64,000 nt of DNA from the NCBI RefSeq assembly GCF_000007305.1, contig NC_003413.1, positions 558,001 through 622,000 on the forward strand. The letters run 5' to 3'. The translations under genes were made by a program, and so were the position numbers. Source of the stretch: Pyrococcus furiosus DSM 3638. Its GTDB lineage: Archaea > Methanobacteriota_B > Thermococci > Thermococcales > Thermococcaceae. Of this stretch, positions 1 through 64,000 are shown in pieces. The notes below the pieces were generated by a model. That model did not search any database. It was not told the origin of the DNA and saw only the letters and a program-made list of their open reading frames with translations. How positions within the stretch are numbered: position 1 is the first letter of the stretch; every line of letters starts with the position of its first letter.

Positions 1-308
1 AGTGGGGTTGGAGGTGCGTAAAGGGCTTCTCCGGATGTCGAAAGCTTTCCTACCCACTCTTCTCTAGGAACTTTAACGAAAACTGGGAAAATGCCCCCTG
101 CTTTTCCCCTTTTTAAGACTTTAATGCTTCCATTGGGGAGTGGGTAATAGATAGTGTAATTTCCAGAGCCTTCGATCTTGTAGACATCGTAGCCCAGTAT
201 TCTGGTTATCGAATCTTCATTGCTCGCCAAATAATTCAGAGCATTTACCATGTTCCCACTTAAGAATATCAACAATAGGACTCTAACTAAGAATTTTCTT
301 CTGGACAT
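1..308 (-). CDS. Secreted/membrane protein, N-terminal part only (runs off the left edge)
   Basis: The reading frame opens at an ATG at 308 and stays open to base 1, giving about 102 residues. The N-terminus MSRRKFLVRVLLLIFLSG is a basic start followed by a hydrophobic stretch, as in a signal peptide or anchor, so the rest should lie outside the cell. The family is not recognised. Residues around 60-100 resemble the same part of the 440-residue secreted protein encoded at 42032-43354: both carry PLP-x-G-x-IK-x-LK-x-G-x-x-GGI, then an EW pair and a PTP. I infer that the two are paralogues. An insertion sequence sits 48 bp upstream and may have separated this gene from its promoter. Confidence 0.75.
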   Translation of the reverse strand, partial: MSRRKFLVRVLLLIFLSGNMVNALNYLASNEDSITRILGYDVYKIEGSGNYTIYYPLPNGSIKVLKRGKAGGIFPVFVKVPREEWVGKLSTSGEALYAPPTP

Positions 309-346
309 AGTGTATTCACCAAATCATGAATAGTAATAAAACTACA

Positions 347-371
347 TAAAACTTTTACCCTAGTTCCCATC
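347..371. repeat. Left end of IS982-family element: target duplication and terminal inverted repeat
   Basis: Bases 347-356 read TAAAACTTTT and recur exactly at 1290-1299, just outside the other end, as a 10-bp target-site duplication. The element begins at 357 with ACCCTAGTTCCCA, which is repeated inverted at 1277-1289. Confidence 0.9.
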
Positions 372-1289
372 AGGTCGTTAGAATTATTAAGTACTTAAAT
401 TTTTTGATTGGTTGGTGGTTGTTATGAACTTTCAGCAGGAAATCCTGATCATAAAATCCGAAATCTATCCGATAGTCAGCAAACACTACCCGAAAAACAC
501 TCGCAGGGAAGTAATCAGCCTCTACGACCTGATAACCTTCGCAATACTAGCCCACCTGCACTTCGGAGGAGTTTACAAACACGCTTACGGAGCCCTAATC
601 GAGGAAATGAAACTGTTCCCCAAAATCAGGTACAACAAACTAACAGAACGCTTGAACAGGCACGAAAAACTTCTGCTCCTAGCGCAGGAAGAATTATTCA
701 AAAAACACGCCAGAGAATACGTTAGAATACTGGACTCAAAACCCATTCAGACCAAGGAGTTGGCCAGAAAAAACAGGAAGGATAAGGAGGGTTCTTCAGA
801 AATCATCTCTGAAAAGCCCGCAGTTGGGTTTGTTCCCTCTAAAAAAAGTTTTACTATGGGTACAAGCTGACCTGTTACTCTGATGGGAACCTGTTGGCTT
901 TGCTGTCCGTTGATCCGGCAAACAAGCATGATGTGAGTGTTGTCAGGGAAAAGTTCTGGGTGATTGTTGAGGAGTTTTCCGGCTGTTTTCTGTTTTTGGA
1001 TAAGGGTTACGTTAGTAGAGAACTTCAGGAGGAATTCCTGAAGTTTGGCGTTGTTTACACGCCGGTGAAGCGGGAGAATCAGGTTAGTAATCTGGAGGAG
1101 AAGAAGTTTTACAAGTACTTGTCTGACTTTCGCAGAAGGATTGAGACTTTGTTTTCGAAGTTTTCTGAGTTTCTTCTGAGGCCGAGCAGGAGTGTTAGTT
1201 TGAGGGGGTTAGCTGTCAGGATTTTAGGGGCGATTCTGGCCGTGAATCTGGACAGATTATACAACTTCACAGATGGTGGGAACTAGGGT
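357..1289 (+). mobile_element. Complete IS982-family insertion sequence (ISPfu3-like), 933 bp
   Basis: The element is bounded by 13-bp perfect terminal inverted repeats (ACCCTAGTTCCCA) and flanked by an exact 10-bp direct repeat, so both ends are intact. It holds one transposase reading frame interrupted by a frameshift in an A7 run. The IS982 assignment rests on transposase motifs; the name ISPfu3 is from memory. It lies between a minus-strand secreted-protein gene and thyX, in the upstream region of both. The preserved duplication suggests a recent insertion. Confidence 0.9.
424..1286 (+). pseudogene. IS982-family transposase, frameshifted at an A7 run
   Basis: Starting at the ATG at 424 (preceded by TTGGTGGT), the frame runs to a TGA at 868-870. 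The adjacent minus-one frame continues without a break to the stop at 1284-1286. Reading back one base in the A7 run at 841-847 restores a continuous protein of about 287 residues through KKKFYYGYKLTCYSDGN. The DDE residues expected in this family are all present: D in RILDSKPI, D in LFLDKGY and E in RRRIETLF. The break could be a mutation, a sequencing error in the homopolymer, or minus-one ribosomal slippage. IS982 elements are usually single-frame, so I favour one of the first two. The stop codon lies inside the right terminal repeat. Confidence 0.85.
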
Positions 1290-1299
1290 TAAAACTTTT
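1272..1299. repeat. Right end of IS982-family element: inverted repeat plus target duplication
   Basis: Bases 1272-1289 contain the inverted copy of the left terminal repeat (TGGGAACTAGGGT), and 1290-1299 is the second copy of TAAAACTTTT. Confidence 0.9.
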
Positions 1300-1430
1300 T
1301 GATCGTCAATTAATCATAATAATGGCAAAAGTTTACTTAGTGGATTATTATGCCACTTATGATCTTTTCATAGGGGTTAGTATGGAAAACCATATCAAGA
1401 TATTGAAGGACATGAAGTGGGGGGTAAGAA

Positions 1431-2165
1431 ATGGTTCGTGTTACGCTCGTTAACTATACAAAGAGGCCCTTAGAAACAATAACTTGGGCTGCCCTTATAA
1501 GCTATTGGGGGGAATGGAGCACGGAATCATTTGAAAGGATAAGTGAGAATGATGTAGAAAAGCATCTCCCTCGGATATTGGGTTATGGTCATGAGAGCAT
1601 TTTGGAGCATGCAACGTTTACTTTCTCAATCGAAGGTTGTAGTAGGGTTTGTACTCATCAACTTGTGAGGCATAGAATAGCCAGCTACACCCAGCAAAGC
1701 CAGCGTTACATTGTTCTTGACGAGGAGAACGTTGAGGAAACGTTTGTAATTCCTGAATCGATAAAGAAAGATAGAGAGCTTTATGAAAAATGGAAGAAGG
1801 TCATGGCTGAGACAATAAGCCTTTACAAGGAGAGCATAAATAGGGGAGTTCACCAGGAAGATGCTCGATTCATTCTTCCTCAAGCTGTGAAAACGAAGAT
1901 AATTGTGACGATGAACTTGAGAGAATTGAAGCACTTCTTTGGCCTTAGACTATGTGAAAGGGCTCAATGGGAGATTAGGGAAGTTGCATGGAAGATGTTA
2001 GAGGAGATGGCGAAGAGGGATGATATAAGGCCGATAATAAAGTGGGCTAAACTTGGGCCTAGGTGCATTCAGTTTGGCTATTGTCCCGAGAGAGATCTAA
2101 TGCCTCCTGGGTGCTTAAAGAAAACTAGAAAAAAGTGGGAAAAAGTTGCGGAAAGTAAGAGCTAA
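1431..2165 (+). CDS. thyX: Flavin-dependent thymidylate synthase ThyX
   Basis: ThyX makes dTMP from dUMP using methylene-tetrahydrofolate (or the archaeal equivalent), with FAD and NAD(P)H, and replaces ThyA. The protein has 244 residues, and the family signature RHR-x7-S is present at residues 80-90 (RHRIASYTQQS). It continues through ERAQWEIR-type residues that usually shape the dUMP and FAD pocket. The start at 1431 is supported by the purine-rich GTGGGGGGTAAGA just upstream. The gene stands alone. The IS982 element ends about 140 bp before it, so its promoter probably lies in the 1290-1430 stretch. Confidence 0.95.
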   Translation: MVRVTLVNYTKRPLETITWAALISYWGEWSTESFERISENDVEKHLPRILGYGHESILEHATFTFSIEGCSRVCTHQLVRHRIASYTQQSQRYIVLDEENVEETFVIPESIKKDRELYEKWKKVMAETISLYKESINRGVHQEDARFILPQAVKTKIIVTMNLRELKHFFGLRLCERAQWEIREVAWKMLEEMAKRDDIRPIIKWAKLGPRCIQFGYCPERDLMPPGCLKKTRKKWEKVAESKS

Positions 2166-2356
2166 ATTGTTATATTGAGTAAAAGCTTTCTTTCTTTATT
2201 TGTCTTTATGGCAAAATCCCAGAAGTTCAGCTATTGAATTAGAGAACTGTTCGTCACTGAAAGTAAACTTCTATGGGATTCTTCTGAATTATATGGTAAG
2301 GTTTGGAAAATTTGGACATAAAAGTCTTAAAGTTTCCTTTTTCAACTCTAAACTAG

Positions 2357-3253
<897 letters not shown>

Positions 3254-3260
3254 GTTAAAC

Positions 3261-3269
3261 TTTATAAGT
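3261..3269 (+). promoter_or_regulatory. TATA box of the tRNA-Ser gene
   Basis: TTTATAAGT lies 26-34 bp upstream of the first tRNA base, the spacing expected for archaeal TFB/TBP promoters. Confidence 0.6.
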
Positions 3270-3294
3270 TCTCATGTATCAAGAAATTGGGAGC

Positions 3295-3381
3295 GCCGGG
3301 GTAGCCTAGTCAGGGAAGGCGCGGGACTCGAGATCCCGTGGGCGTTCGCCCGCCGGGGTTCAAATCCCCGCCCCGGCGCCA
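3295..3381 (+). tRNA. tRNA-Ser (anticodon CGA), CCA encoded
   Basis: The acceptor stem GCCGGGG (3295-3301) pairs with CCCCGGC (3371-3377), followed by discriminator G and an encoded CCA. The D arm GCC/GGC, the anticodon stem CGGGA/TCCCG with loop CTCGAGA (anticodon CGA at 3329-3331), a long variable arm (GGGCG TTC GCCC) and a T arm CGGGG-TTCAAAT-CCCCG all fold. The long variable arm together with CGA identifies a serine tRNA reading UCG. No intron is seen. Confidence 0.97.
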
Positions 3382-3409
3382 TTTGTTAAGCACTTGGAGG
3401 TTTGATAAT

Positions 3410-4615
3410 ATGGCATTTCTAAAGGTAGTGTCATTGGAAGAAGCAATTTCAATAATTAATAGCTTTAGACTTGAAATAGGATTTGAGGAAGTTACTTTAG
3501 ATAAAGCTCTGGGGAGGATAGTTGCAGAGGATATTTATTCCCCCTTGGATATTCCTCCCTTTGATAGATCGACCGTTGATGGGTATGCTGTTAGGGCGGA
3601 GGATACTTTTATGGCCAGTGAAGCTAATCCAGTGGAACTCAAAGTAATTGGAGAAGTTCATGCCGGAGAACAACCTTCAGTAAAGTTAAGCAAGGGAGAG
3701 GCGGTCTACATTACAACGGGGTCAATGATGCCAGAGAACGCAAATGCTGTGATTCCTTTTGAGGATGTTGAGAGAGAAGGAGATATTATAAGAATTTATA
3801 AGCCTGCATACCCAGGTTTAGGAGTCATGAAGAAAGGAACTGACATAAAAAAGGGCCAACTCTTAATTAGAAGAGGAACTAAGCTAACGTTTAAAGAAAC
3901 TGCCCTGCTTTCTGCTGCGGGATTTTTAAAAGTAAAGGTCTTTAAAAAGCCTAAAGTTGCGGTCATAAGTACGGGGAATGAAATTGTTCTCCCAGGTGAA
4001 GAGCTTAGGCCTGGCCAAATATATGACATCAATGGTAGAGCAATAGTTGATGCCGTTAATGAATTGGGTGGAGAGGGAATATTCGTTGGGATTGCCAGGG
4101 ATGACAGAGAAAGTCTCAAAAAATTAATACTTCAAGCCTTAGAAGTTGGAGATATTATCGTTATTAGTGGGGGGGCAAGTGGGGGAATAAAAGACTTAAC
4201 AGCCTCGGTAATAGAGGAACTTGGAGAGGTTAAAGTTCATGGAATTGCAATTCAGCCAGGTAAACCCACAATAATAGGGGTTATAAACGGTAAGCCTGTC
4301 TTTGGCCTACCTGGGTATCCGACAAGTTGCCTAACAAACTTCACCCTCTTAGTTGCTCCCCTGCTTTTGAGGCTACTTGGAAGGGAAGGAAAAATTAAGA
4401 AGGTTAAGGCGAAAATTAAGCATAAAGTATTTTCGGTAAAGGGAAGAAGACAATTCCTCCCAGTTAAACTTGAGGGAGATGTAGCGGTTCCTATCTTGAA
4501 GGGAAGCGGAGCAGTCACAAGCTTTGTGGAGGCAGATGGTTTTGTGGAAATTCCCGAGAATGTAGAAAGCCTTGATGAGGGAGAAGAAGTAACGGTAACG
4601 TTGTTCTCGTTTTAG
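3410..4615 (+). CDS. moeA: Molybdopterin molybdenumtransferase MoeA
   Basis: MoeA inserts the metal (in Pyrococcus chiefly tungsten) into adenylylated molybdopterin to finish the pyranopterin cofactor of tungsten enzymes such as aldehyde:ferredoxin oxidoreductases. The 401-residue protein shows the N-terminal PPFDRSTVDGYAVRAEDT motif near residue 50, the MoCF/MoaB-like domain with ISTGNEI near 190 and ISGGASGG near 260, and FGLPGYPTS near 305. I place the start at 3410: it follows TTGGAGGTTTGATA, and an earlier in-frame start would lie inside the tRNA gene. The moaD-like gene follows 11 bp later, which suggests co-transcription. Confidence 0.95.
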   Translation: MAFLKVVSLEEAISIINSFRLEIGFEEVTLDKALGRIVAEDIYSPLDIPPFDRSTVDGYAVRAEDTFMASEANPVELKVIGEVHAGEQPSVKLSKGEAVYITTGSMMPENANAVIPFEDVEREGDIIRIYKPAYPGLGVMKKGTDIKKGQLLIRRGTKLTFKETALLSAAGFLKVKVFKKPKVAVISTGNEIVLPGEELRPGQIYDINGRAIVDAVNELGGEGIFVGIARDDRESLKKLILQALEVGDIIVISGGASGGIKDLTASVIEELGEVKVHGIAIQPGKPTIIGVINGKPVFGLPGYPTSCLTNFTLLVAPLLLRLLGREGKIKKVKAKIKHKVFSVKGRRQFLPVKLEGDVAVPILKGSGAVTSFVEADGFVEIPENVESLDEGEEVTVTLFSF

Positions 4616-4626
4616 GAGGTGATAGT

Positions 4627-4899
4627 ATGGTCAAGGTTAAGGTTAAGTACTTTGCTAGATTTAGGCAACTTGCAGGAGTTGATGAAGAGGAGATTGAGCT
4701 TCCAGAGGGAGCTAGAGTTAGGGACTTGATAGAAGAAATAAAGAAAAGACATGAAAAATTTAAGGAGGAGGTCTTTGGAGAAGGATACGATGAGGATGCC
4801 GATGTTAACATTGCCGTAAATGGAAGGTATGTAAGCTGGGATGAAGAGTTAAAGGATGGGGATGTTGTTGGAGTATTTCCTCCCGTAAGCGGAGGTTAA
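4627..4899 (+). CDS. moaD: MoaD/ThiS-type small sulfur-carrier protein
   Basis: This 90-residue ubiquitin-like protein ends in the double glycine PVSGG, which an E1-like enzyme adenylates and converts to a thiocarboxylate. The N-terminus KVKVKYFARFRQLAGVDEEE matches MoaD, the small subunit of molybdopterin synthase. Its place directly after moeA supports a role in tungstopterin synthesis, and it may double as the SAMP modifier, as in other archaea. A strong GGAGGTGATAGT ribosome site precedes it. Its last 4 bp overlap the 3' end of the convergent UPF0047 gene. Confidence 0.88.
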   Translation: MVKVKVKYFARFRQLAGVDEEEIELPEGARVRDLIEEIKKRHEKFKEEVFGEGYDEDADVNIAVNGRYVSWDEELKDGDVVGVFPPVSGG

Positions 4900-5297
4900 C
4901 ATTTACATACTTTTACATAAACTTCTCTTCTCCTGGGTCCATCTAACTCTACAAAGAGAATGCTCTGCCAAGTTCCTAACATAAGTTGGCCATTTACTAT
5001 TGGAATAGTCACGCTTGGGCCAAGTATTATAGCTCTGAGGTGAGAGTGGGCGTTGTTATCTATAGAATCGTGTCTGTATCCTGCACCTTTGGGAATTAAT
5101 TTTGAGAGAATATTTTCTATGTCGTTAAGGAGCCTTGGCTCGTTCTCATTTACTATTATTCCTGTGGTGGTATGCCTAGTATAGACAACGGCAATTCCAT
5201 TATCGATGCCACTTTTTCTAACGATTTCCTGGACTTTTTCCGTTATATCTATTATTTCAACTTCTTTGGAAGTCCTTATAGTGATGGTTTCAATCAT
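4896..5297 (-). CDS. UPF0047 / YjbQ family protein
   Basis: The 133-residue protein belongs to the YjbQ (UPF0047) family, a compact beta-fold found in all domains. Bacterial members have been linked to weak thiamine-phosphate synthase activity, but the true role is unsettled. Family hallmarks are visible: YTRHTTTGIIVNENE near residue 40, HDSIDNNAHSHLRA near 75 and LMLGTWQSILFVELDGPR near 105. The conserved His and Asp/Glu residues probably bind a metal or phosphate. It overlaps by 8 bp the start of the downstream gene order on the same strand, and so is probably the last gene of a minus-strand unit with the two helical proteins before it. Confidence 0.88.
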   Translation of the reverse strand: MIETITIRTSKEVEIIDITEKVQEIVRKSGIDNGIAVVYTRHTTTGIIVNENEPRLLNDIENILSKLIPKGAGYRHDSIDNNAHSHLRAIILGPSVTIPIVNGQLMLGTWQSILFVELDGPRRREVYVKVCKC

Positions 5298-5583
5298 ATT
5301 TCTTCCCCTCTAGATACCTTTTTATCATCTCCCTAGCGTTTTCTATATGCTTATTTGCCTCTTCTTCATTAATGTTTTTTAACGTGGCCCTAACAGTAAC
5401 AATGCTCTCAAAGGCCTCCAATAACCTTTGATCTGTTGTCTCTTTTAGAATTCTTTTTAGCATTAAGTATGCTTCGTCTATGCTCTCCTCTCTTAGGGTT
5501 TTCTTAGATAGTCCTTCGAGGATTCGATCTAGAATGAATATTCTATCTTGCAATAGCTTCCTTCTTAGTATTAATCTTCTCAT
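5290..5583 (-). CDS. Hypothetical small helical protein, 97 aa
   Basis: I do not recognise a family. The product is highly charged (rich in R, K, E) and looks all-helical, with heptad-like leucine spacing. The start at 5583 lies 41 bp inside the 3' end of the preceding gene and follows GGGGAAAGTCA, so translation is probably coupled. Its 3' end overlaps the UPF0047 gene by 8 bp. The tight packing suggests that it works with the larger helical-repeat protein encoded upstream. Confidence 0.65.
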   Translation of the reverse strand: MRRLILRRKLLQDRIFILDRILEGLSKKTLREESIDEAYLMLKRILKETTDQRLLEAFESIVTVRATLKNINEEEANKHIENAREMIKRYLEGKKYD

Positions 5584-6835
5584 TGACTTTCCCCTCTACC
5601 ACTTTTACTAAAAGTTCGGAAGCAAGTTTTGAAGCAATACCTCTATCTTTAATATTCAAAACAACGTCAATAGCATCTCCAACACGCCCAATTCTAATGA
5701 GATAATGGGCTAGGAATCCTAAGGCAACTGACCTGTGCCGTTCGCTATTAATTCTTTTTATTACTCTAACTGCCTGTTGAAGGTTGTTGAGCTCTAAATA
5801 ATACTTTGTTATTCCTACTAGTATGTCTTCGCTTATTCCCTCTTTCTCGAGGAGGACTTGAATCATTGGCTCCATCTTGGGAGAACCCCTCTCTAGAATC
5901 CTAAATATGATATCCTTAACCATTAGGACCATATCAGGGGGAAGGCTTTCCATTAAAATTTTCAGCTTATCTAAGTCTTCTTTAGAAAGTAGAGAAGTTA
6001 GAATTTCCCTAACTATTATTCTTTGCGTGGTGGGCGGTATTGTCTTTAATACTTCAATCGATTGTTGGATAAATCCGTGAATTGCAAATATGTAGGCAAT
6101 ATCTTCCCTTATATCTTCTCCCACTTTTTTAGCCAGCTCCTCACTCTCTTCTATCAAAATTTTTACTATTTCTGAGTTTTCCTCATTATTCTTCAAAAAT
6201 TCTAGAACCTCATTTAATGCCTGTGCTATCCAGAGTTTGCTCCCTATAGAGTTTATTAACTCAAGAACAAGCTTGTATTCTCCTAGTGAAAGTAGTGGTT
6301 TAATTGACTTGACTATTGCCTCCTCTCTATAGGGCTCCTCAATAGTTTCGAGAATTAGGAGTACTTTCCTTCTTTTATATATTTTGTTTAGTTTTTCCCC
6401 TTCCAAATTTTCTAAAACTTTTTCGAGTATTTCAAGAAGTTTTTTGTTTCTAAGCTTCTTGTTCTTAATCTCCACGGCATAAAATACCGCTTCGTCAGTG
6501 TCTTTTAATGAAAGCAAATAATCGATTGCTTCGGCTTTTACAATGTCCTGAATTTCCTCTGGAAGAAGTTGTGCCGATGATATGGCCTCTCTAAATGCTT
6601 TCTTTGCTGATTTAAGCCCTGCTAAACTTGTTGAATATCCAATGGCGAGAAGAGCTCTTACTAAAATATAAGGATCTTCTATTTTTGATAATTCTTCGAA
6701 AGCTTTTCTGAATGCTTTTCCTGCCCTGGGATCTTTTATTTTAGACAAATATACTCCTATTCTCCCATATGTTAATACCCTAACGAATGGGTCTGGTATC
6801 GAGGGTACTAACTCTAATATTTCATCTATTACCAT
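5543..6835 (-). CDS. Helical-repeat (TPR/HEAT-like) protein, 430 aa
   Basis: The protein is almost entirely alpha-helical, with repeated units of about 35 residues ending in small-hydrophobic pairs (for example IGRVGDAIDVVLNIKDRG near the C-terminus). This suggests a solenoid scaffold of the TPR or HEAT type. I see no catalytic motif, signal peptide or membrane segment, so a cytosolic protein-protein adaptor is the best inference. It leads a three-gene overlapping minus-strand unit. The start at 6835 is preceded by TATGGTGAGGTATT (minus strand), a plausible ribosome site. Confidence 0.7.
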   Translation of the reverse strand: MVIDEILELVPSIPDPFVRVLTYGRIGVYLSKIKDPRAGKAFRKAFEELSKIEDPYILVRALLAIGYSTSLAGLKSAKKAFREAISSAQLLPEEIQDIVKAEAIDYLLSLKDTDEAVFYAVEIKNKKLRNKKLLEILEKVLENLEGEKLNKIYKRRKVLLILETIEEPYREEAIVKSIKPLLSLGEYKLVLELINSIGSKLWIAQALNEVLEFLKNNEENSEIVKILIEESEELAKKVGEDIREDIAYIFAIHGFIQQSIEVLKTIPPTTQRIIVREILTSLLSKEDLDKLKILMESLPPDMVLMVKDIIFRILERGSPKMEPMIQVLLEKEGISEDILVGITKYYLELNNLQQAVRVIKRINSERHRSVALGFLAHYLIRIGRVGDAIDVVLNIKDRGIASKLASELLVKVVEGKVNEKINTKKEAIAR

Positions 6836-7054
6836 AATACCTCACCATAAGATTATACATGGCAAAACGCACTTACTAAGGTAAATTTATGGACATAGAT
6901 ATTTTAATCTTTTCGTTTTTGAAGCAAATCTTTTTGTAGGAAGATGATGAACTAATGGTTTCAAAATGTTTAAATAAAAGCTTAAGGTGTAGTCAAAATG
7001 TTGTCTCAAATTTAAAGAAAAGAGGCGAAACAAAGAAAATAGAGGGAAGATACT

Positions 7055-8401
7055 TTACTTCTTGAGCTTTTCACACTTCTTTACCCACTCCTCAAGAACG
7101 TCTCTGAGCTTTGGCTTGCCTATTTCCTCAAGCTCATACTTGACTCTTACTGCAGGCTTGTTGAGGTTCATGAATCTTCTTAGGTCTACTGGAGTTCCCA
7201 TAACGACAACGTCTGCATCTGCTCTGTTAATTGTTTCCTCTAGCTCTTTGATCTGCTTCTTGCCGTATCCCATTGCTGGGAGTATGTTGCTTAGGTGTGG
7301 GTACTTCTTGTATGTTTCAATTATTGACCCAACAGCGTATGGCCTTGGATCTACTATCTCCTTAGCTCCGAACTTCTTGGCTGCTATGTAACCTGCACCG
7401 AAGCTCATTCCACCATGGGTGAGGGTCGGACCATCCTCAACTACGAGAACGCGCTTACCCTTGATTAGCTCTGGCTTGTCCACGAAGATTGGTGATGCTG
7501 CTTCAATGACTATAGCATTTGGATTTATCTTTTCAATGTTCTCTCTAATCTTCTGTATGTTCTCTGGTGGGGCTGTGTCTATTTTATTGATTATAATAAC
7601 ATCAGCACTTCTGAAGTTTGTTTCACCTGGGTGGTGTGTCAACTCATGACCAGGTCTGTGTGGGTCAGTGACAACTATCCATAAGTCGGGCTCGAAGAAT
7701 GGGAAGTCGTTGTTCCCACCGTCCCAGAGGATTATGTCGGCCTCTTTCTCTGCCTCCCTCAGTATCTTCTCGTAGTCAACTCCAGCGTATACTACCATTC
7801 CTCTCTCTAGGTATGGCTCATACTCTTCTCTCTCCTCAATTGTACACTCATATCTGTCGAGGTCCTCAAAGGTCGCAAAGCGCTGAACAACTTGCTTTCT
7901 TAGATCACCGTAGGGCATTGGGTGTCTGACTGCAACTACCTTGAATCCCATCTCTTGGAGGATTTGGGCCACTTTTCTTGAGGTCTGGCTCTTTCCACAT
8001 CCTGTTCTGACTGCAGTTACGGCTACAACGGGCTTGCTTGACTTTAGCATTGTGCTCTTTGGTCCAAGTAGCCAGAAGTCAGCCCCAGCACTGTGGGCTC
8101 TACTTGCTAAGTGCATGACGTGTTCGTGAGAAACGTCAGAGTACGCGAAAACCACTATGTCAACATCATGCTCTTTGATTATCTTTTCCAAATCATCTTC
8201 TGGTAGAATTGGAATTCCATTTGGATACAGTTCACCAGCTAGCTCTGGGGGATATATTCTCCCCTCTATATCTGGAATTTGGGTGGCAGTGAAGGCAACA
8301 ACCTCGTAATCTGGGTTATCTCTGAAAAAGACGTTGAAGTTGTGGAAGTCTCTACCCGCAGCACCCAGAATTACAACCCTTCTCCTTTTTTTCTCGGCCA
8401 T
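7055..8401 (-). CDS. COG2403 predicted GTPase, cyclic 2,3-diphosphoglycerate synthetase-like
   Basis: The 448-residue protein has an N-terminal Rossmann-like region (VVILGAAGRDFHNFNVFF) and a P-loop domain with TAVRTGCGKSQTS near residue 130. The conserved motifs DGGNNDFPFFEPD and VVEDGPTLTHGGMSFGAGY follow. It resembles the cyclic 2,3-diphosphoglycerate synthetase of methanogens and the COG2403 family. Pyrococcus is not known to accumulate that solute, so the actual reaction is uncertain. I take ATG 8401 rather than the GTG at 8410 because TGAGGTGATC ends 4 bp before it. It is divergent from hypC and shares a 240-bp upstream region with it. Confidence 0.75.
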   Translation of the reverse strand: MAEKKRRRVVILGAAGRDFHNFNVFFRDNPDYEVVAFTATQIPDIEGRIYPPELAGELYPNGIPILPEDDLEKIIKEHDVDIVVFAYSDVSHEHVMHLASRAHSAGADFWLLGPKSTMLKSSKPVVAVTAVRTGCGKSQTSRKVAQILQEMGFKVVAVRHPMPYGDLRKQVVQRFATFEDLDRYECTIEEREEYEPYLERGMVVYAGVDYEKILREAEKEADIILWDGGNNDFPFFEPDLWIVVTDPHRPGHELTHHPGETNFRSADVIIINKIDTAPPENIQKIRENIEKINPNAIVIEAASPIFVDKPELIKGKRVLVVEDGPTLTHGGMSFGAGYIAAKKFGAKEIVDPRPYAVGSIIETYKKYPHLSNILPAMGYGKKQIKELEETINRADADVVVMGTPVDLRRFMNLNKPAVRVKYELEEIGKPKLRDVLEEWVKKCEKLKK

Positions 8402-8641
8402 TTTGATCACCTCAGAATGTTTTATTTCGAGATAATACTCAATCTAGACATTTATAACGATTTTCATTTAAATTGGAAATAATTTTTCGAATGATTTTAA
8501 GTAAAAGTTGTGTAAAGTCGAAAATATTTCGAATAAATGTGTGTATTATTAAAGGGATTAAGAAAAGGGAAAAGGTTGAAAACTTCAAGTTTCAAAAACC
8601 CCTAAAAAGTCTAAATCAAACCCTCTAATGGTGGGAGTAAA

Positions 8642-8869
8642 ATGTGCCTTGCAATCCCAGGGAAAGTGGTGGAGATTAAAGGTAACGTTGGAATAGTGGA
8701 TTTTGGAGGAATACGGAGAGAGGTAAGGTTAGATCTTTTGAGTGATGTTAAAGTTGGCGATTACGTTATAGTTCACACTGGCTTTGCTATAGAAAAGTTA
8801 GATGAGAGGAGAGCTAGAGAAATTCTTGAAGCCTGGGAAGAAGTTTTCTCAGTAATTGGGGGTGAGTAA
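8642..8869 (+). CDS. hypC: Hydrogenase maturation chaperone HypC
   Basis: HypC carries the Fe(CN)2CO unit between HypD and the large subunit of NiFe hydrogenases. The 75-residue product begins MCLAIPGKV; the cysteine exposed after methionine is the iron-ligand residue of the family. It is followed by a short beta-barrel core (VGDYVIVHTGFAIEKLDE). The ribosome site GGTGGGAG lies 4 bp before the ATG. hypD starts immediately after the stop. Confidence 0.96.
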   Translation: MCLAIPGKVVEIKGNVGIVDFGGIRREVRLDLLSDVKVGDYVIVHTGFAIEKLDERRAREILEAWEEVFSVIGGE

Positions 8870-9973
8870 ATGCTTGAAAAATTTGGAGACAAAGCTGTAG
8901 CTCAAAAGATTTTAGAAAAAATTAAAGAGGAAGCTAAAGGGATAGAAGAGCTACGATTTATGCACGTTTGTGGGACTCATGAGGACACAGTAACTAGGAG
9001 TGGAATCAGATCACTTCTTCCAGAAAATGTAAAAATCATGAGTGGCCCAGGATGTCCCGTCTGTATAACCCCCGTTGAGGACATAGTGAAGATGATGGAA
9101 ATTATGAAAGTTGCGAGAGAGGAGAGGGAAGAAATTATTCTCACTACTTTTGGTGACATGTATAGAATTCCAACTCCAATAGGAAGCTTTGCAGACTTAA
9201 AGAGTCAGGGTTACGATGTGAGGATAGTTTACTCTATATACGACTCCTATAAAATAGCCAAGGAAAATCCAGATAAGCTTGTAGTGCACTTTTCTCCTGG
9301 GTTTGAGACTACCGCCGCTCCAACAGCTGGAATGCTTGAGAGCATTGTGGAAGAGGGGCTAGAGAACTTTAAGATTTATTCCGTTCATAGGTTAACCCCT
9401 CCTGCAGTTGAAGCTCTCCTAAATGCGGGGACTGTTTTTCACGGTTTAATAGATCCTGGTCATGTCTCTACAATAATTGGGGTGAAAGGATGGGCGTATC
9501 TCACAGAAAAGTTTGGAATTCCTCAAGTTGTGGCTGGCTTTGAGCCAGTTGATGTTTTACTCGGAATACTTATTCTCATTAGGCTTGTGAAGAGGGGCGA
9601 AGCGAAAATAATCAACGAGTATAATAGAGTTGTAAAGTGGGAAGGAAATGTCAAGGCCCAAGAACTGATTTGGAAGTACTTTGAAGTTAAAGATGCAAAG
9701 TGGAGGGCCCTAGGAGTAATTCCAAGGAGCGGATTGGAACTTAAGAAAGAGTGGAAGGAGCTAGAAATTAGAACTTATTACAATCCCGAGGTTCCAAAGC
9801 TCCCAGATCTTGAAAAAGGATGTCTCTGTGGGGCAGTCCTTAGAGGATTAGCCTTACCGACCCAGTGCCAACACTTTGGAAAGACATGTACACCAAGACA
9901 TCCGGTAGGTCCTTGTATGGTTTCGTACGAAGGAACTTGTCACATATTTTACAAATATGGCGCCCTGATGTAG
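8870..9973 (+). CDS. hypD: Hydrogenase maturation protein HypD
   Basis: HypD is the scaffold on which the Fe(CN)2CO centre is built with HypC, HypE and HypF. The 367-residue protein carries the signature motifs MHVCGTHEDT (near residue 33), SGPGCPVCITP (near 62) and FETTAAPTAG (near 145). The C-terminal cysteine cluster (CLCGAVL, CQHFGKTC, PVGPC, EGTC) holds the 4Fe-4S site. The start adjoins the hypC stop within GGTGAGTAAATG, so the two are co-translated. The partner hypF lies about 8 kb downstream. Confidence 0.97.
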   Translation: MLEKFGDKAVAQKILEKIKEEAKGIEELRFMHVCGTHEDTVTRSGIRSLLPENVKIMSGPGCPVCITPVEDIVKMMEIMKVAREEREEIILTTFGDMYRIPTPIGSFADLKSQGYDVRIVYSIYDSYKIAKENPDKLVVHFSPGFETTAAPTAGMLESIVEEGLENFKIYSVHRLTPPAVEALLNAGTVFHGLIDPGHVSTIIGVKGWAYLTEKFGIPQVVAGFEPVDVLLGILILIRLVKRGEAKIINEYNRVVKWEGNVKAQELIWKYFEVKDAKWRALGVIPRSGLELKKEWKELEIRTYYNPEVPKLPDLEKGCLCGAVLRGLALPTQCQHFGKTCTPRHPVGPCMVSYEGTCHIFYKYGALM

Positions 9974-10026
9974 TTTTTATTACGCAAAAGTAATATACCA
10001 CTACAGCATAAACCCCAAATATGGAT

Positions 10027-10045
10027 TATCGAAAAATTCTCGATA
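10027..10045. promoter_or_regulatory. Inverted repeat upstream of the nitroreductase gene
   Basis: TATCGA (10027-10032) and TCGATA (10040-10045) form a perfect 6-7-6 inverted repeat downstream of a TATA-like AGTAATATACC. This is a good position for a repressor site if translation starts near 10058. The function is inferred only. Confidence 0.3.
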
Positions 10046-10057
10046 TTCATCATAGTT

Positions 10058-10720
10058 TTGGTTGTTTTTTCATCAGTTGCTCTTCTGTCAAAGCCTTATC
10101 TTCCAAGAGAACAGAAAAGAATAACGTACTCAGGAGAAAAGATAATCTTGCCTGCCCCAAGAACTGAAGGAGAAATGAGTGTTGAAGAAGCTATTGCAAA
10201 AAGAAGGAGCATTAGGACATACAAAAATGAGCCTCTAAAGATAGAGGAGCTTGGTCAACTATTATGGGCTGCACAAGGTATAACTCATGAATATAAGAGG
10301 GCAGCCCCAAGTGCAGGAGCAACATATCCCTTTGAAATCTTCGTTGTCGTTGGTAATGTCGAAGGGTTAAAACCTGGGATATACCACTATGACCCATTTG
10401 AGCATAGTCTTACTTTAACAAAAGAAGGTGATTTCAGGAAAGAGCTTCAGGAGGCAGCTTTGGGACAAGAATGGGTGGGTAATGCAGCAATAAACATTGT
10501 GCTTGTGGCCTTCTACGAAAGGACAACGAAATATTATGGGGAGAGGGGAATTAGATACGTTCACATGGAAGCAGGGCACATAGGTCAGAACATATACCTA
10601 CAAGCCACAGCCCTTGGCCTGGGAACTGTGGCTGTTGGAGCATTTCATGATGAAGAAGTTGCGAGAATAATTGGAACAAATGGGGCTCCTTTGTATATAT
10701 TCCCGGTTGGGAGGGTATGA
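10058..10720 (+). CDS. SagB-type nitroreductase family protein, possibly membrane-anchored
   Basis: The body of the protein is an FMN-dependent nitroreductase of the SagB/ThcOx type, with VEEAIAKRRSIRTY near residue 30, RAAPSAGATYPFE near 85, and EAGHIGQNIYLQATALGLG near 170. It probably carries out NAD(P)H- or ferredoxin-linked redox chemistry. The start is unsure. The frame is open back to the hypD stop at 9971 with no ATG or GTG, and TTG at 10058 is the first usual start. A hydrophobic stretch spans that point (SIFIIVLVVFSSVALL), so the N-terminus may be a membrane anchor. It is followed 3 bp later by a small membrane-protein gene. Confidence 0.8.
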   Translation: MVVFSSVALLSKPYLPREQKRITYSGEKIILPAPRTEGEMSVEEAIAKRRSIRTYKNEPLKIEELGQLLWAAQGITHEYKRAAPSAGATYPFEIFVVVGNVEGLKPGIYHYDPFEHSLTLTKEGDFRKELQEAALGQEWVGNAAINIVLVAFYERTTKYYGERGIRYVHMEAGHIGQNIYLQATALGLGTVAVGAFHDEEVARIIGTNGAPLYIFPVGRV

Positions 10721-10723
10721 AAA

Positions 10724-10903
10724 ATGGTTAGTTTTGATCATGCTACCCTTGGATACATAACTTTTGTATTAATGAACTTTTCAATGCTTAGCGGAGCGTT
10801 CATATTCTTATCCAAGAAAAAACAGCACTGGATAAAGGTTCATTTGCTTGTAAGTATCCTTACGTATATCTTCATGGTTTGGACAATATGGGTAGTAAGG
10901 TAA
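10724..10903 (+). CDS. Small two-helix membrane protein, 59 aa
   Basis: The frame begins at the ATG at 10724, 3 bp after the nitroreductase stop, behind GGGAGGGTATGA. It encodes 59 residues with two hydrophobic segments (about residues 8-29 and 41-57) joined by a basic loop SKKKQHW. Histidines at 6, 35 and 40 lie at the membrane edges and could bind haem or metal, but I do not recognise the family. Spacing suggests that it is a membrane partner of the nitroreductase-like protein. Its 3' half overlaps, on the other strand, the last 96 bp of the ACR3 gene. Confidence 0.65.
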   Translation: MVSFDHATLGYITFVLMNFSMLSGAFIFLSKKKQHWIKVHLLVSILTYIFMVWTIWVVR

Positions 10904-12007
10904 ACTATTCCTCAGTAAGGCCCATGCTTTGCTCCCACTTCCAGTTTCAAATTTTGCTGTGAAAAAGTGTCTTGTCTTATTTGCTATCCATACAAGGCTT
11001 AACATTATTGGAACTTCCTCCAAGACCCCTACTACTGTAGCTAAAGCGGCACCACTATCTAAACCAAACAAGGCTATTGCAACTGCTACGGCCAGTTCGA
11101 AAAAGTTGCTTGCACCTATGAATGATGCTGGAGCGGCAACCTTGTGTGGGAGTTTCCAGATCCATGCCCATCCATAGGCTATTGCAAATATAAAGTACGT
11201 CTGTATTGTTAGGGGAATAGCTATGAGGGCAATGTGGAGTGGATTTTCGAGGATTATCTCTCCCTGGAACGAGAACAGCAGAATTAAAGTGAGCAACAAT
11301 CCAACTATTGATATTGTGCTAAGCTTTGGAAGAAACTCTTGCTCAAACCATTTGTGTCCTTTTGTCTTCAAAATGTATCTTCTTGAAAGGTAGCCAGCGG
11401 ACAGTGGGATTACAACAAAGAGTACTACGGAGAGGAGGAGTGTATCATATGGAACTGGAACTTTGTTAAGACCCATGAGGAAACCAACTATTGGAGCGAA
11501 TGCGAAGAGAATTATAATGTCGTTTGTTGCTACCTGCACTAAAGTGTAGAGGGGGTCTCCATCAGCTAAATAACTCCACACGAAAACCATCGCAGTACAG
11601 GGTGCAGCTCCCAAAAGTATTGCACCTGCTATGTACTCCTTGGCAAGAGAGGGATCAATGAGGCCAAGCTTCATTGAAAAAATAGTGCCTATGAAGAATG
11701 AACTTATTAGGAACATACTGAATGGCTTTATTAACCAGTTGGTTACCCAAGTAACAATTAATCCCTTGAGCATTTGGCCCTTGTGCACTCTCTTAATTGC
11801 TGAAAAGTCAACCTTGACCATCATTGGATAAATCATTGCCCAAATTAGTACTGCTATTGCCATATTTACGTTTGCTATTGTGAGCTTTGAAAGTGTTCTG
11901 GGAAGGGATGGCATGAATTTTCCAATTAGAATGCCGAGTACTATACAAAGAGCAACCCAAAGTGAGAGATACTTTTCAAAGAAGCTTAACCCCTTTTTCT
12001 CGCCCAT
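10808..12007 (-). CDS. acr3: Arsenite efflux transporter, ACR3 family
   Basis: ACR3 proteins export As(III) (and sometimes Sb(III)) across the cytoplasmic membrane. The protein has about ten hydrophobic segments and the family motif around the transport cysteine, GAAPCTAMVFVWSYL (near residue 140), plus ATNDIIILFAF (near 165). I take ATG 12007 (MGEKKGLSF), because at ATG 12013 the purine-rich AAAAGGG would be too close. The C-terminal tail after about residue 365 (SGSKAWALLRN onward) looks like an extension and overlaps the convergent 59-residue gene. It is divergent from arsC, with 140 bp between them. Confidence 0.9.
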   Translation of the reverse strand: MGEKKGLSFFEKYLSLWVALCIVLGILIGKFMPSLPRTLSKLTIANVNMAIAVLIWAMIYPMMVKVDFSAIKRVHKGQMLKGLIVTWVTNWLIKPFSMFLISSFFIGTIFSMKLGLIDPSLAKEYIAGAILLGAAPCTAMVFVWSYLADGDPLYTLVQVATNDIIILFAFAPIVGFLMGLNKVPVPYDTLLLSVVLFVVIPLSAGYLSRRYILKTKGHKWFEQEFLPKLSTISIVGLLLTLILLFSFQGEIILENPLHIALIAIPLTIQTYFIFAIAYGWAWIWKLPHKVAAPASFIGASNFFELAVAVAIALFGLDSGAALATVVGVLEEVPIMLSLVWIANKTRHFFTAKFETGSGSKAWALLRNSLPYYPYCPNHEDIRKDTYKQMNLYPVLFFLG

Positions 12008-12083
12008 TTTCATCCCTTTTGAATTGAAAAAACTTTCAAATAAAAATCTTTCCTAAACCAATGGTTGTAAGGTTCTATATAGC

Positions 12084-12102
12084 TCAATATATCCTCTATT
12101 GA
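12084..12102. promoter_or_regulatory. Inverted repeat between acr3 and arsC
   Basis: TCAATA (12084-12089) and TATTGA (12097-12102) form a perfect 6-7-6 inverted repeat in the divergent promoter region, 46 bp before arsC. This fits an ArsR-type operator, but no regulator gene is seen nearby. Confidence 0.35.
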
Positions 12103-12147
12103 AAAACGCTTTAAGCTACAAAATCTCTTTATGCTTAGGGGGTAATT

Positions 12148-12597
12148 ATGGAGGAAAAAATCATCCTATTTGTTTGCGTAAAGAACTCTGCAAGGAGTCA
12201 AATGGCAGAGGCATTCTTCAATTATTATAACGATGATCCAAGATTTAAAGCAATGAGCGCTGGGACTGAGCCAGCTGATGACATTGATCCCCTAGCAAAG
12301 AAGGTCATGGAGGAAATAGGAATTTCTTTAGAGGGGCAAAAACCAAAGCTTTATACTCCGGAAATGGCAGATAAAGCTTACATTGTCATAACAATGGGAT
12401 GTCTAGATAAATGTCCATATGCCCCACCTGAAAAGACTTGGGATTGGGGACTGGAAGATCCTTATGGAAAGCCAATAGAAAAGTATCGAGAAGTTAGAGA
12501 TGAGATAAAGCGTCGTGTTCTAAAGCTTATAGAGGATTTAAAAGCTGGAAAGAGTAGAGAGGAAATTATAGGAAGAAAAAGCTTGTTTGCCATTTAA
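12148..12597 (+). CDS. arsC: Arsenate reductase, low-molecular-weight phosphatase type
   Basis: This 149-residue protein should reduce arsenate to arsenite, which the ACR3 pump encoded divergently would export. The phosphatase loop CVKNSARS (Cys10 to Ser17) is present, with the redox pair Cys85 and Cys89 (MGCLDKCPYAP) and the DP-loop GLEDPYGKP near residue 105. This is the thioredoxin-coupled S. aureus type of ArsC rather than a plain tyrosine phosphatase. The start follows TTAGGGGGTAATT. Confidence 0.92.
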   Translation: MEEKIILFVCVKNSARSQMAEAFFNYYNDDPRFKAMSAGTEPADDIDPLAKKVMEEIGISLEGQKPKLYTPEMADKAYIVITMGCLDKCPYAPPEKTWDWGLEDPYGKPIEKYREVRDEIKRRVLKLIEDLKAGKSREEIIGRKSLFAI

Positions 12598-12667
12598 ATC
12601 TTCTTAAAAGATTGAGGTTGATCTTGAAGACATCTTGCGAGGGCGGAAACATTTACATTAGAAAGAC

Positions 12668-12863
12668 GTGAAAGTTTTGAAAAATCCTTACAAGAATGAA
12701 CCATACGGAGCAGGTTCAAAAGTTGCTCTTTTCTTAGCCAATAAGGGAATAAACGTTCCTCTTAACTCCAGTTGATTGTCCCAGGGAGAGAGCAATATTC
12801 GAGACAAAAATAATTAAAGTGAAGGTAAGAAGAAAAGTAAGAGATGTCATCAAGTTAGATTAA
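12668..12863 (+). pseudogene. Remnant of a NifX/NifB-type (dinitrogenase Fe-Mo cofactor family) protein
   Basis: Two frames carry consecutive pieces of one protein. Bases 12668-12775 encode VKVLKNPYKNEPYGAGS and then a helix KVALFLANKGINV. After a frameshift near 12770, bases 12774-12863 encode DCPRERAIFETKIIKVKV and then RRKVRDVIKLD with a stop. The order (NP…GAGS-helix-DCP-short strand-KV-RDVI) is that of the small PF02579 family linked to iron-sulfur or Mo-Fe cofactor handling. The N-terminal half is absent, with an in-frame stop at 12656, so the gene is dead. This fills most of the gap between arsC and the next gene. Confidence 0.6.
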
Positions 12864-12883
12864 ATGCCATCGGGGGTAAAGTC

Positions 12884-13873
12884 ATGAGAAAAGTTAAATT
12901 AGGATTAGTTGGTTGTGGAATTGCAGCAAAAACTCTCCACATTCCAGCTTTAAAGAAGCTTTCTGAGTTGTTTGAGGTGACTGCAGTTACGAGTAGAACA
13001 AGAGCTCATGCCCAAGAATGCTCTAAGCTTTTGGGAGGAGTGGAGGTTTTTGAAAGCTATGATGAGCTCCTTAAATCTGGAGAAGTAGATGCCGTTGATC
13101 TAGCACTTCCAGTTGAGTTAAATCTTCCATTTATAAAGAAAGCGGTTGAAAGTGGAGTTCATGTAATATGCGAAAAGCCCATCTCTACAGACACAAAGAC
13201 TGGAAAAGAGATCGTGAAAATAGCCGAAAGTTCAGATGTTGTTGTATATATAGCTGAGAACTTTAGGCATATCCCCGTTTTCTGGAAGGCAAAAGAGCTT
13301 ATTGAGAAGGGCAAAATCGGTGATCCGATTTTTATGAGTTGGCACATATGGGTTGGGATGGACGAGAGCAATCCCTACGTTCATACAGAGTGGAGAAAAA
13401 AGCCCAAACATATAGGAGGTTATCTTTCAGATGGTGGAGTTCATCATGTGGCGGCTATGAGACTTATTTTCGGCGACATTGTTTGGGTTTCTGCCGTTGT
13501 TCGCGACATATCTCCGTTGTTAGGAGGGCCGGATTTCATTTCTTCCATACTAGAATTCGAAAGTGGAGTAGTGGGTAGCTACACTGCTGGATATCCAATT
13601 AAGGGAAAGGATAGATTCGAGGTCGTTGGTACGGAGGGGAGAATGGTTATAGAGTGGGATAGGATAGTTCTCAATGGAGAAAGTATTTATGTTAAGCCAG
13701 AGGATAGCTATAAGCTTGAGTTTAAGGACTTCTACTATGTCGTGAAAGGGAAGAGAGAAAATGTTCTTGGCAGTCCGCTAGAGGCTCTGAAAGATCTCGC
13801 AGTTATAGAAGCGGCAGTTAACTCAAATGGGCAGAAAGTGAATGTTGGTGATCTCCTAGATTTGGAAAAGTAG
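12884..13873 (+). CDS. Gfo/Idh/MocA family NAD(P)-dependent dehydrogenase
   Basis: The 329-residue protein has the N-terminal Rossmann motif GLVGCGIAAKTLHIPALKKL and the family's EKPISTDTKTG (near residue 95), where the lysine helps catalysis. GGYLSDGGVHHVAAMRL near 180 supplies the conserved His/Asp of the substrate domain. Members oxidise or reduce sugars, inositols or sugar nucleotides. The substrate cannot be told here, and the nearby genes give no firm clue. The ribosome site GGGGGTAAAGTC precedes the ATG. Confidence 0.88.
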   Translation: MRKVKLGLVGCGIAAKTLHIPALKKLSELFEVTAVTSRTRAHAQECSKLLGGVEVFESYDELLKSGEVDAVDLALPVELNLPFIKKAVESGVHVICEKPISTDTKTGKEIVKIAESSDVVVYIAENFRHIPVFWKAKELIEKGKIGDPIFMSWHIWVGMDESNPYVHTEWRKKPKHIGGYLSDGGVHHVAAMRLIFGDIVWVSAVVRDISPLLGGPDFISSILEFESGVVGSYTAGYPIKGKDRFEVVGTEGRMVIEWDRIVLNGESIYVKPEDSYKLEFKDFYYVVKGKRENVLGSPLEALKDLAVIEAAVNSNGQKVNVGDLLDLEK

Positions 13874-13887
13874 ATATCCTAGGATAT
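13874..13887. terminator. Short perfect palindrome followed by a T-rich run
   Basis: ATATCCTAGGATAT directly follows the stop codon and is followed by TTTTTTATTTCTT. This is a plausible transcript end in the 58-bp convergent gap. T-runs are the main archaeal terminators; the hairpin role is uncertain. Confidence 0.4.
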
Positions 13888-13931
13888 TTTTTATTTCTTA
13901 AACGCATTTCTCCTGAAGCTTCTTTATTTTT

Positions 13932-15593
13932 TTAATTTTCCTTTAGCTCTTTTATAAACTCTTCAAGCACTTCTAAGTACGTAAAGCCATCACTCACAGA
14001 GGGTTCTATAAATGTCCCCTCATAAAAGTCATTCCAAGTATCTATTCTTATCTCTTTGCAGTTTCCCAAGGAATCTAGAGCTATTTTTAGCATCTCGGCA
14101 AACCTTTTTGGATCCCTTGGTATTGGAAACTGCTGGTTGAAGGATTTGTCAAATGTTCTATCGAACCCAGGACTGACTGTGGGAATAAAGCATTTATTTC
14201 TACCATTTGTATAGCTACTCCAAGCTTCTACATGTTCTCTGTATAGTTTTGAATACATTTCAATTTCCCTAGGCGTTAGCGCAGTTTCTCCCTGAACAGA
14301 ATAGAAGCCTATCCATGACGTATATGCATCTATAAATTTATCTCCCCCATCGTTTTTCCTTAATAGGAGGTTTCGAATGTACCACTCTCCTTCAGGAGTT
14401 CCTGGGATTACTTTTCGGTCGGCCATAATTCTTGGTAAAACATCTGCTATTATATATGGTTCGACACCAAGATCTCTCTTTACCATTTCTTTAATTTCCC
14501 TATAGGCTTCTGCTCTGTTGTAAAATATCGCTTCATTCCATATAAAGATTGCAGGTTTTCCGTTGATCCTATAGTAGTTAGGGTGCTTCATAAGTGGGAT
14601 GGCCATTCTCACGACTTCTAACAAAACATTCTTGTTCCACGGATCACTTAGGTCCACGGAAGGGTATCCCTTAGTGAAATGCATATCTACTTGGGCACCT
14701 ATCATTACTCCAACGTTCATTCCCTTATCCAATAGTTTACGGGTTATTTCCTGGATCCTCCGGCCATCTGAAGTATGAATGTAGTTTGTCCAATCGACCC
14801 AAAAAATATATATTCCATGACCTCTTGCCCAGTCAATATGCTTCCATTGGACTATATCTTCTATAGCGTGATATTTTCCCAAGAGTGGAACACCCCTTCT
14901 CTAGTTTTCTCTCAAGATATTTTTCATGTCCCAGGGCATGTAGGTTGTGCTGAGTACAATTCCTTTTTCAGCGAGTTGCTCTGCTAAATCCTCATACTCT
15001 CTAACATAAGGAGTTCTTAGAACAGTCTTATTACACATATCGTGAATACATGAGTTAATTATGACTTGGTACTCTCTCCCGCCTGAGACTGGAATTGAAA
15101 CGGTGTAGTTTCCACTTCCATTAAGATTAACACTCTTTGGACTCTCCTGGGAGAATCCGGCTTCTTGCAGGAACAAATATTTTACAGGATACACCGTTAT
15201 ATTAGTTCTAGTTTGCTCTTCTCCTTCGACTCTAAAACTAATTGTTAATCTTTTAGTTCCAGCACTCACATTTGCGGAGAAAATTGTGGGGGGAATAATT
15301 TTATTTCTATCTGGGACAATATAACTGACTTCTAAAATACATATTATGTCCCCTTCCACTATATCAATATGTCTTCGTTGGACTATGAATCCCAAAATGC
15401 CCCTTTTATTCCATGGTAAGCAGTAGACGGCCTGAATTTTTGGTATATTCGACTTCCCATGAAGATACACATCTTCTCGCCTAGGCGTATTGTCTGAGGA
15501 GAATTTAGTGGTTTCATTTGCAATGAGCATAGGTGATAAGAGAACAATAACAAGAAAAAGGACTATAGATGGTTTATTGCTTGATAATCCCAT
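13932..15593 (-). pseudogene. Secreted GH99/endo-mannosidase-like protein interrupted by an in-frame TAG
   Basis: Both halves lie in one frame; only the TAG at 14901-14903 (codon 231) separates them. The N-terminal part has a signal peptide (PSIVLFLVIVLLSPMLIA) and a beta-rich region to about residue 205. Then, across the stop, comes a GH99/WbsX-like catalytic domain: YMPWDM before the stop, VPLLGKYHAIED and GHGIYIFWVDW after it, and DTWNDFYEGTFIEPS near the C-terminus, whose glutamate matches the family's NEWHEGT-IEP motif. The start at 15593 is chosen for AAGGTGTCTAAG upstream. It may be a nonsense mutation or a sequencing error. If intact, the protein would be a cell-surface glycosidase of about 553 residues. 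Confidence 0.75.
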
Positions 15594-15663
15594 CTTAGAC
15601 ACCTTGTTAAACAATTTCTTTGCTGAATAAGTAGTGAGGAATATGGAAAAAAAGAATAATTTA

Positions 15664-16446
15664 TTAGTCTGCATATATCATTTTGACTGTCATTCCTCCG
15701 TCGACGACGAAGTTTACGCCCGTTATGAAGCCGGCTTTTTCGTTGTCAGCTAAAAAGGCGCAGATGTGGGCTATGTCCATTGGGTCTCCAACTCTTCCAG
15801 CTGGATGCTGTTCATGATCTATGGGCCTTAGCTTTGGCTCGGAGCGCAGCTTTGACTTCTTCCAACGCGAAGTCTCTATCCACCCAGGACTTACAGCCAC
15901 AACCCTAATCCTGTACTTTGCGAGACTTATTGCTAAAGAGTGCGTTAGTGCCAGGAGACCACCCTTAGAAGCAGAATACGGCTCAGTGTCCGGTTCGGAC
16001 ATTAAAGCCCTTGTGCTTGCAATGTTTATGATGACTCCTCCTCCGCGCTTTATCATCTCCTCCGCAGCATAGCGGGAGCATATGTAGGGCCCCGTCAGGT
16101 TCACCCTTATGACCCTCTCCCACTCTTCGAGCGTTCTTTCAAAAATGCTCTTTACAGACATTATTGCAGCATTATTAACCAGTATATCAACTCCTCCATA
16201 CAATTCAACGGTTTTCTTAACCATGTTTTTTACGGATTCTTCATCCGCGACATCAGTTTTTATAAAAGTAACATCCAGCCCCCTTTCACGGAGCATTGCT
16301 TCTCTCTCCAATCCGGCCTCTTCATCTATCTCGGCCAAAACTACTTTAGCCCCATTTTCAGCAAAAAGCTGGGCTATTGCTGCTCCAATCCCCTGACCAC
16401 CGCCAGTTACAATCGCCACTTTATTCTTCAGGTTATAGCATGGCAT
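15664..16446 (-). CDS. Short-chain dehydrogenase/reductase (SDR), glucose/3-ketoacyl reductase type
   Basis: The 260-residue classical SDR has the dinucleotide motif TGGGQGIG near residue 15, NNAA near 90, IINIAS near 140 and the catalytic YSASK near 156. The C-terminal segment VNFVVDGGMTV closes the fold. The substrate is unknown. The start at 16446 follows GGAGAAGGTGTAAGT. Its base composition is visibly richer in G and C than its neighbours, with many GCG, GCC and CCG codons, so recent acquisition from a higher-GC relative such as Thermococcus is plausible. Confidence 0.9.
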   Translation of the reverse strand: MPCYNLKNKVAIVTGGGQGIGAAIAQLFAENGAKVVLAEIDEEAGLEREAMLRERGLDVTFIKTDVADEESVKNMVKKTVELYGGVDILVNNAAIMSVKSIFERTLEEWERVIRVNLTGPYICSRYAAEEMIKRGGGVIINIASTRALMSEPDTEPYSASKGGLLALTHSLAISLAKYRIRVVAVSPGWIETSRWKKSKLRSEPKLRPIDHEQHPAGRVGDPMDIAHICAFLADNEKAGFITGVNFVVDGGMTVKMIYAD

Positions 16447-16594
16447 ACTTACACCTTCTCCAAAAGTTTTCGATAGTTCTTATAAGGCTTTTGGAAAGTT
16501 AAAAGCAAAAGTTCTGGTTCCGAACTATTTTATACGTGACTATGAACAAGTACTCCATTGGAAGTTTTCTATGAAGATCTTAACGTTCGAAAAT

Positions 16595-16603
16595 CTTTTA
16601 TAT
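16595..16603 (+). promoter_or_regulatory. TATA box of the CDF transporter gene
   Basis: CTTTTATAT with a preceding purine-rich CGAAAAT (BRE-like) lies about 30 bp before ATG 16633. This supports that start over the TTG at 16558, which lies upstream of the promoter. Confidence 0.5.
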
Positions 16604-16632
16604 CACTGTTTGGGAATTTGAGTGGAGAAGCA

Positions 16633-17520
16633 ATGGAAGAGAGTGGGGAAAGGCTCAAAAGAAGAATGATAATTTCCTTTGCCCTCAATATGGGGATAGC
16701 CTTAGTTGAAATCATTGGAGGCATAGTTTCCAGAAGTTTAGCCTTGTTTAGTGATTCCCTTCACAATTTCAGCGATTCTATGAGCATACTAACAAGCTAC
16801 ATTGCCATAAAAATAGGAGAAAGAGAGAAAAACGAGAAATATACTTTCGGGTATAAAAGGGCCGAAATTCTGGTCGCATTTGTAAATTCAGCAATTCTTG
16901 TGGGAGTTGCCCTTTTCCTCATAGTAGAAGCATATAAGAGATTCAAGACTCCTGAACCGATTAATGGGCCTTTAATGTTCTCAGTTGCTTTGATTGGCTT
17001 TCTAGCTAATTTGATTTCCGTTCTTCTCCTTCACGAGCATTCTCACGAGAACATCAACGTTCGTTCCGCCTATCTCCATCTCCTAAGCGATACCTTGTCA
17101 TCAGTAGCTGTTGTTCTGGGGGGTATTGCAATAATCAAGTGGAATGCCATTTGGGTTGATCCTCTCCTTAGCGCGCTAATCTCAATTTACATCCTTCGCG
17201 AAGCTTATGAAATTCTCAAGGAAAGCGTTGAAGTGCTTATGGAAGCTTCTCCTAATCTAGATTTCAATGAGATAAAGAGGGAAATTGAAAGCATTCCAGG
17301 GGTTAAGAATGCTCATCACTTTCATGCCTGGAGGGTGGGAGAAAAGGAGGTTCACTTTGAGTGCCATGTTGAAGTTAATGACATGTTGATAAGTGAGGCC
17401 CAGCAAATAATAGATGTTATCGCGGAGAGGCTTAGAAGATTTGGAATAACCCATGTAACTGTCCAGCTTGAGGCGGGAAGATGTAAAGAAAAGGGCATGA
17501 TCTGTGATGAGGGTGTTTAA
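16633..17520 (+). CDS. Cation diffusion facilitator (CDF) transporter
   Basis: CDF proteins export divalent metals such as Zn2+, Co2+, Fe2+ or Mn2+ in exchange for protons. The 295-residue protein has six hydrophobic segments and the metal sites SDSLHNFSD (helix 2) and HLLSDTLSS (helix 5). A cytosolic His-rich loop LLHEHSHENINV follows helix 4, and a C-terminal ferredoxin-like domain begins near residue 205 (IPGVKNAHHFHAW). ATG 16633 follows GTGGAGAAGCA and is preferred to the upstream TTG. The gene is divergent from the SDR gene. Confidence 0.92.
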   Translation: MEESGERLKRRMIISFALNMGIALVEIIGGIVSRSLALFSDSLHNFSDSMSILTSYIAIKIGEREKNEKYTFGYKRAEILVAFVNSAILVGVALFLIVEAYKRFKTPEPINGPLMFSVALIGFLANLISVLLLHEHSHENINVRSAYLHLLSDTLSSVAVVLGGIAIIKWNAIWVDPLLSALISIYILREAYEILKESVEVLMEASPNLDFNEIKREIESIPGVKNAHHFHAWRVGEKEVHFECHVEVNDMLISEAQQIIDVIAERLRRFGITHVTVQLEAGRCKEKGMICDEGV

Positions 17521-17610
17521 CCAAAGGTTGAAAATCCCCCTTCTGTTTCTAACTTTTGGTTTTAGAAACCTATAAAGGCTCCAAATTCGGAGATGTATCT
17601 GGGGGAGAGA

Positions 17611-19932
17611 ATGAAAGCTTATAGAATTCACGTTCAGGGAATAGTTCAGGCCGTGGGATTTAGGCCCTTCGTTTATAGAATAGCTCATGCTCACAACTTG
17701 AGGGGATACGTTAGGAACTTAGGCGATGCTGGAGTTGAAATTGTTGTCGAGGGAAGGGAGGAAGACATAGAGGCATTCATCAAGGATTTATACAAGAAGA
17801 AACCCCCACTTGCAAGGATTGATAAGGTTGAGAGGGAGGAAATTCCTCTTCAGGGCTTTGACAGATTTTACATAGAGAAAAGCTCGACGGAAAAGAAGGG
17901 GGAGGGAGATTCAATAATCCCTCCGGACATAGCTATTTGTGAGGACTGTCTTAGGGAGTTATTTAATCCAACTGACAAGCGCTACATGTATCCTTTCATA
18001 GTATGTACAAACTGTGGGCCGAGGTTCACGATAATTGAAGATCTTCCCTACGATAGGGAGAACACAGCGATGAGAGAATTCCCGATGTGCGAGTTCTGTA
18101 GGAGTGAATACGAGGATCCCCTGAATAGGAGGTATCATGCAGAGCCGGTTGCATGTCCAACTTGTGGGCCGAGCTATAGGCTTTACACGAGCGATGGAAA
18201 TGAGATAATTGGAGACCCCCTGAGAAAGGCGGCAAAACTAATCGATAAGGGATACATAGTTGCGATAAAGGGTATAGGTGGAATTCATTTGGCCTGCGAT
18301 GCTACAAGAGAGGATGTGGTGGCCGAGCTTAGGAAGAGGATTTTTAGGCCTCAGAAGCCTTTCGCCATTATGGCCAAAGATTTAGAAACTGTAAGGACTT
18401 TTGCCTATATTTCTCCCGAAGAGGAGGAAGAATTAACAAGCTATAGAAGGCCAATAGTGGCTTTGAAGAAGAAGGAGCCCTTCCCACTTCCCGAAAACCT
18501 CGCTCCTGGGCTTCACACAATTGGGGTAATGCTTCCCTATGCTGGAACCCACTACATATTATTCCACTGGAGCAAGACTCCAGTTTACGTTATGACTTCC
18601 GCAAACTTCCCAGGGATGCCGATGATAAAGGACAATGAAGAGGCATTTGAAAAGCTTAGGGACGTTGCTGACTACCTCTTGCTCCACAATAGGAGAATTC
18701 CAAATAGAGCTGACGATAGCGTTGTTCGCTTTGTAGATGGTAGAAGAGCTGTTATTAGGAGGAGCAGAGGATTTGTTCCACTTGGAATAGAGATTCCATT
18801 TGAGTACAAAGGATTGGCAGTTGGTGCTGAGTTAATGAATGCTTTCGGAGTTGTTAAGAATGGAAAAGTTTATCCAAGTCAGTACATAGGGGATACATCA
18901 AAGATTGAAGTTTTAGAGTTTATGAGGGAAGCCGTGAGGCACTTCTTCAAGATATTGAGAGTTGATAACTTAGATCTAGTTGTTGCAGATTTGCATCCAA
19001 GCTACAACACAACTAAGCTGGGAATGGAGATCGCTGAGGAATTTGGGGCAGAATTCCTTCAAGTTCAACATCACTACGCTCACGTGGCCTCTGTAATGGC
19101 TGAGCACAACTTGGAGGAAGTTGTTGGAATTGCTCTAGATGGTGTTGGGTATGGAACCGACGGAAAAACTTGGGGTGGGGAAGTAATATATCTAAGCTAT
19201 GAAGATGTGGAGAGGTTGGCCCACATAGAGTATTATCCACTCCCAGGAGGGGATTTGGCCAGCTACTATCCCTTGAGGGCCTTAATTGGAATACTCAGCT
19301 TAAACCACGACTTAGAGGAAGTTGAGAAAATCATAAGGGAGTTCTGTCCAAATGCAATAAAGAGCTTAAAGTATGGGGAAACAGAGTTTAGGGTAATTAT
19401 GAGGCAACTCAGCAGCGGGATAAACGTTGCCTATGCCTCTTCAACGGGAAGGGTGCTTGATGCCTTCTCGGTACTTTTGAACGTTTCCTACAGGAGGCAC
19501 TATGAGGGAGAGCCTGCGATGAAGCTGGAGAGCTTTGCATACCAAGGAAAGAACGATCTAAAGCTCACGGCTCCAATTGAAGGTGAGGAAATAAAGGTTT
19601 CAGAGTTGTTTGAGGAAGTTCTTGAGCTGATGGGCAAGGCCAATCCTAAAGACATAGCTTACTCCGTTCACTTAGCCTTAGCTAGGGCATTTGCTGAAGT
19701 TAGCGTGGAGAAAGCTAAGGAGTTTGGAGCTAAAACTGTCGTTTTGGGTGGGGGAGTAGGGTACAATGAGCTAATAGTTAAGACGATAAGAAAGATAGTA
19801 GAGGGGAGAGGGCTAAGGTTCTTAACAACTTACGAAGTTCCCAGGGGAGATAATGGAATTAATGTAGGCCAGGCCTTCCTGGGAGGATTGTACTTGGAAG
19901 GATACTTAAATAGGGAAGATTTGAGCATTTAG
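17611..19932 (+). CDS. hypF: Carbamoyltransferase HypF
   Basis: HypF makes the thiocyanate on HypE that becomes the CN ligands of the NiFe-hydrogenase active site. The 773-residue protein has all its domains in order. These are acylphosphatase (residues 1-90, VQGIVQAVGFRPFVYRIA), two zinc fingers (about 110-185, CEDC/CTNC and CEFC/CPTC), a YrdC-like domain (about 195-385) and a Kae1-like carbamoyltransferase domain with VQHHYAHVASV and ALDGVGYG. I prefer ATG 17611, which follows GGGGGAGAGA, to the ATG at 17593. It acts with HypC and HypD encoded about 8 kb upstream. Confidence 0.97.
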   Translation: MKAYRIHVQGIVQAVGFRPFVYRIAHAHNLRGYVRNLGDAGVEIVVEGREEDIEAFIKDLYKKKPPLARIDKVEREEIPLQGFDRFYIEKSSTEKKGEGDSIIPPDIAICEDCLRELFNPTDKRYMYPFIVCTNCGPRFTIIEDLPYDRENTAMREFPMCEFCRSEYEDPLNRRYHAEPVACPTCGPSYRLYTSDGNEIIGDPLRKAAKLIDKGYIVAIKGIGGIHLACDATREDVVAELRKRIFRPQKPFAIMAKDLETVRTFAYISPEEEEELTSYRRPIVALKKKEPFPLPENLAPGLHTIGVMLPYAGTHYILFHWSKTPVYVMTSANFPGMPMIKDNEEAFEKLRDVADYLLLHNRRIPNRADDSVVRFVDGRRAVIRRSRGFVPLGIEIPFEYKGLAVGAELMNAFGVVKNGKVYPSQYIGDTSKIEVLEFMREAVRHFFKILRVDNLDLVVADLHPSYNTTKLGMEIAEEFGAEFLQVQHHYAHVASVMAEHNLEEVVGIALDGVGYGTDGKTWGGEVIYLSYEDVERLAHIEYYPLPGGDLASYYPLRALIGILSLNHDLEEVEKIIREFCPNAIKSLKYGETEFRVIMRQLSSGINVAYASSTGRVLDAFSVLLNVSYRRHYEGEPAMKLESFAYQGKNDLKLTAPIEGEEIKVSELFEEVLELMGKANPKDIAYSVHLALARAFAEVSVEKAKEFGAKTVVLGGGVGYNELIVKTIRKIVEGRGLRFLTTYEVPRGDNGINVGQAFLGGLYLEGYLNREDLSI

Positions 19933-19962
19933 TTTGTCTCTACCTAGGCCTTCCTTTTTTTC

Positions 19963-20865
19963 TTAAATTATTCCATACATATTTTGCAGGTCTTGGGATA
20001 TACTAATAGCGTTCTCCTTAATTACATTCACGAGCAGTTCTTGGACTTCTTCTGAAAATATTGTTTTTCTTCTTTTTGTGTTGGCTAGATTTTCTAGTAT
20101 CTCCTTGGATATGCTTAATCCATAATCAGATCCAGTAGCCACGCTCTTATCAATTTCATATAAAGCCCTTAGTTCTCTGAAGTTTGGTTTAACTGTTAAC
20201 TTTCCGCTCTCGCGCTTGACATCCAAATAAAGTCCTGACAGACCATAAAACGCTACATCTACCAATCCGATGTATTCTTTTTTTCCACTGTAGGCTTGGG
20301 CCTCTTCAATAAACTTTATGCTTTCCAACATGTTAGACAGACCAATAATAAGAGAATTGCTTCTTTGATCCGATAAATAGCCTAGAATAGCCTTTTTTAC
20401 ACCCTTATAGTCCTCTACTCCGTTGAGAGTACACCTATAAACAAAGCGAGCAGGTGTGTCTACTAACAATCCTCCGAGAAGATATACCTTTAATTTCTCT
20501 GAGGGGCTTAAGTCCTTAAAATTCTCTTCCAGCAATGAAGCGAGTTTAGTTTTTCTCACATACCATGAATTCTCTATAATCTTTACATCTAGTAATCCAA
20601 AGTTCCACAGTAGTAACATAATGCTCTTTATTCTAGGGGATCCAATTTTAGATCTCGACACTGTCTTAATTTTATTGAAACTTATTTTTGCGTAATTTTT
20701 CCTTATTGTTTCTATTTTTGATCCTTCTGGGGCATAGGGAGCCAGGGTTATTAGAGTGTCGACTAATTTTTCTATTTCTTTAAGTCTTTTGGTGACTTTC
20801 TTAGTTTTTAGATATTTTAAAGCTTGTAGATATGAGACACTTCCCTTAATTCCTACTACTTTCAT
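19963..20865 (-). CDS. Unknown protein, 300 aa, divergent from a P-loop ATPase
   Basis: I do not recognise a family. The product is basic in its N-terminal third (LKTKKVTKRLKEIEKL), mostly helical, with no signal peptide. The region KIGSPRIKSIMLLLWNFG followed by ENSWYVRKTKLASLL looks like a winged-helix fold, so DNA binding is possible. ATG 20865 gives six bases after GGAGGG; the ATG at 20871 would touch that ribosome site. A perfect 8-7-8 inverted repeat lies 20 bp upstream, between this gene and the divergent ATPase, so the two may be co-regulated and act together. Confidence 0.65.
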   Translation of the reverse strand: MKVVGIKGSVSYLQALKYLKTKKVTKRLKEIEKLVDTLITLAPYAPEGSKIETIRKNYAKISFNKIKTVSRSKIGSPRIKSIMLLLWNFGLLDVKIIENSWYVRKTKLASLLEENFKDLSPSEKLKVYLLGGLLVDTPARFVYRCTLNGVEDYKGVKKAILGYLSDQRSNSLIIGLSNMLESIKFIEEAQAYSGKKEYIGLVDVAFYGLSGLYLDVKRESGKLTVKPNFRELRALYEIDKSVATGSDYGLSISKEILENLANTKRRKTIFSEEVQELLVNVIKENAISISQDLQNMYGII

Positions 20866-20884
20866 CGACATCCCTCCGTTTTCC

Positions 20885-20907
20885 TAAATTCCATGTCTAG
20901 GAATTTA
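20885..20907. promoter_or_regulatory. Perfect 8-7-8 inverted repeat in a divergent promoter
   Basis: TAAATTCC (20885-20892) and GGAATTTA (20900-20907) flank ATGTCTA. The repeat lies between the unknown protein gene and the IS-broken ATPase, upstream of a TATA-like GTATTTAAGAG, so it may be an operator for both. Confidence 0.5.
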
Positions 20908-21447
20908 ACTCTATCGGAAAGTATTTAAGAGCTATTATAACAATAGTTAGTTATGAGGTGAATTACCATGACGCCCATGGAGACATCTAATGAGCAAATT
21001 TATAATATCTATCTTCCTAAGGTAGCAGAAGAGTCTCCTATCGATTCTTTAGAAAAAATTGAACCTGTTGGTAAGATTAGAAATTACATCGACATAAGTT
21101 TTGAAGGTATCAAGCGGGTCGAAAATGGAGTCTCAGCATTTTATCCCATGGCAATCTTTGGATACTATGGGAGCGGAAAAACATTCTTTGTGAGAAAGCT
21201 ATCGGAGAAGATAGTGAAAGAGTTGGAAAGAACTATACCTTTGCACTTTTATCTAGGACAGACATCTTATTTCGACTTGATTAAATTTGTGGACGAACTG
21301 ATAGAAAGTATAGAGGTCTTTATTGAAAGAGGAGACAAAACTAAGGCAACGATAAGTGGATATAATCCAGAAAAGTGGATGAAGTATCTAGAGGTTTTAA
21401 AAGCAGCTAGAGAGAAAATTTCTAATGAGGAGGCAGAAAAAAGCAAT

Positions 21448-21455
21448 GTGGAAGC
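21448..21455. repeat. Left 8-bp target-site duplication (GTGGAAGC)
   Basis: GTGGAAGC at 21448-21455 is repeated at 22237-22244, directly outside the two IS ends. Eight bp is the IS6-family norm. Confidence 0.93.
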
Positions 21456-22236
21456 GATACTGTTAGGATAAGCTGTGGGGTGTCAGGTTTAAGTTACTGG
21501 CAGTACTTTAGAAAAAGAAGGGGGAACATGAAGTCTGAAACCATTATTTACTGGGTGGTTTCAGCCTTAAAACCCTTTCGTCGCAACAAAATCCCACCAG
21601 AAAAGAAAATCAGGGGAGTAGAATTATACCTGCGAGGCCTCAGTTACCGGCAAACCGCCAGAATACTCAAAATCAGTCACGTAACAGTCTGGGAGGCAGT
21701 CCAAAAACTCGCAGAAGCAGTTTACAAGCCAAAAATCCTCGCAGTCAAAAAACAGCGAAACTTCATCGCAGTTGACGAAACAGTAATAAAAATCAACGGG
21801 AAGAAAAGATACCTCTGGGCTGCAATTGACGTTGAGAGCAAGGAAGTTTTAGCAGTCTGGATTACGACTGTTAGAAACTGGTGGGTTGCCAGGGATTTCA
21901 TTCTGGTTGTTTTAAAGTCGTGTGAAGGGCAGCCTGTCTTTCTGGTTGACAGGGCGAGCTGGTATAAGTCTGCTTTTAAGAGTTTGAGGTTGGGTTATCT
22001 GCATGTGACTTTCGGGCCGAGGAACAGTGTTGAGCGCTGGTTTAGGACTGTTAAAGAGAGAACAAAGCGTTTCTGGAATAACTTCAGGGCTAGAGACTGG
22101 AGGAGGGTTCATAGGTTTGTTTTTCTGTTTGCCTTCTGGTATAATTTTGTCAGAATTCATTCTAGTTTTGGTGATCCGCCTGGTGATGTTACTGAATGGC
22201 TTCAGGAGGTGATGCCCCAGTTATCCTAACAGTATC
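21456..22236 (+). mobile_element. IS6-family insertion sequence (ISPfu1/2/5 type), 781 bp
   Basis: The ends carry the inverted repeat GATACTGTTAGGATAA (left, from 21456; right, reading back from 22236) and are flanked by an 8-bp direct repeat. The single intact transposase gene inside has all its catalytic residues, so the element may be active. The ISPfu naming is from memory. Confidence 0.93.
21528..22229 (+). CDS. IS6-family transposase
   Basis: The 233-residue transposase has an N-terminal helix-turn-helix (LYLRGLSYRQTARILKIS) and the DDE residues: D in FIAVDETVIK, D in VFLVDRASWY and E in GPRNSVERWFRTVK. ATG 21528 follows AAGGGGGAAC; an upstream in-frame start at 21480 lacks a ribosome site. 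It is intact and ends 7 bp before the right end of the element. The codon usage and basic composition are typical of these elements in Pyrococcus. Confidence 0.93.
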   Translation: MKSETIIYWVVSALKPFRRNKIPPEKKIRGVELYLRGLSYRQTARILKISHVTVWEAVQKLAEAVYKPKILAVKKQRNFIAVDETVIKINGKKRYLWAAIDVESKEVLAVWITTVRNWWVARDFILVVLKSCEGQPVFLVDRASWYKSAFKSLRLGYLHVTFGPRNSVERWFRTVKERTKRFWNNFRARDWRRVHRFVFLFAFWYNFVRIHSSFGDPPGDVTEWLQEVMPQLS

Positions 22237-22244
22237 GTGGAAGC
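22237..22244. repeat. Right 8-bp target-site duplication (GTGGAAGC)
   Basis: This is the second copy of the duplication made by insertion of the IS6-family element. It should be removed when rebuilding the ATPase gene. Confidence 0.93.
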
Positions 22245-23203
22245 ATTCATAAAATTCTTAAATGAGATTAACCATGCTGGGTACTATCCCTTTGTATTCT
22301 TCGATGAATTTGAAACAGTCTGGATTGGTGGAGTCCTCCAAGATGATAGGAGCTATAGGGTTTTTGTAGACTTTTCCAGTAGATTATTCGAGATGATAAG
22401 AGGAAAGGCGTACTCTGGAGGAATATGCTTTGTTCTAACGAAACCAGTTAGAGAACTTATTAGAGAGGCAGCCTCCATGAATCCTAGACTGGTAAGAGAA
22501 CTTAACGAGGCCTTCGGAACAAGTCTTGTAGATTATCCAGAGATGTATCCGTTAGAGAGAGAACCAGCCAGAGAAACTTTGAATATATTTAACATTAATT
22601 GGAGTTATGAGGATCTTGAACTATTGTCTAAAAAGTACAACCTAGTAATTCATGAGGATATTCTAATGGCAATTTCAAGAGTTCTCCCAACTCCAAGAGC
22701 CGTTATAAATATCTACTACAAGCTATTAGCAATTAACAGGAGTAATATAACATCCCCGACGATTTTTGGAAAACTAGCGGAGGACAAACTAGACATATTC
22801 ATAAATAAAGTAATCTCAGAATTTGTTGCTCCAAATTCAAAATGGCACTTAATATTCAAAACGCTAGTTGAGAATGGCATCCTCTATGTCTACTCAAGAG
22901 ATTGGGAGACAATTAAGAAAATAGCCGCCCTACTTGAAGTTTCAGCTTCCGATGAAAAGAAGCTTGTACAAAAGGTCAAAAACTACCTCAATAAATTAAG
23001 AGATTTAGGTCTATACGAGTATAACAAACCGTATTCAACTTATCTAATCTCTCCAGATGTGCTAGCGTTCCTTCTAGGAATTGAAAAATTACCAGATGGA
23101 AGAAAAGCAAACGAAGACACACTAAAATTGAAAGTAAAAGCAAAGATAGAAGAAAGAAAAAAGAAAAAGCAGATGTATAGAGAGAGTAAAGTGATATCTT
23201 AAA

Positions 23204-23260
23204 GACTCAGCGATGGGCCAGCTTCATCACCGCTCAGTCGGGGCTAATCTACATCATCGC
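23204..23260 (-). ncRNA. C/D-box small RNA (2'-O-methylation guide)
   Basis: On the minus strand, reading from 23260: C box ATGATGT (23257-23251), 13-nt spacer, D' box CTGA (23237-23234), 3-nt spacer, C' box GTGATGA (23230-23224), 13-nt spacer, D box CTGA (23210-23207). This is the standard archaeal box C/D layout with two equal guides. Only the last base of box C differs from RTGATGA. By the N+5 rule both guides would direct methylation of a G, in targets reading CGAUGGGCCAGCU (D guide) and UCGGGGCUAAUCU (D' guide). I could not identify the target RNA. The RNA begins directly after the stop codon of the SNF2 helicase gene and may be cut from its transcript. Confidence 0.85.
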
Positions 23261-26083
23261 CTAGCTTAACTTAAGTAAATGCCTATCTTTCTTCTTTATC
23301 TCAATGTTGATATTAACCTCAACATCTTCCCCATTCTTAACCACGAATACTCTTCTATCCTGGGAAAATGGTTTGTAAATTTTTACAATTACGGGGTCTT
23401 TGGCAATGTTCGAGACTATGTATATCCAGTACTTATCTTCATTTTTTTGTGCGAACTCAAATTCCTTTTCCGTTAACTCCGCAAGTAGGAGCATTGGATA
23501 GTGGCCTTTGACCTCTATGTACTTCTCTTCACCATCTGTAAAGGCCCTTATGTCATAGTGCTCCCTTAAAGATACGTCCTCAACGTTATATCCTCTGCTC
23601 TTCTCTAGCTCCATGACTATTTCCATGGCCTTCTTTTCACTCTCAAGGATTTTATCCAGAGGAACAAAGTTCCTTTCGAAGATCTTGAGGTATTCGTTGG
23701 TAGGTAGTTCTATTTTTGTGGAATCTAACCCTAGAACTTCCATAATCTCAGGGGGAACTCTCTTGATGACTTCGAATTCTTCTTCACTTATCCCCTTTAC
23801 CTCGAGGGCTTTCTTTATTTCAACCTTAAGCCTCTTGAAGATTTTACCTTCTTTGATGTTTAAGCTATCGTATTCCAGATACTTCTTCACGATTAAATTG
23901 TATATGTTGTCCATAACTAGCGTCTTAACTTTATAGTCCACCTCTTCACTTGCCCCTCTAACGACCTTGTACTCTTTGGATAGTACCTCACTAATCCTCT
24001 TGAGTAAGTTGAATCCAACAAGGTACTTTCCGTTCTCAGCAAGAATTGGATATCTATAAATTTCTCTCCCATCTTCGTCGTAGAATATGGCATAGTACAC
24101 ATCCATAGAGCCATCATAGCCCTTAACTAATACTCTAATTCCCTCAATCCCCTCGGCTTCTCTTAAAAGTCCTCTCACCAAGCGGAACGGATTTGGAACG
24201 TTCCTATTAACGATTTTCTTTAATACTTCCACATCAGGAGTGTCCTCTAAAATTATCTCGAGCTCTCTCCTTATGCTTCCCGCAGGATTTACAGGAACTG
24301 CTCCCTCCACTTTCTGCTTTAGGATTCTGAGAGTCCTAACTAGAGCCCCGGCATAGCCCTTGAGTTCTCCCTTAATTGAGGCTAGGATAAGCTCATACTC
24401 TGAGACTTCTCTATTTTCTTCCTCGGCACCTTCATTCCATAGATTTTCAAAGTCTCCTTCAAATATTGGCCTTCCAATAATGGGTCCACTTCCCACGGCT
24501 TCCTTTATGTTCATAATCTTTCTATAGAGGTTGTTTAGAACATCCAAGTCCGTTTCCGTTGCAAGAAATATGGTATATGCTTTGGTTTCTCTCGTTTGGT
24601 TGAGCCTCCATATTCTTCCCACCCTCTGTTCGAGCTTTATTGGGCTCCAGGGGGCCTCGTAGTTTATTACAACACTTGCAACGTGCAGGTTAAGTCCTTC
24701 GGATGCAACATCCGTAGAGACTAATAGGTTAGCCCTTTCATGAAACTTGTTGATTTCCCTCTCTATTTCCTCAGATTTCATGCCCCCATGAAGTTTTGCA
24801 ATGTCATCTTTTTCCAAAACAATGCCGTGCTTTCTCCTTAGGATATCTGGTAACCTCTCAAGTACGTATTCGAGGGTATCTCTAAATTCCGTGAATATTA
24901 TGACCTTTTCGCCGTTCCTAATGTGATAAGCAACTATATCGGATATAACCTCAAGCTTGCTATCCTTGCTGCCAATTTTCTTTCCAAGCTCGAGAACTCT
25001 TCTAAGCCTTTCGAGTTGCTCTTCAGTTAAGAATCCCCTATATTCATCTATTATTTTGTGTATCGCATCATCTATCTCGTTAAATTCTTCTATTTCCAAT
25101 TCCTCATACCCCATTCTAAAGATCTTTTCAATGTATGATTCAACGCCTCTGGCTCTTTCTTGCCCACTTATATAAGCGCTTTCAACGATCCTGGTTAGGG
25201 TTTTTAGAGCCGCTTCGTAGCTGGACGAGGCTCTCTTCCTAATGATTACTGCAAGAAGAGTTAAGGGAGAGTAATCAGCTTGATCCTTAATCAGCTCGAA
25301 TAGCGCTCTATTTAACTCTTCAAAGAACTCCCTCTCCTCTCTGCTAACTTCTACCACGACAGCCCCAAAGTGACACTTCTTGAACACTTCTCCTTCAAGT
25401 TCGTTGACAACCTTCTTAGTTCGCCTTAGTACCAATGTCCCTCTTGACTTCATGTAGATCTTCCTTTCGTGCATTGGGGATATTTCCTCTGGTATAGTTG
25501 GGTCGAGGAGCCTAAGCCTCGCAAGGTAATCTCTATTGTTTCCCCTGTGGGGGGTTGCTGAAAGGAATATAACGTTCAAATCCTTGTTCTTGGTTAGTTC
25601 TTTTAAGAACTCATATCTCTGTGTTCCCAGGGTGGCGTTGTGGACTTCGTCAACTATTACTAAATCCCACTTTTGACGGAGTATTTCCTCGGTGTATCTC
25701 TTAGCTAGGTCTATTGATATTATGAAGTACTTCCTCGGCCTTTTCAACTTCCATTCAATTTCGCTACCATTCTCTATCACTTCCGGAGCTTCCTCTAAGA
25801 TCCTCTTTACTTCTTCCCTCCACTGCTCCCTCAGAACTTTTGGAACGACTATCAAGGCTTTCTCAATCTCTCCCCTAAAATCGAGGTACTTGGCTATTAA
25901 AAGAGCTTGAATGGTCTTTCCGAGACCTATCTCATCAGCTATCATTAGCCTCACTGGCCTCATGAGCATGGCATGATAGAGGGTCTGGAACTGATGCTTG
26001 AAAGGAATGATGCCTTTATCAGAATAGGAATAAACAAAAAGGTGGGGGTTGTGGAGGATAACGTCCCTAAACAACCCTTTCAA
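23261..26083 (-). CDS. SNF2-family helicase with C-terminal DUF3883-like nuclease domain
   Basis: The 940-residue protein has SF2/SNF2 motifs: Walker A DEIGLGKT (residues 50-57), DEVH (145-148), FLSATPHRGN (motif III) and the C-terminal helicase half with STDVASEGLNL and QRVGRIWRLNQ. Near residues 843-860, YDIRAF…KYIEVKG has the D…E-V-K pattern of DUF3883, a predicted PD-(D/E)XK-like domain. A translocase-nuclease effector is therefore likely. It starts at TTG 26083, overlapping the previous stop within ATTTGA, with GGAGGTTGAAATGA upstream. It is the last gene of the DUF1156-DUF499 operon, in which this helicase type is a known companion. Confidence 0.88.
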   Translation of the reverse strand: MKGLFRDVILHNPHLFVYSYSDKGIIPFKHQFQTLYHAMLMRPVRLMIADEIGLGKTIQALLIAKYLDFRGEIEKALIVVPKVLREQWREEVKRILEEAPEVIENGSEIEWKLKRPRKYFIISIDLAKRYTEEILRQKWDLVIVDEVHNATLGTQRYEFLKELTKNKDLNVIFLSATPHRGNNRDYLARLRLLDPTIPEEISPMHERKIYMKSRGTLVLRRTKKVVNELEGEVFKKCHFGAVVVEVSREEREFFEELNRALFELIKDQADYSPLTLLAVIIRKRASSSYEAALKTLTRIVESAYISGQERARGVESYIEKIFRMGYEELEIEEFNEIDDAIHKIIDEYRGFLTEEQLERLRRVLELGKKIGSKDSKLEVISDIVAYHIRNGEKVIIFTEFRDTLEYVLERLPDILRRKHGIVLEKDDIAKLHGGMKSEEIEREINKFHERANLLVSTDVASEGLNLHVASVVINYEAPWSPIKLEQRVGRIWRLNQTRETKAYTIFLATETDLDVLNNLYRKIMNIKEAVGSGPIIGRPIFEGDFENLWNEGAEEENREVSEYELILASIKGELKGYAGALVRTLRILKQKVEGAVPVNPAGSIRRELEIILEDTPDVEVLKKIVNRNVPNPFRLVRGLLREAEGIEGIRVLVKGYDGSMDVYYAIFYDEDGREIYRYPILAENGKYLVGFNLLKRISEVLSKEYKVVRGASEEVDYKVKTLVMDNIYNLIVKKYLEYDSLNIKEGKIFKRLKVEIKKALEVKGISEEEFEVIKRVPPEIMEVLGLDSTKIELPTNEYLKIFERNFVPLDKILESEKKAMEIVMELEKSRGYNVEDVSLREHYDIRAFTDGEEKYIEVKGHYPMLLLAELTEKEFEFAQKNEDKYWIYIVSNIAKDPVIVKIYKPFSQDRRVFVVKNGEDVEVNINIEIKKKDRHLLKLS

Positions 26084-26508
26084 ATCATTTCAACCTCCAT
26101 AAACCTTCTTGCTAGGAACATAAGCTTTCTCATGTTCTTGTACTTCCAATAGGCGTTTCTGAACTTCGAGGCCCAATACCTTAACTCAATGGGCTCCATC
26201 TCAAGAACCCTTTCCTCAAGCCTTCTCCAATCTCCTGGGTTTCTAAGAACGCCCATGACCACTCCATAGACCATTGCCCTTAGATAGGCATAGTCATCTT
26301 CAGTTATCATTCTCCTCTTCTTTACCTCAAACCCTAGCCCCTTGGCAAAGTCTGAATACTCTGGGAGAAATACTCTGGCCTTTGCTTCCACTCTCCCTAG
26401 TGTGCCGTCTTCAAAAATAGGATAAAATTCGGCGAGCTTCTGCTCCCTATTCACGGCAAGTTGCGCGGGCTTAATGTACTTCAGTTTTATGAGGTACTTC
26501 ATCCCCAT
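26080..26508 (-). CDS. Small conserved protein of the DUF499/DUF1156 operon, 142 aa
   Basis: I do not recognise a named family. The protein has a short beta-rich N-terminal part (LIKLKYIKPAQLAVNREQ, then EDGTLGRVEAKARVFLP) and a helical C-terminal half rich in Arg, Tyr and Trp (LRYWASKFRNAYWKYKNM). The start overlaps the DUF499 stop as TAATG, and its own stop overlaps the helicase start, so the three are translationally linked. Its fixed place between the ATPase and the helicase suggests an adaptor within one complex. Confidence 0.7.
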   Translation of the reverse strand: MGMKYLIKLKYIKPAQLAVNREQKLAEFYPIFEDGTLGRVEAKARVFLPEYSDFAKGLGFEVKKRRMITEDDYAYLRAMVYGVVMGVLRNPGDWRRLEERVLEMEPIELRYWASKFRNAYWKYKNMRKLMFLARRFMEVEMI

Positions 26509-29500
26509 TAGCTCTCCCTCCTTTTGAGCCTAAACCTTACCTTTCCAAATAGTGGCCTCAGCTTCTCGATCACCAGGTCGTTTATTACAACTTCTTCGCT
26601 CGCGACAACATCAACATTGAGAGCTGGGTTGCTCTCAAAGAACTCCTTCATTTCCTTTACTATGTGCTTGAAAATCTCCAAGTCAACGTCCTGGAACTCG
26701 GTTCTCCATAGTGGTTCCTCAAATTCAAGGCTTCCACTGGCACTTCCTTTGAACTCTATCCTGTCTAGAGAGTCCACGTCTTTAATGGAGTGAACTGAGA
26801 GTAGTATATATCCCTTGTGCTCTTCCTTTATCTCTTTAACTTCTATGACATCCTCTAACTTTGGAATTAGAAGTATTTTTGCCTCGGCTTCCTTTCCTTT
26901 GTTGCTCTTCCCTTTTATGATGACTTCCCTCTTAACCCTTGGAATCTTAGCTCTCCACTTAACCTTGGCTTCCTCTCCTCTAAGCTCAACTTCCTCAACT
27001 TCCAGCTCTCCAAAGCTCGAAGATAGGGACACTGTGAATTCGTCATCGCTTATCGGCTTCACAGTTACTTCAACTTCAATCTCTTCTCCCGGCTTGCCCG
27101 TTATGCTTGCCCTACTGACACTTATCTCGAATTCTCCCTCCATGACTTTCTTTTGTTCTCTCTTTTCTACTATGTATCCCCAAAGTATTCTGTCCAGATC
27201 TTCTTTTACTTCACATTCCTCACTAACTATGCTCCTCAATGGTATCGTGAGATTCTCCTCTGGTATGTAAATCTCATACCAAACTTTAATCCAGTACTTC
27301 TCACCGCCTTTTTCCACAATGAGGTCTTTTTCTTCATTTAGCAGGGAGCACAACTGCCTCTGAAGTGCTATTTCCCTGGGGAGTATTAAGTCTCTCACCT
27401 CTATATTGGCTGGTGGATGCCCTTTCTCCTCTTCGCTTGGTATCTCTTTGTAGACTTTTTTGAAGAAAATCCTTCCATCTCTCTCTATTCCCACCTTAAG
27501 CTCTTCTACTGCCCTCCTTATAATTTCAGTTAGCGCCTTATCAGCGATCATTGGTAGCTTTGGATTCGTCTTGAACACATTTCTCAGCTCTGAGAATGGA
27601 TATCCCTTTCCTGGGAAGTCTATTCCAACCTCTGCAAGAATATCTCTAAGCCACTCAAAGTCAGCCTCTTCATCTACCACTATCTTGCCCTTAGATACGA
27701 GGGCCGAGTATACGTTCTCAACGACTGACCTTGAGGATGGAGTTGCATCTATTATCTTTACCTCCTCACCCTCTGGGTAAGCAACGCGCCTGAATGAAGT
27801 TATTAATTGATTCTCCAAATCTTCGAGGGCTTTTTCCCTAATCTCCCTTACCATATTTCTCTGTATCTCCTCGACTTCTCTGCCGTACCTTCCATATGTA
27901 GACCTTATCTCTCTCATTACCTCATCGCAGGCCATAACCCTTGCAGTGAGTTCTATTAGCGCATCCAGTGAGTTTTCGACTAAGTAACAGATAACTACAG
28001 TGTTCCTGAACGTTCTTGCCGAGGTGTTCTCGAAGAATATCAGCCTTTCTAGGGTATCCTTACTTACGTCATCCCTAACGATAACCTCAAGCTTGTACTC
28101 TGGAGTGTCCCTAAGCTCTTGAGGATCTTTGGTAACTATTATCATGTTCTTCTTGAAGAATGGTATCTCTCCGCTAGAAGACCTTCCCCTTAAGCTTCTT
28201 CCCTCTCTAATGAATTTATCGGCGTAGTTGACAAGGGAACGCCAAGCATCTCCATAGCTAGTTTCAATTAGCTCCCTTGTTTTACTCTCCACTAGCTTGT
28301 TCACATTTGCTATCCTCCAGAACCAGAAGGTCTTGTCCTTCTTTGCAAGGTACATGAACTTCACGCTTTTTCCTATCTCTTCTACGGTGTCCCTGATATC
28401 TGCTGGTAGCCAATTGTTCCTCTCAAATGTATCTGGCTCGTAAACTCCCCTAGCAATGCTCTCTGGCACTGGAAATCCTGGGAGTGGAGTTGGGCTGTCA
28501 AACGGGTAAGTCTTTAGGAATATGTACTTCAATATTATTTTCGCTAACTCTGGATTTGACAATCCTTTAACTTTCTCTTCGTTGATATCAGCTTCCAAGA
28601 CTGCTTTGTAGTCTGCAAATGTTGTGCTCTTTCCAAAGAGAAGCCCTTTTATTGCCTCATCTTCTAGGTCTATGTGGTATGGCATTATTATCCCAGGAGG
28701 GTCGTTGATGAGCTTTCTCACAACTATCCTCGTAATCTTTATGAGATCTCTCGTCCTCTGGAGGCCAGTTCTCTCTATTATGTTTCTCAGCACCTCTATG
28801 TACTCTGGATGGAAGGGATAGCTAACTTCAAGAGCCTCAAAAAGGCCCGAGGCCATTCCGAATATTTCCCTGTTGCTCATGACTTCCCTCAACTTCAGCA
28901 AGATTCTGGTCTTCTCCTCCTCATCTATCCTCTTGAATATCCTCTTCTTCAAAACCCCAATGAGCTCGTTTTCCCTCCCCTCAGTCCTCATTGGGGAGTA
29001 GAGGTTATGTCCGGCTACCTTTGTTACAGCACTCCAGATGCTGTTGACGGTCTTCCTGTCGTATAGTTCCTCAACCTTTCCTTCCCCTTCCATTGGTAGG
29101 GTTAGTATCATAATGCTCCTAGTAACGGTTAACGCTTTCGCCAAGTTGTGGAGGAAATTAGCGACGTTCTCTGCGTAATTTCTATCATCCTCATTGGCGC
29201 TCCTTGAGAGAGTGTAAACGTGGTGGGCAATCTCATCAATGAGCAAGAGGACATTTTCATCTTGGAAGAGCTTTACCAACTCCTCTATCGGGGGAACAGT
29301 CAAGTTCCTGTCATAATCTTCCACGAGCTCGTACTTACCCAGGGAATTTGCTATGTATCCCCAAACGGTTCTAATCTTTCCGTTGAGCGGTTTGCTTGGC
29401 TGTCCAATGTTTGTTTGGCCATGCACGATTATTATCCTAGCCTTAACGTTTTCGGCTAGATAGCTTAACTCTTCCAATTTTTCTTTGATTTCTTTTCTCT

Positions 29501-29825
29501 GCCCTTCCAACACTTCTCTTTCTCTAAGCGCTCCTGGGTTCCTTAAAGCGTGGTACACGCTCAGTAGAGTGTGACTCTTACCTCCACCGAATAAAGAGTA
29601 GATTAGGATGACATTGTTCCTTTCCTCTCCCCTTAGCGTCTTTATCACTTTCTCTAAAATGTCAACTATTGAGGATGTGAAGTAAGTTCTCTTGAAGAAC
29701 TCAACTGAATCGAGGTAAATATTGGGTGCGTTTCCCTCCACTACTTTGTACAATTCGGGGGCCACTTCCTCATCAAGCCTTTCATCCAAAACGTCTTCCC
29801 AAACTTCATGCTTTCCAAACTTCAT
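26508..29825 (-). CDS. DUF499 (COG1483) AAA+ family ATPase
   Basis: The 1105-residue protein has Walker A SLFGGGKSHTLL (G80-T85) and Walker B NVLLLIDEIAHH (D197, E198), with the DUF499 signature around them. The C-terminal third (about residue 880 on) looks like immunoglobulin-like beta strands (GEIEVEVTVKPISDDEFTVS). DUF499 proteins occur next to DUF1156 methylases and SNF2 helicases in predicted defence islands, and I infer a motor or switch role. It starts within ATGA overlapping the methylase stop, behind GGGGTGAAATGTT. Confidence 0.9.
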   Translation of the reverse strand: MKFGKHEVWEDVLDERLDEEVAPELYKVVEGNAPNIYLDSVEFFKRTYFTSSIVDILEKVIKTLRGEERNNVILIYSLFGGGKSHTLLSVYHALRNPGALREREVLEGQRKEIKEKLEELSYLAENVKARIIIVHGQTNIGQPSKPLNGKIRTVWGYIANSLGKYELVEDYDRNLTVPPIEELVKLFQDENVLLLIDEIAHHVYTLSRSANEDDRNYAENVANFLHNLAKALTVTRSIMILTLPMEGEGKVEELYDRKTVNSIWSAVTKVAGHNLYSPMRTEGRENELIGVLKKRIFKRIDEEEKTRILLKLREVMSNREIFGMASGLFEALEVSYPFHPEYIEVLRNIIERTGLQRTRDLIKITRIVVRKLINDPPGIIMPYHIDLEDEAIKGLLFGKSTTFADYKAVLEADINEEKVKGLSNPELAKIILKYIFLKTYPFDSPTPLPGFPVPESIARGVYEPDTFERNNWLPADIRDTVEEIGKSVKFMYLAKKDKTFWFWRIANVNKLVESKTRELIETSYGDAWRSLVNYADKFIREGRSLRGRSSSGEIPFFKKNMIIVTKDPQELRDTPEYKLEVIVRDDVSKDTLERLIFFENTSARTFRNTVVICYLVENSLDALIELTARVMACDEVMREIRSTYGRYGREVEEIQRNMVREIREKALEDLENQLITSFRRVAYPEGEEVKIIDATPSSRSVVENVYSALVSKGKIVVDEEADFEWLRDILAEVGIDFPGKGYPFSELRNVFKTNPKLPMIADKALTEIIRRAVEELKVGIERDGRIFFKKVYKEIPSEEEKGHPPANIEVRDLILPREIALQRQLCSLLNEEKDLIVEKGGEKYWIKVWYEIYIPEENLTIPLRSIVSEECEVKEDLDRILWGYIVEKREQKKVMEGEFEISVSRASITGKPGEEIEVEVTVKPISDDEFTVSLSSSFGELEVEEVELRGEEAKVKWRAKIPRVKREVIIKGKSNKGKEAEAKILLIPKLEDVIEVKEIKEEHKGYILLSVHSIKDVDSLDRIEFKGSASGSLEFEEPLWRTEFQDVDLEIFKHIVKEMKEFFESNPALNVDVVASEEVVINDLVIEKLRPLFGKVRFRLKRRES

Positions 29826-32813
29826 AACATTTCACCCCTAACGGCCTTGATAAGCCTGTCCATTAGGATGACCTCATAAAGGCCATCTTTCTCCAATCTT
29901 TTCATGATCTCCCTCTCGTCTTTAATTCCCAGGGCGATAGAATAGACGTTCTTATAGTATGAAGCTACGAGCCTTGCTATGGCTATGGCTTCTTCTACCT
30001 CTGTTGGATGGTTTTTCTTGAGTTCCTCCTTTATTTCCTTAACCCTTGAAGCTCCCAGGAGTGAAGCATGCTCAAGTACGTGAAGAACATCTATTGCATT
30101 CCTATACTTTTCTGCATCCCTCTCCTTAATGAACTTCTGAAGTTCCCTAGTATCTAGGGCCTTCTTACCCAAAAGGTCGGGAGAGTATAGCGTAAGCTCA
30201 CCATTTACCTTCTTTAAGATTTCAAGCTTTAGCAGGCTTGAAGAATCTACGGCCGTAGCTAGGGTTAGTAGTATTATATCGTTCGGCGAAACCTTTGCGT
30301 TCCCAAAGAGCACCTTATAAGCTGTGTAGAATATCCCCTCTCTTGAGAGCATTTCAGCTTTTACATCTTCAGCTATAGCCCCAACTATTCCGTTAATCGT
30401 TGCTGGATATACATACCTCTCTAGGATTTCCCTCACGCTCAGCTCTCCCTTTGGGGATTTCACTGCTTTATACTTTGTAACTTCCGAGAGAACTGAGGCC
30501 ATTACACCATAGAGGAGATCCAATCCATGGTGTCCATAGGAGAGGAACTCTTTGGCACTCTTTACTCCTACCTCAGTTAAGATCTCTTCAAGGTCACTTG
30601 CCCAAACCTCTTTCTCTTCATTCTTCTTTCTCCAAACAACTACTACTGAAGTGTCAAGGGCCATCTTTCCTCTGGCGGTGACTCTCTGAGATGACTCAGT
30701 TCCCAGGGGGAATGCTCTTGTTATCTGGAGCTTTGCTTTTCTCCATCCGGCTTCTATTAAGGTAATCCAGCTTTCCAGATCGGTGTGGGCGTAGTAGGTA
30801 ACTAGTATTCCGTCATCCTTGAGGTGCTCCCTCATGGAGATGAAGGCCTGGCTGAAGAGGTTCTCAAAGTGCCGGACGGCTTTCTCCTTTTTGTTCCCAT
30901 CTTCCATAAAGCGGCCCGGATTAGTGGAGACTTCTTTCTTTGCAAATTCCTGCCACTGTGTCTTGATTTCCACCCATTTGGGGCCGATTCTTTTGAAAAA
31001 CGCTTCCTTGTGGAACCTTGGAACGAGTTTGCCGTTCTCAACGTCGCTCAAAGCCCTCTTGAGCCAGACATAGTAAAAGTCCGAAAGCTCTGTGTACGGG
31101 ACATCGTCGGCGTAGGGTGGGTCAGTCACGATGACGTCGAACTTCTCGCCGAGGTTGAGCGAGGTAGCGTCGCCCTGGAGAACTTTAACGGAGTTTTCTG
31201 TGAAATCGGCGAGGGTTCTCTGGGAGGAAGAAAGGGCGGAGGTGAGGTAATTCAAAGCTCTAATCTGAGAACGCAGAAATCGTTTAAATGTTCCAGTCAT
31301 ATCGACGTTGAAATAAACATCACACCAATTCCAGTTCATGGTAATACCTCTGCTGGCAAGAGTCTGATTTGGGAATAACCATGAAATTGTCCAATGATTA
31401 GTTACAGAGTTGAAATCCATATATCTCAACATCGCCATGCTCAAATACGTCGCCACGGCCTCCGCGTACTCAAAGGCTTTCTCTTCGCTCCAGCCTTCCT
31501 TGAGCTTCTCCTCCTCGATTCTCTTACCAGTTTCCCTTATCAACCTCACGATCTTTATGAGGGTGAGAAGCTGACGGGGGTTGAAGTATTTGTCCCAAGT
31601 ATCCATGCCATGTAAAAGCGTTGGGAAGTTGGCTGGAGGCTGAAGTTGATAATATGCGACTTTTTCACTCGGCACGTCCGGGTCTCCCTTCTCAAGCATC
31701 TCCCTGACTTTTTCTTTTGCCTTCCAAAGCTTCTCGTTGTCCTCCCTTGTGGCGGGCTCGAAGATCAAATCTTTGTTTTTAACCTTCACCTTCACTAGTA
31801 ATCTTTGCCTCGCAAACCTTTCATCTCCTTCGTGGTACTTCTTCAAAGCGAACTTCACATAGAAGTCTACATCCCTTCCCCTGGGCTTCTCGATGTAGTG
31901 ATTTCCATCCTCATCCACATACTTAATCACGTTACCACATGATAAGCAGACAAGCTGGCTCTTCCTCGCTTCTATGTTTGGCTTTGGAACTCTAAAAACA
32001 ACCTTGCTTCCCTCTATTTTAACGTCCTCTTCCTTGATCTTTCCACTTTCGATGGCCTTCTTGACCTTTTCCACGTATCCCTTTCCCTCCAGGACTATTT
32101 CTCCCCTCTCCGTGCTTACCTTGGCTCTTGAAACATCTGCGAATATCTCGTTTAGGTCAATTATCCTAACCTCTCCATTGGGCTCTACCTTCATGTAGGC
32201 GAGCCTCTTGTAGCTCTTCTCATCTTTAACTCTTGCGAGCCAGAAGTTCCCTACGGCTGGAGTCCACCTTCCACAGTGGGGGCACTTAACTTCCCAGGTG
32301 CCTATGTAAACGGCTACATCATCATCGTAGAGTTCCCTAATCTCGGGGTCGTTCTTGAGTTGCTCGGTTATCCAGTTCCCCCACTTCTCCACGTCCTTAA
32401 CCAATAACCAATTGTCTCCCAAACTTCTTTGGATACTCAAGAACGGCCTTGAGGAAGATATATGCAGTGGGTAAGAGCTCGACTGCGGTAACATCAAGTC
32501 CTAACCTTAAACCCTCGAGTGGGATTGAGCCAAACCCAGCAAAAGGATCGAGAAGCTTCTTCCCCATAAACATTGGCTCTGGGTTAGCTTTGTGGCCTTC
32601 GCTAAGCCTTATCTTGGATTTAAACTTGTTAACATCATAATCTTCTGGGAGAAGGGAGGCCGCAATTATAGCTCTCGCCCCTATCAATGGCTTTCGTGTC
32701 CACCAGAAGACCATTTCCCAGTAAGGAGGCCTCCCTGGACCCTTCTCCTTTAGACTCATTCTATTAACTTCTTCAACTGGAAAACTAGGACTTTCAATTA
32801 ATCTCCTTTCCAT
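29822..32813 (-). pseudogene. DUF1156 (COG1743) adenine-specific DNA methylase, split by a 7-bp tandem duplication
   Basis: Removing one copy of the 7-bp repeat at 32398-32411 joins both parts into one 994-residue protein through KKFGRQLVKDVEKWGNW. SAM-binding motif I (LLDPFAGFGSIPLEGL, near residue 89) lies before the break. The Zn ribbon (CPHC near 175, CLSC near 287) and catalytic DPPY (562-565, FDVIVTDPPYADD) lie after it. ATG 32813 (MERRLIESP) is chosen for TCTGGTGTATGTA upstream. As written, the first frame stops after LVIG and no obvious start serves the second. The gene heads the operon, so its loss would leave the downstream helicase and ATPase without the methylase. Confidence 0.88.
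32398..32411. repeat. 7-bp tandem duplication (TAACCAA x2) inside the methylase gene
   Basis: TAACCAATAACCAA (TTGGTTA twice on the coding strand) shifts the frame by one. Deleting one unit restores the expected protein exactly. Confidence 0.9.
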
Positions 32814-32872
32814 TACATACACCAGAAACATTTATTTTAACATAGCGTTATAAACTTATTTGGGGGAGTTTA

Positions 32873-33298
32873 ATGAAGGCGGTGACGTTTCCAGTCCCCT
32901 GGGAGTATCTAAAGAGAATATTCGAGGGAAAAAACGTCTTTGTGAAGCCAGCAACTCTTAGGGTTGAGGAAGGAATGAAGGTTATCTTCTACGCTTCAAG
33001 GGAGAATCAAGGATGGCATGGGGAAGCTGAGGTTGAGAGGGTTGAGTACTACACAAGCGTTGAAGAGATAATCAAGAAGTACAGGGACAAGCTTTTCCTA
33101 ACCCCCGAGGAACTAAGGAGGTATGAAAGGGATAGGGCCAGGTGGGATTCTGGGAGGAGAAAGAGGCCATGGATGGTCCTAGTTCTCAGGAACATCGAGA
33201 AGTATCCTAGAGTTGTGAAGCCAAAGAAGTTTATCGTTGTCTCTGGAAGGTACGTGGATGAGAAAGAGTATGAAGAGATTAGGAGAAGTACGAGCTGA
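32873..33298 (+). CDS. DUF365 family PUA/ASCH-like protein
   Basis: The 141-residue protein begins KAVTFPVPWEYLKRIFEGK and continues with FVKPATLRVEEGMKVIFYAS, the pattern of DUF365, a small PUA/ASCH-like beta-barrel thought to bind RNA or modified bases. It starts at ATG 32873, divergent from the DUF1156 methylase; a single TATA-like element (GTTATAAAC) in the 59-bp gap could serve both. An ASCH/EVE-like reader beside a DNA methylase is suggestive, but a role in the same system is only an inference. Its 3' end overlaps the next convergent gene by 20 bp. Confidence 0.72.
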   Translation: MKAVTFPVPWEYLKRIFEGKNVFVKPATLRVEEGMKVIFYASRENQGWHGEAEVERVEYYTSVEEIIKKYRDKLFLTPEELRRYERDRARWDSGRRKRPWMVLVLRNIEKYPRVVKPKKFIVVSGRYVDEKEYEEIRRSTS

Positions 33299-34396
33299 AA
33301 ATTTCCAAGGCAATCACCATGCCCAAAAGGCGTAGGTAGGCTTCATAAGTAGCGGAAGGATAGTACTTCAGGAGAGGGTTGTTTGGATCAGAGAGCTTTG
33401 GGAGTGCATGCTCATCTAGCTCCCTAAGCTCAAGGAGGACGTAGTTGGAGAGTAGCTCTGCATAAGGGCCTTTACCTTTTTTCTCTGCAAAAGCAAGGGC
33501 CTTCTTGTAGACCTCTTCCCTAATCCCGGTTATGTTGTAGGGTACGTCCCTCTCACTTTGAAGCCCTCCCCCAATGAAGTATGGGTGAGGAGCATTGGCC
33601 CACTCTGATTCCGTCAAGTTAAGGTATGCAAGTGCTACTGAGTAGTACCACAAGGCTAGAGATTTTTCACCTCTTTTATAGCTCTCCTCTGACATGTTTA
33701 GCCAGGCTGAGGCAAGGACTACTAAGCCGGTTTTTTGAGTTTATCTTCCTTTAAGGCCTCTTCCATCTCTATGATTTTCTTTCGGGTCTCGCTGATGTTG
33801 GAGAGGCCAAAGTTTATTCTCATATATTTATCATCTATGTGCTCCCTAATGAAGGGAATTAGATAATCTGTTGTGAGAGCTGCTCTTACTGATGTCATGT
33901 TCGGGTTCTGAGACCATCCCAAGTAAAGCTCCGCAACAGTCAACCACGGAGACTGTCCTCTTGTCTCTTCAATCTCCCTTATTTCATTTAGCAGCTTTTC
34001 TACCTCACTCAAAGCTAGGCTGACGTTTCCCTTAGTATTGTTACACTCCATTTTGTCAGCTATTAGGTAAGCAAAAGTTGGAACAAACGTGTAAATTTTA
34101 GCTGAGTAGAAGTCCTTCTCCATATCACCCATCAAAATGCTGCATTTTCTTGTACTGTTAAGCTCTGAGAAAAGGGATTTTATTCGAGGTATTAATGATT
34201 CATCCGTAGTAAGGTCGCTGAAATTTACTAGAGAAAACTGTTCCCTCATTTCTTCAATGTACTCTCTTGGGTATACATACGGGGAGGAAGGTTCCTCCTT
34301 GTCCTTTGAAAGTAACTCAGGAATTCCAATGAAGTAGGCTCCAATTAAAATGAAAACGACTACAAAGACCGCGAACTTAATATCCAGATCATCCAT
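33279..34396 (-). pseudogene. Membrane-anchored helical protein, frameshifted in an A6 run
   Basis: Two adjacent frames look like one protein. The first (ATG 34396, behind GGAGGCATTTGC) has an N-terminal membrane segment (FAVFVVVFILIGAYFIG) and ends KLKKPA. Adding one A to the A6 run at 33731-33736 (coding strand) gives KLKKTGLVVLASAWLNMSEE and continues in frame to the stop at 33279. The joined product of about 372 residues is helical, with an outside-facing Tyr/Trp-rich part (ALWYYSVALAYLNLTESEW). The family is not recognised. The homopolymer makes a sequencing error possible. Confidence 0.65.
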
Positions 34397-34551
34397 GCAA
34401 ATGCCTCCAGTTATTCTTTGAAGTGTTAATACATACATCAACTTCTAATTATTCAATTTAAACCTTTTGTCTAGTAAATTGTTACAGTGTTAAATGAGTA
34501 CCAACGACCTTATACCAAAACTTTTTGAATTGACTTTTCGAGCCGATTTTG

Positions 34552-36519
34552 ATGAACATAAAGAGCTTCATAAACAGGCTTAAGGAGCTAGTTGAAATCG
34601 AGAGGGAAGCTGAAATAGAGGCTATGAGGTTGGAGATGAAAAGGCTTAGCGGAGTGGAGAGGGAGAGGTTAGGTAGGGCAATTCTCAGCTTAAACGGTAA
34701 AATCGTTGGTGAAGAGCTCGGTTATTTCTTGGTTAAGTACGGAAGGAATAAGGAGATAAAGACCGAGATCAGCGTTGGGGATTTGGTTGTTATAAGCAAG
34801 AGGGATCCCCTGAAGAGCGACCTCCTGGGAACTGTTGTTGAGAAGGGGAAGAGATTCATCGTCGTTGCCTTAGAACCAGTCCCAGAGTGGGCCCTTAGAG
34901 ATGTGAGGATAGACCTCTACGCCAACGATATAACATTCAAGAGGTGGATCGAAAACCTCGACAGGGTTAGGAAGGCTGGAAAAAAGGCTTTAGAGTTTTA
35001 CTTAGGTTTAGATGAGCCTTCCCAGGGGGAGGAAGTGAGCTTTGAACCCTTTGATAAGAGCCTAAACCCCTCTCAAAGGAAAGCGATAGCTAAGGCTTTA
35101 GGTAGTGAAGACTTCTTCCTTATCCACGGCCCCTTTGGAACTGGAAAGACGAGGACTTTAGTTGAGCTGATTAGGCAGGAGGTAAAGAGGGGGAACAAAG
35201 TTCTAGCTACAGCTGAGAGCAACGTTGCCGTGGACAATTTAGTTGAAAGATTGGCCAAAGATGGAGTTAAGATAGTTAGGGTTGGGCACCCAAGTAGGGT
35301 TTCGAGGCATTTGCACGAGACAACTTTAGCTTACCTCATTACTCAGCACGAGCTCTACGGTGAGCTTAGGGAGCTTAGGGTGATAGGGCAGAGTTTGGCA
35401 GAGAAGAGGGACACATATACAAAGCCGACTCCAAAGTTCAGGAGGGGACTGAGTGATGCTGAGATAATTAAGTTGGCCGAGAAGGGAAGAGGGGCTAGAG
35501 GACTCTCAGCTAGACTAATAAAGGAGATGGCCGAGTGGATAAAGCTAAACAGGCAGGTTCAGAAGGCCTTTGAAGATGCTAGAAAGCTTGAGGAGAGGAT
35601 TGCGAGGGATATAATTAGGGAAGCCGATGTGGTTTTGACAACTAACTCTTCTGCAGCCCTTGATGTTGTTGATGCTACCGATTATGATGTTGCGATAATA
35701 GATGAAGCAACTCAGGCAACTATACCGAGCATATTAATACCTCTCAACAAGGTTGATAGGTTTATACTTGCTGGAGACCACAAGCAACTACCACCAACTA
35801 TCTTAAGCTTGGAGGCCCAGGAGCTCTCCCACACGCTTTTCGAGGGTTTAATTGAGAAGTACCCATGGAAGAGCGAAATGCTGACAATTCAGTATAGGAT
35901 GAATGAGAGGATAATGGAGTTTCCGAGCAGGGAGTTTTACGATGGAAGAATAGTTGCTGATGAAAGTGTAAAAAACATAACTCTGGCCGACCTGGGAATT
36001 AAAGTTAATGCTAGTGGAATATGGAGGGACATCCTAGATCCAAACAACGTCCTCGTGTTCATAGATACTTGCATGCTCGAAAATAGGTTCGAGAGGCAGA
36101 GAAGGGGAAGCGAAAGCAGGGAGAATCCCTTGGAGGCCAAGATAGTGAGCAAAATCGTTGAAAAGCTCTTGGAAAGTGGGGTTAAAGCGGAAATGATGGG
36201 AGTGATTACACCTTACGATGACCAGAGGGATTTGATAAGCTTGAATGTTCCCGAAGAAGTTGAGGTCAAGACTGTGGATGGTTACCAGGGAAGGGAGAAG
36301 GAAGTGATAATTCTATCATTTGTCCGCTCTAACAAAGCGGGAGAGATCGGCTTTCTCAAGGACTTGAGGAGGCTAAACGTGTCCTTAACTAGGGCTAAGA
36401 GGAAGCTTATCATGATTGGCGATTCCTCAACGCTTTCATCTCACGAAACCTACAGGAGGTTAATCGAGCACGTGAGGGAGAAGGGGTTATATGTTGTGCT
36501 AACGAAGGATAGCATTTGA
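34552..36519 (+). CDS. SF1B DNA/RNA helicase, IGHMBP2/Hcs1-like
   Basis: The 655-residue UPF1-like helicase has an N-terminal coiled coil and OB/1B region, Walker A FLIHGPFGTGKTRTL (near residue 195), motif Ia ATAESNVAVDNL, DEAT box AIIDEATQATIP (near 385), motif III LAGDHKQLPPT, motif V VDGYQGREKE and motif VI LNVSLTRAKRKL. Eukaryotic and archaeal relatives unwind DNA or RNA 5' to 3'. ATG 34552 is used rather than TTG 34549. No clear ribosome site is present, so the transcript may be leaderless or nearly so. It looks like a core gene bordering the island. Confidence 0.92.
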   Translation: MNIKSFINRLKELVEIEREAEIEAMRLEMKRLSGVERERLGRAILSLNGKIVGEELGYFLVKYGRNKEIKTEISVGDLVVISKRDPLKSDLLGTVVEKGKRFIVVALEPVPEWALRDVRIDLYANDITFKRWIENLDRVRKAGKKALEFYLGLDEPSQGEEVSFEPFDKSLNPSQRKAIAKALGSEDFFLIHGPFGTGKTRTLVELIRQEVKRGNKVLATAESNVAVDNLVERLAKDGVKIVRVGHPSRVSRHLHETTLAYLITQHELYGELRELRVIGQSLAEKRDTYTKPTPKFRRGLSDAEIIKLAEKGRGARGLSARLIKEMAEWIKLNRQVQKAFEDARKLEERIARDIIREADVVLTTNSSAALDVVDATDYDVAIIDEATQATIPSILIPLNKVDRFILAGDHKQLPPTILSLEAQELSHTLFEGLIEKYPWKSEMLTIQYRMNERIMEFPSREFYDGRIVADESVKNITLADLGIKVNASGIWRDILDPNNVLVFIDTCMLENRFERQRRGSESRENPLEAKIVSKIVEKLLESGVKAEMMGVITPYDDQRDLISLNVPEEVEVKTVDGYQGREKEVIILSFVRSNKAGEIGFLKDLRRLNVSLTRAKRKLIMIGDSSTLSSHETYRRLIEHVREKGLYVVLTKDSI

Positions 36520-36580
36520 TTTCTAGGAAAGATTATTTCTTAGGAGAAATATTAATATAGTTGAAATACTAATTTACTAG

Positions 36581-37212
<632 letters not shown>

Positions 37213-37670
37213 GGACAGGTGATGGGATTTTTCCTTACAAACACTTTCTAGCTTCCTCGTGATATCACAAACTGAAACGTCCTCAAGCCATGTAACAACT
37301 CCATTACCAACGAACTAAACGTACTTGAAAAGTTCGGGCATCTCTTTTTTCATAGCGTTTAATCTGCCTGTATTCTTCTTTCCAGTTCTTCTCTAGGCAC
37401 TTCAACTTGATTTGCAACTAAAAACTCATTGTTTTCTGGGTTTTCATAATTTATGAGAATAAGTCGTTTTGGTTCACCAGTTTCTTCATCCTTAATGGGA
37501 ATTCCATCCCTCCAAGTGGTCTAATATTCTGCAAGAGCCTTCAACACTAAATGGAATAGTCCGAGAAAAGTTATAGCTTCTTCCGCTTCTTTTTCACAAC
37601 CTCGCAATTGTAAGTTTTTGTATTGCTTTCACTCAGTATGATTCATAAGAGAAGAAGTTATAATGATGAA
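37213..37670. other. Gap of 458 bp between vapC and a decayed PIN gene
   Basis: No intact gene is seen. The only recognisable content is the minus-strand HsdR-like remnant at 37359-37628; the rest is AT-rich sequence with stops in all frames. Confidence 0.6.
37359..37628 (-). pseudogene. Remnant resembling the N-terminus of a type I restriction R subunit (HsdR)
   Basis: Read on the minus strand, one frame gives EKEAEEAITFLGLFHLVLKA, a TAG, then TTWRDGIPIKDEETGEPKRL, ILINYENPENNEFLVANQVEV and a TAA. The piece INYENPENNEFLVANQ resembles the FxNPENNxFLVxNQ segment near the start of HsdR proteins. No start codon and no downstream helicase are present, and an internal stop is, so it is a fragment. 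It marks an older loss of a restriction gene close to the current defence-like island. The assignment rests on this short motif only. Confidence 0.45.
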
Positions 37671-38009
37671 TCAATAACTTCGATGAAAATCAACTTTCTT
37701 AAAGTCTTCATCAAAAGTGGCTATTTCTGAATTCCGTAATATTTGCAGCTGCTCAATTGATTCCTTTGATCTTTCCATAAACCCAAGCATATCTATCCAA
37801 ATGCTTTTTGAGGTTATAAACCCCTTTAATTCATCTCGAAGAGCTAAGGTAAACATAACTTTATAAGCCGTTTCAGAGAAAACGACAGGATTTATGACTA
37901 AAGTGAAACCCCTTTCAATCAACGACTTCACTAATGCCTTTGCGTTCTCGTCACCAAGGTTTAATCCTACCAGAATAGAAGAATCTAGAAAGACTTCAGA
38001 GGGATTCAT
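37671..38009 (-). CDS. PIN-domain toxin, probably with an internal deletion
   Basis: The N-terminal half is a normal VapC (EVFLDSSILVGLNLG, then NPVVFSETAYKVMF) and the C-terminus has the last PIN motif (SEIATFDEDFKKV). At 112 residues it is about 20-25 short. The stretch that normally carries the third acidic residue (a D-A-x-I-x-A pattern) is missing between IEQLQ and ILRN. It is therefore likely inactive. Its antitoxin gene upstream is frameshifted, and the pair looks like a decaying toxin-antitoxin module. Confidence 0.65.
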   Translation of the reverse strand: MNPSEVFLDSSILVGLNLGDENAKALVKSLIERGFTLVINPVVFSETAYKVMFTLALRDELKGFITSKSIWIDMLGFMERSKESIEQLQILRNSEIATFDEDFKKVDFHRSY

Positions 38010-38188
38010 AGTAAGCCTCCTTATTATAATCTATGCCTTCAACTTTCTCAATAATCACGGGAATCCAAGATTTTCTCAATCTCCTCCTCATCAATTACCT
38101 TGATGATGACCTTTGAGTGCTCTTTGAGCTTTAAATTTTTCAGAAGTTTCAAAACTCCATCCTCATAAATCGCCTCAACAATCTGCAT
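37996..38188 (-). pseudogene. DUF104-type VapB antitoxin, frameshifted
   Basis: From ATG 38188 the frame MQIVEAIYEDGVLKLLKNLK matches the N-terminus of the DUF104 (AF2212-like) antitoxins and continues to a stop at 38048. The expected C-terminal part, VIIEKVEGIDYNKEAYYESL, is present in the next frame and ends at 37996, just inside the PIN gene start, as such pairs usually overlap. A one-step frameshift near 38055 explains the break. Confidence 0.6.
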
Positions 38189-38298
38189 AACACTCACTAC
38201 AAAGAATTCTATTGTGAGAAAATTTGAGATTTTGGTGTACTCGGCACTACCACCTGAAGCTTAATATATTGTCTGGTGAATAAAATATTGGTGGAATT

Positions 38299-39150
38299 AT
38301 GCCCATCATTGAGGTTAGAAACGTTAGAAAGTATTATGGTAATGTTAGAGGCGTTGAAAACCTAAGCTTCGAAGTTGAAAAAGGTGAAATCTACGGCTTC
38401 CTCGGCCCGAATGGTGCTGGAAAGACAACAACCGTGAAAATCCTCGTTAAAATTATCAAAGACTACACTGGGGAGGTTAAGGTTTTAGGCAGAGACTTAA
38501 GAAAATGGGGTAAGGACTACTACAATAAGATCGGCGTCTCCTTTGAGTTTCCAGCCCTTTATTCTCGCTTAACGGCTCTTGAAAACCTGGAGTTCTTTGC
38601 AAGTTTCTACAAGAAGCACCTTGACCCAATGGAAGTCCTTAAAATGGTTGGTCTTGATAAGGAAGCTGATCAATTAGTTGCTAACTTTTCCAAGGGAATG
38701 AAGAAGAAGCTCGACTTGGCTAGGGCCCTACTTCCAGATCCCGAGATACTCTTTCTTGATGAACCTTTGGAAGGATTAGACCCAGGGAGCGCGAGGAAGA
38801 TAAAGGATTTGTTGCTTGAGATGAGGGGGAACGGGAAAACTATTTTTCTCACAACGCACAATATGTACGTTGCGGATGAGCTCTGTGATAGAGTAGCGTT
38901 CATTGTAGATGGATCAGTAAAGCTCGTTGATAGTCCGAGTGAGCTAAAGGTCAAGATGGGGAAGAGAGTCGTTAAGGTTGAATACGTTGTCAATGGAAAA
39001 GTTGAAGTAAGGGAATTCTCATTGGATGGGATAGGGCAAAACGAAGAGTTCTTCAACATTTTGAGAAATTATGAGATCAGGAGGATAAACACCGAGGAGC
39101 CAACTTTAGAGGAGATATTCCTCAAGGTAACGGGGAGGAGGCTCATATGA
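38299..39150 (+). CDS. ABC-2 type exporter, ATP-binding protein
   Basis: The 283-residue ATPase has Walker A GPNGAGKTTT (near residue 37), a degenerate signature loop ANFSKGMKKKLDLARAL (near 132), Walker B PEILFLDEPLEGLD (near 152) and the switch histidine in LTTHNMYVADEL. It should drive the two membrane proteins that follow, with which it overlaps by 4 bp (ATGA). The substrate is unknown. A TATA-like TTAATATATTG lies about 35 bp upstream and GGTGG precedes the ATG. Confidence 0.92.
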   Translation: MPIIEVRNVRKYYGNVRGVENLSFEVEKGEIYGFLGPNGAGKTTTVKILVKIIKDYTGEVKVLGRDLRKWGKDYYNKIGVSFEFPALYSRLTALENLEFFASFYKKHLDPMEVLKMVGLDKEADQLVANFSKGMKKKLDLARALLPDPEILFLDEPLEGLDPGSARKIKDLLLEMRGNGKTIFLTTHNMYVADELCDRVAFIVDGSVKLVDSPSELKVKMGKRVVKVEYVVNGKVEVREFSLDGIGQNEEFFNILRNYEIRRINTEEPTLEEIFLKVTGRRLI

Positions 39151-39848
39151 TAAAGAACTTGATAAAGGTGAACCTAACAATTGGATTTAGGAGCTACGTT
39201 TACCCTATGTACATTCTCATAGGGGTTGCCTATGGTTTAATGCTGATGGCCTTTCCGGAGAGATATCACTCCATAGTGGTGCCAATATTCCTCCTCTTTG
39301 AGCCTGGGCTTGTGGGATTTATGTTTGTGGGTACTGAGATATTTGCGGAAAAGAAAGACGGAACTATTGGAGCTTTGGCCGTAACGCCCATTGAGTGGAG
39401 GGATTACATAATAGCCAAGCTCATCCCACTAAGCCTCCTCTCAATAGTAGGAGGAATAGCGATAATGGCAATTGGAACTAGATCCCTCTCTGGTCTGCCT
39501 TACGTTGTTGTGGGAGTTTTCCTCTGCTCAATTGTCTATACCCTCCTGGGAATAGGAATATCTGCGAAGTACTACAGTTTGGACGACTACTTCATTCCTC
39601 TCCTGGGAGTTCTTATAGTCTCACTCCTCCCATTCGCCCACTACCACGGCTATCTAACCCATCCAATCTGGAAGGTTCTCTATCTAATCCCAAGCTATCC
39701 CGCGCTCTACTTTTTCAAGGCCCCATTCGTCGAGATATCAAAAACCACTTTAGCCATTTCTGGGTTAGCTTTAATTGTTTGGTCTGGTATAGGGTATTAC
39801 TTTGCTAAGTCAAGGTTTTATAAGTACGCGGTGGAGGGATTGAGATGA
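39147..39848 (+). CDS. ABC-2 type exporter, membrane protein 1
   Basis: The 233-residue protein has about six hydrophobic segments (for example GVAYGLMLMAFP and VVGVFLCSIVYTLLGIGIS) and the cytosolic motif AEKKDGTIGALAVTPIEWRDY, the coupling region of ABC-2 permeases. It overlaps the ATPase gene before it and the second permease gene after it by 4 bp each, so the exporter is probably a 2+1+1 complex. No substrate clue is seen. Confidence 0.88.
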   Translation: MIKNLIKVNLTIGFRSYVYPMYILIGVAYGLMLMAFPERYHSIVVPIFLLFEPGLVGFMFVGTEIFAEKKDGTIGALAVTPIEWRDYIIAKLIPLSLLSIVGGIAIMAIGTRSLSGLPYVVVGVFLCSIVYTLLGIGISAKYYSLDDYFIPLLGVLIVSLLPFAHYHGYLTHPIWKVLYLIPSYPALYFFKAPFVEISKTTLAISGLALIVWSGIGYYFAKSRFYKYAVEGLR

Positions 39849-40537
39849 GTTTTTTGGCGATTTACAAGACGGATGTTAAGCTTTTGAGAAGGGATCCCAT
39901 GCTCCTCTACAGCGTAATCATGGTGTTTGTCCTTCTCCTAATAGTTAGGTACTTCAAGGACAAAGTTGGAATCTACTACTATCCTTTAGCTCTCTTGACG
40001 ATGCTCTTCATCCCAATGATATTTGGCATGCTCCCAGGCTTCGTAATGGCCGATGAAAAAGAAGAAAAGACCATACAGGCCTTGCAGGTGATTCCAATAT
40101 CAAGTGAGGCCTTTCTAGCCTACCGCCTCACCTGGGCCTCAATAGTTACTGCAGTACTGGGCTTTGCCTCTCCCTACATCCTAGACATAGAGTTGTCTCG
40201 AAAGGGTCTTGCAATGCTGATAGTTCTTTTCGTCCTTGAGGTTTGGATATATGGATTATTAATTACAGTGTTCTCAGAGTCAAGAATGCAGGCGATAACC
40301 GTCTCTAAAGTTCTTGGCTGGTTTCTCATGTTGCCACCGCTGATAAAGCTCGTTGTGCTTTGGAGAAATCTTTCAAGGGACTGGAGTGAATTTACAGCAT
40401 TCCTTCCGACCTATTGGCTCTATAAAGTGTTCGAAGGGATTTTGCAAAATGACTACAGCGATTTTTTGGTGGCCTTCATTGTGCACTTAATATGGCTAAT
40501 TCCCCTAATAGCTCTATTTAAGAGAAGGGTGCTTTAA
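39845..40537 (+). CDS. ABC-2 type exporter, membrane protein 2
   Basis: The 230-residue protein has six hydrophobic segments and the coupling motif ADEKEEKTIQALQVIPISSEAF, as in the preceding permease. It ends PLIALFKRRVL. A near copy of that last stretch (PLINLFKRSVL plus stop) recurs as an orphan at 41910-41951, evidence of an old duplication. Confidence 0.88.
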   Translation: MSFLAIYKTDVKLLRRDPMLLYSVIMVFVLLLIVRYFKDKVGIYYYPLALLTMLFIPMIFGMLPGFVMADEKEEKTIQALQVIPISSEAFLAYRLTWASIVTAVLGFASPYILDIELSRKGLAMLIVLFVLEVWIYGLLITVFSESRMQAITVSKVLGWFLMLPPLIKLVVLWRNLSRDWSEFTAFLPTYWLYKVFEGILQNDYSDFLVAFIVHLIWLIPLIALFKRRVL

Positions 40538-40539
40538 AA

Positions 40540-40605
40540 TTACCAATCTTGTATCATGATAAAGTACATTGTTACATCCGCCTCGTCCCCTCTTGAGTCT
40601 GGGTG
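40540..40605 (-). pseudogene. C-terminal remnant of a secreted protein related to that at 42032-43354
   Basis: On the minus strand this stretch encodes DSRGDEADVTMYFIMIQDW and a stop. It matches the end of the 42032-43354 product (GNDKVEVSMYFTTIDDG), and the DNA around GTACATTG is also alike. The rest of the 260-bp gap before the next gene holds nothing I can assign. Confidence 0.5.
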
Positions 40606-40797
40606 TTAGTATAAAAGAAATCACTAATTGAATCCAAGAATTTTGGGATACTCTCAAAGAAACTGAGGAAATTTACAAGGTCAGCCGAGAGAATACAAAA
40701 GCATAAAGGACTTTTCAATGTTAATTGAAAAAATAAAACTATAGTAAGGCGTAAAATTTAAATATGAATTTTCGTTCATAAATTTTGAGGTAATCCT

Positions 40798-41799
40798 ATG
40801 AAGAGACCTTTGACCCTCATACTATTAGGGTTAATGCTGGGCTTGGTATTTATAGTAGGAGTTATTTTACCCCACGAGAGCAAGCATCCTTACGAATCCT
40901 TGAGACCTGCGCTGGCTTTTCCCGATGTTAGGACTTTAGAGATTGTAGATGACAAAAGCTACACATTAAATATCATCGTTTTCAATAAAAACAATGAGAC
41001 ACTCAGTTGGGTGATTTCTGTGAACCTTCCAGAGAAAATTAAAGAGAATGCTAGATTATTTTTCGTTGATAATGGATTTATAGTTTTGAAGGCGTTTTCT
41101 ATAGCTCCAAATGCAACATTTATTGAAGTGAATTGGAGCAGTGAGATGGTCTGGCTGGAAGATGACACATTAAATTTTAACCTAACTATACCTCCCAAAA
41201 GTTATGTCATAATTCCGGTGAGTGTTGTGTTTAAAGAGTGGCCAAGCTATCCACTTGGTAAATTGCTTAATGCAAATATAACGAAGCTTGATGATTCGAT
41301 ATATATGGTAAGCTATGTGGCTGAAGAGGACTGTATCGTAGAGATCTGGGTTCCTAAAAAGATTGGATATAGTAAAGAGTATGGAATAAGAGTGAACGAG
41401 TATAAAAATAAGATTGAGGGAATATTTGAAAAGATAAAAAGCGAATATGGTATTTTGGTTGTAGGTAAAGAAGTTAAGAAAGCTCTGGAGATGTTTAAAA
41501 GTTATGAGGATGTTGAAGCTCCAACCGATTACTGTCTAACACAAAAAGCAGAAGGTGAAGAAATTTATTCAAAGGACTGGATGAGTTATCTGGGCGCCTC
41601 TGGTTATTACACAAGTGGTGAATACTATATAACTGTTTTTGAAGGCAAAAAAGGTTCCTTATTATTTACAGCAAATGGAACATGTGAACCAAAAGTTATC
41701 ATAAAATCAACTCTAGTCAAAAATACAACATTAGCGACACTAAACATACATCCAACTGAAAGCATAACGATTATAACACAAGAGACTGTAATTGGATAA
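40798..41799 (+). CDS. Secreted or membrane-anchored protein, 333 aa, family unknown
   Basis: A signal or anchor helix (TLILLGLMLGLVFIVGVIL) is followed by an extracellular, beta-rich domain with several N-glycosylation-type sites (NET, NAT, NLT). A two-Cys C-terminal part contains DYCLTQKAEGEE and ANGTCEPKV. Residues 130-145 (TIPPKSYVIIPVSVVF) look like the end of an immunoglobulin-like domain. No enzyme motif is seen. The ribosome site is TTGAGGTAATCCT. It lies between two decayed copies of a duplicated permease/secreted-protein junction. Confidence 0.75.
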   Translation: MKRPLTLILLGLMLGLVFIVGVILPHESKHPYESLRPALAFPDVRTLEIVDDKSYTLNIIVFNKNNETLSWVISVNLPEKIKENARLFFVDNGFIVLKAFSIAPNATFIEVNWSSEMVWLEDDTLNFNLTIPPKSYVIIPVSVVFKEWPSYPLGKLLNANITKLDDSIYMVSYVAEEDCIVEIWVPKKIGYSKEYGIRVNEYKNKIEGIFEKIKSEYGILVVGKEVKKALEMFKSYEDVEAPTDYCLTQKAEGEEIYSKDWMSYLGASGYYTSGEYYITVFEGKKGSLLFTANGTCEPKVIIKSTLVKNTTLATLNIHPTESITIITQETVIG

Positions 41800-41909
41800 G
41801 CTCCTCTAGCCGGACTATGTGAGGAATAAGCATTGTGGAAATTGGAGTGAAGACAAATGAAAACCCAGGGAGTTCTTTAAATAGTCAGCAATTTGGGTTT
41901 CTAAGGAAG

Positions 41910-41951
41910 TTAATTCCCCTAATAAACCTCTTTAAGAGAAGTGTGCTTTAA
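41910..41951 (+). pseudogene. Orphan 3' end of an ABC-2 permease gene
   Basis: These 42 bp encode LIPLINLFKRSVL plus stop and differ at 6 positions from 40496-40537, the end of the intact permease gene. No upstream coding sequence remains. Confidence 0.65.
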
Positions 41952-42031
41952 AACAAAAAGAGAAGCTATTCGTCTCCTAAATCAATGGAATATGTTGGAC
42001 AAAAATCACCAAAGCAAGGTGGGTTAGAGCC

Positions 42032-43354
42032 TTAGCCGTCATCTATCGTAGTGAAGTACATTGACACCTCTACCTTATCATTTCCACTAAGCTTGGCATC
42101 TCTTTTGAGAATTGAGGCATAATAGAGCTGATTTGGTGCTGCCTGTAAAATGCCAATGTTATAGGTTGTTAAAGAGTGGGATGTTGAGGAATATGTGAAT
42201 GTTATTGAGAGCTTGCCGACTATAGGTAGTTTGCTCCATATCCAACTCGCGGCAGAACCTCCTATTGGGGTGGAATAGAATGTATATCCTACACTTCCCT
42301 GGAAATCAAACACGAGATTTGGATACATTCCCATAGAGTTTGTTCTTATAACCTTTGGCTTAGATGTCGCATCATCTGGGAAGTGGGAACTCACTAGGTA
42401 GTTCGTGAGTAGATAACCTCTGTTAAGGTCACTTTCTGTGAGCCTATATTCTCCGCTTAGCATGATCTCTATTGGATAGGTTCCGGCAATTGGGATCGTG
42501 GCGTATTGTTTTGTTAATTTGTCATAAACGGGAACGTTGTACACAACAACCACATACTTCAGAGGAAGGTTTAGGTATCTGTCCAAGTAACCATCCTTAG
42601 TCTTTATTTCCTCTTCAGGTGAATAGCTAACCCTTAAGGTGGAACCAGAGTATGACTCTCCAAAATCTATTATGGGTATTCCATCCACGCTCAGAGTCCA
42701 CATTGATTTCATATTCGTGGTGAGCTGAATTCCCCAGGCGATGCTAATTGATTTTATCTCTTTGTATCCCTCACTCCTAACTTTCACACCCATAAATGGA
42801 ACCCATTCAATGAAAGTTCTTGAGTCTGCATAATAAGAATCCTTTAGGTACTCCCAATTTTCAATTATACAGTACCTATAGTTTAACTCTTCATAACCTT
42901 GTGGACAAGAAGAAGTTCCTAAGAACGAGCGAACCTTGTACTTTATTCTTGCTATAAAAGGAATCTTTAAATCTGGCTTTTGTGAAGGCTCCGCAACATC
43001 TTCTATGGGGAACATGCCCTCAAGTATTATTTGCTCCCCAGGTTTGAAGCTTTTCACTCCAATTTTCCCATCTTCAGTGAAGTATATTATTAGGGGTGTT
43101 GGGACCGCACTGAGGTTCTTGGTGGCGAGTGCTTCTCTCCACTCTTTGCTCTCAGTCTTTAAGCTTACAATTCCTCCCAGGTGCCCCTGTTTTAGGAGTT
43201 TTATTCCCCCTTCTGGCAACGGTTGGAAGATAAATACCTTTGCTCTTCCTTGAAAGTACGCTCGTTCAATGTCCATGAAATTCTCCATTGCTATACTACT
43301 TACAGATGCAAGTGTTACTAATGCTAGTATAATAGCTATTGTTCTGAGCTTCAT
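42032..43354 (-). CDS. Secreted beta-rich protein, 440 aa, paralogue of the truncated protein at 1-308
   Basis: A signal peptide (TIAIILALVTLASVSSIA) precedes a long beta-rich extracellular part with one Cys pair (SSCPQGYEELNYRYC, near residues 145-160). The early segment PLPEGGIKLLKQGHLGGI resembles residues ~60-80 of the protein truncated at the left edge of the window. A remnant of a third relative lies at 40540-40605. No catalytic motif is visible, so a surface-layer or envelope role is a guess. The start follows GAGGTGATATC, and a TATA-like TGTATAATATG lies upstream. Confidence 0.78.
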   Translation of the reverse strand: MKLRTIAIILALVTLASVSSIAMENFMDIERAYFQGRAKVFIFQPLPEGGIKLLKQGHLGGIVSLKTESKEWREALATKNLSAVPTPLIIYFTEDGKIGVKSFKPGEQIILEGMFPIEDVAEPSQKPDLKIPFIARIKYKVRSFLGTSSCPQGYEELNYRYCIIENWEYLKDSYYADSRTFIEWVPFMGVKVRSEGYKEIKSISIAWGIQLTTNMKSMWTLSVDGIPIIDFGESYSGSTLRVSYSPEEEIKTKDGYLDRYLNLPLKYVVVVYNVPVYDKLTKQYATIPIAGTYPIEIMLSGEYRLTESDLNRGYLLTNYLVSSHFPDDATSKPKVIRTNSMGMYPNLVFDFQGSVGYTFYSTPIGGSAASWIWSKLPIVGKLSITFTYSSTSHSLTTYNIGILQAAPNQLYYASILKRDAKLSGNDKVEVSMYFTTIDDG

Positions 43355-43461
43355 GATATCACCTCTTTTATTTTGTGTCGTATCATATTATACAACAGGA
43401 GCTATATATCTTTCTGTACTTTTGCTGTTATTAATCTAACTTTTTTTAAAATAAACAAAAA

Positions 43462-44226
43462 TCATGAAAGATAGGCCTTTCTAAATTCTAAGCCTGCAAT
43501 TCCAGCGAACGCTAAAGCTAGGATTATTAAGACTATCCAATCGTTTATGATCCCAAAAGTTGGAGTTACCCCTGCAAGATAGTACCTAACACCATCAACT
43601 GCATACGTTAGGGGGTTTATCTTCGCTAGCCACTGCATCCAATTTGGCATTGTCTTTACTGGGTAGAATGCACCACTGAGGAACATCATTGGAAGCATTA
43701 GCATCATAACTATTACTTGGAACCCTTCCATGCTGCTCATCCTGAGGGCCAATGCAACACCCAATCCCGCTATTGCTATGCCCACAAAGAAGGCCAATAC
43801 GAGAGCTGGTATTATTCCTGAAACTTTTAAGTCCGCTATGGTAAAGCTTAGTGCCACCATTATGAATCCTTGGATCATCGCAACTATTGCCCCTCCCGTT
43901 ATCCTTCCTAGAATGCTTTCAACTCTACTCGCTGGAGCTACAAGTATTTCCTTCATGAAGCCAAACTGCTTGTCCCAAATTATTGTTAATCCCTGCATAA
44001 AGCTCATGTTGAACACAGTCATTACAACAACTCCTGGGACCAAGTAAGTCATGTAGTCAACTCCGCCAAATATTCTCGTTGCCATTGGAAAGTTAAAGAC
44101 TCCACTCCATCCCTTTCCGAAAAATATGAGCCAGATTAGTGGGTTTAGGATGCTCCCCATGATTCTTGAAGGTGACCTCACGAATCTCTTAAGCTCACGG
44201 TAGATCATCGTTGAGAAGACGTTCAT
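43462..44226 (-). CDS. ABC-2 type transporter permease, DrrB-like
   Basis: The 254-residue membrane protein shows the DrrB/NodJ pattern: LVPGVVVMTVFNMSFMQGL, then GFMKEILVAPASRVESILG as coupling helix, and FLSGAFYPVKTMPNWMQW near residue 180. It should export a hydrophobic compound or drug with the ATPase encoded upstream. ATG 44226 follows GGAGGTGGGGAAG and overlaps the ATPase stop by 4 bp; a GTG at 44235 is less likely. Confidence 0.9.
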   Translation of the reverse strand: MNVFSTMIYRELKRFVRSPSRIMGSILNPLIWLIFFGKGWSGVFNFPMATRIFGGVDYMTYLVPGVVVMTVFNMSFMQGLTIIWDKQFGFMKEILVAPASRVESILGRITGGAIVAMIQGFIMVALSFTIADLKVSGIIPALVLAFFVGIAIAGLGVALALRMSSMEGFQVIVMMLMLPMMFLSGAFYPVKTMPNWMQWLAKINPLTYAVDGVRYYLAGVTPTFGIINDWIVLIILALAFAGIAGLEFRKAYLS

Positions 44227-45188
44227 CTTCCCCACCTCCTCATTGGCATTGTTGACCTATCAGAAGCTTCATCCCTTATCTCTCTCCCCGTTAAGTGCAA
44301 GAAGACGTCGTTTAGCGTAGGTCTGTGGTAGGTAACCTCCAAGATCTTAAGTCCCATATCCCTGGCCTTTTCAAACACCAAAGGTAGGACTTCTGCCGCA
44401 TTATTAACTTCTAGAGCGACCCTTCCATCGTTGAGAATTTTACATCCCCTAATGAACTCAGCTTGAACACAGGTGGGTTTCTCAAACTTGACGTAGATTA
44501 TGTCATTCCCCACCAACTTCTTCAGCTCTTCAGTAGTTCCCTTGGCTATTATCTTTCCGTGGTCTATGATTGCTATCCTATCTGCAAGCTGCTCAGCTTC
44601 ATCCATGTAGTGGGTGGTTAGGAATATTGTCATGTCATGCTCCTCTTTCATCGTCTTAATGTACTCCCAAATGTGAGCCCTGGTTTGGGGATCAAGACCT
44701 ATTGTTGGTTCATCTAAAAAGAGCACTTCTGGCTCATGTAGCAGAGATCTGGCTATTTCCAGCCTTCTTTGCATACCTCCTGAGAAGTATTTAACTTGCT
44801 TATCCCTAAACTCCCAGAGCTCGACGAATTTCAATAATTCCTCAATCTTCTTCTTGAGATCTTGTCCTCTAAGTCCATAAATTCTTCCATGGATGTACAT
44901 GTTTTCCCAGGCCGTTAGTTCTCTGTCAACACTTGGATCTTGAAAGACAATACCTATCTTCTTTCTAACTTCCATTGGCTCCTTAACTACATCGTGCCCA
45001 GCTACTATAGCTCTTCCCGAAGTGGGCTTCAGTAGCGTTGTTAATACGTGAACCGTTGTTGTTTTTCCAGCACCATTTGGGCCTAGAAAGGCGAATATTT
45101 CTCCCTGTTTTACTTTGAATGATATCCCCTTTACGGCTTCAAAGTCTCCATATTTTTTAACGAGGTTCTCCACTATTATTGCCTCCAT
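44223..45188 (-). CDS. ABC transporter ATP-binding protein, DrrA-like
   Basis: The 321-residue ATPase has Walker A GPNGAGKTTT (near residue 38), signature YFSGGMQRRLEIARSL, Walker B PEVLFLDEPTIGLD and LTTHYMDEAEQL. A C-terminal DrrA-type extension ends TYHRPTLNDVFLHLTGREI. It powers the permease next to it, probably for drug or lipid export. ATG 45188 follows GGAGGTGAACAAT; the frame overlaps the PadR gene by about 30 bp, so the three genes form one unit. Confidence 0.93.
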   Translation of the reverse strand: MEAIIVENLVKKYGDFEAVKGISFKVKQGEIFAFLGPNGAGKTTTVHVLTTLLKPTSGRAIVAGHDVVKEPMEVRKKIGIVFQDPSVDRELTAWENMYIHGRIYGLRGQDLKKKIEELLKFVELWEFRDKQVKYFSGGMQRRLEIARSLLHEPEVLFLDEPTIGLDPQTRAHIWEYIKTMKEEHDMTIFLTTHYMDEAEQLADRIAIIDHGKIIAKGTTEELKKLVGNDIIYVKFEKPTCVQAEFIRGCKILNDGRVALEVNNAAEVLPLVFEKARDMGLKILEVTYHRPTLNDVFLHLTGREIRDEASDRSTMPMRRWGR

Positions 45189-45642
45189 ATTGTTCACCTC
45201 CCAGGAGAATTAGCTTAATTCTTTTAACGAAGTTGGAAAACTCCCTCGCAAGAGCAGCTTTTTGCTCTTCAGAAAGCTTGTCAATGTTTTCAACAACTTC
45301 CCTTAGAACCTGGGCAACCTCCTTACCCCCAAGTTCTGAAAATTCTTTGAGTTTATTTGCAATCTCTAAAGCTTCTTTCACTTCGTCTTCGTGTTTTCTT
45401 AGATATTCTCTCCCTTTTTCTGTTATTTTGTGGAGCTTCTTTTCCCTCTTTCCTTCCCCTGCTACTTCAATCAGTCCGCTCTTTCTTAAGGATGAGAGGA
45501 TTGGATAGATTGCACCTGGGCTTACCTTTATTCCAAAGGTTTCTTCTAATCTTGTCATAATGCCATATCCATGTAGTGGGTTTTCTTCTAGGAGCTTTAG
45601 GATTAGTAGCTTTAGATGACCCTTGAACCTGGGCTTTTCCAC
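45157..45642 (-). CDS. PadR-family transcriptional regulator
   Basis: The 161-residue protein has the PadR winged helix (LKLLILKLLEENPLHGYGI, then GVSPGAIYPILSSLRKSGLI with residues KVSPGAIYP) and a long C-terminal helical dimerisation part. It starts at GTG 45642 behind AGGTGATATT. It leads the DrrAB-type exporter operon, and a perfect palindrome lies 10 bp upstream of its start, so autorepression relieved by an exported compound is the likely control. Confidence 0.92.
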   Translation of the reverse strand: MEKPRFKGHLKLLILKLLEENPLHGYGIMTRLEETFGIKVSPGAIYPILSSLRKSGLIEVAGEGKREKKLHKITEKGREYLRKHEDEVKEALEIANKLKEFSELGGKEVAQVLREVVENIDKLSEEQKAALAREFSNFVKRIKLILLGGEQYGGNNSGEPR

Positions 45643-45651
45643 AATATCACC

Positions 45652-45673
45652 TGATATATCAATTGATATATCA
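45652..45673. promoter_or_regulatory. Perfect 22-bp palindrome, likely PadR operator
   Basis: Two TGATATATCA units (each itself a palindrome) are joined by AT. The site lies between a TATA-like CTTATAAG and the GTG start of the PadR gene, where a repressor would block transcription of the exporter operon. Confidence 0.8.
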
Positions 45674-45706
45674 ACTTATAAGTACTTTCCTTAAGCCTCG
45701 AGTACG

Positions 45707-47014
45707 CTAAATACATGAAAGAAATACCGAGACTGGTATTACTAAAGGATCTCTAGAGAACTTTGACTTGGATAATGTTATCACCTTCCTTATCTTTCCA
45801 ACCTTAACTGGAGAAGCTTTAATGTTGTCGCTCCACTTAACCTCTATCCCTATTCCATCTCTAGTCACAACATCGATCTCCCTTCCATCGCGCCAATATC
45901 CTACTTCATATCTCCTTGCCACATGAGTTGCTACCACACTCTCGACTATCTTATCTTCACTTGGTTCCTCCGTTAAGGTCCATCTAGAGACTAAGTGGTA
46001 GAGAAAGGGATCTATGAGGTGCACCTTTTTCTCCCGCCTAAAGTCTACTTCTAATTTGTTTGGATCTATGTATGGGAGAACCTTTACGAGAAACATTCTC
46101 TCGAAAAGTTCAATGTAGTTAAATACTGTTTTGTGGGATCCTATATCTATCTCTTTCGCAATTCCATGCCAACTCACTGGAGAGGGGAGCTTTTTGATTA
46201 TGGCCTTCATTATTCTCCTTGCAACCTCTTCACTTTTTCCAAGCTTTAGTATGTCTCCCCTCATCCAAGAAATATAGGTCTCATATGTCTCCTCTGAAAC
46301 CTTATTATACCTTAGTATATCTTTCACTGCCCTGGGAAATCCGCCACTAAGGAGGTAAAGTTTGAAGAGCTTATTAAGTTCTTTAATGAATGGTACGGCC
46401 TTTAAACACTCCTCAACTTTGTCTAGACTGTTTATCCTAGGGAGAAGTGAATGTAACTTTGGAGATGCTATCTTGATGAATTCCCTAAACGTCAATGGGA
46501 GCATTACTACATCCTTGCCTTTTCCTCTTCTCCCAGGAAATGTTTCAACTTCCCCTTTTGTATGCATGCTTGTTGATCCCGTTAAAATGAGGACGTCATT
46601 TTTGAATTTTCCCATGTCAATGTAAAGCTTTATTGCTCTAAACCACTCCCTTGGGAACGTGACTTCATCGAGGAGTATGTAAGACGATCTTATCCCTTCA
46701 ATCTCTCTAATTTCGAGGTACTCATCGATAACATTCATAAGCTCCTTGTAATCGCTAATATAATCACATCGGAGATAAAAAATCGATCTTGGATTTATCC
46801 CTTCGTCGAGGAGTTTCTTTACTATGAGCTTCAATAGAGTAGTTTTCCCAACTTGTCTAGGGCCAAAGATTATATTAAGGGAGAAAGGCTCCAGAAGGAT
46901 TTCCTTTATTATGTCAGGAACCCACTTAATTTCGCTCTCTACCCACTTTCTATAGTCTTCATCTTCCTTTATCCCTTCCTTTCCTTTCCACCATGGATTA
47001 AAATGTTCAATCAT
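45707..47014 (-). CDS. AAA_14 / DUF4143 family ATPase
   Basis: The 435-residue protein has Walker A FGPRQVGKTTLL (near residue 50), Walker B SSYILLDEVTFP (near 113) and the sensor-like LILTGSTSM. A DUF4143 C-terminal domain holds EIDVVTRDGIGIEVKWSDN, a PD-(D/E)XK-like D…E-x-K motif. These ATPases are abundant in Pyrococcus and their role is unknown; the nuclease-like tail hints at DNA or RNA processing. A strong inverted repeat covers the promoter and the start codon, so it is probably tightly controlled. Confidence 0.88.
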   Translation of the reverse strand: MIEHFNPWWKGKEGIKEDEDYRKWVESEIKWVPDIIKEILLEPFSLNIIFGPRQVGKTTLLKLIVKKLLDEGINPRSIFYLRCDYISDYKELMNVIDEYLEIREIEGIRSSYILLDEVTFPREWFRAIKLYIDMGKFKNDVLILTGSTSMHTKGEVETFPGRRGKGKDVVMLPLTFREFIKIASPKLHSLLPRINSLDKVEECLKAVPFIKELNKLFKLYLLSGGFPRAVKDILRYNKVSEETYETYISWMRGDILKLGKSEEVARRIMKAIIKKLPSPVSWHGIAKEIDIGSHKTVFNYIELFERMFLVKVLPYIDPNKLEVDFRREKKVHLIDPFLYHLVSRWTLTEEPSEDKIVESVVATHVARRYEVGYWRDGREIDVVTRDGIGIEVKWSDNIKASPVKVGKIRKVITLSKSKFSRDPLVIPVSVFLSCI

Positions 47015-47015
47015 G

Positions 47016-47057
47016 TTGGTATTTGGATTACCAAATATTTAAAAATATTTTGGTAAT
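47016..47057. promoter_or_regulatory. Overlapping inverted repeats at the promoter and start of the AAA_14 ATPase gene
   Basis: TTGGTA (47016-47021) and TACCAA (47029-47034) form a 6-7-6 repeat starting 2 bp beyond the ATG. ATTACCAAATATTT (47027-47040) pairs with the right arm ending GGTAAT at 47057, with one extra T. The AT-rich core would hold the TATA box, so a bound protein would block initiation. Confidence 0.6.
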
Positions 47058-47429
47058 GGAATTATCAACAAATCAGTCTTAAAAGCCTCCAAAGGTGAAC
47101 TTTCTAGTACTCTTAATTCACTCTCTCTTGACAATTCTCATAGTGCTTCTCTTCTCCAGCCCCCTGGGCTTTAGTGCTGCACCTAGTATGTTCTCTTTGC
47201 CATCCCCCATTGTGAAGTTATTTTGCTTTAAATTTTCTCTATTTCTAGAAGCTAGAGTAATAGAGGATATTTTTTTCCTGAGTGGTTTTTACATATACAA
47301 AGTGGAAATTTTTAAATAGTCTAAGGCATACATAATATTTGTGGGCTGTTTTCGTAAATAGTAAAGTTTGTTGGGGTTTGTAAGGTGGCCAGAACAACAG
47401 GGGGATATGCATAGATTATGGTGAGGAAT
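47058..47429. other. Gap of about 370 bp with no supported gene
   Basis: The plus strand has a 74-codon open frame (47095-47319) that is hydrophobic, has no ribosome site and has no recognisable family. The minus strand shows only short frames. The stretch just before the next gene is GT-rich (GTTTGTTGGGGTTTGTAAGG). I assign nothing here. Confidence 0.5.
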
Positions 47430-48017
47430 ATGAAATCAAACTATAAATTGGTGATTTTTACTCTTTTCTTACTTTTGTTAGCTGGCATATTCACACTTTA
47501 TGATCTGGAGAAATGTGAACAGGAACACTTGGATGAATCTTCCGAAAGAATATCACCCAACATTACGACCGAATTATGTTGTGGTCTCTTAAAGATTCCA
47601 GAACAATGGGAAACAAACTGCTCTGGAGTGGTAGAAATCAGCGAGAAGTATCCTATATGGCCAGGCTTTCCAGACAAAAAGCCAAACTGGACGGTCTTAA
47701 TAGGTGTTGATGTTGCCTTCTACAATGGTGGAGCTTTAATCTCAATAACAGACAGGGAGTTCTGGGGTAGTAGGCCTCATCACTTCTCACTAATGGGATG
47801 CTTCTATAAGAATGGAACACTCTTCCTTCTAGTGAAGTACGAGGATTGTCCTACCTACAACAAGTTGCACAACGTAACCAAAACGTGTCTGATGGACAAA
47901 TGGACCCCAACATTCTTTGTTCATCCCAAGGTTAATCCAGAAAATCTCGTTATCTACATAACGGGGAATAAAGAGGGAATTTTAATAATACCTTGGGAGG
48001 CCATATGGAATGATTAG
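47430..48017 (+). CDS. Membrane-anchored extracellular protein, 195 aa, family unknown
   Basis: An N-terminal anchor (KLVIFTLFLLLLAGIFTLY) is followed by an extracellular domain with six or more cysteines (ELCCGLL, ETNCSG, LMGCFY, YEDCPTY, KTCLMD) and several N-x-S/T sites, suggesting a disulfide-stabilised, glycosylated surface protein. ATG 47430 follows GGTGAGGAAT; the ATG at 47418 lacks such a site. Its stop overlaps the next gene by 8 bp, so the two are expressed together. Confidence 0.72.
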   Translation: MKSNYKLVIFTLFLLLLAGIFTLYDLEKCEQEHLDESSERISPNITTELCCGLLKIPEQWETNCSGVVEISEKYPIWPGFPDKKPNWTVLIGVDVAFYNGGALISITDREFWGSRPHHFSLMGCFYKNGTLFLLVKYEDCPTYNKLHNVTKTCLMDKWTPTFFVHPKVNPENLVIYITGNKEGILIIPWEAIWND

Positions 48018-48624
48018 GCATGCTGTTGTATTTTTCTTTTTATTACTTATTGGAGCTTTTGTATTTTCCCGAGCAATTAAAACTGTTGAAGTTCAAGTCC
48101 TTGTCTACTACCCGGGAGAGCTTGTGAGCAGGGGCTATCGCATAGAGGGGGGACAAGTAATACTTAAGTTCCATGCACTAAATAGGTCTGAGGAACTCAA
48201 GGTGAAGTATGAAACCTTCAAAGTTCGCTGCTTCTTCTGTGATCTTGATCTTGAGAATGCAACCATTATTATAGATGGAACTCCTTTAAAACCAACTTGC
48301 AAGGATTACATCATGAGCTTTGATACAGGTGATGGAATGCTTTACATCGCGAGCCCCTACAACCTAAGCGAGACTGCAGAGATCTGGATCCCTGAGGGAT
48401 ACCAATTCAAAGAGTTAAAATTTGAAAACAACACTCTTGTGATTCTGGTATCTCCTGGAGATGGCGAGAAGGTCAAGATTATTCACTCGGGAGTTGTAGC
48501 TGAGCACAGAGAAGGGCTCGAGAAGGGGTGGGTAAAGGTGATCTACACTGATGGGAGCAAAAGTTGGGGAGGGAGAGTTTACAGTTTTGGGGAGGGGGAG
48601 TGCCCAATACTCATTAAGACCTAG
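48010..48624 (+). CDS. Membrane-anchored extracellular protein, 204 aa, family unknown
   Basis: A signal or anchor helix (AVVFFFLLLIGAFVFS) precedes a beta-rich domain with a Cys pair (RCFFCDLDLENAT) and the segment ETAEIWIPEGYQFKEL. A weakly similar EIWVPKKIGYSKEYG occurs in the protein encoded at 40798-41799, so a distant relation is possible. Overlap with the preceding gene suggests that the two extracellular proteins form a pair. Confidence 0.7.
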   Translation: MIRHAVVFFFLLLIGAFVFSRAIKTVEVQVLVYYPGELVSRGYRIEGGQVILKFHALNRSEELKVKYETFKVRCFFCDLDLENATIIIDGTPLKPTCKDYIMSFDTGDGMLYIASPYNLSETAEIWIPEGYQFKELKFENNTLVILVSPGDGEKVKIIHSGVVAEHREGLEKGWVKVIYTDGSKSWGGRVYSFGEGECPILIKT

Positions 48625-48804
48625 GACCCTCAAACCGAGTTCTACTATATTCTTTTCATCTTTTAAAGGGCTGAGGTTCATGAGCTATCTTGCTTTAAGT
48701 CTCAGGTTGAAATGGAAGGAACAACCTTACGGCCGAGAGCTGGGATTTACTTGAGGAAGTTCCATTCTATCGAAAGCCAGCTAAGAAGAAAAAGAAAAGC
48801 AGAA

Positions 48805-50172
48805 CTATGAAAGCGCTTTCTCAAGTAGCTCAATTCCCAGGTCTAAGTACTCCTGGGCTTTCTCTTCGCTCTTTGCTTCGCTGAATATCCTTATTATTGG
48901 CTCCGTTCCACTTGCCCTAACCAAAACCCATCCATCTTCAAATATTATCTTAGCTCCATCAGTTGTGTCAACAGTGTATCCCCTCTCCCTCGCCATCTCT
49001 GCAACCTTATTTACTATTGCATACCTATCTCCCTCAACGTGCCTCTTGGTCTTTATCTGGTAGTACTTCGGCAGCTCATCTATGAGCTCGCTGAACTTCT
49101 TACCGCTCTTGGCGAATATTTCAACAACCTTAGCCACGGTCATTGCACCATCTCTTCCCAGTACGTGATCTGGGAAGATTACTCCACCGTTCTCTTCCCC
49201 GCCTATTGTTCCGTTGTTCTCATAGAGGGCCCTGGCAACTATTAGGTCACCTACTTTAGTTCTCATTACCTTAGCTCCATGCTTCTTCGCTATGTCATCG
49301 AGCAAGTTGGAGGTTGCCACGGTTGTAACTAGTAATCCTCCACCATTCTCCCTCAACACTGCATCGGCAACGAGTGCAAACGTCTTATCACCCTGAATGA
49401 ATCTTCCGTTTTCATCTATGAATACTGCTCTGTCTGCATCTCCATCCTGGGCAACTCCAAAGTCTGCTCCCAAGGCCTTAACTATCTCCATGAATCCTTT
49501 GAGGTTCTCCTCATTTGGTTCGGGGTTTCTAGCTGGGAAGTGGCCATCTGGGTGGGCGTTTACGGAAACAACTTTACATCCGAGCTCTCTTAGCAGGTAT
49601 GGTAGGGTTAGGGAGCCTGCTCCATTTGATGTGTCCACAACCACAAATGGCCTCCTCTTCTTTATGGCTTCAACATCTACCTTGGATTTTATAGCTTCAA
49701 TGTAAGGCTTTATTATATCAACTTCTCTAACTTCCCCGATTTCATGCCACTCTACCCTGTCAAAGTCTTCCTTGAAGAATATCTCCTCGACAATAGCTTC
49801 TCTTTCCTTCTTTAATCCCATCCCATTCGGCTCAAGTAGCTTTATTCCATTGTATTCTGGTGGGTTGTGGGAGGCTGTTATAACTGCTCCCCCATCAGCT
49901 TTAAGGTGATTTGTTGCCCACTGAATAGCGGGAGTTGGAGCAATTCCCACATCGATTACATCACATCCAACACTTAGAAGTCCGCTTATTAGAGCACTCT
50001 TTAGCATTTCCCCACTCACTCTCGTGTCCCTACCGACTACTACAACTGGTTTCTTCTTCCCCTCTCTCCTTAGAAGGGTTCCGAATGCCATTCCTATTTT
50101 TAGAGCGAATTCTGGGGTTATGTCCTTGTTTGCTGTCCCCCTCACTCCAAATGTTCCAAACAGCTTCCCCAT
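48805..50172 (-). CDS. Phosphomannomutase/phosphoglucomutase
   Basis: The 455-residue phosphohexomutase interconverts mannose-6- and mannose-1-phosphate (and probably the glucose forms). The phospho-serine loop VITASHNPPEYNG (near residue 95), the metal loop QDGDADRAVFID (near 238) and the sugar loop GGEENGGVIF (near 320) are present, as is the C-terminal phosphate site RASGTEPIIRIF. The ribosome site GGAGGTGATAAA is strong. It is the last gene of the mannosylglycerate operon, where it supplies mannose-1-phosphate for GDP-mannose. Confidence 0.95.
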   Translation of the reverse strand: MGKLFGTFGVRGTANKDITPEFALKIGMAFGTLLRREGKKKPVVVVGRDTRVSGEMLKSALISGLLSVGCDVIDVGIAPTPAIQWATNHLKADGGAVITASHNPPEYNGIKLLEPNGMGLKKEREAIVEEIFFKEDFDRVEWHEIGEVREVDIIKPYIEAIKSKVDVEAIKKRRPFVVVDTSNGAGSLTLPYLLRELGCKVVSVNAHPDGHFPARNPEPNEENLKGFMEIVKALGADFGVAQDGDADRAVFIDENGRFIQGDKTFALVADAVLRENGGGLLVTTVATSNLLDDIAKKHGAKVMRTKVGDLIVARALYENNGTIGGEENGGVIFPDHVLGRDGAMTVAKVVEIFAKSGKKFSELIDELPKYYQIKTKRHVEGDRYAIVNKVAEMARERGYTVDTTDGAKIIFEDGWVLVRASGTEPIIRIFSEAKSEEKAQEYLDLGIELLEKALS

Positions 50173-50212
50173 TTTATCACCTCCAGTGATTAATAAAAAA
50201 GAAGTTAAAAAC

Positions 50213-51598
50213 CTAAGCCCTCTGGTAGTCGTCCTCTATTCTAACTATGTCGTCCTCTCCAAGATACTCTCCTATCTGAGTCTCAATTACTTCTAAAACC
50301 ACTTTTCCTGGGTTTTCTAGTCTATGGATAACACCCGCTGGGATGAATGTGCTTTCTCCTGGCCTTAGAATGAATTCCTTGTCACCAACCCTAACCTTTG
50401 CAGTTCCCCTGACAACTACCCAGTGCTCGCTCCTGTGGTAGTGGAGTTGTAGGCTTAGCCTTTTCCCAGGTAGAACGGTTATCCTCTTTATCTTGTACCT
50501 CTCTCCTTCTTCCAGAACTGTGTAGCTTCCCCATGGCCTATAAGCTGTCCTATGAACTATTGCCCTCTCATCGTTTTCTTCCTTGAGTTTCTTGTAAACC
50601 TCTTTGACCTTCTGAGTTTCTCCTTTCTTTGCAACTAAGAGTGCATCTCCCGTATCAACAATAATTAGATCCTCAACCCCAACGGTTGCTGTTAACCTTT
50701 CAGTTAGAATTAGGTTGTTCTTGGAGTCGACGTTTATGTACTTCGCCTTGAATCCCCTTACCTCCACAGCGTTACCATTCTCGTCCTTTTGAAGTGCCTC
50801 ATATACGGCATCGAAGCTTCCCAGGTCGTTCCAGTATGTGTTTAGCGGAACAACCGCCGCTTTATCGGTCTTCTCCATGATTCCATAGTCAACGCTTATC
50901 TCTGGGGCTAATTCGTAGGCTTCCTCTATAGTCTTCCCTTCTTCAAAGGCCTTTACTACATCTGGAGCATGCTTTCTGGCCTCTTCCATAAAGAGGGTTG
51001 TCCTGAACATGAACATTCCACTGTTCCAGTAGTAACCGTTCTCTACGTATCTTTTAGCGGTTTCCAAGTCTGGCTTTTCCTTAAACTCATCAACTAGAAA
51101 TCCTAAGTTGCTTATCTTCTCTCCTGGCTTTATGTAGCCATAACCTGTGTGTGGCTTCGTTGGCTTTATTCCAAAGGTAACCAGGTAATTTTCAGCGAGC
51201 TTCTCAGCCTTCTTGAAGGCCTCTATGTAGTTCTCGTTAACATCTATCGCATGGTCACTTGGTAGCACTGCAACTATTGAGTCTCCAAAGCTTTCGTCGA
51301 TAACTTTGAGTCCCCAATAAATTGCGGGTAGTGTATTTTTCCCAACGGGTTCCAAAAGGATGTTCTCTTCTGGAATATTAACTCCAATTTCGTTTAAGTC
51401 GTCAAGAACCCTGAACCTGTATTCTTTGTTGGTAACAACGAAAATCTCCTTTGGTTTTGAGAAAATTAGTGCTCTCTCAACTGTTTTCTGGAAAAGAGAT
51501 TTATTTGAGAAAACTTTTATGAATTGCTTTGGCATTAGCTCTCTGCTCAGTGGCCAAAGCCTCGTTCCCTTTCCTCCAGCAAGAATTAATGTCTTCAT
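50213..51598 (-). CDS. Mannose-1-phosphate guanylyltransferase / mannose-6-phosphate isomerase (bifunctional type)
   Basis: The 461-residue protein has a nucleotidyltransferase domain (LAGGKGTRLWPLSRELMPKQ at the N-terminus, LPSDHAI near 110, EKPDL near 170). A C-terminal cupin follows (residues ~345-461, LSLQLHYHRSEHWVVVRG) with the His/Glu metal ligands of type II phosphomannose isomerases. It makes GDP-mannose, the donor for MpgS, and may also form mannose-6-phosphate from fructose-6-phosphate. It sits 40 bp from the mutase gene and 13 bp from mpgP. Confidence 0.95.
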   Translation of the reverse strand: MKTLILAGGKGTRLWPLSRELMPKQFIKVFSNKSLFQKTVERALIFSKPKEIFVVTNKEYRFRVLDDLNEIGVNIPEENILLEPVGKNTLPAIYWGLKVIDESFGDSIVAVLPSDHAIDVNENYIEAFKKAEKLAENYLVTFGIKPTKPHTGYGYIKPGEKISNLGFLVDEFKEKPDLETAKRYVENGYYWNSGMFMFRTTLFMEEARKHAPDVVKAFEEGKTIEEAYELAPEISVDYGIMEKTDKAAVVPLNTYWNDLGSFDAVYEALQKDENGNAVEVRGFKAKYINVDSKNNLILTERLTATVGVEDLIIVDTGDALLVAKKGETQKVKEVYKKLKEENDERAIVHRTAYRPWGSYTVLEEGERYKIKRITVLPGKRLSLQLHYHRSEHWVVVRGTAKVRVGDKEFILRPGESTFIPAGVIHRLENPGKVVLEVIETQIGEYLGEDDIVRIEDDYQRA

Positions 51599-51611
51599 GT
51601 CATCACCTCCT

Positions 51612-52340
51612 TTAAATTTTCTTTAACACATCTTTAATGGATGTAACATTTTCAGCATTTTCATGTCTTAAATCTCCAATGAGAAATGCAAAATCGACGA
51701 CATCAAACATTGGAAAGTCGTTTTCTCCGTCTCCAACCGCGTAACTCTCCACTTCATCAACCCTTTTATAGAGGTCAAGCAACAACTTCGCGGCCTTTCC
51801 TTTGTCCGAATTTCCATGAACAGCGTAAAATCTGCTTCCCATCGTTACCTTAAACCCCTTCCTTATTAAATCTTTTTCCCATCCTTCTCTCTTCCACAAG
51901 AATATGGTCTCGCTGTATTCCCTATCCTTGGCTAGGGGTATGAGATGTTTTGGAAGTTTTGTGAACTTCTCTATTTCTTCGTCCGTGGAGTTTCCATAGT
52001 ATTTGAGTCCATATTCTGCCTCGAGCTCTTTGAGAGCTTTTCTTATTTCCTCTACTTTAACTCCAAGTTCTAGAACCATATACTCTCCTCTTTTAACTCC
52101 TGGGACTTCAAAGGGAAAATAGTTTGAAGGAATATAGATTGCACTTCCGTTCTCCACTATGAAAGGTCCTTTAACATTAAGTTTTTCTCTGTAGTATTCT
52201 TGCTCTGCACGGGTTTTAGAGGAATTAAAGACTATTTCAAATCCTTTCTTTTTTAGCTCCTCCACTATTGGGATTGCCGGCTCTGGATCGTATTCTGGTA
52301 AGAGAGTCTTGTCTAGATCCAGGAATATTACTCTGATCAT
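51612..52340 (-). CDS. mpgP: Mannosyl-3-phosphoglycerate phosphatase
   Basis: This HAD-superfamily phosphatase removes the phosphate from mannosyl-3-phosphoglycerate to give mannosylglycerate, the salt- and heat-protective solute of Pyrococcus. The 242-residue protein has motif [11 protein letters not shown] (residues 4-13), motif II FNSSKTR and motif [15 protein letters not shown], with the C2B-type cap between. I use ATG 52340, which overlaps the mpgS stop as ATGA. A longer frame upstream would start inside mpgS without a ribosome site. Confidence 0.95.
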
Positions 52341-53521
52341 AGGCCGAACCTCAGCAGTGTCTCGGAGTTGTTCTCGACAACTTTCATCCATTCCTCAATG
52401 TCTATCTCATTTATTGGCCTCATTATTCTAAGCTTGGGTGGTTCTTCTCCCTCCTTCAGTATTCCATGCTCTATTAGGTCATTTAGAATTCTTCTCTTTA
52501 GGTTCTTAGAGGCCATTTTTGAGTGATATATTGTAGCGAGGCTGAGGAGTATCATCTCCCTGACATGTTCCTGCCCCTTGTCCTCGTGGAAGTGTGGGTT
52601 AAGGGTTTCAATTTGGAAGATCTCTATTCCCTGGTCAAATACATCTTTGAACTCTTCAACGTTTTCCCACTTTCCAAATCTCTCCAGCAGGTAGACTATT
52701 TCATAAGGTTCGATGGAGTAGTTGGTTGAGAATGGCATTATTTCAGCTAACTTCATCGTCATCGCGTGCTCTCCTGCATTTCCCGTGACCATTATCGTGG
52801 TTTCAAAGGAAGTCTGTTCGCTTATCAACATGTTGAGGTAGTGGTTTGTTATCTCACTTACTCTTCCCCACTTCTTGAAGTACAAGGTCCCCTTTGTGAC
52901 TTTGGGCTTGTGCCTCCAGTGGAGCCTTACCATTGTATAGTCACTTTCGCTCATTAGGAAGCCTGCTGCATAGTCCTTAACGTACTCATTCACTGCTCCT
53001 GGGATGTAGTTATCTGCATCGACGAAACCCACGTATTCAGCCCCAATTGCCTTGGCTAGAAGAATACCTATGAGCATTCCCTCTCCTTTTCCACTCCTAA
53101 TGTTGCCTTTTTCGTCTAAAATATCGGTGTAGCCCACCTTTTGAAATGCCTTGGCCAATCCTGGATCTCTTTGATGAACCATTATTATCTTTGAGTTTGT
53201 CAAGTTGTAGAAGTGCCTCACTAGATCAACTTCCAGCCTATACCTATTGGGTCCTTCCCTTTTGCTGTTTGATACTATGATGATGGGACATTTATGAGGG
53301 ATTGCCTTGAGAACACCATCAACGAGGTGAAGCTTTTCGTTTTTCATGGGAACTATAACTGCCATCTTGCCAAGGGTGTCATAGATCTTCTCTCTGGGAA
53401 TATTTGTAATCGTGTAAACTGGAACGTCCTCAGTCTCTGTGTCGAGCTTTATGACCTTTTGAAGCTCATAAATCTTCACAGCTCCAAATATCTCCTTATA
53501 TACAGGTGCCTCGAGAAGCAT
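52337..53521 (-). CDS. mpgS: Mannosyl-3-phosphoglycerate synthase (GT55)
   Basis: MpgS joins GDP-mannose and 3-phosphoglycerate, the first step of the mannosylglycerate pathway. The 394-residue protein shows family features: the N-terminal [32 protein letters not shown] with the DAD metal site (near residue 165), and [14 protein letters not shown] near 250. It heads a four-gene operon (mpgS-mpgP-guanylyltransferase-mutase) in the order known from P. horikoshii. GGTGGTTAA precedes the ATG and a TATA box lies 30 bp upstream. Confidence 0.96.
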
Positions 53522-53550
53522 TTAACCACCAAAAAGAATATACAAGAGGG

Positions 53551-53560
53551 AGTATATAAC
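53551..53560 (-). promoter_or_regulatory. TATA box of the mannosylglycerate operon
   Basis: GTTATATACT (coding strand) lies 30-39 bp before the mpgS start, in the 41-bp gap after the helicase gene. It gives the operon its own promoter, which fits osmotic or heat control. Confidence 0.5.
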
Positions 53561-53562
53561 TG

Positions 53563-56166
53563 TTAAGGAAGGACTTTTTCCCATATTCTTATTGCCATCC
53601 ACTTGTCGAGGAATTCATTGAAAGTTCCGCACTTGGGAGAATATATGCAGGCAGGACAGCCGTCTTTGCATGGACACTTCTTTATATGCTCCAAACTCCT
53701 GTACATCAGCTTTTCTACGTTCTCATACACCTGCCTAATTATTCCGCTTCCGCCTTCATTCCCATCATAGATGAAGATCACTGGCTTTCCATGGAAGTCA
53801 TCGTAGCTGTAGCCGCCTATTTCTCTCGAATCCACATGAGTCACAACTGGAGCAAGCTTTATTATATTGGGCTCAATTGCATGAAGCCCTGAGCCTATCC
53901 CATCCTTGCTGTCGATCATCTTTTTTACGGCAAATGCGAATTCTTCTCCCTTATCTTTGGCGTGGTGAAGGATGAAACTCCTTATGTAGTGTGTGGTTGC
54001 TCCCAGAAGCGTGGGGAATAGAGATTTTCTACTAATTCTGTTGTAGAGGAACATCGCGAGCTCTGGATCTATCTCAGAGGCCACTGCAAAGAATTCCCTA
54101 AACTCCTCTTCGGGAACTATCCTAATATCGTTTGGAAACTCAAGCCAGAAACCTTCAGTTTCAAACTCTCTAATGTAGGGGGTGTCAAAGAGTACCCTCG
54201 CAAACTTCCAGGATTCCCAAATGTATGGGACGATGTCAATCTCTCCCCTTAGTATCCCCTCATCTTTTAGCTCTTCTAATCTCTTAACGTGCCTTTCAAC
54301 GTCTCTTCCCCTCACGGCGTATCCAGTGTATTCGTGCCTTACTCTAAGTCTTCCGAACTTCACTTTTATTGGGCCAACAGTTTTCTCGTCTTTAACCTCA
54401 AGTATCTCAATGTTTTCAATTTTACTTGAACTAGTATCTATTTCTTCTTCGATTGGAAGAGGCCTCGCAAAAACGAAGTGGAACTTCTCAATCTTTATCT
54501 TATCAACTGCCATGTAGGGCCTTCCCCTTGAAAGGTAGACCATTCCAGGGAGTAGACTTCTGTGGAATTCTATCTCATCAACTTCCTCAACTACCATTCC
54601 TCTAACTTTGAGGTAGTTTACAAAACGGAGAAGTTCGGCTCCCCTCTTCCTCTGCAAAGCTCCCCTTATCCAGGGTTCATCCACGACTAAGAAGTAGCTT
54701 TCATCGCTCGCCGTTCTAATTGAAGAATAGACAGGAGGTCTTCTGAGTCTTATTTCTTCCTCTCCAGTTATTGGATTTCTTGTAACTTCCACGTATCCCT
54801 CCTCTACGAGGGTCTTTATGAATCTCTTCCATCTCCCCTCAATTTCTTTAATTGAGACAACTCCAAGTTCAGCTATGGCATAGTGGAGGTGCTTTTTCGC
54901 TATCTTTTCATTGTCCAAGTTAACGGGGATTTTCTCCACTAGGCCCTTTTCTATTCCCTCAACGAGCTCATCGAAATGTTCTTTGTAATAGTAGTCCAAT
55001 CCATTTCTTCTCAAAATTATCCCGTTTATTGCAATTCTATTTGGATCCCTTCCGGCCCTACCAAATCTTTGAATTAGTGAAAACAATCCATCTGAAGGAA
55101 TCCCATAGTTTATTACTGCATCTAAATCTCCAATGTCAATTCCCAACTCGAGTGCATTTGTCGTTAGGAGAACTGTGAGGTTGCCCTCCCTAAAGTCTCT
55201 CTCTATTAGAAACCTTTCCCTCTTAGTTAGCGTCCCTTTGTATGTTGTGATCCTATCAAAAGCATCTGAGAACAGGAAAAGCCTCATGATTCTTTCTGTC
55301 CCCTTTCTGGAGTCAAAAAATACCAAGGTCTTTATGTTCTTTCTAGTTAGTCTCTCAACAATTTGCTTGATTAGTTGTTCTCCAGTAAACCTTCTTGGCT
55401 CAAACATGACTATAATTCTTCTCGGGCTTGGACTTCCAGCTTCCTTGACCTCCTCAAATTCAGTCTCAAAAAATTGTTCAGCAAATTCTTTGGGGTTTCT
55501 CAAAGTTGCTGAAAGGGCAAGTATTTGGGGGCTTGAACTTAATCTCTTAAGCCTGAGAAAGAGTCTCTTGAAAACATAAGCAACATTTGTTCCAAAGATC
55601 CCCCTATAAACGTGCAATTCGTCCACGACAAGAAGTCTAAGCCCCTTTAAAAGCCAGAAATAATCCCTCCACCTGGGAAGAATGTGATGATGAAGCATAT
55701 CGGGTGTCGTGAAGATTACGTTTGGTTTGCTCCTAATGATTTCTCTTCTCTTTTCCCATTCCGTATCTCCAGTTAAGACTTCTGCTCGAACTCTTTTTCC
55801 ACAAATCTCCTCAAAGATAGTGTTTTCTTTTTCGAATTTTTCCATTTGGTTGTTTATTAAGGCTCTTGTTGGGTAGATTAAGAGAAAAGTTGAGGACGGG
55901 CTTGACAGTATTTCGTCAAAGATAAACAACCTAAATATCTCGCTTTTCCCACTAGCTGTGGGCGTTGAAACAACTACGTTTTTCCCTGAATACAGCTTTT
56001 CTAGGGCTTTAACTTGGTGAGAATAAAGTCTAAATCCGAGCCTCTTAACTAACTCATTAACTTCTTCATTCCTGAATTTGAACTCCCCATACTCTCCCCT
56101 CTTTGGGGGAATCTCGTGAAGTCCAACGATTTCACTCTCTAATCCCTTGAACAGCTCCTCAATCAT
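53563..56166 (-). CDS. DEAD/DEAH helicase with C-terminal DUF1998 (MrfA/YprA-like)
   Basis: The 867-residue SF2 helicase has Walker A STPTASGKSEIF (near residue 70), DELH box LLVVDELHVYRG (near 183), LALSATLRNP (motif III) and QRFGRAGRDPN (motif VI). The C-terminal region ends with a four-Cys cluster CPCKDGCPACIYSPKCG of the DUF1998/MZB type. Bacterial MrfA repairs mitomycin-type DNA damage, so a repair role is likely. Its start overlaps by 4 bp the stop of the UPF0282 gene, so both are read together. It is not part of the mannosylglycerate pathway. Confidence 0.92.
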   Translation of the reverse strand: MIEELFKGLESEIVGLHEIPPKRGEYGEFKFRNEEVNELVKRLGFRLYSHQVKALEKLYSGKNVVVSTPTASGKSEIFRLFIFDEILSSPSSTFLLIYPTRALINNQMEKFEKENTIFEEICGKRVRAEVLTGDTEWEKRREIIRSKPNVIFTTPDMLHHHILPRWRDYFWLLKGLRLLVVDELHVYRGIFGTNVAYVFKRLFLRLKRLSSSPQILALSATLRNPKEFAEQFFETEFEEVKEAGSPSPRRIIVMFEPRRFTGEQLIKQIVERLTRKNIKTLVFFDSRKGTERIMRLFLFSDAFDRITTYKGTLTKRERFLIERDFREGNLTVLLTTNALELGIDIGDLDAVINYGIPSDGLFSLIQRFGRAGRDPNRIAINGIILRRNGLDYYYKEHFDELVEGIEKGLVEKIPVNLDNEKIAKKHLHYAIAELGVVSIKEIEGRWKRFIKTLVEEGYVEVTRNPITGEEEIRLRRPPVYSSIRTASDESYFLVVDEPWIRGALQRKRGAELLRFVNYLKVRGMVVEEVDEIEFHRSLLPGMVYLSRGRPYMAVDKIKIEKFHFVFARPLPIEEEIDTSSSKIENIEILEVKDEKTVGPIKVKFGRLRVRHEYTGYAVRGRDVERHVKRLEELKDEGILRGEIDIVPYIWESWKFARVLFDTPYIREFETEGFWLEFPNDIRIVPEEEFREFFAVASEIDPELAMFLYNRISRKSLFPTLLGATTHYIRSFILHHAKDKGEEFAFAVKKMIDSKDGIGSGLHAIEPNIIKLAPVVTHVDSREIGGYSYDDFHGKPVIFIYDGNEGGSGIIRQVYENVEKLMYRSLEHIKKCPCKDGCPACIYSPKCGTFNEFLDKWMAIRIWEKVLP

Positions 56167-57095
56167 TTTTGCTCTCCCAGCTCTTTTAGGAATTTGACTA
56201 TCCCTTTTGGTAATTCAACATCTTTTCCCTTTTCAAACTCGTGGAGCTCTTTTCTATAAGCTTCTAGGGGTGCATTTTCTCTGCCCAGGAACTCGGCAAA
56301 TGTTAGAGGTCTCTTATCTAGGGAGTTGAAGAACTCCTCATAACCTTTGTCCCTCACTATGTGATGGTCAATTATCAGCTCTGCGTTGGTCTCATTTATT
56401 ATCCTGTTTATTAGTTCTCGCCCAATGTCTCTCACGTTTCCTACTCTATGTGTTAGATACGTGGGTGGACCTCCGGCAATTAGGAGATCTGGATTTTTCT
56501 CTATTATCCACTTCACGGCCTTTTCGTTGATAAGTTGAGTATCACTCGCATGTATCACACTTTTCTTTCCATCATCAATGAGAACCATCACTACAAACCC
56601 AAGCTTCGATCCTTCCCTTCCGTGAGGGACTGGTGGGGAGAACTCAATCTTAAAGTCGCCGAAGTCGAAGGTTTTCGAATCCCCATACTCGATCTTTTTT
56701 GCAATCCCTTCAACGTTCTTTAGGAATTCGTGAGCTCTCCTTTTTTGGCTTGCATTTATATTCTGGGTTGGATGCTTTATCAGAAGTATTTTTCCTGAAT
56801 ACAACTCCTTTGCTATCTCTGGGGAGGAACTTTCGTAAATTCCCTCAAAGAAGGGAGTATGGTGATCATAGTGGTAGTGGGAGATGGTAATTACATCAGC
56901 TTTTTTTGCGAACTCCTGTATTTTACTTCTGGCAAGTTGGAGGGCTGCCATTTCAGAGTTTGCTGGGCTTAATGAGTATCTTTTTGGCCCTAGTGCTGCC
57001 CCTGGGTCTATTAGAATCCCCCTCTTTCCTACCTTAACGAATACTGCTAAGCTTCTGACTCCCAAACTCTCGGAAGCTATGGGAATTATCTTCAT
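56163..57095 (-). CDS. UPF0282 metallo-beta-lactamase fold protein
   Basis: The 310-residue protein has the metallo-beta-lactamase signature TISHYHYDHHTPF (near residue 75), a later HASDTQL for the bridging metal site and IIDHHIVRDKGY near the C-terminus. It belongs to the archaeal UPF0282 family, whose substrate is unknown. The coupling to a repair-type helicase suggests nucleic-acid hydrolysis, but this is an inference. The start at 57095 follows TAGGGGTTAAGC. Confidence 0.88.
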   Translation of the reverse strand: MKIIPIASESLGVRSLAVFVKVGKRGILIDPGAALGPKRYSLSPANSEMAALQLARSKIQEFAKKADVITISHYHYDHHTPFFEGIYESSSPEIAKELYSGKILLIKHPTQNINASQKRRAHEFLKNVEGIAKKIEYGDSKTFDFGDFKIEFSPPVPHGREGSKLGFVVMVLIDDGKKSVIHASDTQLINEKAVKWIIEKNPDLLIAGGPPTYLTHRVGNVRDIGRELINRIINETNAELIIDHHIVRDKGYEEFFNSLDKRPLTFAEFLGRENAPLEAYRKELHEFEKGKDVELPKGIVKFLKELGEQK

Positions 57096-57153
57096 GCTTA
57101 ACCCCTAAAGAATAGAGGGTGGCAAGATTTATAATAATAAGGGGAGAAAGAAG

Positions 57154-58101
57154 TCAGAATTTAATTCCTCCCATGACAAGAGCAAGGACTGCCTTTTGGG
57201 CGTGCAGTCTATTCTCTGCCTGATCCCACACAACGCTGTTTGGACTGTCAATTACGTCATCAGTTACCTCTTCTCCCCTGTGTGCTGGGAGACAGTGCAT
57301 GAACATGTAGTCGGGCTTCGCATGTTTAACTAAATCTTTGTTAACTTGGAATGGTCTGAAGATCTTCCTTCTCTCCTCAGCCTCAGCTTCTTGACCCATT
57401 GAGGCCCAAACGTCGGTGTAGATTACATCTGCATCCTTAACGGCCTTAACCGGATCGTGGAGAAGCTCAAAGCTTCCTCCGCTTTCAGCGGCGTTCTGCT
57501 CGGCCCACTTGATTACTTTTTCATCTGGCTCATAACCTTCAGGTGTTGCAACTACGACATCTGCTCCAAGCTTTGTTCCTGCAATCATCAAGGAGTGAGC
57601 AACGTTGTTTCCATCACCAACATAAACTACCTTAACTCCCTTGATAGTTCCCTTCTTCTCCCAAATTGTCATGTAATCAGCCAAAGCCTGGCATGGGTGG
57701 GAGAAGTCGCTTAAACCATTTATCACTGGAACGGTTGCGTATTTGGCCAAATCTTCTACATCCTTGTGATCGTAAACTCTTGCCATTATTGCATCAACGT
57801 ATCTGCTGAGAACTCTTGCAGTGTCAGCTATTGTTTCTCCTCTCCTAAGCTGGAGGTCTTGGGCATTTAAGTAGAGGGCATGGCCTCCCAGGTGAGCCAT
57901 TGCCACTTCAAAACTAACTCTTGTTCTAGTTGAAGGCTTCTGGAATATCATTGCCAATGTCTTCCCTTCGAGAAGCCTGTGGGGTTTTCCTATCTTTTGC
58001 CAAATCTTAAACATCTTTGCTGTTTCAAGAATTGTCCAGATTTCTTCGGCTGTATAGTCTTGAAGACAGAGAAGATCTCTTCCTGCCAAGCTAACTACCA
58101 T
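57154..58101 (-). CDS. argF: Ornithine carbamoyltransferase
   Basis: This enzyme makes citrulline from ornithine and carbamoyl phosphate in the arginine pathway. The 315-residue protein has the carbamoyl-phosphate motif STRTRVSFE (near residue 57), SRYVDAIMAR, DGLSDFSHPCQALAD-like residues (NGLSDFSHPCQALAD near 130) and the ornithine-site MHCLPAHRG (near 270). In Pyrococcus it is known to channel heat-labile carbamoyl phosphate from a carbamate kinase-like enzyme. The ribosome site is GGTGATGAAG. The gene is single, about 3.4 kb from pyrBI. Confidence 0.97.
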   Translation of the reverse strand: MVVSLAGRDLLCLQDYTAEEIWTILETAKMFKIWQKIGKPHRLLEGKTLAMIFQKPSTRTRVSFEVAMAHLGGHALYLNAQDLQLRRGETIADTARVLSRYVDAIMARVYDHKDVEDLAKYATVPVINGLSDFSHPCQALADYMTIWEKKGTIKGVKVVYVGDGNNVAHSLMIAGTKLGADVVVATPEGYEPDEKVIKWAEQNAAESGGSFELLHDPVKAVKDADVIYTDVWASMGQEAEAEERRKIFRPFQVNKDLVKHAKPDYMFMHCLPAHRGEEVTDDVIDSPNSVVWDQAENRLHAQKAVLALVMGGIKF

Positions 58102-58201
58102 TCTTCATCACCAAATTTAACTCACCTGGGATTTTAATAACCCTTTCGTCGGAAAATAATGAAGTTACATGAAAAGCTTTCTAAATTTTTCTTGCTCCAC
58201 T

Positions 58202-59011
58202 TTACATTTTTCTAGGAGCAAATTGCTCAAGTATCTCTTTTGGGGCACCTGCAATCTCAACTAAATACTCTGCCTCTACAACGTGAAGTTTCCCTGGAAC
58301 TATTAGAACATGAGGTTGCTTTCCAAAGTCTTCCTTTATCATATCTTTTACGTATCCAGCCCTAATTGTTGGGTTGAGCGAGCCAGCCCTTCCAAGGACA
58401 ACCACCAAAGTGTTGGGAGTGAAAACATTCTCTCCCCTCATTTCCTCTACCTTAAGTAGGAGTTCCATGGCCTCATTTGCGGTCATGTACTTCCCCTTCT
58501 CGGCCTTTATGTCAAGGAAGAGGAGAGTATGAAGTCCTCTCTCTAAGTTCTCTTTAACTACATCGTAGTAGCTAGTGGGGAACCAATTCCCCTCTGGATA
58601 GGCTACTGTGGCACTCTTTCCAAACTTATATATATGCAATCCAGTTATTGCCACAGCTGAATAAATGCTTGGGGCGTGAATAACATAGCTCTCCACACCC
58701 ATTCTCTTCGCCCTTATCCTCAGCTCTGCGTGGGTAGTAGCCACCATGGGATCCCCAGCGGTTAGGAATGCTACTTCTTTTTCCTTGGCCTCTGGGAGGA
58801 CTATTTTTTCGAAGTTCATTTCCACATCCTCTCTATTGAGGACTATTATCTTTTTCCCAATTACCTCTTCGATTTTCTCAAGCGTAGTTCCAGCCATAAG
58901 AGAGGTGTAGAATTCTGCATACACCTTATCGCACCTTTTTGCAATCTCCAATCCTTTGAGCGTTATGTCTTTCTCATCATATAACCCAAGTCCAATAAAG
59001 TATAGGGGCAT
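58202..59011 (-). CDS. dph5: Diphthine synthase
   Basis: Dph5 methylates the modified histidine of elongation factor 2 with S-adenosylmethionine on the way to diphthamide. The 269-residue tetrapyrrole-methylase fold protein begins MPLYFIGLGLYDEKDITLKG and has FLTAGDPMVATTHAEL (near residue 85), HAPSIYSAVAITGLHIYKFG and VVLGRAGSLNPTIRAG. ATG 59011 overlaps the preceding gene's stop as TAATG, behind GGAGGTGGATTTA. Confidence 0.96.
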   Translation of the reverse strand: MPLYFIGLGLYDEKDITLKGLEIAKRCDKVYAEFYTSLMAGTTLEKIEEVIGKKIIVLNREDVEMNFEKIVLPEAKEKEVAFLTAGDPMVATTHAELRIRAKRMGVESYVIHAPSIYSAVAITGLHIYKFGKSATVAYPEGNWFPTSYYDVVKENLERGLHTLLFLDIKAEKGKYMTANEAMELLLKVEEMRGENVFTPNTLVVVLGRAGSLNPTIRAGYVKDMIKEDFGKQPHVLIVPGKLHVVEAEYLVEIAGAPKEILEQFAPRKM

Positions 59012-59838
59012 TAAATCCACCTCCTAATTTCTTCTCCCCTCGATATCGACCTGCTCTCATACCCAAACCCATTTAATATCTTCGCAAATGACTGCGCGTG
59101 GCCAAAGATTGTGAACACTTTCTCTGGGTCGACCTTCTCAACTATCCTAATTAGCTCCCAAAAGTCGGCGTGATTGCTTAGCTTTACTTTTCCAAAACCA
59201 GAAACAAGAATGCCTTTGGATGATGACACTATAACTTCTCCTTCATTATCAGTTCTAAGCCCGATCCCAAATTTTGAGTAGACCCTCGAAACTTTCAAAA
59301 TTTCCCTATCAACTCTGGGAGTGTATCCATGGGCGTTAAGGATGGCAATTATTTCCTGGGCTTTTCCATATGGATTTGCCTGGATGATGGGTATCTTCCC
59401 TCTGTCAAGTTGATCCTCCACATACCATATAATCTCTTTCTCTACTTTCCTTGGTTCTGGGAAGGAATACATGGGGACACCAAAAGTCGCTTCTATTATT
59501 AAAAAGTCAGCTTTTGGGATCTTTGCTCTCTCAGCAGTTCTTAACCTCTCAAGCTTTATATCTCCAGTATAGTAGAGGGTTCCCTCATCCAACCAAATTT
59601 TAATTCCAGCGGAGCCGAGCATGTGGCCAGAAGGATAGAGTTTTGCCTTGTAATCTCCGATGTAGAACCTCTTTCCATATTCGACCTGGGAATATAGAGT
59701 GGAGTTCCTCAAATGACTCAAGAATATTGTAGGTTTTGTGGCGTATACAATCTTCCCGCTTGCAAAGTGATCTGTGTGAGCGTGACTCTGAAAGGCAACT
59801 TTACCTTTCCAGTCAAATCCTACCACATCGAACTTCAT
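59011..59838 (-). CDS. Metallo-beta-lactamase exonuclease-like protein (mRNA 3'-end processing factor family)
   Basis: The 275-residue protein has SHAHTDHFASG (near residue 20), PSGHMLGSAGIKI (near 75), YYTGDIKLER and FTIFGHAQSF, the histidine and aspartate set of beta-CASP-related enzymes. Archaeal relatives are called mRNA 3'-end processing factor-like exonucleases. It lacks the N-terminal KH domains of the larger aCPSF proteins. I use ATG 59838 (MKFDVVGFDWKG); a longer frame would cross the divergent gene's start. It is translationally linked to dph5. Confidence 0.88.
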   Translation of the reverse strand: MKFDVVGFDWKGKVAFQSHAHTDHFASGKIVYATKPTIFLSHLRNSTLYSQVEYGKRFYIGDYKAKLYPSGHMLGSAGIKIWLDEGTLYYTGDIKLERLRTAERAKIPKADFLIIEATFGVPMYSFPEPRKVEKEIIWYVEDQLDRGKIPIIQANPYGKAQEIIAILNAHGYTPRVDREILKVSRVYSKFGIGLRTDNEGEVIVSSSKGILVSGFGKVKLSNHADFWELIRIVEKVDPEKVFTIFGHAQSFAKILNGFGYESRSISRGEEIRRWI

Positions 59839-59886
59839 CGAAATCCTAATATCTCCGACCAGGTAATATATCCTTCGGTGGTCCAA

Positions 59887-61035
59887 ATGTTCAACCCCCT
59901 TGAGGAGGCCATGAAGATTAAGGACGAAATCATCTCCTGGAGAAGAGACTTCCACATGTACCCAGAACTAGGTTACGAAGAGGAGAGAACTTCCAGAATA
60001 GTTGAGGAACACCTAAAAGAGTGGGGGTATAAGATAAAGAGAGTAGGAACGGGAATAATTGCTGACATTGGGAGTGGAGAAAAAACTGTGGCCTTAAGAG
60101 CAGATATGGATGCTCTCCCAATTCAAGAGGAGAACGAAGTCCCATACAAATCTAGAGTTCCTGGGAAAATGCATGCTTGTGGTCATGATGCTCACACCGC
60201 AATGCTTCTAGGAGCAGCGAAGATAATTGCGGAGCATGAAGAAGAGCTAAACAATAGGGTTAGGCTAATCTTCCAGCCTGCTGAAGAAGGGGGCAATGGA
60301 GCACTAAAAATGATAGAAGGAGGAGCATTAGAGGATGTAGACGCTATTTTCGGCCTTCACGTTTGGGCAGAGCTGGAGTCTGGTATAATTGGACTTAGAA
60401 AGGGCCCATTCCTTGCAGGTGTTGGAAAGTTCAACGTGAAAATAATTGGGAAAGGAGGGCATGGGGCAGCTCCTCAATATGCAATAGACCCAGTTCCAGC
60501 GGTAGCGGAGGCAATTTTAGCTCTCCAAAGGATAGTTGCCAGGGAGATTGACCCGCTAGAAAGTGCAGTGGTTACGGTAGGGAAAGTTCAGGGTGGAACG
60601 GCTTTCAACGTAATTCCAGAAAGTGTGGAGTTTGAGGGGACTTTCAGGTTCTTCACGGAGGAACTTGGAGGGTTCATAAGAAAGAGAATTTCTGAAATTG
60701 TAAGTGAGGTTGCAAAGGCTCACAGGTGTAGAGCTGAAGTCAAGACTGAAATTCTAGGCCCTCCCACAATAAACGATGACAGAATGGTTGAGTTCGTAAG
60801 GGAAGTTGCCCAGGGACTCGGGCTGAAAGTGGGAGAAGTTAAGAAGACTTTAGGTGGAGAAGACTTTGCCTTCTATCTCCAGAGAGTACCTGGGGCATTT
60901 ATAGCTTTAGGAATTAGAAATGAAAAGAAGGGGATAATCTACCCACACCACAACCCAAGGTTTGACGTCGATGAGGACATTCTTCCCCTGGGAACTGCAC
61001 TGGAAGTTGCCTTGGCCTTCAACTTTAGAGGTTAG
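59887..61035 (+). CDS. M20 family metallo-carboxypeptidase/aminoacylase
   Basis: This M20D amidohydrolase is expected to release amino acids from N-acyl or short peptide substrates with Zn or Co. The 382-residue protein has RADMDALPIQEEN (near residue 75), the metal motif ACGHDAHTAMLLG (near 97), FQPAEEGGNGA (near 135), LHVWAELESG and the C-terminal GGEDFAFYLQ. I take ATG 59887 (MFNPLEEAMK); ATG 59911 with GAGGAGG before it is also possible. It is divergent from the beta-lactamase-fold gene (48 bp apart), and its end overlaps pyrI by 11 bp. Confidence 0.92.
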   Translation: MFNPLEEAMKIKDEIISWRRDFHMYPELGYEEERTSRIVEEHLKEWGYKIKRVGTGIIADIGSGEKTVALRADMDALPIQEENEVPYKSRVPGKMHACGHDAHTAMLLGAAKIIAEHEEELNNRVRLIFQPAEEGGNGALKMIEGGALEDVDAIFGLHVWAELESGIIGLRKGPFLAGVGKFNVKIIGKGGHGAAPQYAIDPVPAVAEAILALQRIVAREIDPLESAVVTVGKVQGGTAFNVIPESVEFEGTFRFFTEELGGFIRKRISEIVSEVAKAHRCRAEVKTEILGPPTINDDRMVEFVREVAQGLGLKVGEVKKTLGGEDFAFYLQRVPGAFIALGIRNEKKGIIYPHHNPRFDVDEDILPLGTALEVALAFNFRG

Positions 61036-61483
61036 CCAGTATCTCCTCTTCTTCCATTGTTCTTTCACAGTAGTGACACCTAACTTTCAATGGTTCCTTG
61101 CTGATCACGTAGAACTTTGGAGTTACATATTCGTAATGGGTTATACAGTTGGGATTGCCACACTTTAATATTCCCTCAATAACATCTGGAATCTCAACCT
61201 TAAACTTCTCAACAACCTTGTACTCTCTGATTATGTTAACGGTTGCAGTTGGAGCAACTAGCGCTATTTTGTTGACCTCTTCCTCACTCAGGAACTTGCC
61301 TTCAACCTTAACTATATCCTTTCTTCCCAGCTTTTTGCTTGGTACGTTCATAGCTAATAAAACCGCTCCTCCATTCTTCAACTCTCCAAGCCCGAGGATT
61401 TGGATAACCTTAAGGCCTTTGCCCGCTGGTATGTGGTCTATTACCGTTCCCTCCTTGATTGCGGAAACCTTAAGCTCTGCCAT
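61025..61483 (-). CDS. pyrI: Aspartate carbamoyltransferase regulatory subunit
   Basis: PyrI binds the PyrB catalytic trimers and CTP or ATP to give allosteric control. The 152-residue protein has the N-terminal nucleotide domain (VSAIKEGTVIDHIPAGKGLK) and the C-terminal zinc ribbon CGNPNC … CHYC (residues ~111-141). It begins right at the pyrB stop behind GGGGGTGATT, so the two are made in balance. Confidence 0.97.
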   Translation of the reverse strand: MAELKVSAIKEGTVIDHIPAGKGLKVIQILGLGELKNGGAVLLAMNVPSKKLGRKDIVKVEGKFLSEEEVNKIALVAPTATVNIIREYKVVEKFKVEIPDVIEGILKCGNPNCITHYEYVTPKFYVISKEPLKVRCHYCERTMEEEEILANL

Positions 61484-62443
<960 letters not shown>

Positions 62444-62501
62444 TTAAATTTATCTCTAACCATATATAGGTGAAAGTGCAATCATAGATTTGGTGGAAGG
62501 A

Positions 62502-63560
62502 ATGAGGAGGGTAATCGCATCTCTTGGAATACTTTTGCTACTCTCTCCATTGGCACTTGCCTGCTTTTTCCCAGAAGATAATTATGCGCTTGAAGTTGAG
62601 GTTGAAAAGTACAACCTAAACCCTCTACTTTCAGCTAAAAACGTGATTGTAGATGATGGAAGGATAGTTTACAGATCGCATTATCACCCTAAGCTCGTGG
62701 TGATAGTGTGGGAGGAGAAAAATAAGTTACATGTGAGAGTTCAAATACCAACCAAATTTGATGTGAGATATTCGGGGAAGTTCGAGGGCGAATTACCAAT
62801 TCTAGAGTTGGAAGGGAAAGCTAAAGCATTGGGATGGAAAGTTGAGGAAAATAAGTTCGAGAAGAACGAAAGTGTTGTTATCTTAACGCCTAAGACGGTT
62901 GAGTGCAAAAGCGATTTAGATTGTAAAGCTGGAGGATGCTCAGGAGAGCTTTGTGGCCCTAGAAATGAGAGCTTATATTCTCCCTGTGTATATAGGGAGT
63001 GGTATGAGTGCATAAAGTATACTCAGTGTGGGTGTTACTTGGGCGTTTGCACATGGAAGCCCAACGAGGAGTTCTTGAGGTGTTTGGCTAAGTACAACGT
63101 GACCTTCAAGAAGAAGTTTATAATAGAGTTTGAAGGTGACTTAGGAGAAATTGAGAGGTTCTTGGGAGTTAAAATAGAAAACGCCACAAAAAGTGAGAGG
63201 ATGAGCGTTATTCCCGAGATTGATCCATCAAAGTTAGATGCTGGCACTGCAATAGTGGAAGAGTTAAAGTGGCTTAGAAAGGCTGGCGTTGTTTACCTAG
63301 ACGATAGGGATTTGAAAGAAATAAAAGAGGTTGCAAAGTGGGGTTACGCGGGATACAATTCAAGGATAGGGTTCTATGATGAGAAGTGGATTCCCTACTC
63401 AAACTATTCCCAGGCAGAGCTGATTAAATGTGGTGGGGTGGGGATTGCATTTAACTATACTCTCCCCTCTTCTCCGCCCGAAATTCAAGAGAAGACTTGT
63501 GGGGTGGGAGTTATTCTTATATTAGCTTTGAGCGTATTAGCTTTGAGGCGGGTAAAATGA
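62502..63560 (+). CDS. Surface protein with signal peptide and CGP-CTERM-like C-terminal anchor
   Basis: The 352-residue protein begins with a signal peptide (RRVIASLGILLLLSPLALAC) and ends EKTCGVGVILILALSVLALRRVK-like: a Cys-Gly pair, a hydrophobic helix and basic residues, preceded by a Ser/Pro stretch (PSSPPEIQE). This is the layout of the CGP-CTERM sorting signal of Thermococcales. The middle has a Cys-rich block (residues ~130-190, with KSDLDCKAGGCSGELC and YTQCGCYLGVC) like a disulfide knot. ATG 62502 follows GGTGGAAGGA. The function is unknown, probably envelope-linked. Confidence 0.82.
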   Translation: MRRVIASLGILLLLSPLALACFFPEDNYALEVEVEKYNLNPLLSAKNVIVDDGRIVYRSHYHPKLVVIVWEEKNKLHVRVQIPTKFDVRYSGKFEGELPILELEGKAKALGWKVEENKFEKNESVVILTPKTVECKSDLDCKAGGCSGELCGPRNESLYSPCVYREWYECIKYTQCGCYLGVCTWKPNEEFLRCLAKYNVTFKKKFIIEFEGDLGEIERFLGVKIENATKSERMSVIPEIDPSKLDAGTAIVEELKWLRKAGVVYLDDRDLKEIKEVAKWGYAGYNSRIGFYDEKWIPYSNYSQAELIKCGGVGIAFNYTLPSSPPEIQEKTCGVGVILILALSVLALRRVK

Positions 63561-64000
63561 GAACGCCAAGCGTGTTTTGGGCAGAAGTTGTAATTCCAGC
63601 CATAAGGGCGAGGGTTGCAAAGGTTCTCTACTCACAAGGATATTCCCAGGGTGAGATAGCTGATATCATGGGAGTTACCCAGGCTATGGTGAGTAAGTAC
63701 ATAACCAGATATTCTCCCCCTGAGATTCTGAAACCTCTAGAAAAAGAAATCGAGAACATAGCCTTGGCTCTCGTAGAACTCATAAAGCGGGGAGAAAAGA
63801 AAGAGAATCTTGTGAAGATTTTAGAGCGAAAATACTTTGAGCTTTTGCGAAATGAAGAGTTTTGCAAAGCCTATGAAAGCTATTCTGGCCTTCCTGGGAA
63901 CATTTGTGGGGAAATTTTGTCATTTATATCTGAAAGGCAGAGCGTAATTGAAGAACTCTCCAAGGCCCTTTCGGTCCTTTTGAGTGATGAAAAATTTCCC
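63557..64000 (+). CDS. HTH transcriptional regulator (COG2522-like), truncated by the window end
   Basis: The frame opens at ATG 63557, overlapping the previous stop as ATGA, and is still open at base 64000 (148 residues). An N-terminal helix-turn-helix is clear: PAIRARVAKVLYSQGYSQGE leads into IADIMGVTQAMVSKYI. It resembles the archaeal COG2522 regulators, which include the ThiR-type thiamine regulators fused to a ThiN domain. That C-terminal domain, if present, lies beyond the window. Two cysteines near residues 113 and 128 may be functional. Confidence 0.8.
   Translation, partial: MRTPSVFWAEVVIPAIRARVAKVLYSQGYSQGEIADIMGVTQAMVSKYITRYSPPEILKPLEKEIENIALALVELIKRGEKKENLVKILERKYFELLRNEEFCKAYESYSGLPGNICGEILSFISERQSVIEELSKALSVLLSDEKFP

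What the first reader, a model, noticed from the sequence alone, without database searches (positions are those of the whole stretch)
19963..33298. Accessory island with a DUF1156 methylase / DUF499 ATPase / SNF2-nuclease system beside a second ATPase locus
Seen: a minus-strand operon with 1-4 bp overlaps encodes an adenine methylase (DPPY), a GGGKSHT ATPase, a 142-aa unknown protein and an SNF2 helicase ending in a D…E-V-K domain. Next to it are a divergent unknown/ATPase pair and a DUF365 gene. Known: DUF1156, DUF499 and SNF2 genes cluster in predicted defence islands and share parts with DISARM-like systems. Inference: one multi-gene anti-DNA system, with the 142-aa protein and possibly the DUF365 and divergent genes as undescribed components.
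Basis: partly seen in the sequence, partly recalled or inferred. Interest (0 to 1): 0.8.

Follow-up and report, generated by a model that had tools for sequence, protein, structure and literature searches.

The report
BREX-related defence operon with extra gene
This stretch of archaeal DNA carries an immune operon of a published restriction-like kind, but with an unusual mix of parts and a small extra protein that may be a distant cousin of partner proteins seen in related systems.

Summary
A minus-strand operon encodes a DUF1156 adenine methylase (broken by one frame shift), a DUF499 ATPase, a 142-aa protein and a SNF2 helicase with a C-terminal DUF3883/NOV_C nuclease domain. The neighbouring ATPase gene is split by an IS6 element. 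The core is not new: it is the archaeal COG1743-DUF499-SNF2-nuclease system (2020), PADLOC's Hma (2021) and the BREX-related (BR) systems (2026). It fits no BR subtype as published. The nuclease is type-1-like, but the TUDOR-size N-terminal region is missing and a small gene follows DUF499. In other BR loci that slot can hold DUF7680 or DUF3780. All 8 DUF7680-locus helicases tested look PLD/HKD-like, and 39 of 40 plasmid records with DUF7680 have a DUF1156 methylase within 10 kb. The 142-aa protein resembles DUF7680 weakly (single-test P about 0.001) and fails Pfam's search, so kinship is likely but unproven. The DUF365 neighbour's solved relative is ASCH-like, a plausible modified-base reader. 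Nothing ties the divergent ATPase/302-aa pair to the system. Co-occurrence in Thermococcales could not be counted. Verdict: new variant of a known kind.

The parts
32397..32831 (-). N-part of the DUF1156 methylase (144 aa), SAM-motif-like LLDPFAGFGS; separated from the rest by a frame break
   Evidence: PF06634 E 9.5e-12; PADLOC PDLC03352 positions 3-144, 194.8 bits
29822..32497 (-). C-part of the adenine methylase (DPPY; two CxxC pairs, presumably in the target-recognition insert)
   Evidence: PDLC03352 positions 143-1019, 1102.9 bits; HmaB E 3.3e-39; motifs; 41-50% identity to Sulfolobus virus STSV methylases, depending on the alignment
26508..29825 (-). DUF499 AAA+ ATPase (1105 aa)
   Evidence: PF04465 1409.2 bits; HmaC E 2.7e-42; Walker motifs
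26080..26508 (-). 142-aa protein, proposed DUF499 partner (DUF7680-like slot)
   Evidence: no hit in Pfam, PADLOC, NCBIfam (E 0.1), PHROGs (E 0.01), PDB (E 10), plasmids (E 1) or viral contigs; weak DUF7680 profile match; slot comparison
23261..26083 (-). SNF2 helicase with C-terminal DUF3883/NOV_C nuclease-like domain; lacks the N-terminal TUDOR-size region
   Evidence: PF00176, PF00271, PF13020; 49 residues before the Walker A motif against 124-130 in 7 relatives, 195 in an eighth; in-frame stop 3 codons upstream
32873..33298 (+). DUF365 protein, divergent from the methylase; ASCH/PUA-like fold inferred from 2KKU (possible accessory reader, membership unproven)
   Evidence: PF04033 E 4.1e-45; 2kku_A E 2.3e-26; PMC6803910 Table 2
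19963..20871 (-). 302-aa protein of unknown function (not assigned to the system)
   Evidence: no family hit above cut-off; one weak plasmid match E 0.8; none in viral contigs
20968..21471 (+). first piece of an AAA+ ATPase gene interrupted by the IS element (not assigned to the system)
   Evidence: weak BrxC/D 20 bits, below cut-off; weak PADLOC matches to PDC-S20, BrxD and SngB, E about 1e-3; no plasmid match
21456..22236 (+). IS6-family insertion element, transposase 21480-22229, 16-bp inverted repeats, 8-bp target duplication
   Evidence: NF033587 E 1e-53
22237..23202 (+). second piece of the interrupted ATPase gene (Walker-B-like FVFFDEFE)
   Evidence: sequence; no family hit; only weak matches, E 0.1 or worse, elsewhere; none in viral contigs

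Best explanation
This is a restriction-modification-like defence operon of the BREX-related/Hma kind. The likely mechanism is as follows. The DUF1156 methylase marks the host's own DNA with N6-methyladenine. The DUF499 ORC/Cdc6-like ATPase assembles a scanning complex on DNA. The SNF2 helicase translocates on unmarked DNA and its DUF3883 domain cuts it. The 142-aa gene starts on the last base of the DUF499 gene, and its protein is proposed to sit on the ATPase as an adaptor or reader, doing the job that the N-terminal TUDOR region does in ordinary type-1 helicases. Gene content and domains are shown here. The system's restriction role follows from published predictions and work on relatives. 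The 142-aa protein's role is inference. In this sequence the methylase frame is broken, so the copy may be inactive or decaying.
For: All three core proteins match the Hma models (HmaA E 6.9e-54, HmaB 3.3e-39, HmaC 2.7e-42), PF04465 and PF13020. The gene order COG1743-DUF499-SNF2-nuclease is the archaeal order described in PMC7641849 (passages). The helicase groups with NOV_C-type BR helicases, 100/100, on a long branch. In 10 of 12 DUF7680 loci with gene context, DUF7680 directly follows DUF499 with 1- or 4-bp overlap or a 2-nt gap. The window gene has the same slot and, like the cyanobacterial DUF7680 genes, 142 codons. The profile match scores above all 134 window-ORF controls and 399 of 400 shuffles. 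The helicase lacks the N-terminal region.
Against: The curated DUF7680 model does not find the 142-aa protein at E 0.1. The similarity covers only about 35 residues, and the best shuffles come close to its HMMER score (5.1 and 5.0 against 5.3 and 5.7 bits). DUF499 of the window lies on a long, unplaced branch. DrmD (212 bits) scores above HmaA (181) for the helicase. No activity was tested and no close homologue of this locus was reachable. The methylase is broken here. Most BR loci that I fetched by DUF499 or DUF1156 similarity (12 of 18) show neither DUF7680 nor DUF3780, so the small partner is not universal.
Confidence: 0.7

Rival explanations
1. The 142-aa protein is an unrelated accessory gene (for example a dedicated regulator or inhibitor) that happens to sit after DUF499; the system is otherwise an ordinary type-1 BR/Hma system.
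For: No curated family hit. The DUF7680 similarity is short. No match to DUF3780 (P 0.69). Other small genes occur in BR loci: 206 and 210 aa in L008 and L010, and a 147-aa gene right after DUF499 in L022 that is not DUF7680.
Against: Exact slot, stop-start overlap, equal length and a shared M-x3-E-x2-YW-x2-K pattern; scores above controls.
Confidence: 0.4
2. The 142-aa protein is the helicase's missing N-terminal TUDOR domain, split off into its own gene.
For: It lies directly upstream of the helicase with a 4-bp overlap, and the helicase lacks that region.
Against: Profile comparison with 8 helicase N-termini scores 11.5, inside the shuffle range (top 21.0 of 100), P 0.34.
Confidence: 0.1
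3. The whole 20-33 kb stretch is one system that includes the DUF365 gene and the divergent 302-aa/ATPase pair.
For: Adjacency. DUF365's solved relative is ASCH-like, and EVE genes recur beside this operon type in archaea; one cyanobacterial locus, L025, has an EVE gene upstream of DUF499.
Against: The ATPase gene runs the other way, matches nothing convincingly and is disrupted by an IS element. DUF365 relatives also occur on two small archaeal plasmids (surroundings not read). No co-occurrence test was possible.
Confidence: 0.12
4. The locus is a decaying remnant: the methylase break and the IS insertion mark an inactivated defence region.
For: Frame break in the methylase and IS6 in the neighbouring ATPase gene with intact target duplication, hence probably recent.
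Against: The nuclease, DUF499 and 142-aa frames are open. The frame break could be a sequencing error; the viral and plasmid methylases used here are unbroken. The IS lies outside the operon.
Confidence: 0.35

Closest known systems
DUF499-centred BREX-related (BR) type 1 systems (Rakesh and Krishnan 2026, PMC12839542)
   Same: DUF499 ATPase, DUF1156 N6-methylase, Swi2/Snf2 helicase with C-terminal PD-(D/E)XK-type nuclease
   Different: no N-terminal TUDOR-size region; a fourth small gene in the operon; methylase outside the type-1 group and DUF499 unplaced in my small tree samples
BR type 2 systems (same paper)
   Same: helicase without TUDOR; small gene in the locus, as DUF3780 is there
   Different: no HKD/PLD domain; the small protein is not DUF3780 by Pfam or profile comparison
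COG1743-DUF499-SWI2/SNF2-nuclease-EVE predicted archaeal restriction system (Bell 2020, PMC7641849)
   Same: same three genes in the same order, in archaea (that COG1743 is the DUF1156 methylase family is recalled)
   Different: a small gene between DUF499 and the helicase; a divergent DUF365 (ASCH-like) gene instead of a downstream EVE gene; whether their Fig. S8 loci hold the small gene was not seen
Hma (Payne 2021, PMC8565338)
   Same: helicase, methylase and ATPase models all match
   Different: extra gene; Hma was described as a three-gene operon
DISARM
   Same: DrmD-like SNF2 helicase
   Different: of the ten proteins scanned, only the SNF2 helicase matched DISARM models (its DrmA-model match is to the helicase core)

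Membership tests
BR/Hma core | DUF499 ATPase, DUF1156 N6-methylase and Swi2/Snf2 helicase in one locus | tested here: met
   methylase present but frame-broken
BR type 1 | C-terminal active PD-(D/E)XK nuclease on the helicase | tested here: met
   domain present: PF13020 E 3e-20, D...EVK motif; activity and fold not tested (structure tool off)
BR type 1 | N-terminal TUDOR domain on the helicase | tested here: not met
   49 residues before the Walker A motif against 124-130 in 7 relatives; in-frame stop 3 codons upstream
BR type 1 | only three core genes | tested here: not met
   142-aa gene inside the operon
BR type 2 | HKD/PLD domain at the helicase N-terminus | tested here: not met
   no PLD hit and no room for the domain
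BR type 2 | standalone DUF3780 | tested here: not met
   no Pfam hit; hhalign P 0.69
BR type 3 | PglZ and iSTAND genes in the locus | tested here: not met
   no PglZ hit among the ten proteins scanned in Pfam, PADLOC or NCBIfam; iSTAND not separately tested
DUF7680 (PF24728) | match to the Pfam model above cut-off | tested here: not met
   no hit for the 142-aa protein at E 0.1
DUF7680-like slot protein | profile similarity to DUF7680 above controls | tested here: inconclusive
   HMMER 5.7 bits, E 7e-4 for one target, 0 of 200 shuffles reach it, best shuffle 5.0; hhalign 26.6, 1 of 400 shuffles and 0 of 134 ORF frames reach it
DUF7680-like slot protein | gene directly after DUF499 | tested here: met
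   1-bp overlap
DISARM | DISARM components other than the SNF2 helicase (recalled: DrmA, DrmB) | tested here: not met
   among the ten proteins scanned the only DISARM-model matches shown are to the helicase (other window genes not scanned with PADLOC)
Bell 2020 EVE-associated system | standalone EVE gene next to the operon | tested here: inconclusive

The most novel reading that the evidence does not exclude
DUF3780, DUF7680 and the 142-aa protein are branches of one superfamily of DUF499 partner proteins that replaces the helicase's TUDOR region. This hyperthermophile system, with the TUDOR region lost and the small partner present but the DUF3883 nuclease kept, is a distinct BR subtype. It would show that the small partner tracks TUDOR loss rather than the nuclease swap.
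Probability: 0.35. Interest if true: 0.65.

Novelty: new variant of a known kind. Interest (0 to 1): 0.5.

Why it matters
BR/Hma systems are reported in 3592 prokaryotic taxa (PMC12839542), yet how they tell self from foreign DNA is still a matter of prediction. A locus that breaks the published subtype rules (type-1 nuclease, no TUDOR, small DUF499-adjacent protein) separates two features that otherwise travel together in my sample. That makes the published guess that the small protein stands in for the TUDOR reader directly testable. It also ties DUF7680, for which no paper was found in the held library, to this defence machinery.

Tried and rejected
Co-occurrence in Thermococcales: not possible. 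The two genome-contig scans gave no relative (DUF499 protein: 26 pattern matches, none a relative, a tRNA-Ser pattern taken from the window: 0 matches). Viral-contig searches with the 142-aa, SNF2, ATPase-fragment and 302-aa proteins found no relative. A methylase alignment found only the two STSV contigs again. The plasmid search with the 142-aa protein found none at E 1.

Split-TUDOR origin of the 142-aa protein: no signal. 142-aa protein as DUF3780: P 0.69. DUF7680 against DUF3780: suggestive only. With all columns the alignment runs over 135 columns, E 0.038; after removal of gappy columns it runs over 88 columns, score 19.2, reached by 5 of 300 column shuffles, 1 of them with 60 or more columns (0 of the first 60 shuffles). 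I do not claim it as shown.

AlphaFold2 of the 142-aa protein from a single sequence: pLDDT 47.5, not used. A planned DUF365 model was not possible. DISARM as the parent system: rejected. DNA-level relatives among plasmids: none.

Sampling and label caveats. Of the 18 plasmid loci fetched through DUF499 or DUF1156 similarity (L004-L008, L010-L022), 4 have DUF7680, 2 have DUF3780 and 12 show neither, as far as annotated and tested (L017 is unannotated). L023-L029 were fetched because of a DUF7680 hit and L032-L034 because of a DUF3780 hit. NOV_C was verified by Pfam only for L006, L007, L008 and L010. L012, L016 and L021 in the helicase tree, and L005, L012, L015, L016 and L021 as type 1 in the methylase and/or ATPase trees, were labelled by gene set, length or motif, not by Pfam. 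The DUF7680 group of the trees includes L004, L024, L025 and L026, whose helicases were not tested. L019, L032 and L034 were labelled HKD, and L032-L034 DUF3780, from the records' own annotation. L017 was not used. L014 and L022 were left ungrouped.
Full report
WHAT IS THERE. On the minus strand, reading from 32831 to 23261, are an N-part (144 aa) and a C-part (891-aa ORF) of a DUF1156 adenine methylase, a 1105-aa DUF499 ATPase, a 142-aa protein and a 940-aa SNF2 helicase. The last three junctions overlap by 4, 1 and 4 bp. The two methylase ORFs match positions 3-144 and 143-1019 of the same PADLOC model (PDLC03352, 194.8 and 1102.9 bits), and they split the PHROG 10183 model likewise (12-161 and 162-867). 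So one frame break, with nothing missing, lies in their roughly 100-bp overlap. Divergently, 41 bp away, is a DUF365 gene. At 20968-23202 an AAA+ ATPase gene is split by an IS6-family element (21456-22236; 16-bp perfect inverted repeats; 8-bp target duplication), and a 302-aa gene faces away from it.

WHAT THE CORE IS. The three large proteins match the Hma models (HmaA E 6.9e-54, HmaB 3.3e-39, HmaC 2.7e-42), although DrmD and BrxH models score higher for the helicase (212 and 188 bits against 181). I saw these published descriptions. Anantharaman 2013 (PMC3710099, passages) lists DUF499 in operons where the SNF2 helicase is 'fused to DUF3883, which is a novel REase domain'. Bell 2020 (PMC7641849, passages) reports in diverse archaea an operon of COG1743 methylase, DUF499 and SWI2/SNF2 helicase-nuclease that recurs with standalone EVE proteins. 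Payne 2021 (PMC8565338, passages) named Hma. Rakesh and Krishnan 2026 (PMC12839542, outline, sections 29-33, part 1 of 35, parts 3-4 of the references, passages) define BREX-related types 1-3. The experimental paper on a Snf2-nuclease in Halomonas (their reference 112) is not held; I know it only through that citation. So the core is already known as a system type.

WHERE IT DEPARTS FROM THE PUBLISHED SUBTYPES. Type 1 is described as three genes with a TUDOR domain at the helicase N-terminus and, in 79% of taxa, a nuclease at the C-terminus. Type 2 has an HKD nuclease at the N-terminus instead, with a standalone DUF3780. The window helicase has the type-1 nuclease domain (PF13020, E 3e-20; YDIRAF...YIEVK). 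It has only 49 residues before its Walker A motif, against 124-130 in seven type-1-like relatives and 195 in an eighth of different architecture, and an in-frame stop lies 3 codons upstream. So there is no room for TUDOR or HKD. It also has the fourth gene.

THE SMALL-GENE SLOT. I fetched plasmid and viral loci of the system. Of 18 plasmid loci fetched through DUF499 or DUF1156 similarity, 4 carry DUF7680 (L004, L011, L013, L020; Pfam), 2 carry DUF3780 (L018, L019; Pfam) and 12 show neither as far as annotated and tested. A search with one DUF7680 protein then led to L023-L026 (cyanobacteria), L027 and L028 (rhizobia) and L029 (Rhodococcus), and a profile search to the viral contigs L030 and L031. 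A DUF3780 search led to L032-L034. Of the 12 DUF7680 loci with gene context (L030 excluded), 10 have DUF7680 directly after DUF499, overlapping by 1 or 4 bp or 2 nt apart. The two exceptions are L025 (one gene between) and L020 (no DUF499 annotated). The five cyanobacterial DUF7680 genes are 142 codons long, like the window gene. Of the 40 plasmid records with a DUF7680 match (of 72,556), 39 have a DUF1156 methylase within 10 kb, 27 of them within 100 bp. The 40th (CP118160) has two places of each, and only one methylase place was listed. Many of these records are near-copies, so they are not 39 independent events.

LINK WITH HELICASE TYPE. All 8 DUF7680-locus helicases tested (8 of 13 loci; the others were cut off, outside the stretch or absent; L011 lacks its last residues) have a core starting at about residue 269-327 and a weak PLD match upstream (E 1e-4 to 5e-3, below Pfam's cut-off). 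None matched NOV_C. All 4 NOV_C helicases tested start their core near residue 101-126, and their loci show no annotated DUF7680 or DUF3780 after DUF499 (the 316-aa gene after DUF499 in L007 was not tested). The window is the one locus seen here with a verified NOV_C domain and a small same-strand gene overlapping the end of DUF499, and its helicase is also the one without the N-terminal region. That fits the published suggestion that DUF3780 stands in for the missing TUDOR reader. It is a single case.

IS THE 142-AA PROTEIN A DUF7680 RELATIVE? The Pfam model does not find it. An HMM of 11 DUF7680 proteins gives it 5.7 bits, E 7e-4 for a single target: first among the window ORF frames and ten other small proteins, with 0 of 200 shuffles reaching it, though the best reaches 5.0 (untrimmed model 5.3 against 5.1). 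hhalign with 11-13 sequences gives P about 9e-4 and a score near 26.6-27. One of 400 shuffles and 0 of 134 ORF frames reach it. The matched segment is short (about 35 residues, M-x3-E-x2-YW-x2-K). Three families were compared (DUF7680, DUF3780, helicase N-terminus), so the chance level is about 0.003. I call this likely but unproven, helped by the slot. DUF7680 against DUF3780 is only suggestive (5 of 300 column shuffles as high).

TREES (small samples; label caveats in Tried and rejected). In the methylase tree the DUF7680, DUF3780 and type-1 sets are each one group. The window methylase groups with Sulfolobus virus STSV2 (100/100) outside all three, loosely with type 1 and L014/L022 (92/94). 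The helicase joins the NOV_C group (100/100), but on a long branch that the program flags as unsure. DUF499 lies on a long branch that is not placed. So the window belongs to a deep lineage that my sample barely covers. PF04465 itself fits it full length (1409 bits), so closer relatives probably exist in databases I could not reach.

MECHANISM (inference except where stated). The methylase marks host DNA, DUF499 builds the scanning complex, and the helicase moves and its DUF3883 domain cuts unmarked DNA. The 142-aa protein, whose gene overlaps the end of DUF499, is an adaptor or reader on that ATPase. If the methylase break is real while the nuclease gene is intact and active, the nuclease cannot be a free-standing toxin to unmethylated host DNA; it would need the methylase or DUF499 complex, as in BREX (recalled). 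A sequencing error or a dead system explains the break equally well.

LIMITS. The source organism is not told; the archaeal, probably Thermococcales, origin is inferred from gene content and the DUF365 match. No co-occurrence in its own order was counted. No structure supports the 142-aa claim. The statement that DUF7680 is not in print rests on one full-text search of the held library; DUF3780 was found in one paper.

Noticed in passing
window 21456-22236: Complete IS6-family element with perfect 16-bp inverted repeats and 8-bp target duplication inside an AAA+ ATPase gene: probably a recent insertion.
   Followed up: yes
window 32397-32497: Frame break in the methylase while the helicase-nuclease frame is open; unexplained whether sequencing error, decay or tolerated loss.
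   Followed up: partly
L001, L002 (Sulfolobus viruses STSV2, STSV1): The closest methylase relatives found are viral methylases with no DUF499 in the two virus records searched; 5 of 50,697 phage records match, all STSV-type. They may protect viral DNA from this kind of system.
   Followed up: partly
L030 (viral contig, match 8001-8363): A DUF7680 gene on a viral contig with no DUF499 match in its 34.8-kb record; possible decoy or inhibitor of the defence system.
   Followed up: partly
L031 4669-14298 (viral contig): A DUF499 - DUF7680 - DUF1156 - PLD-helicase locus carried on a putative viral contig.
   Followed up: partly
L025 3660-4088: EVE-domain gene just upstream of DUF499 in a cyanobacterial plasmid BR locus, echoing the archaeal EVE association.
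   Followed up: no
window 36596-37212: 75-aa ORF overlapping a PIN-domain (VapC-like) gene: probable toxin-antitoxin pair close to the operon.
   Followed up: no
plasmids NZ_CP014863.1 and NC_001733.1: DUF365 genes on small plasmids of Thermococcus profundus and Methanocaldococcus jannaschii; surroundings not read.
   Followed up: no
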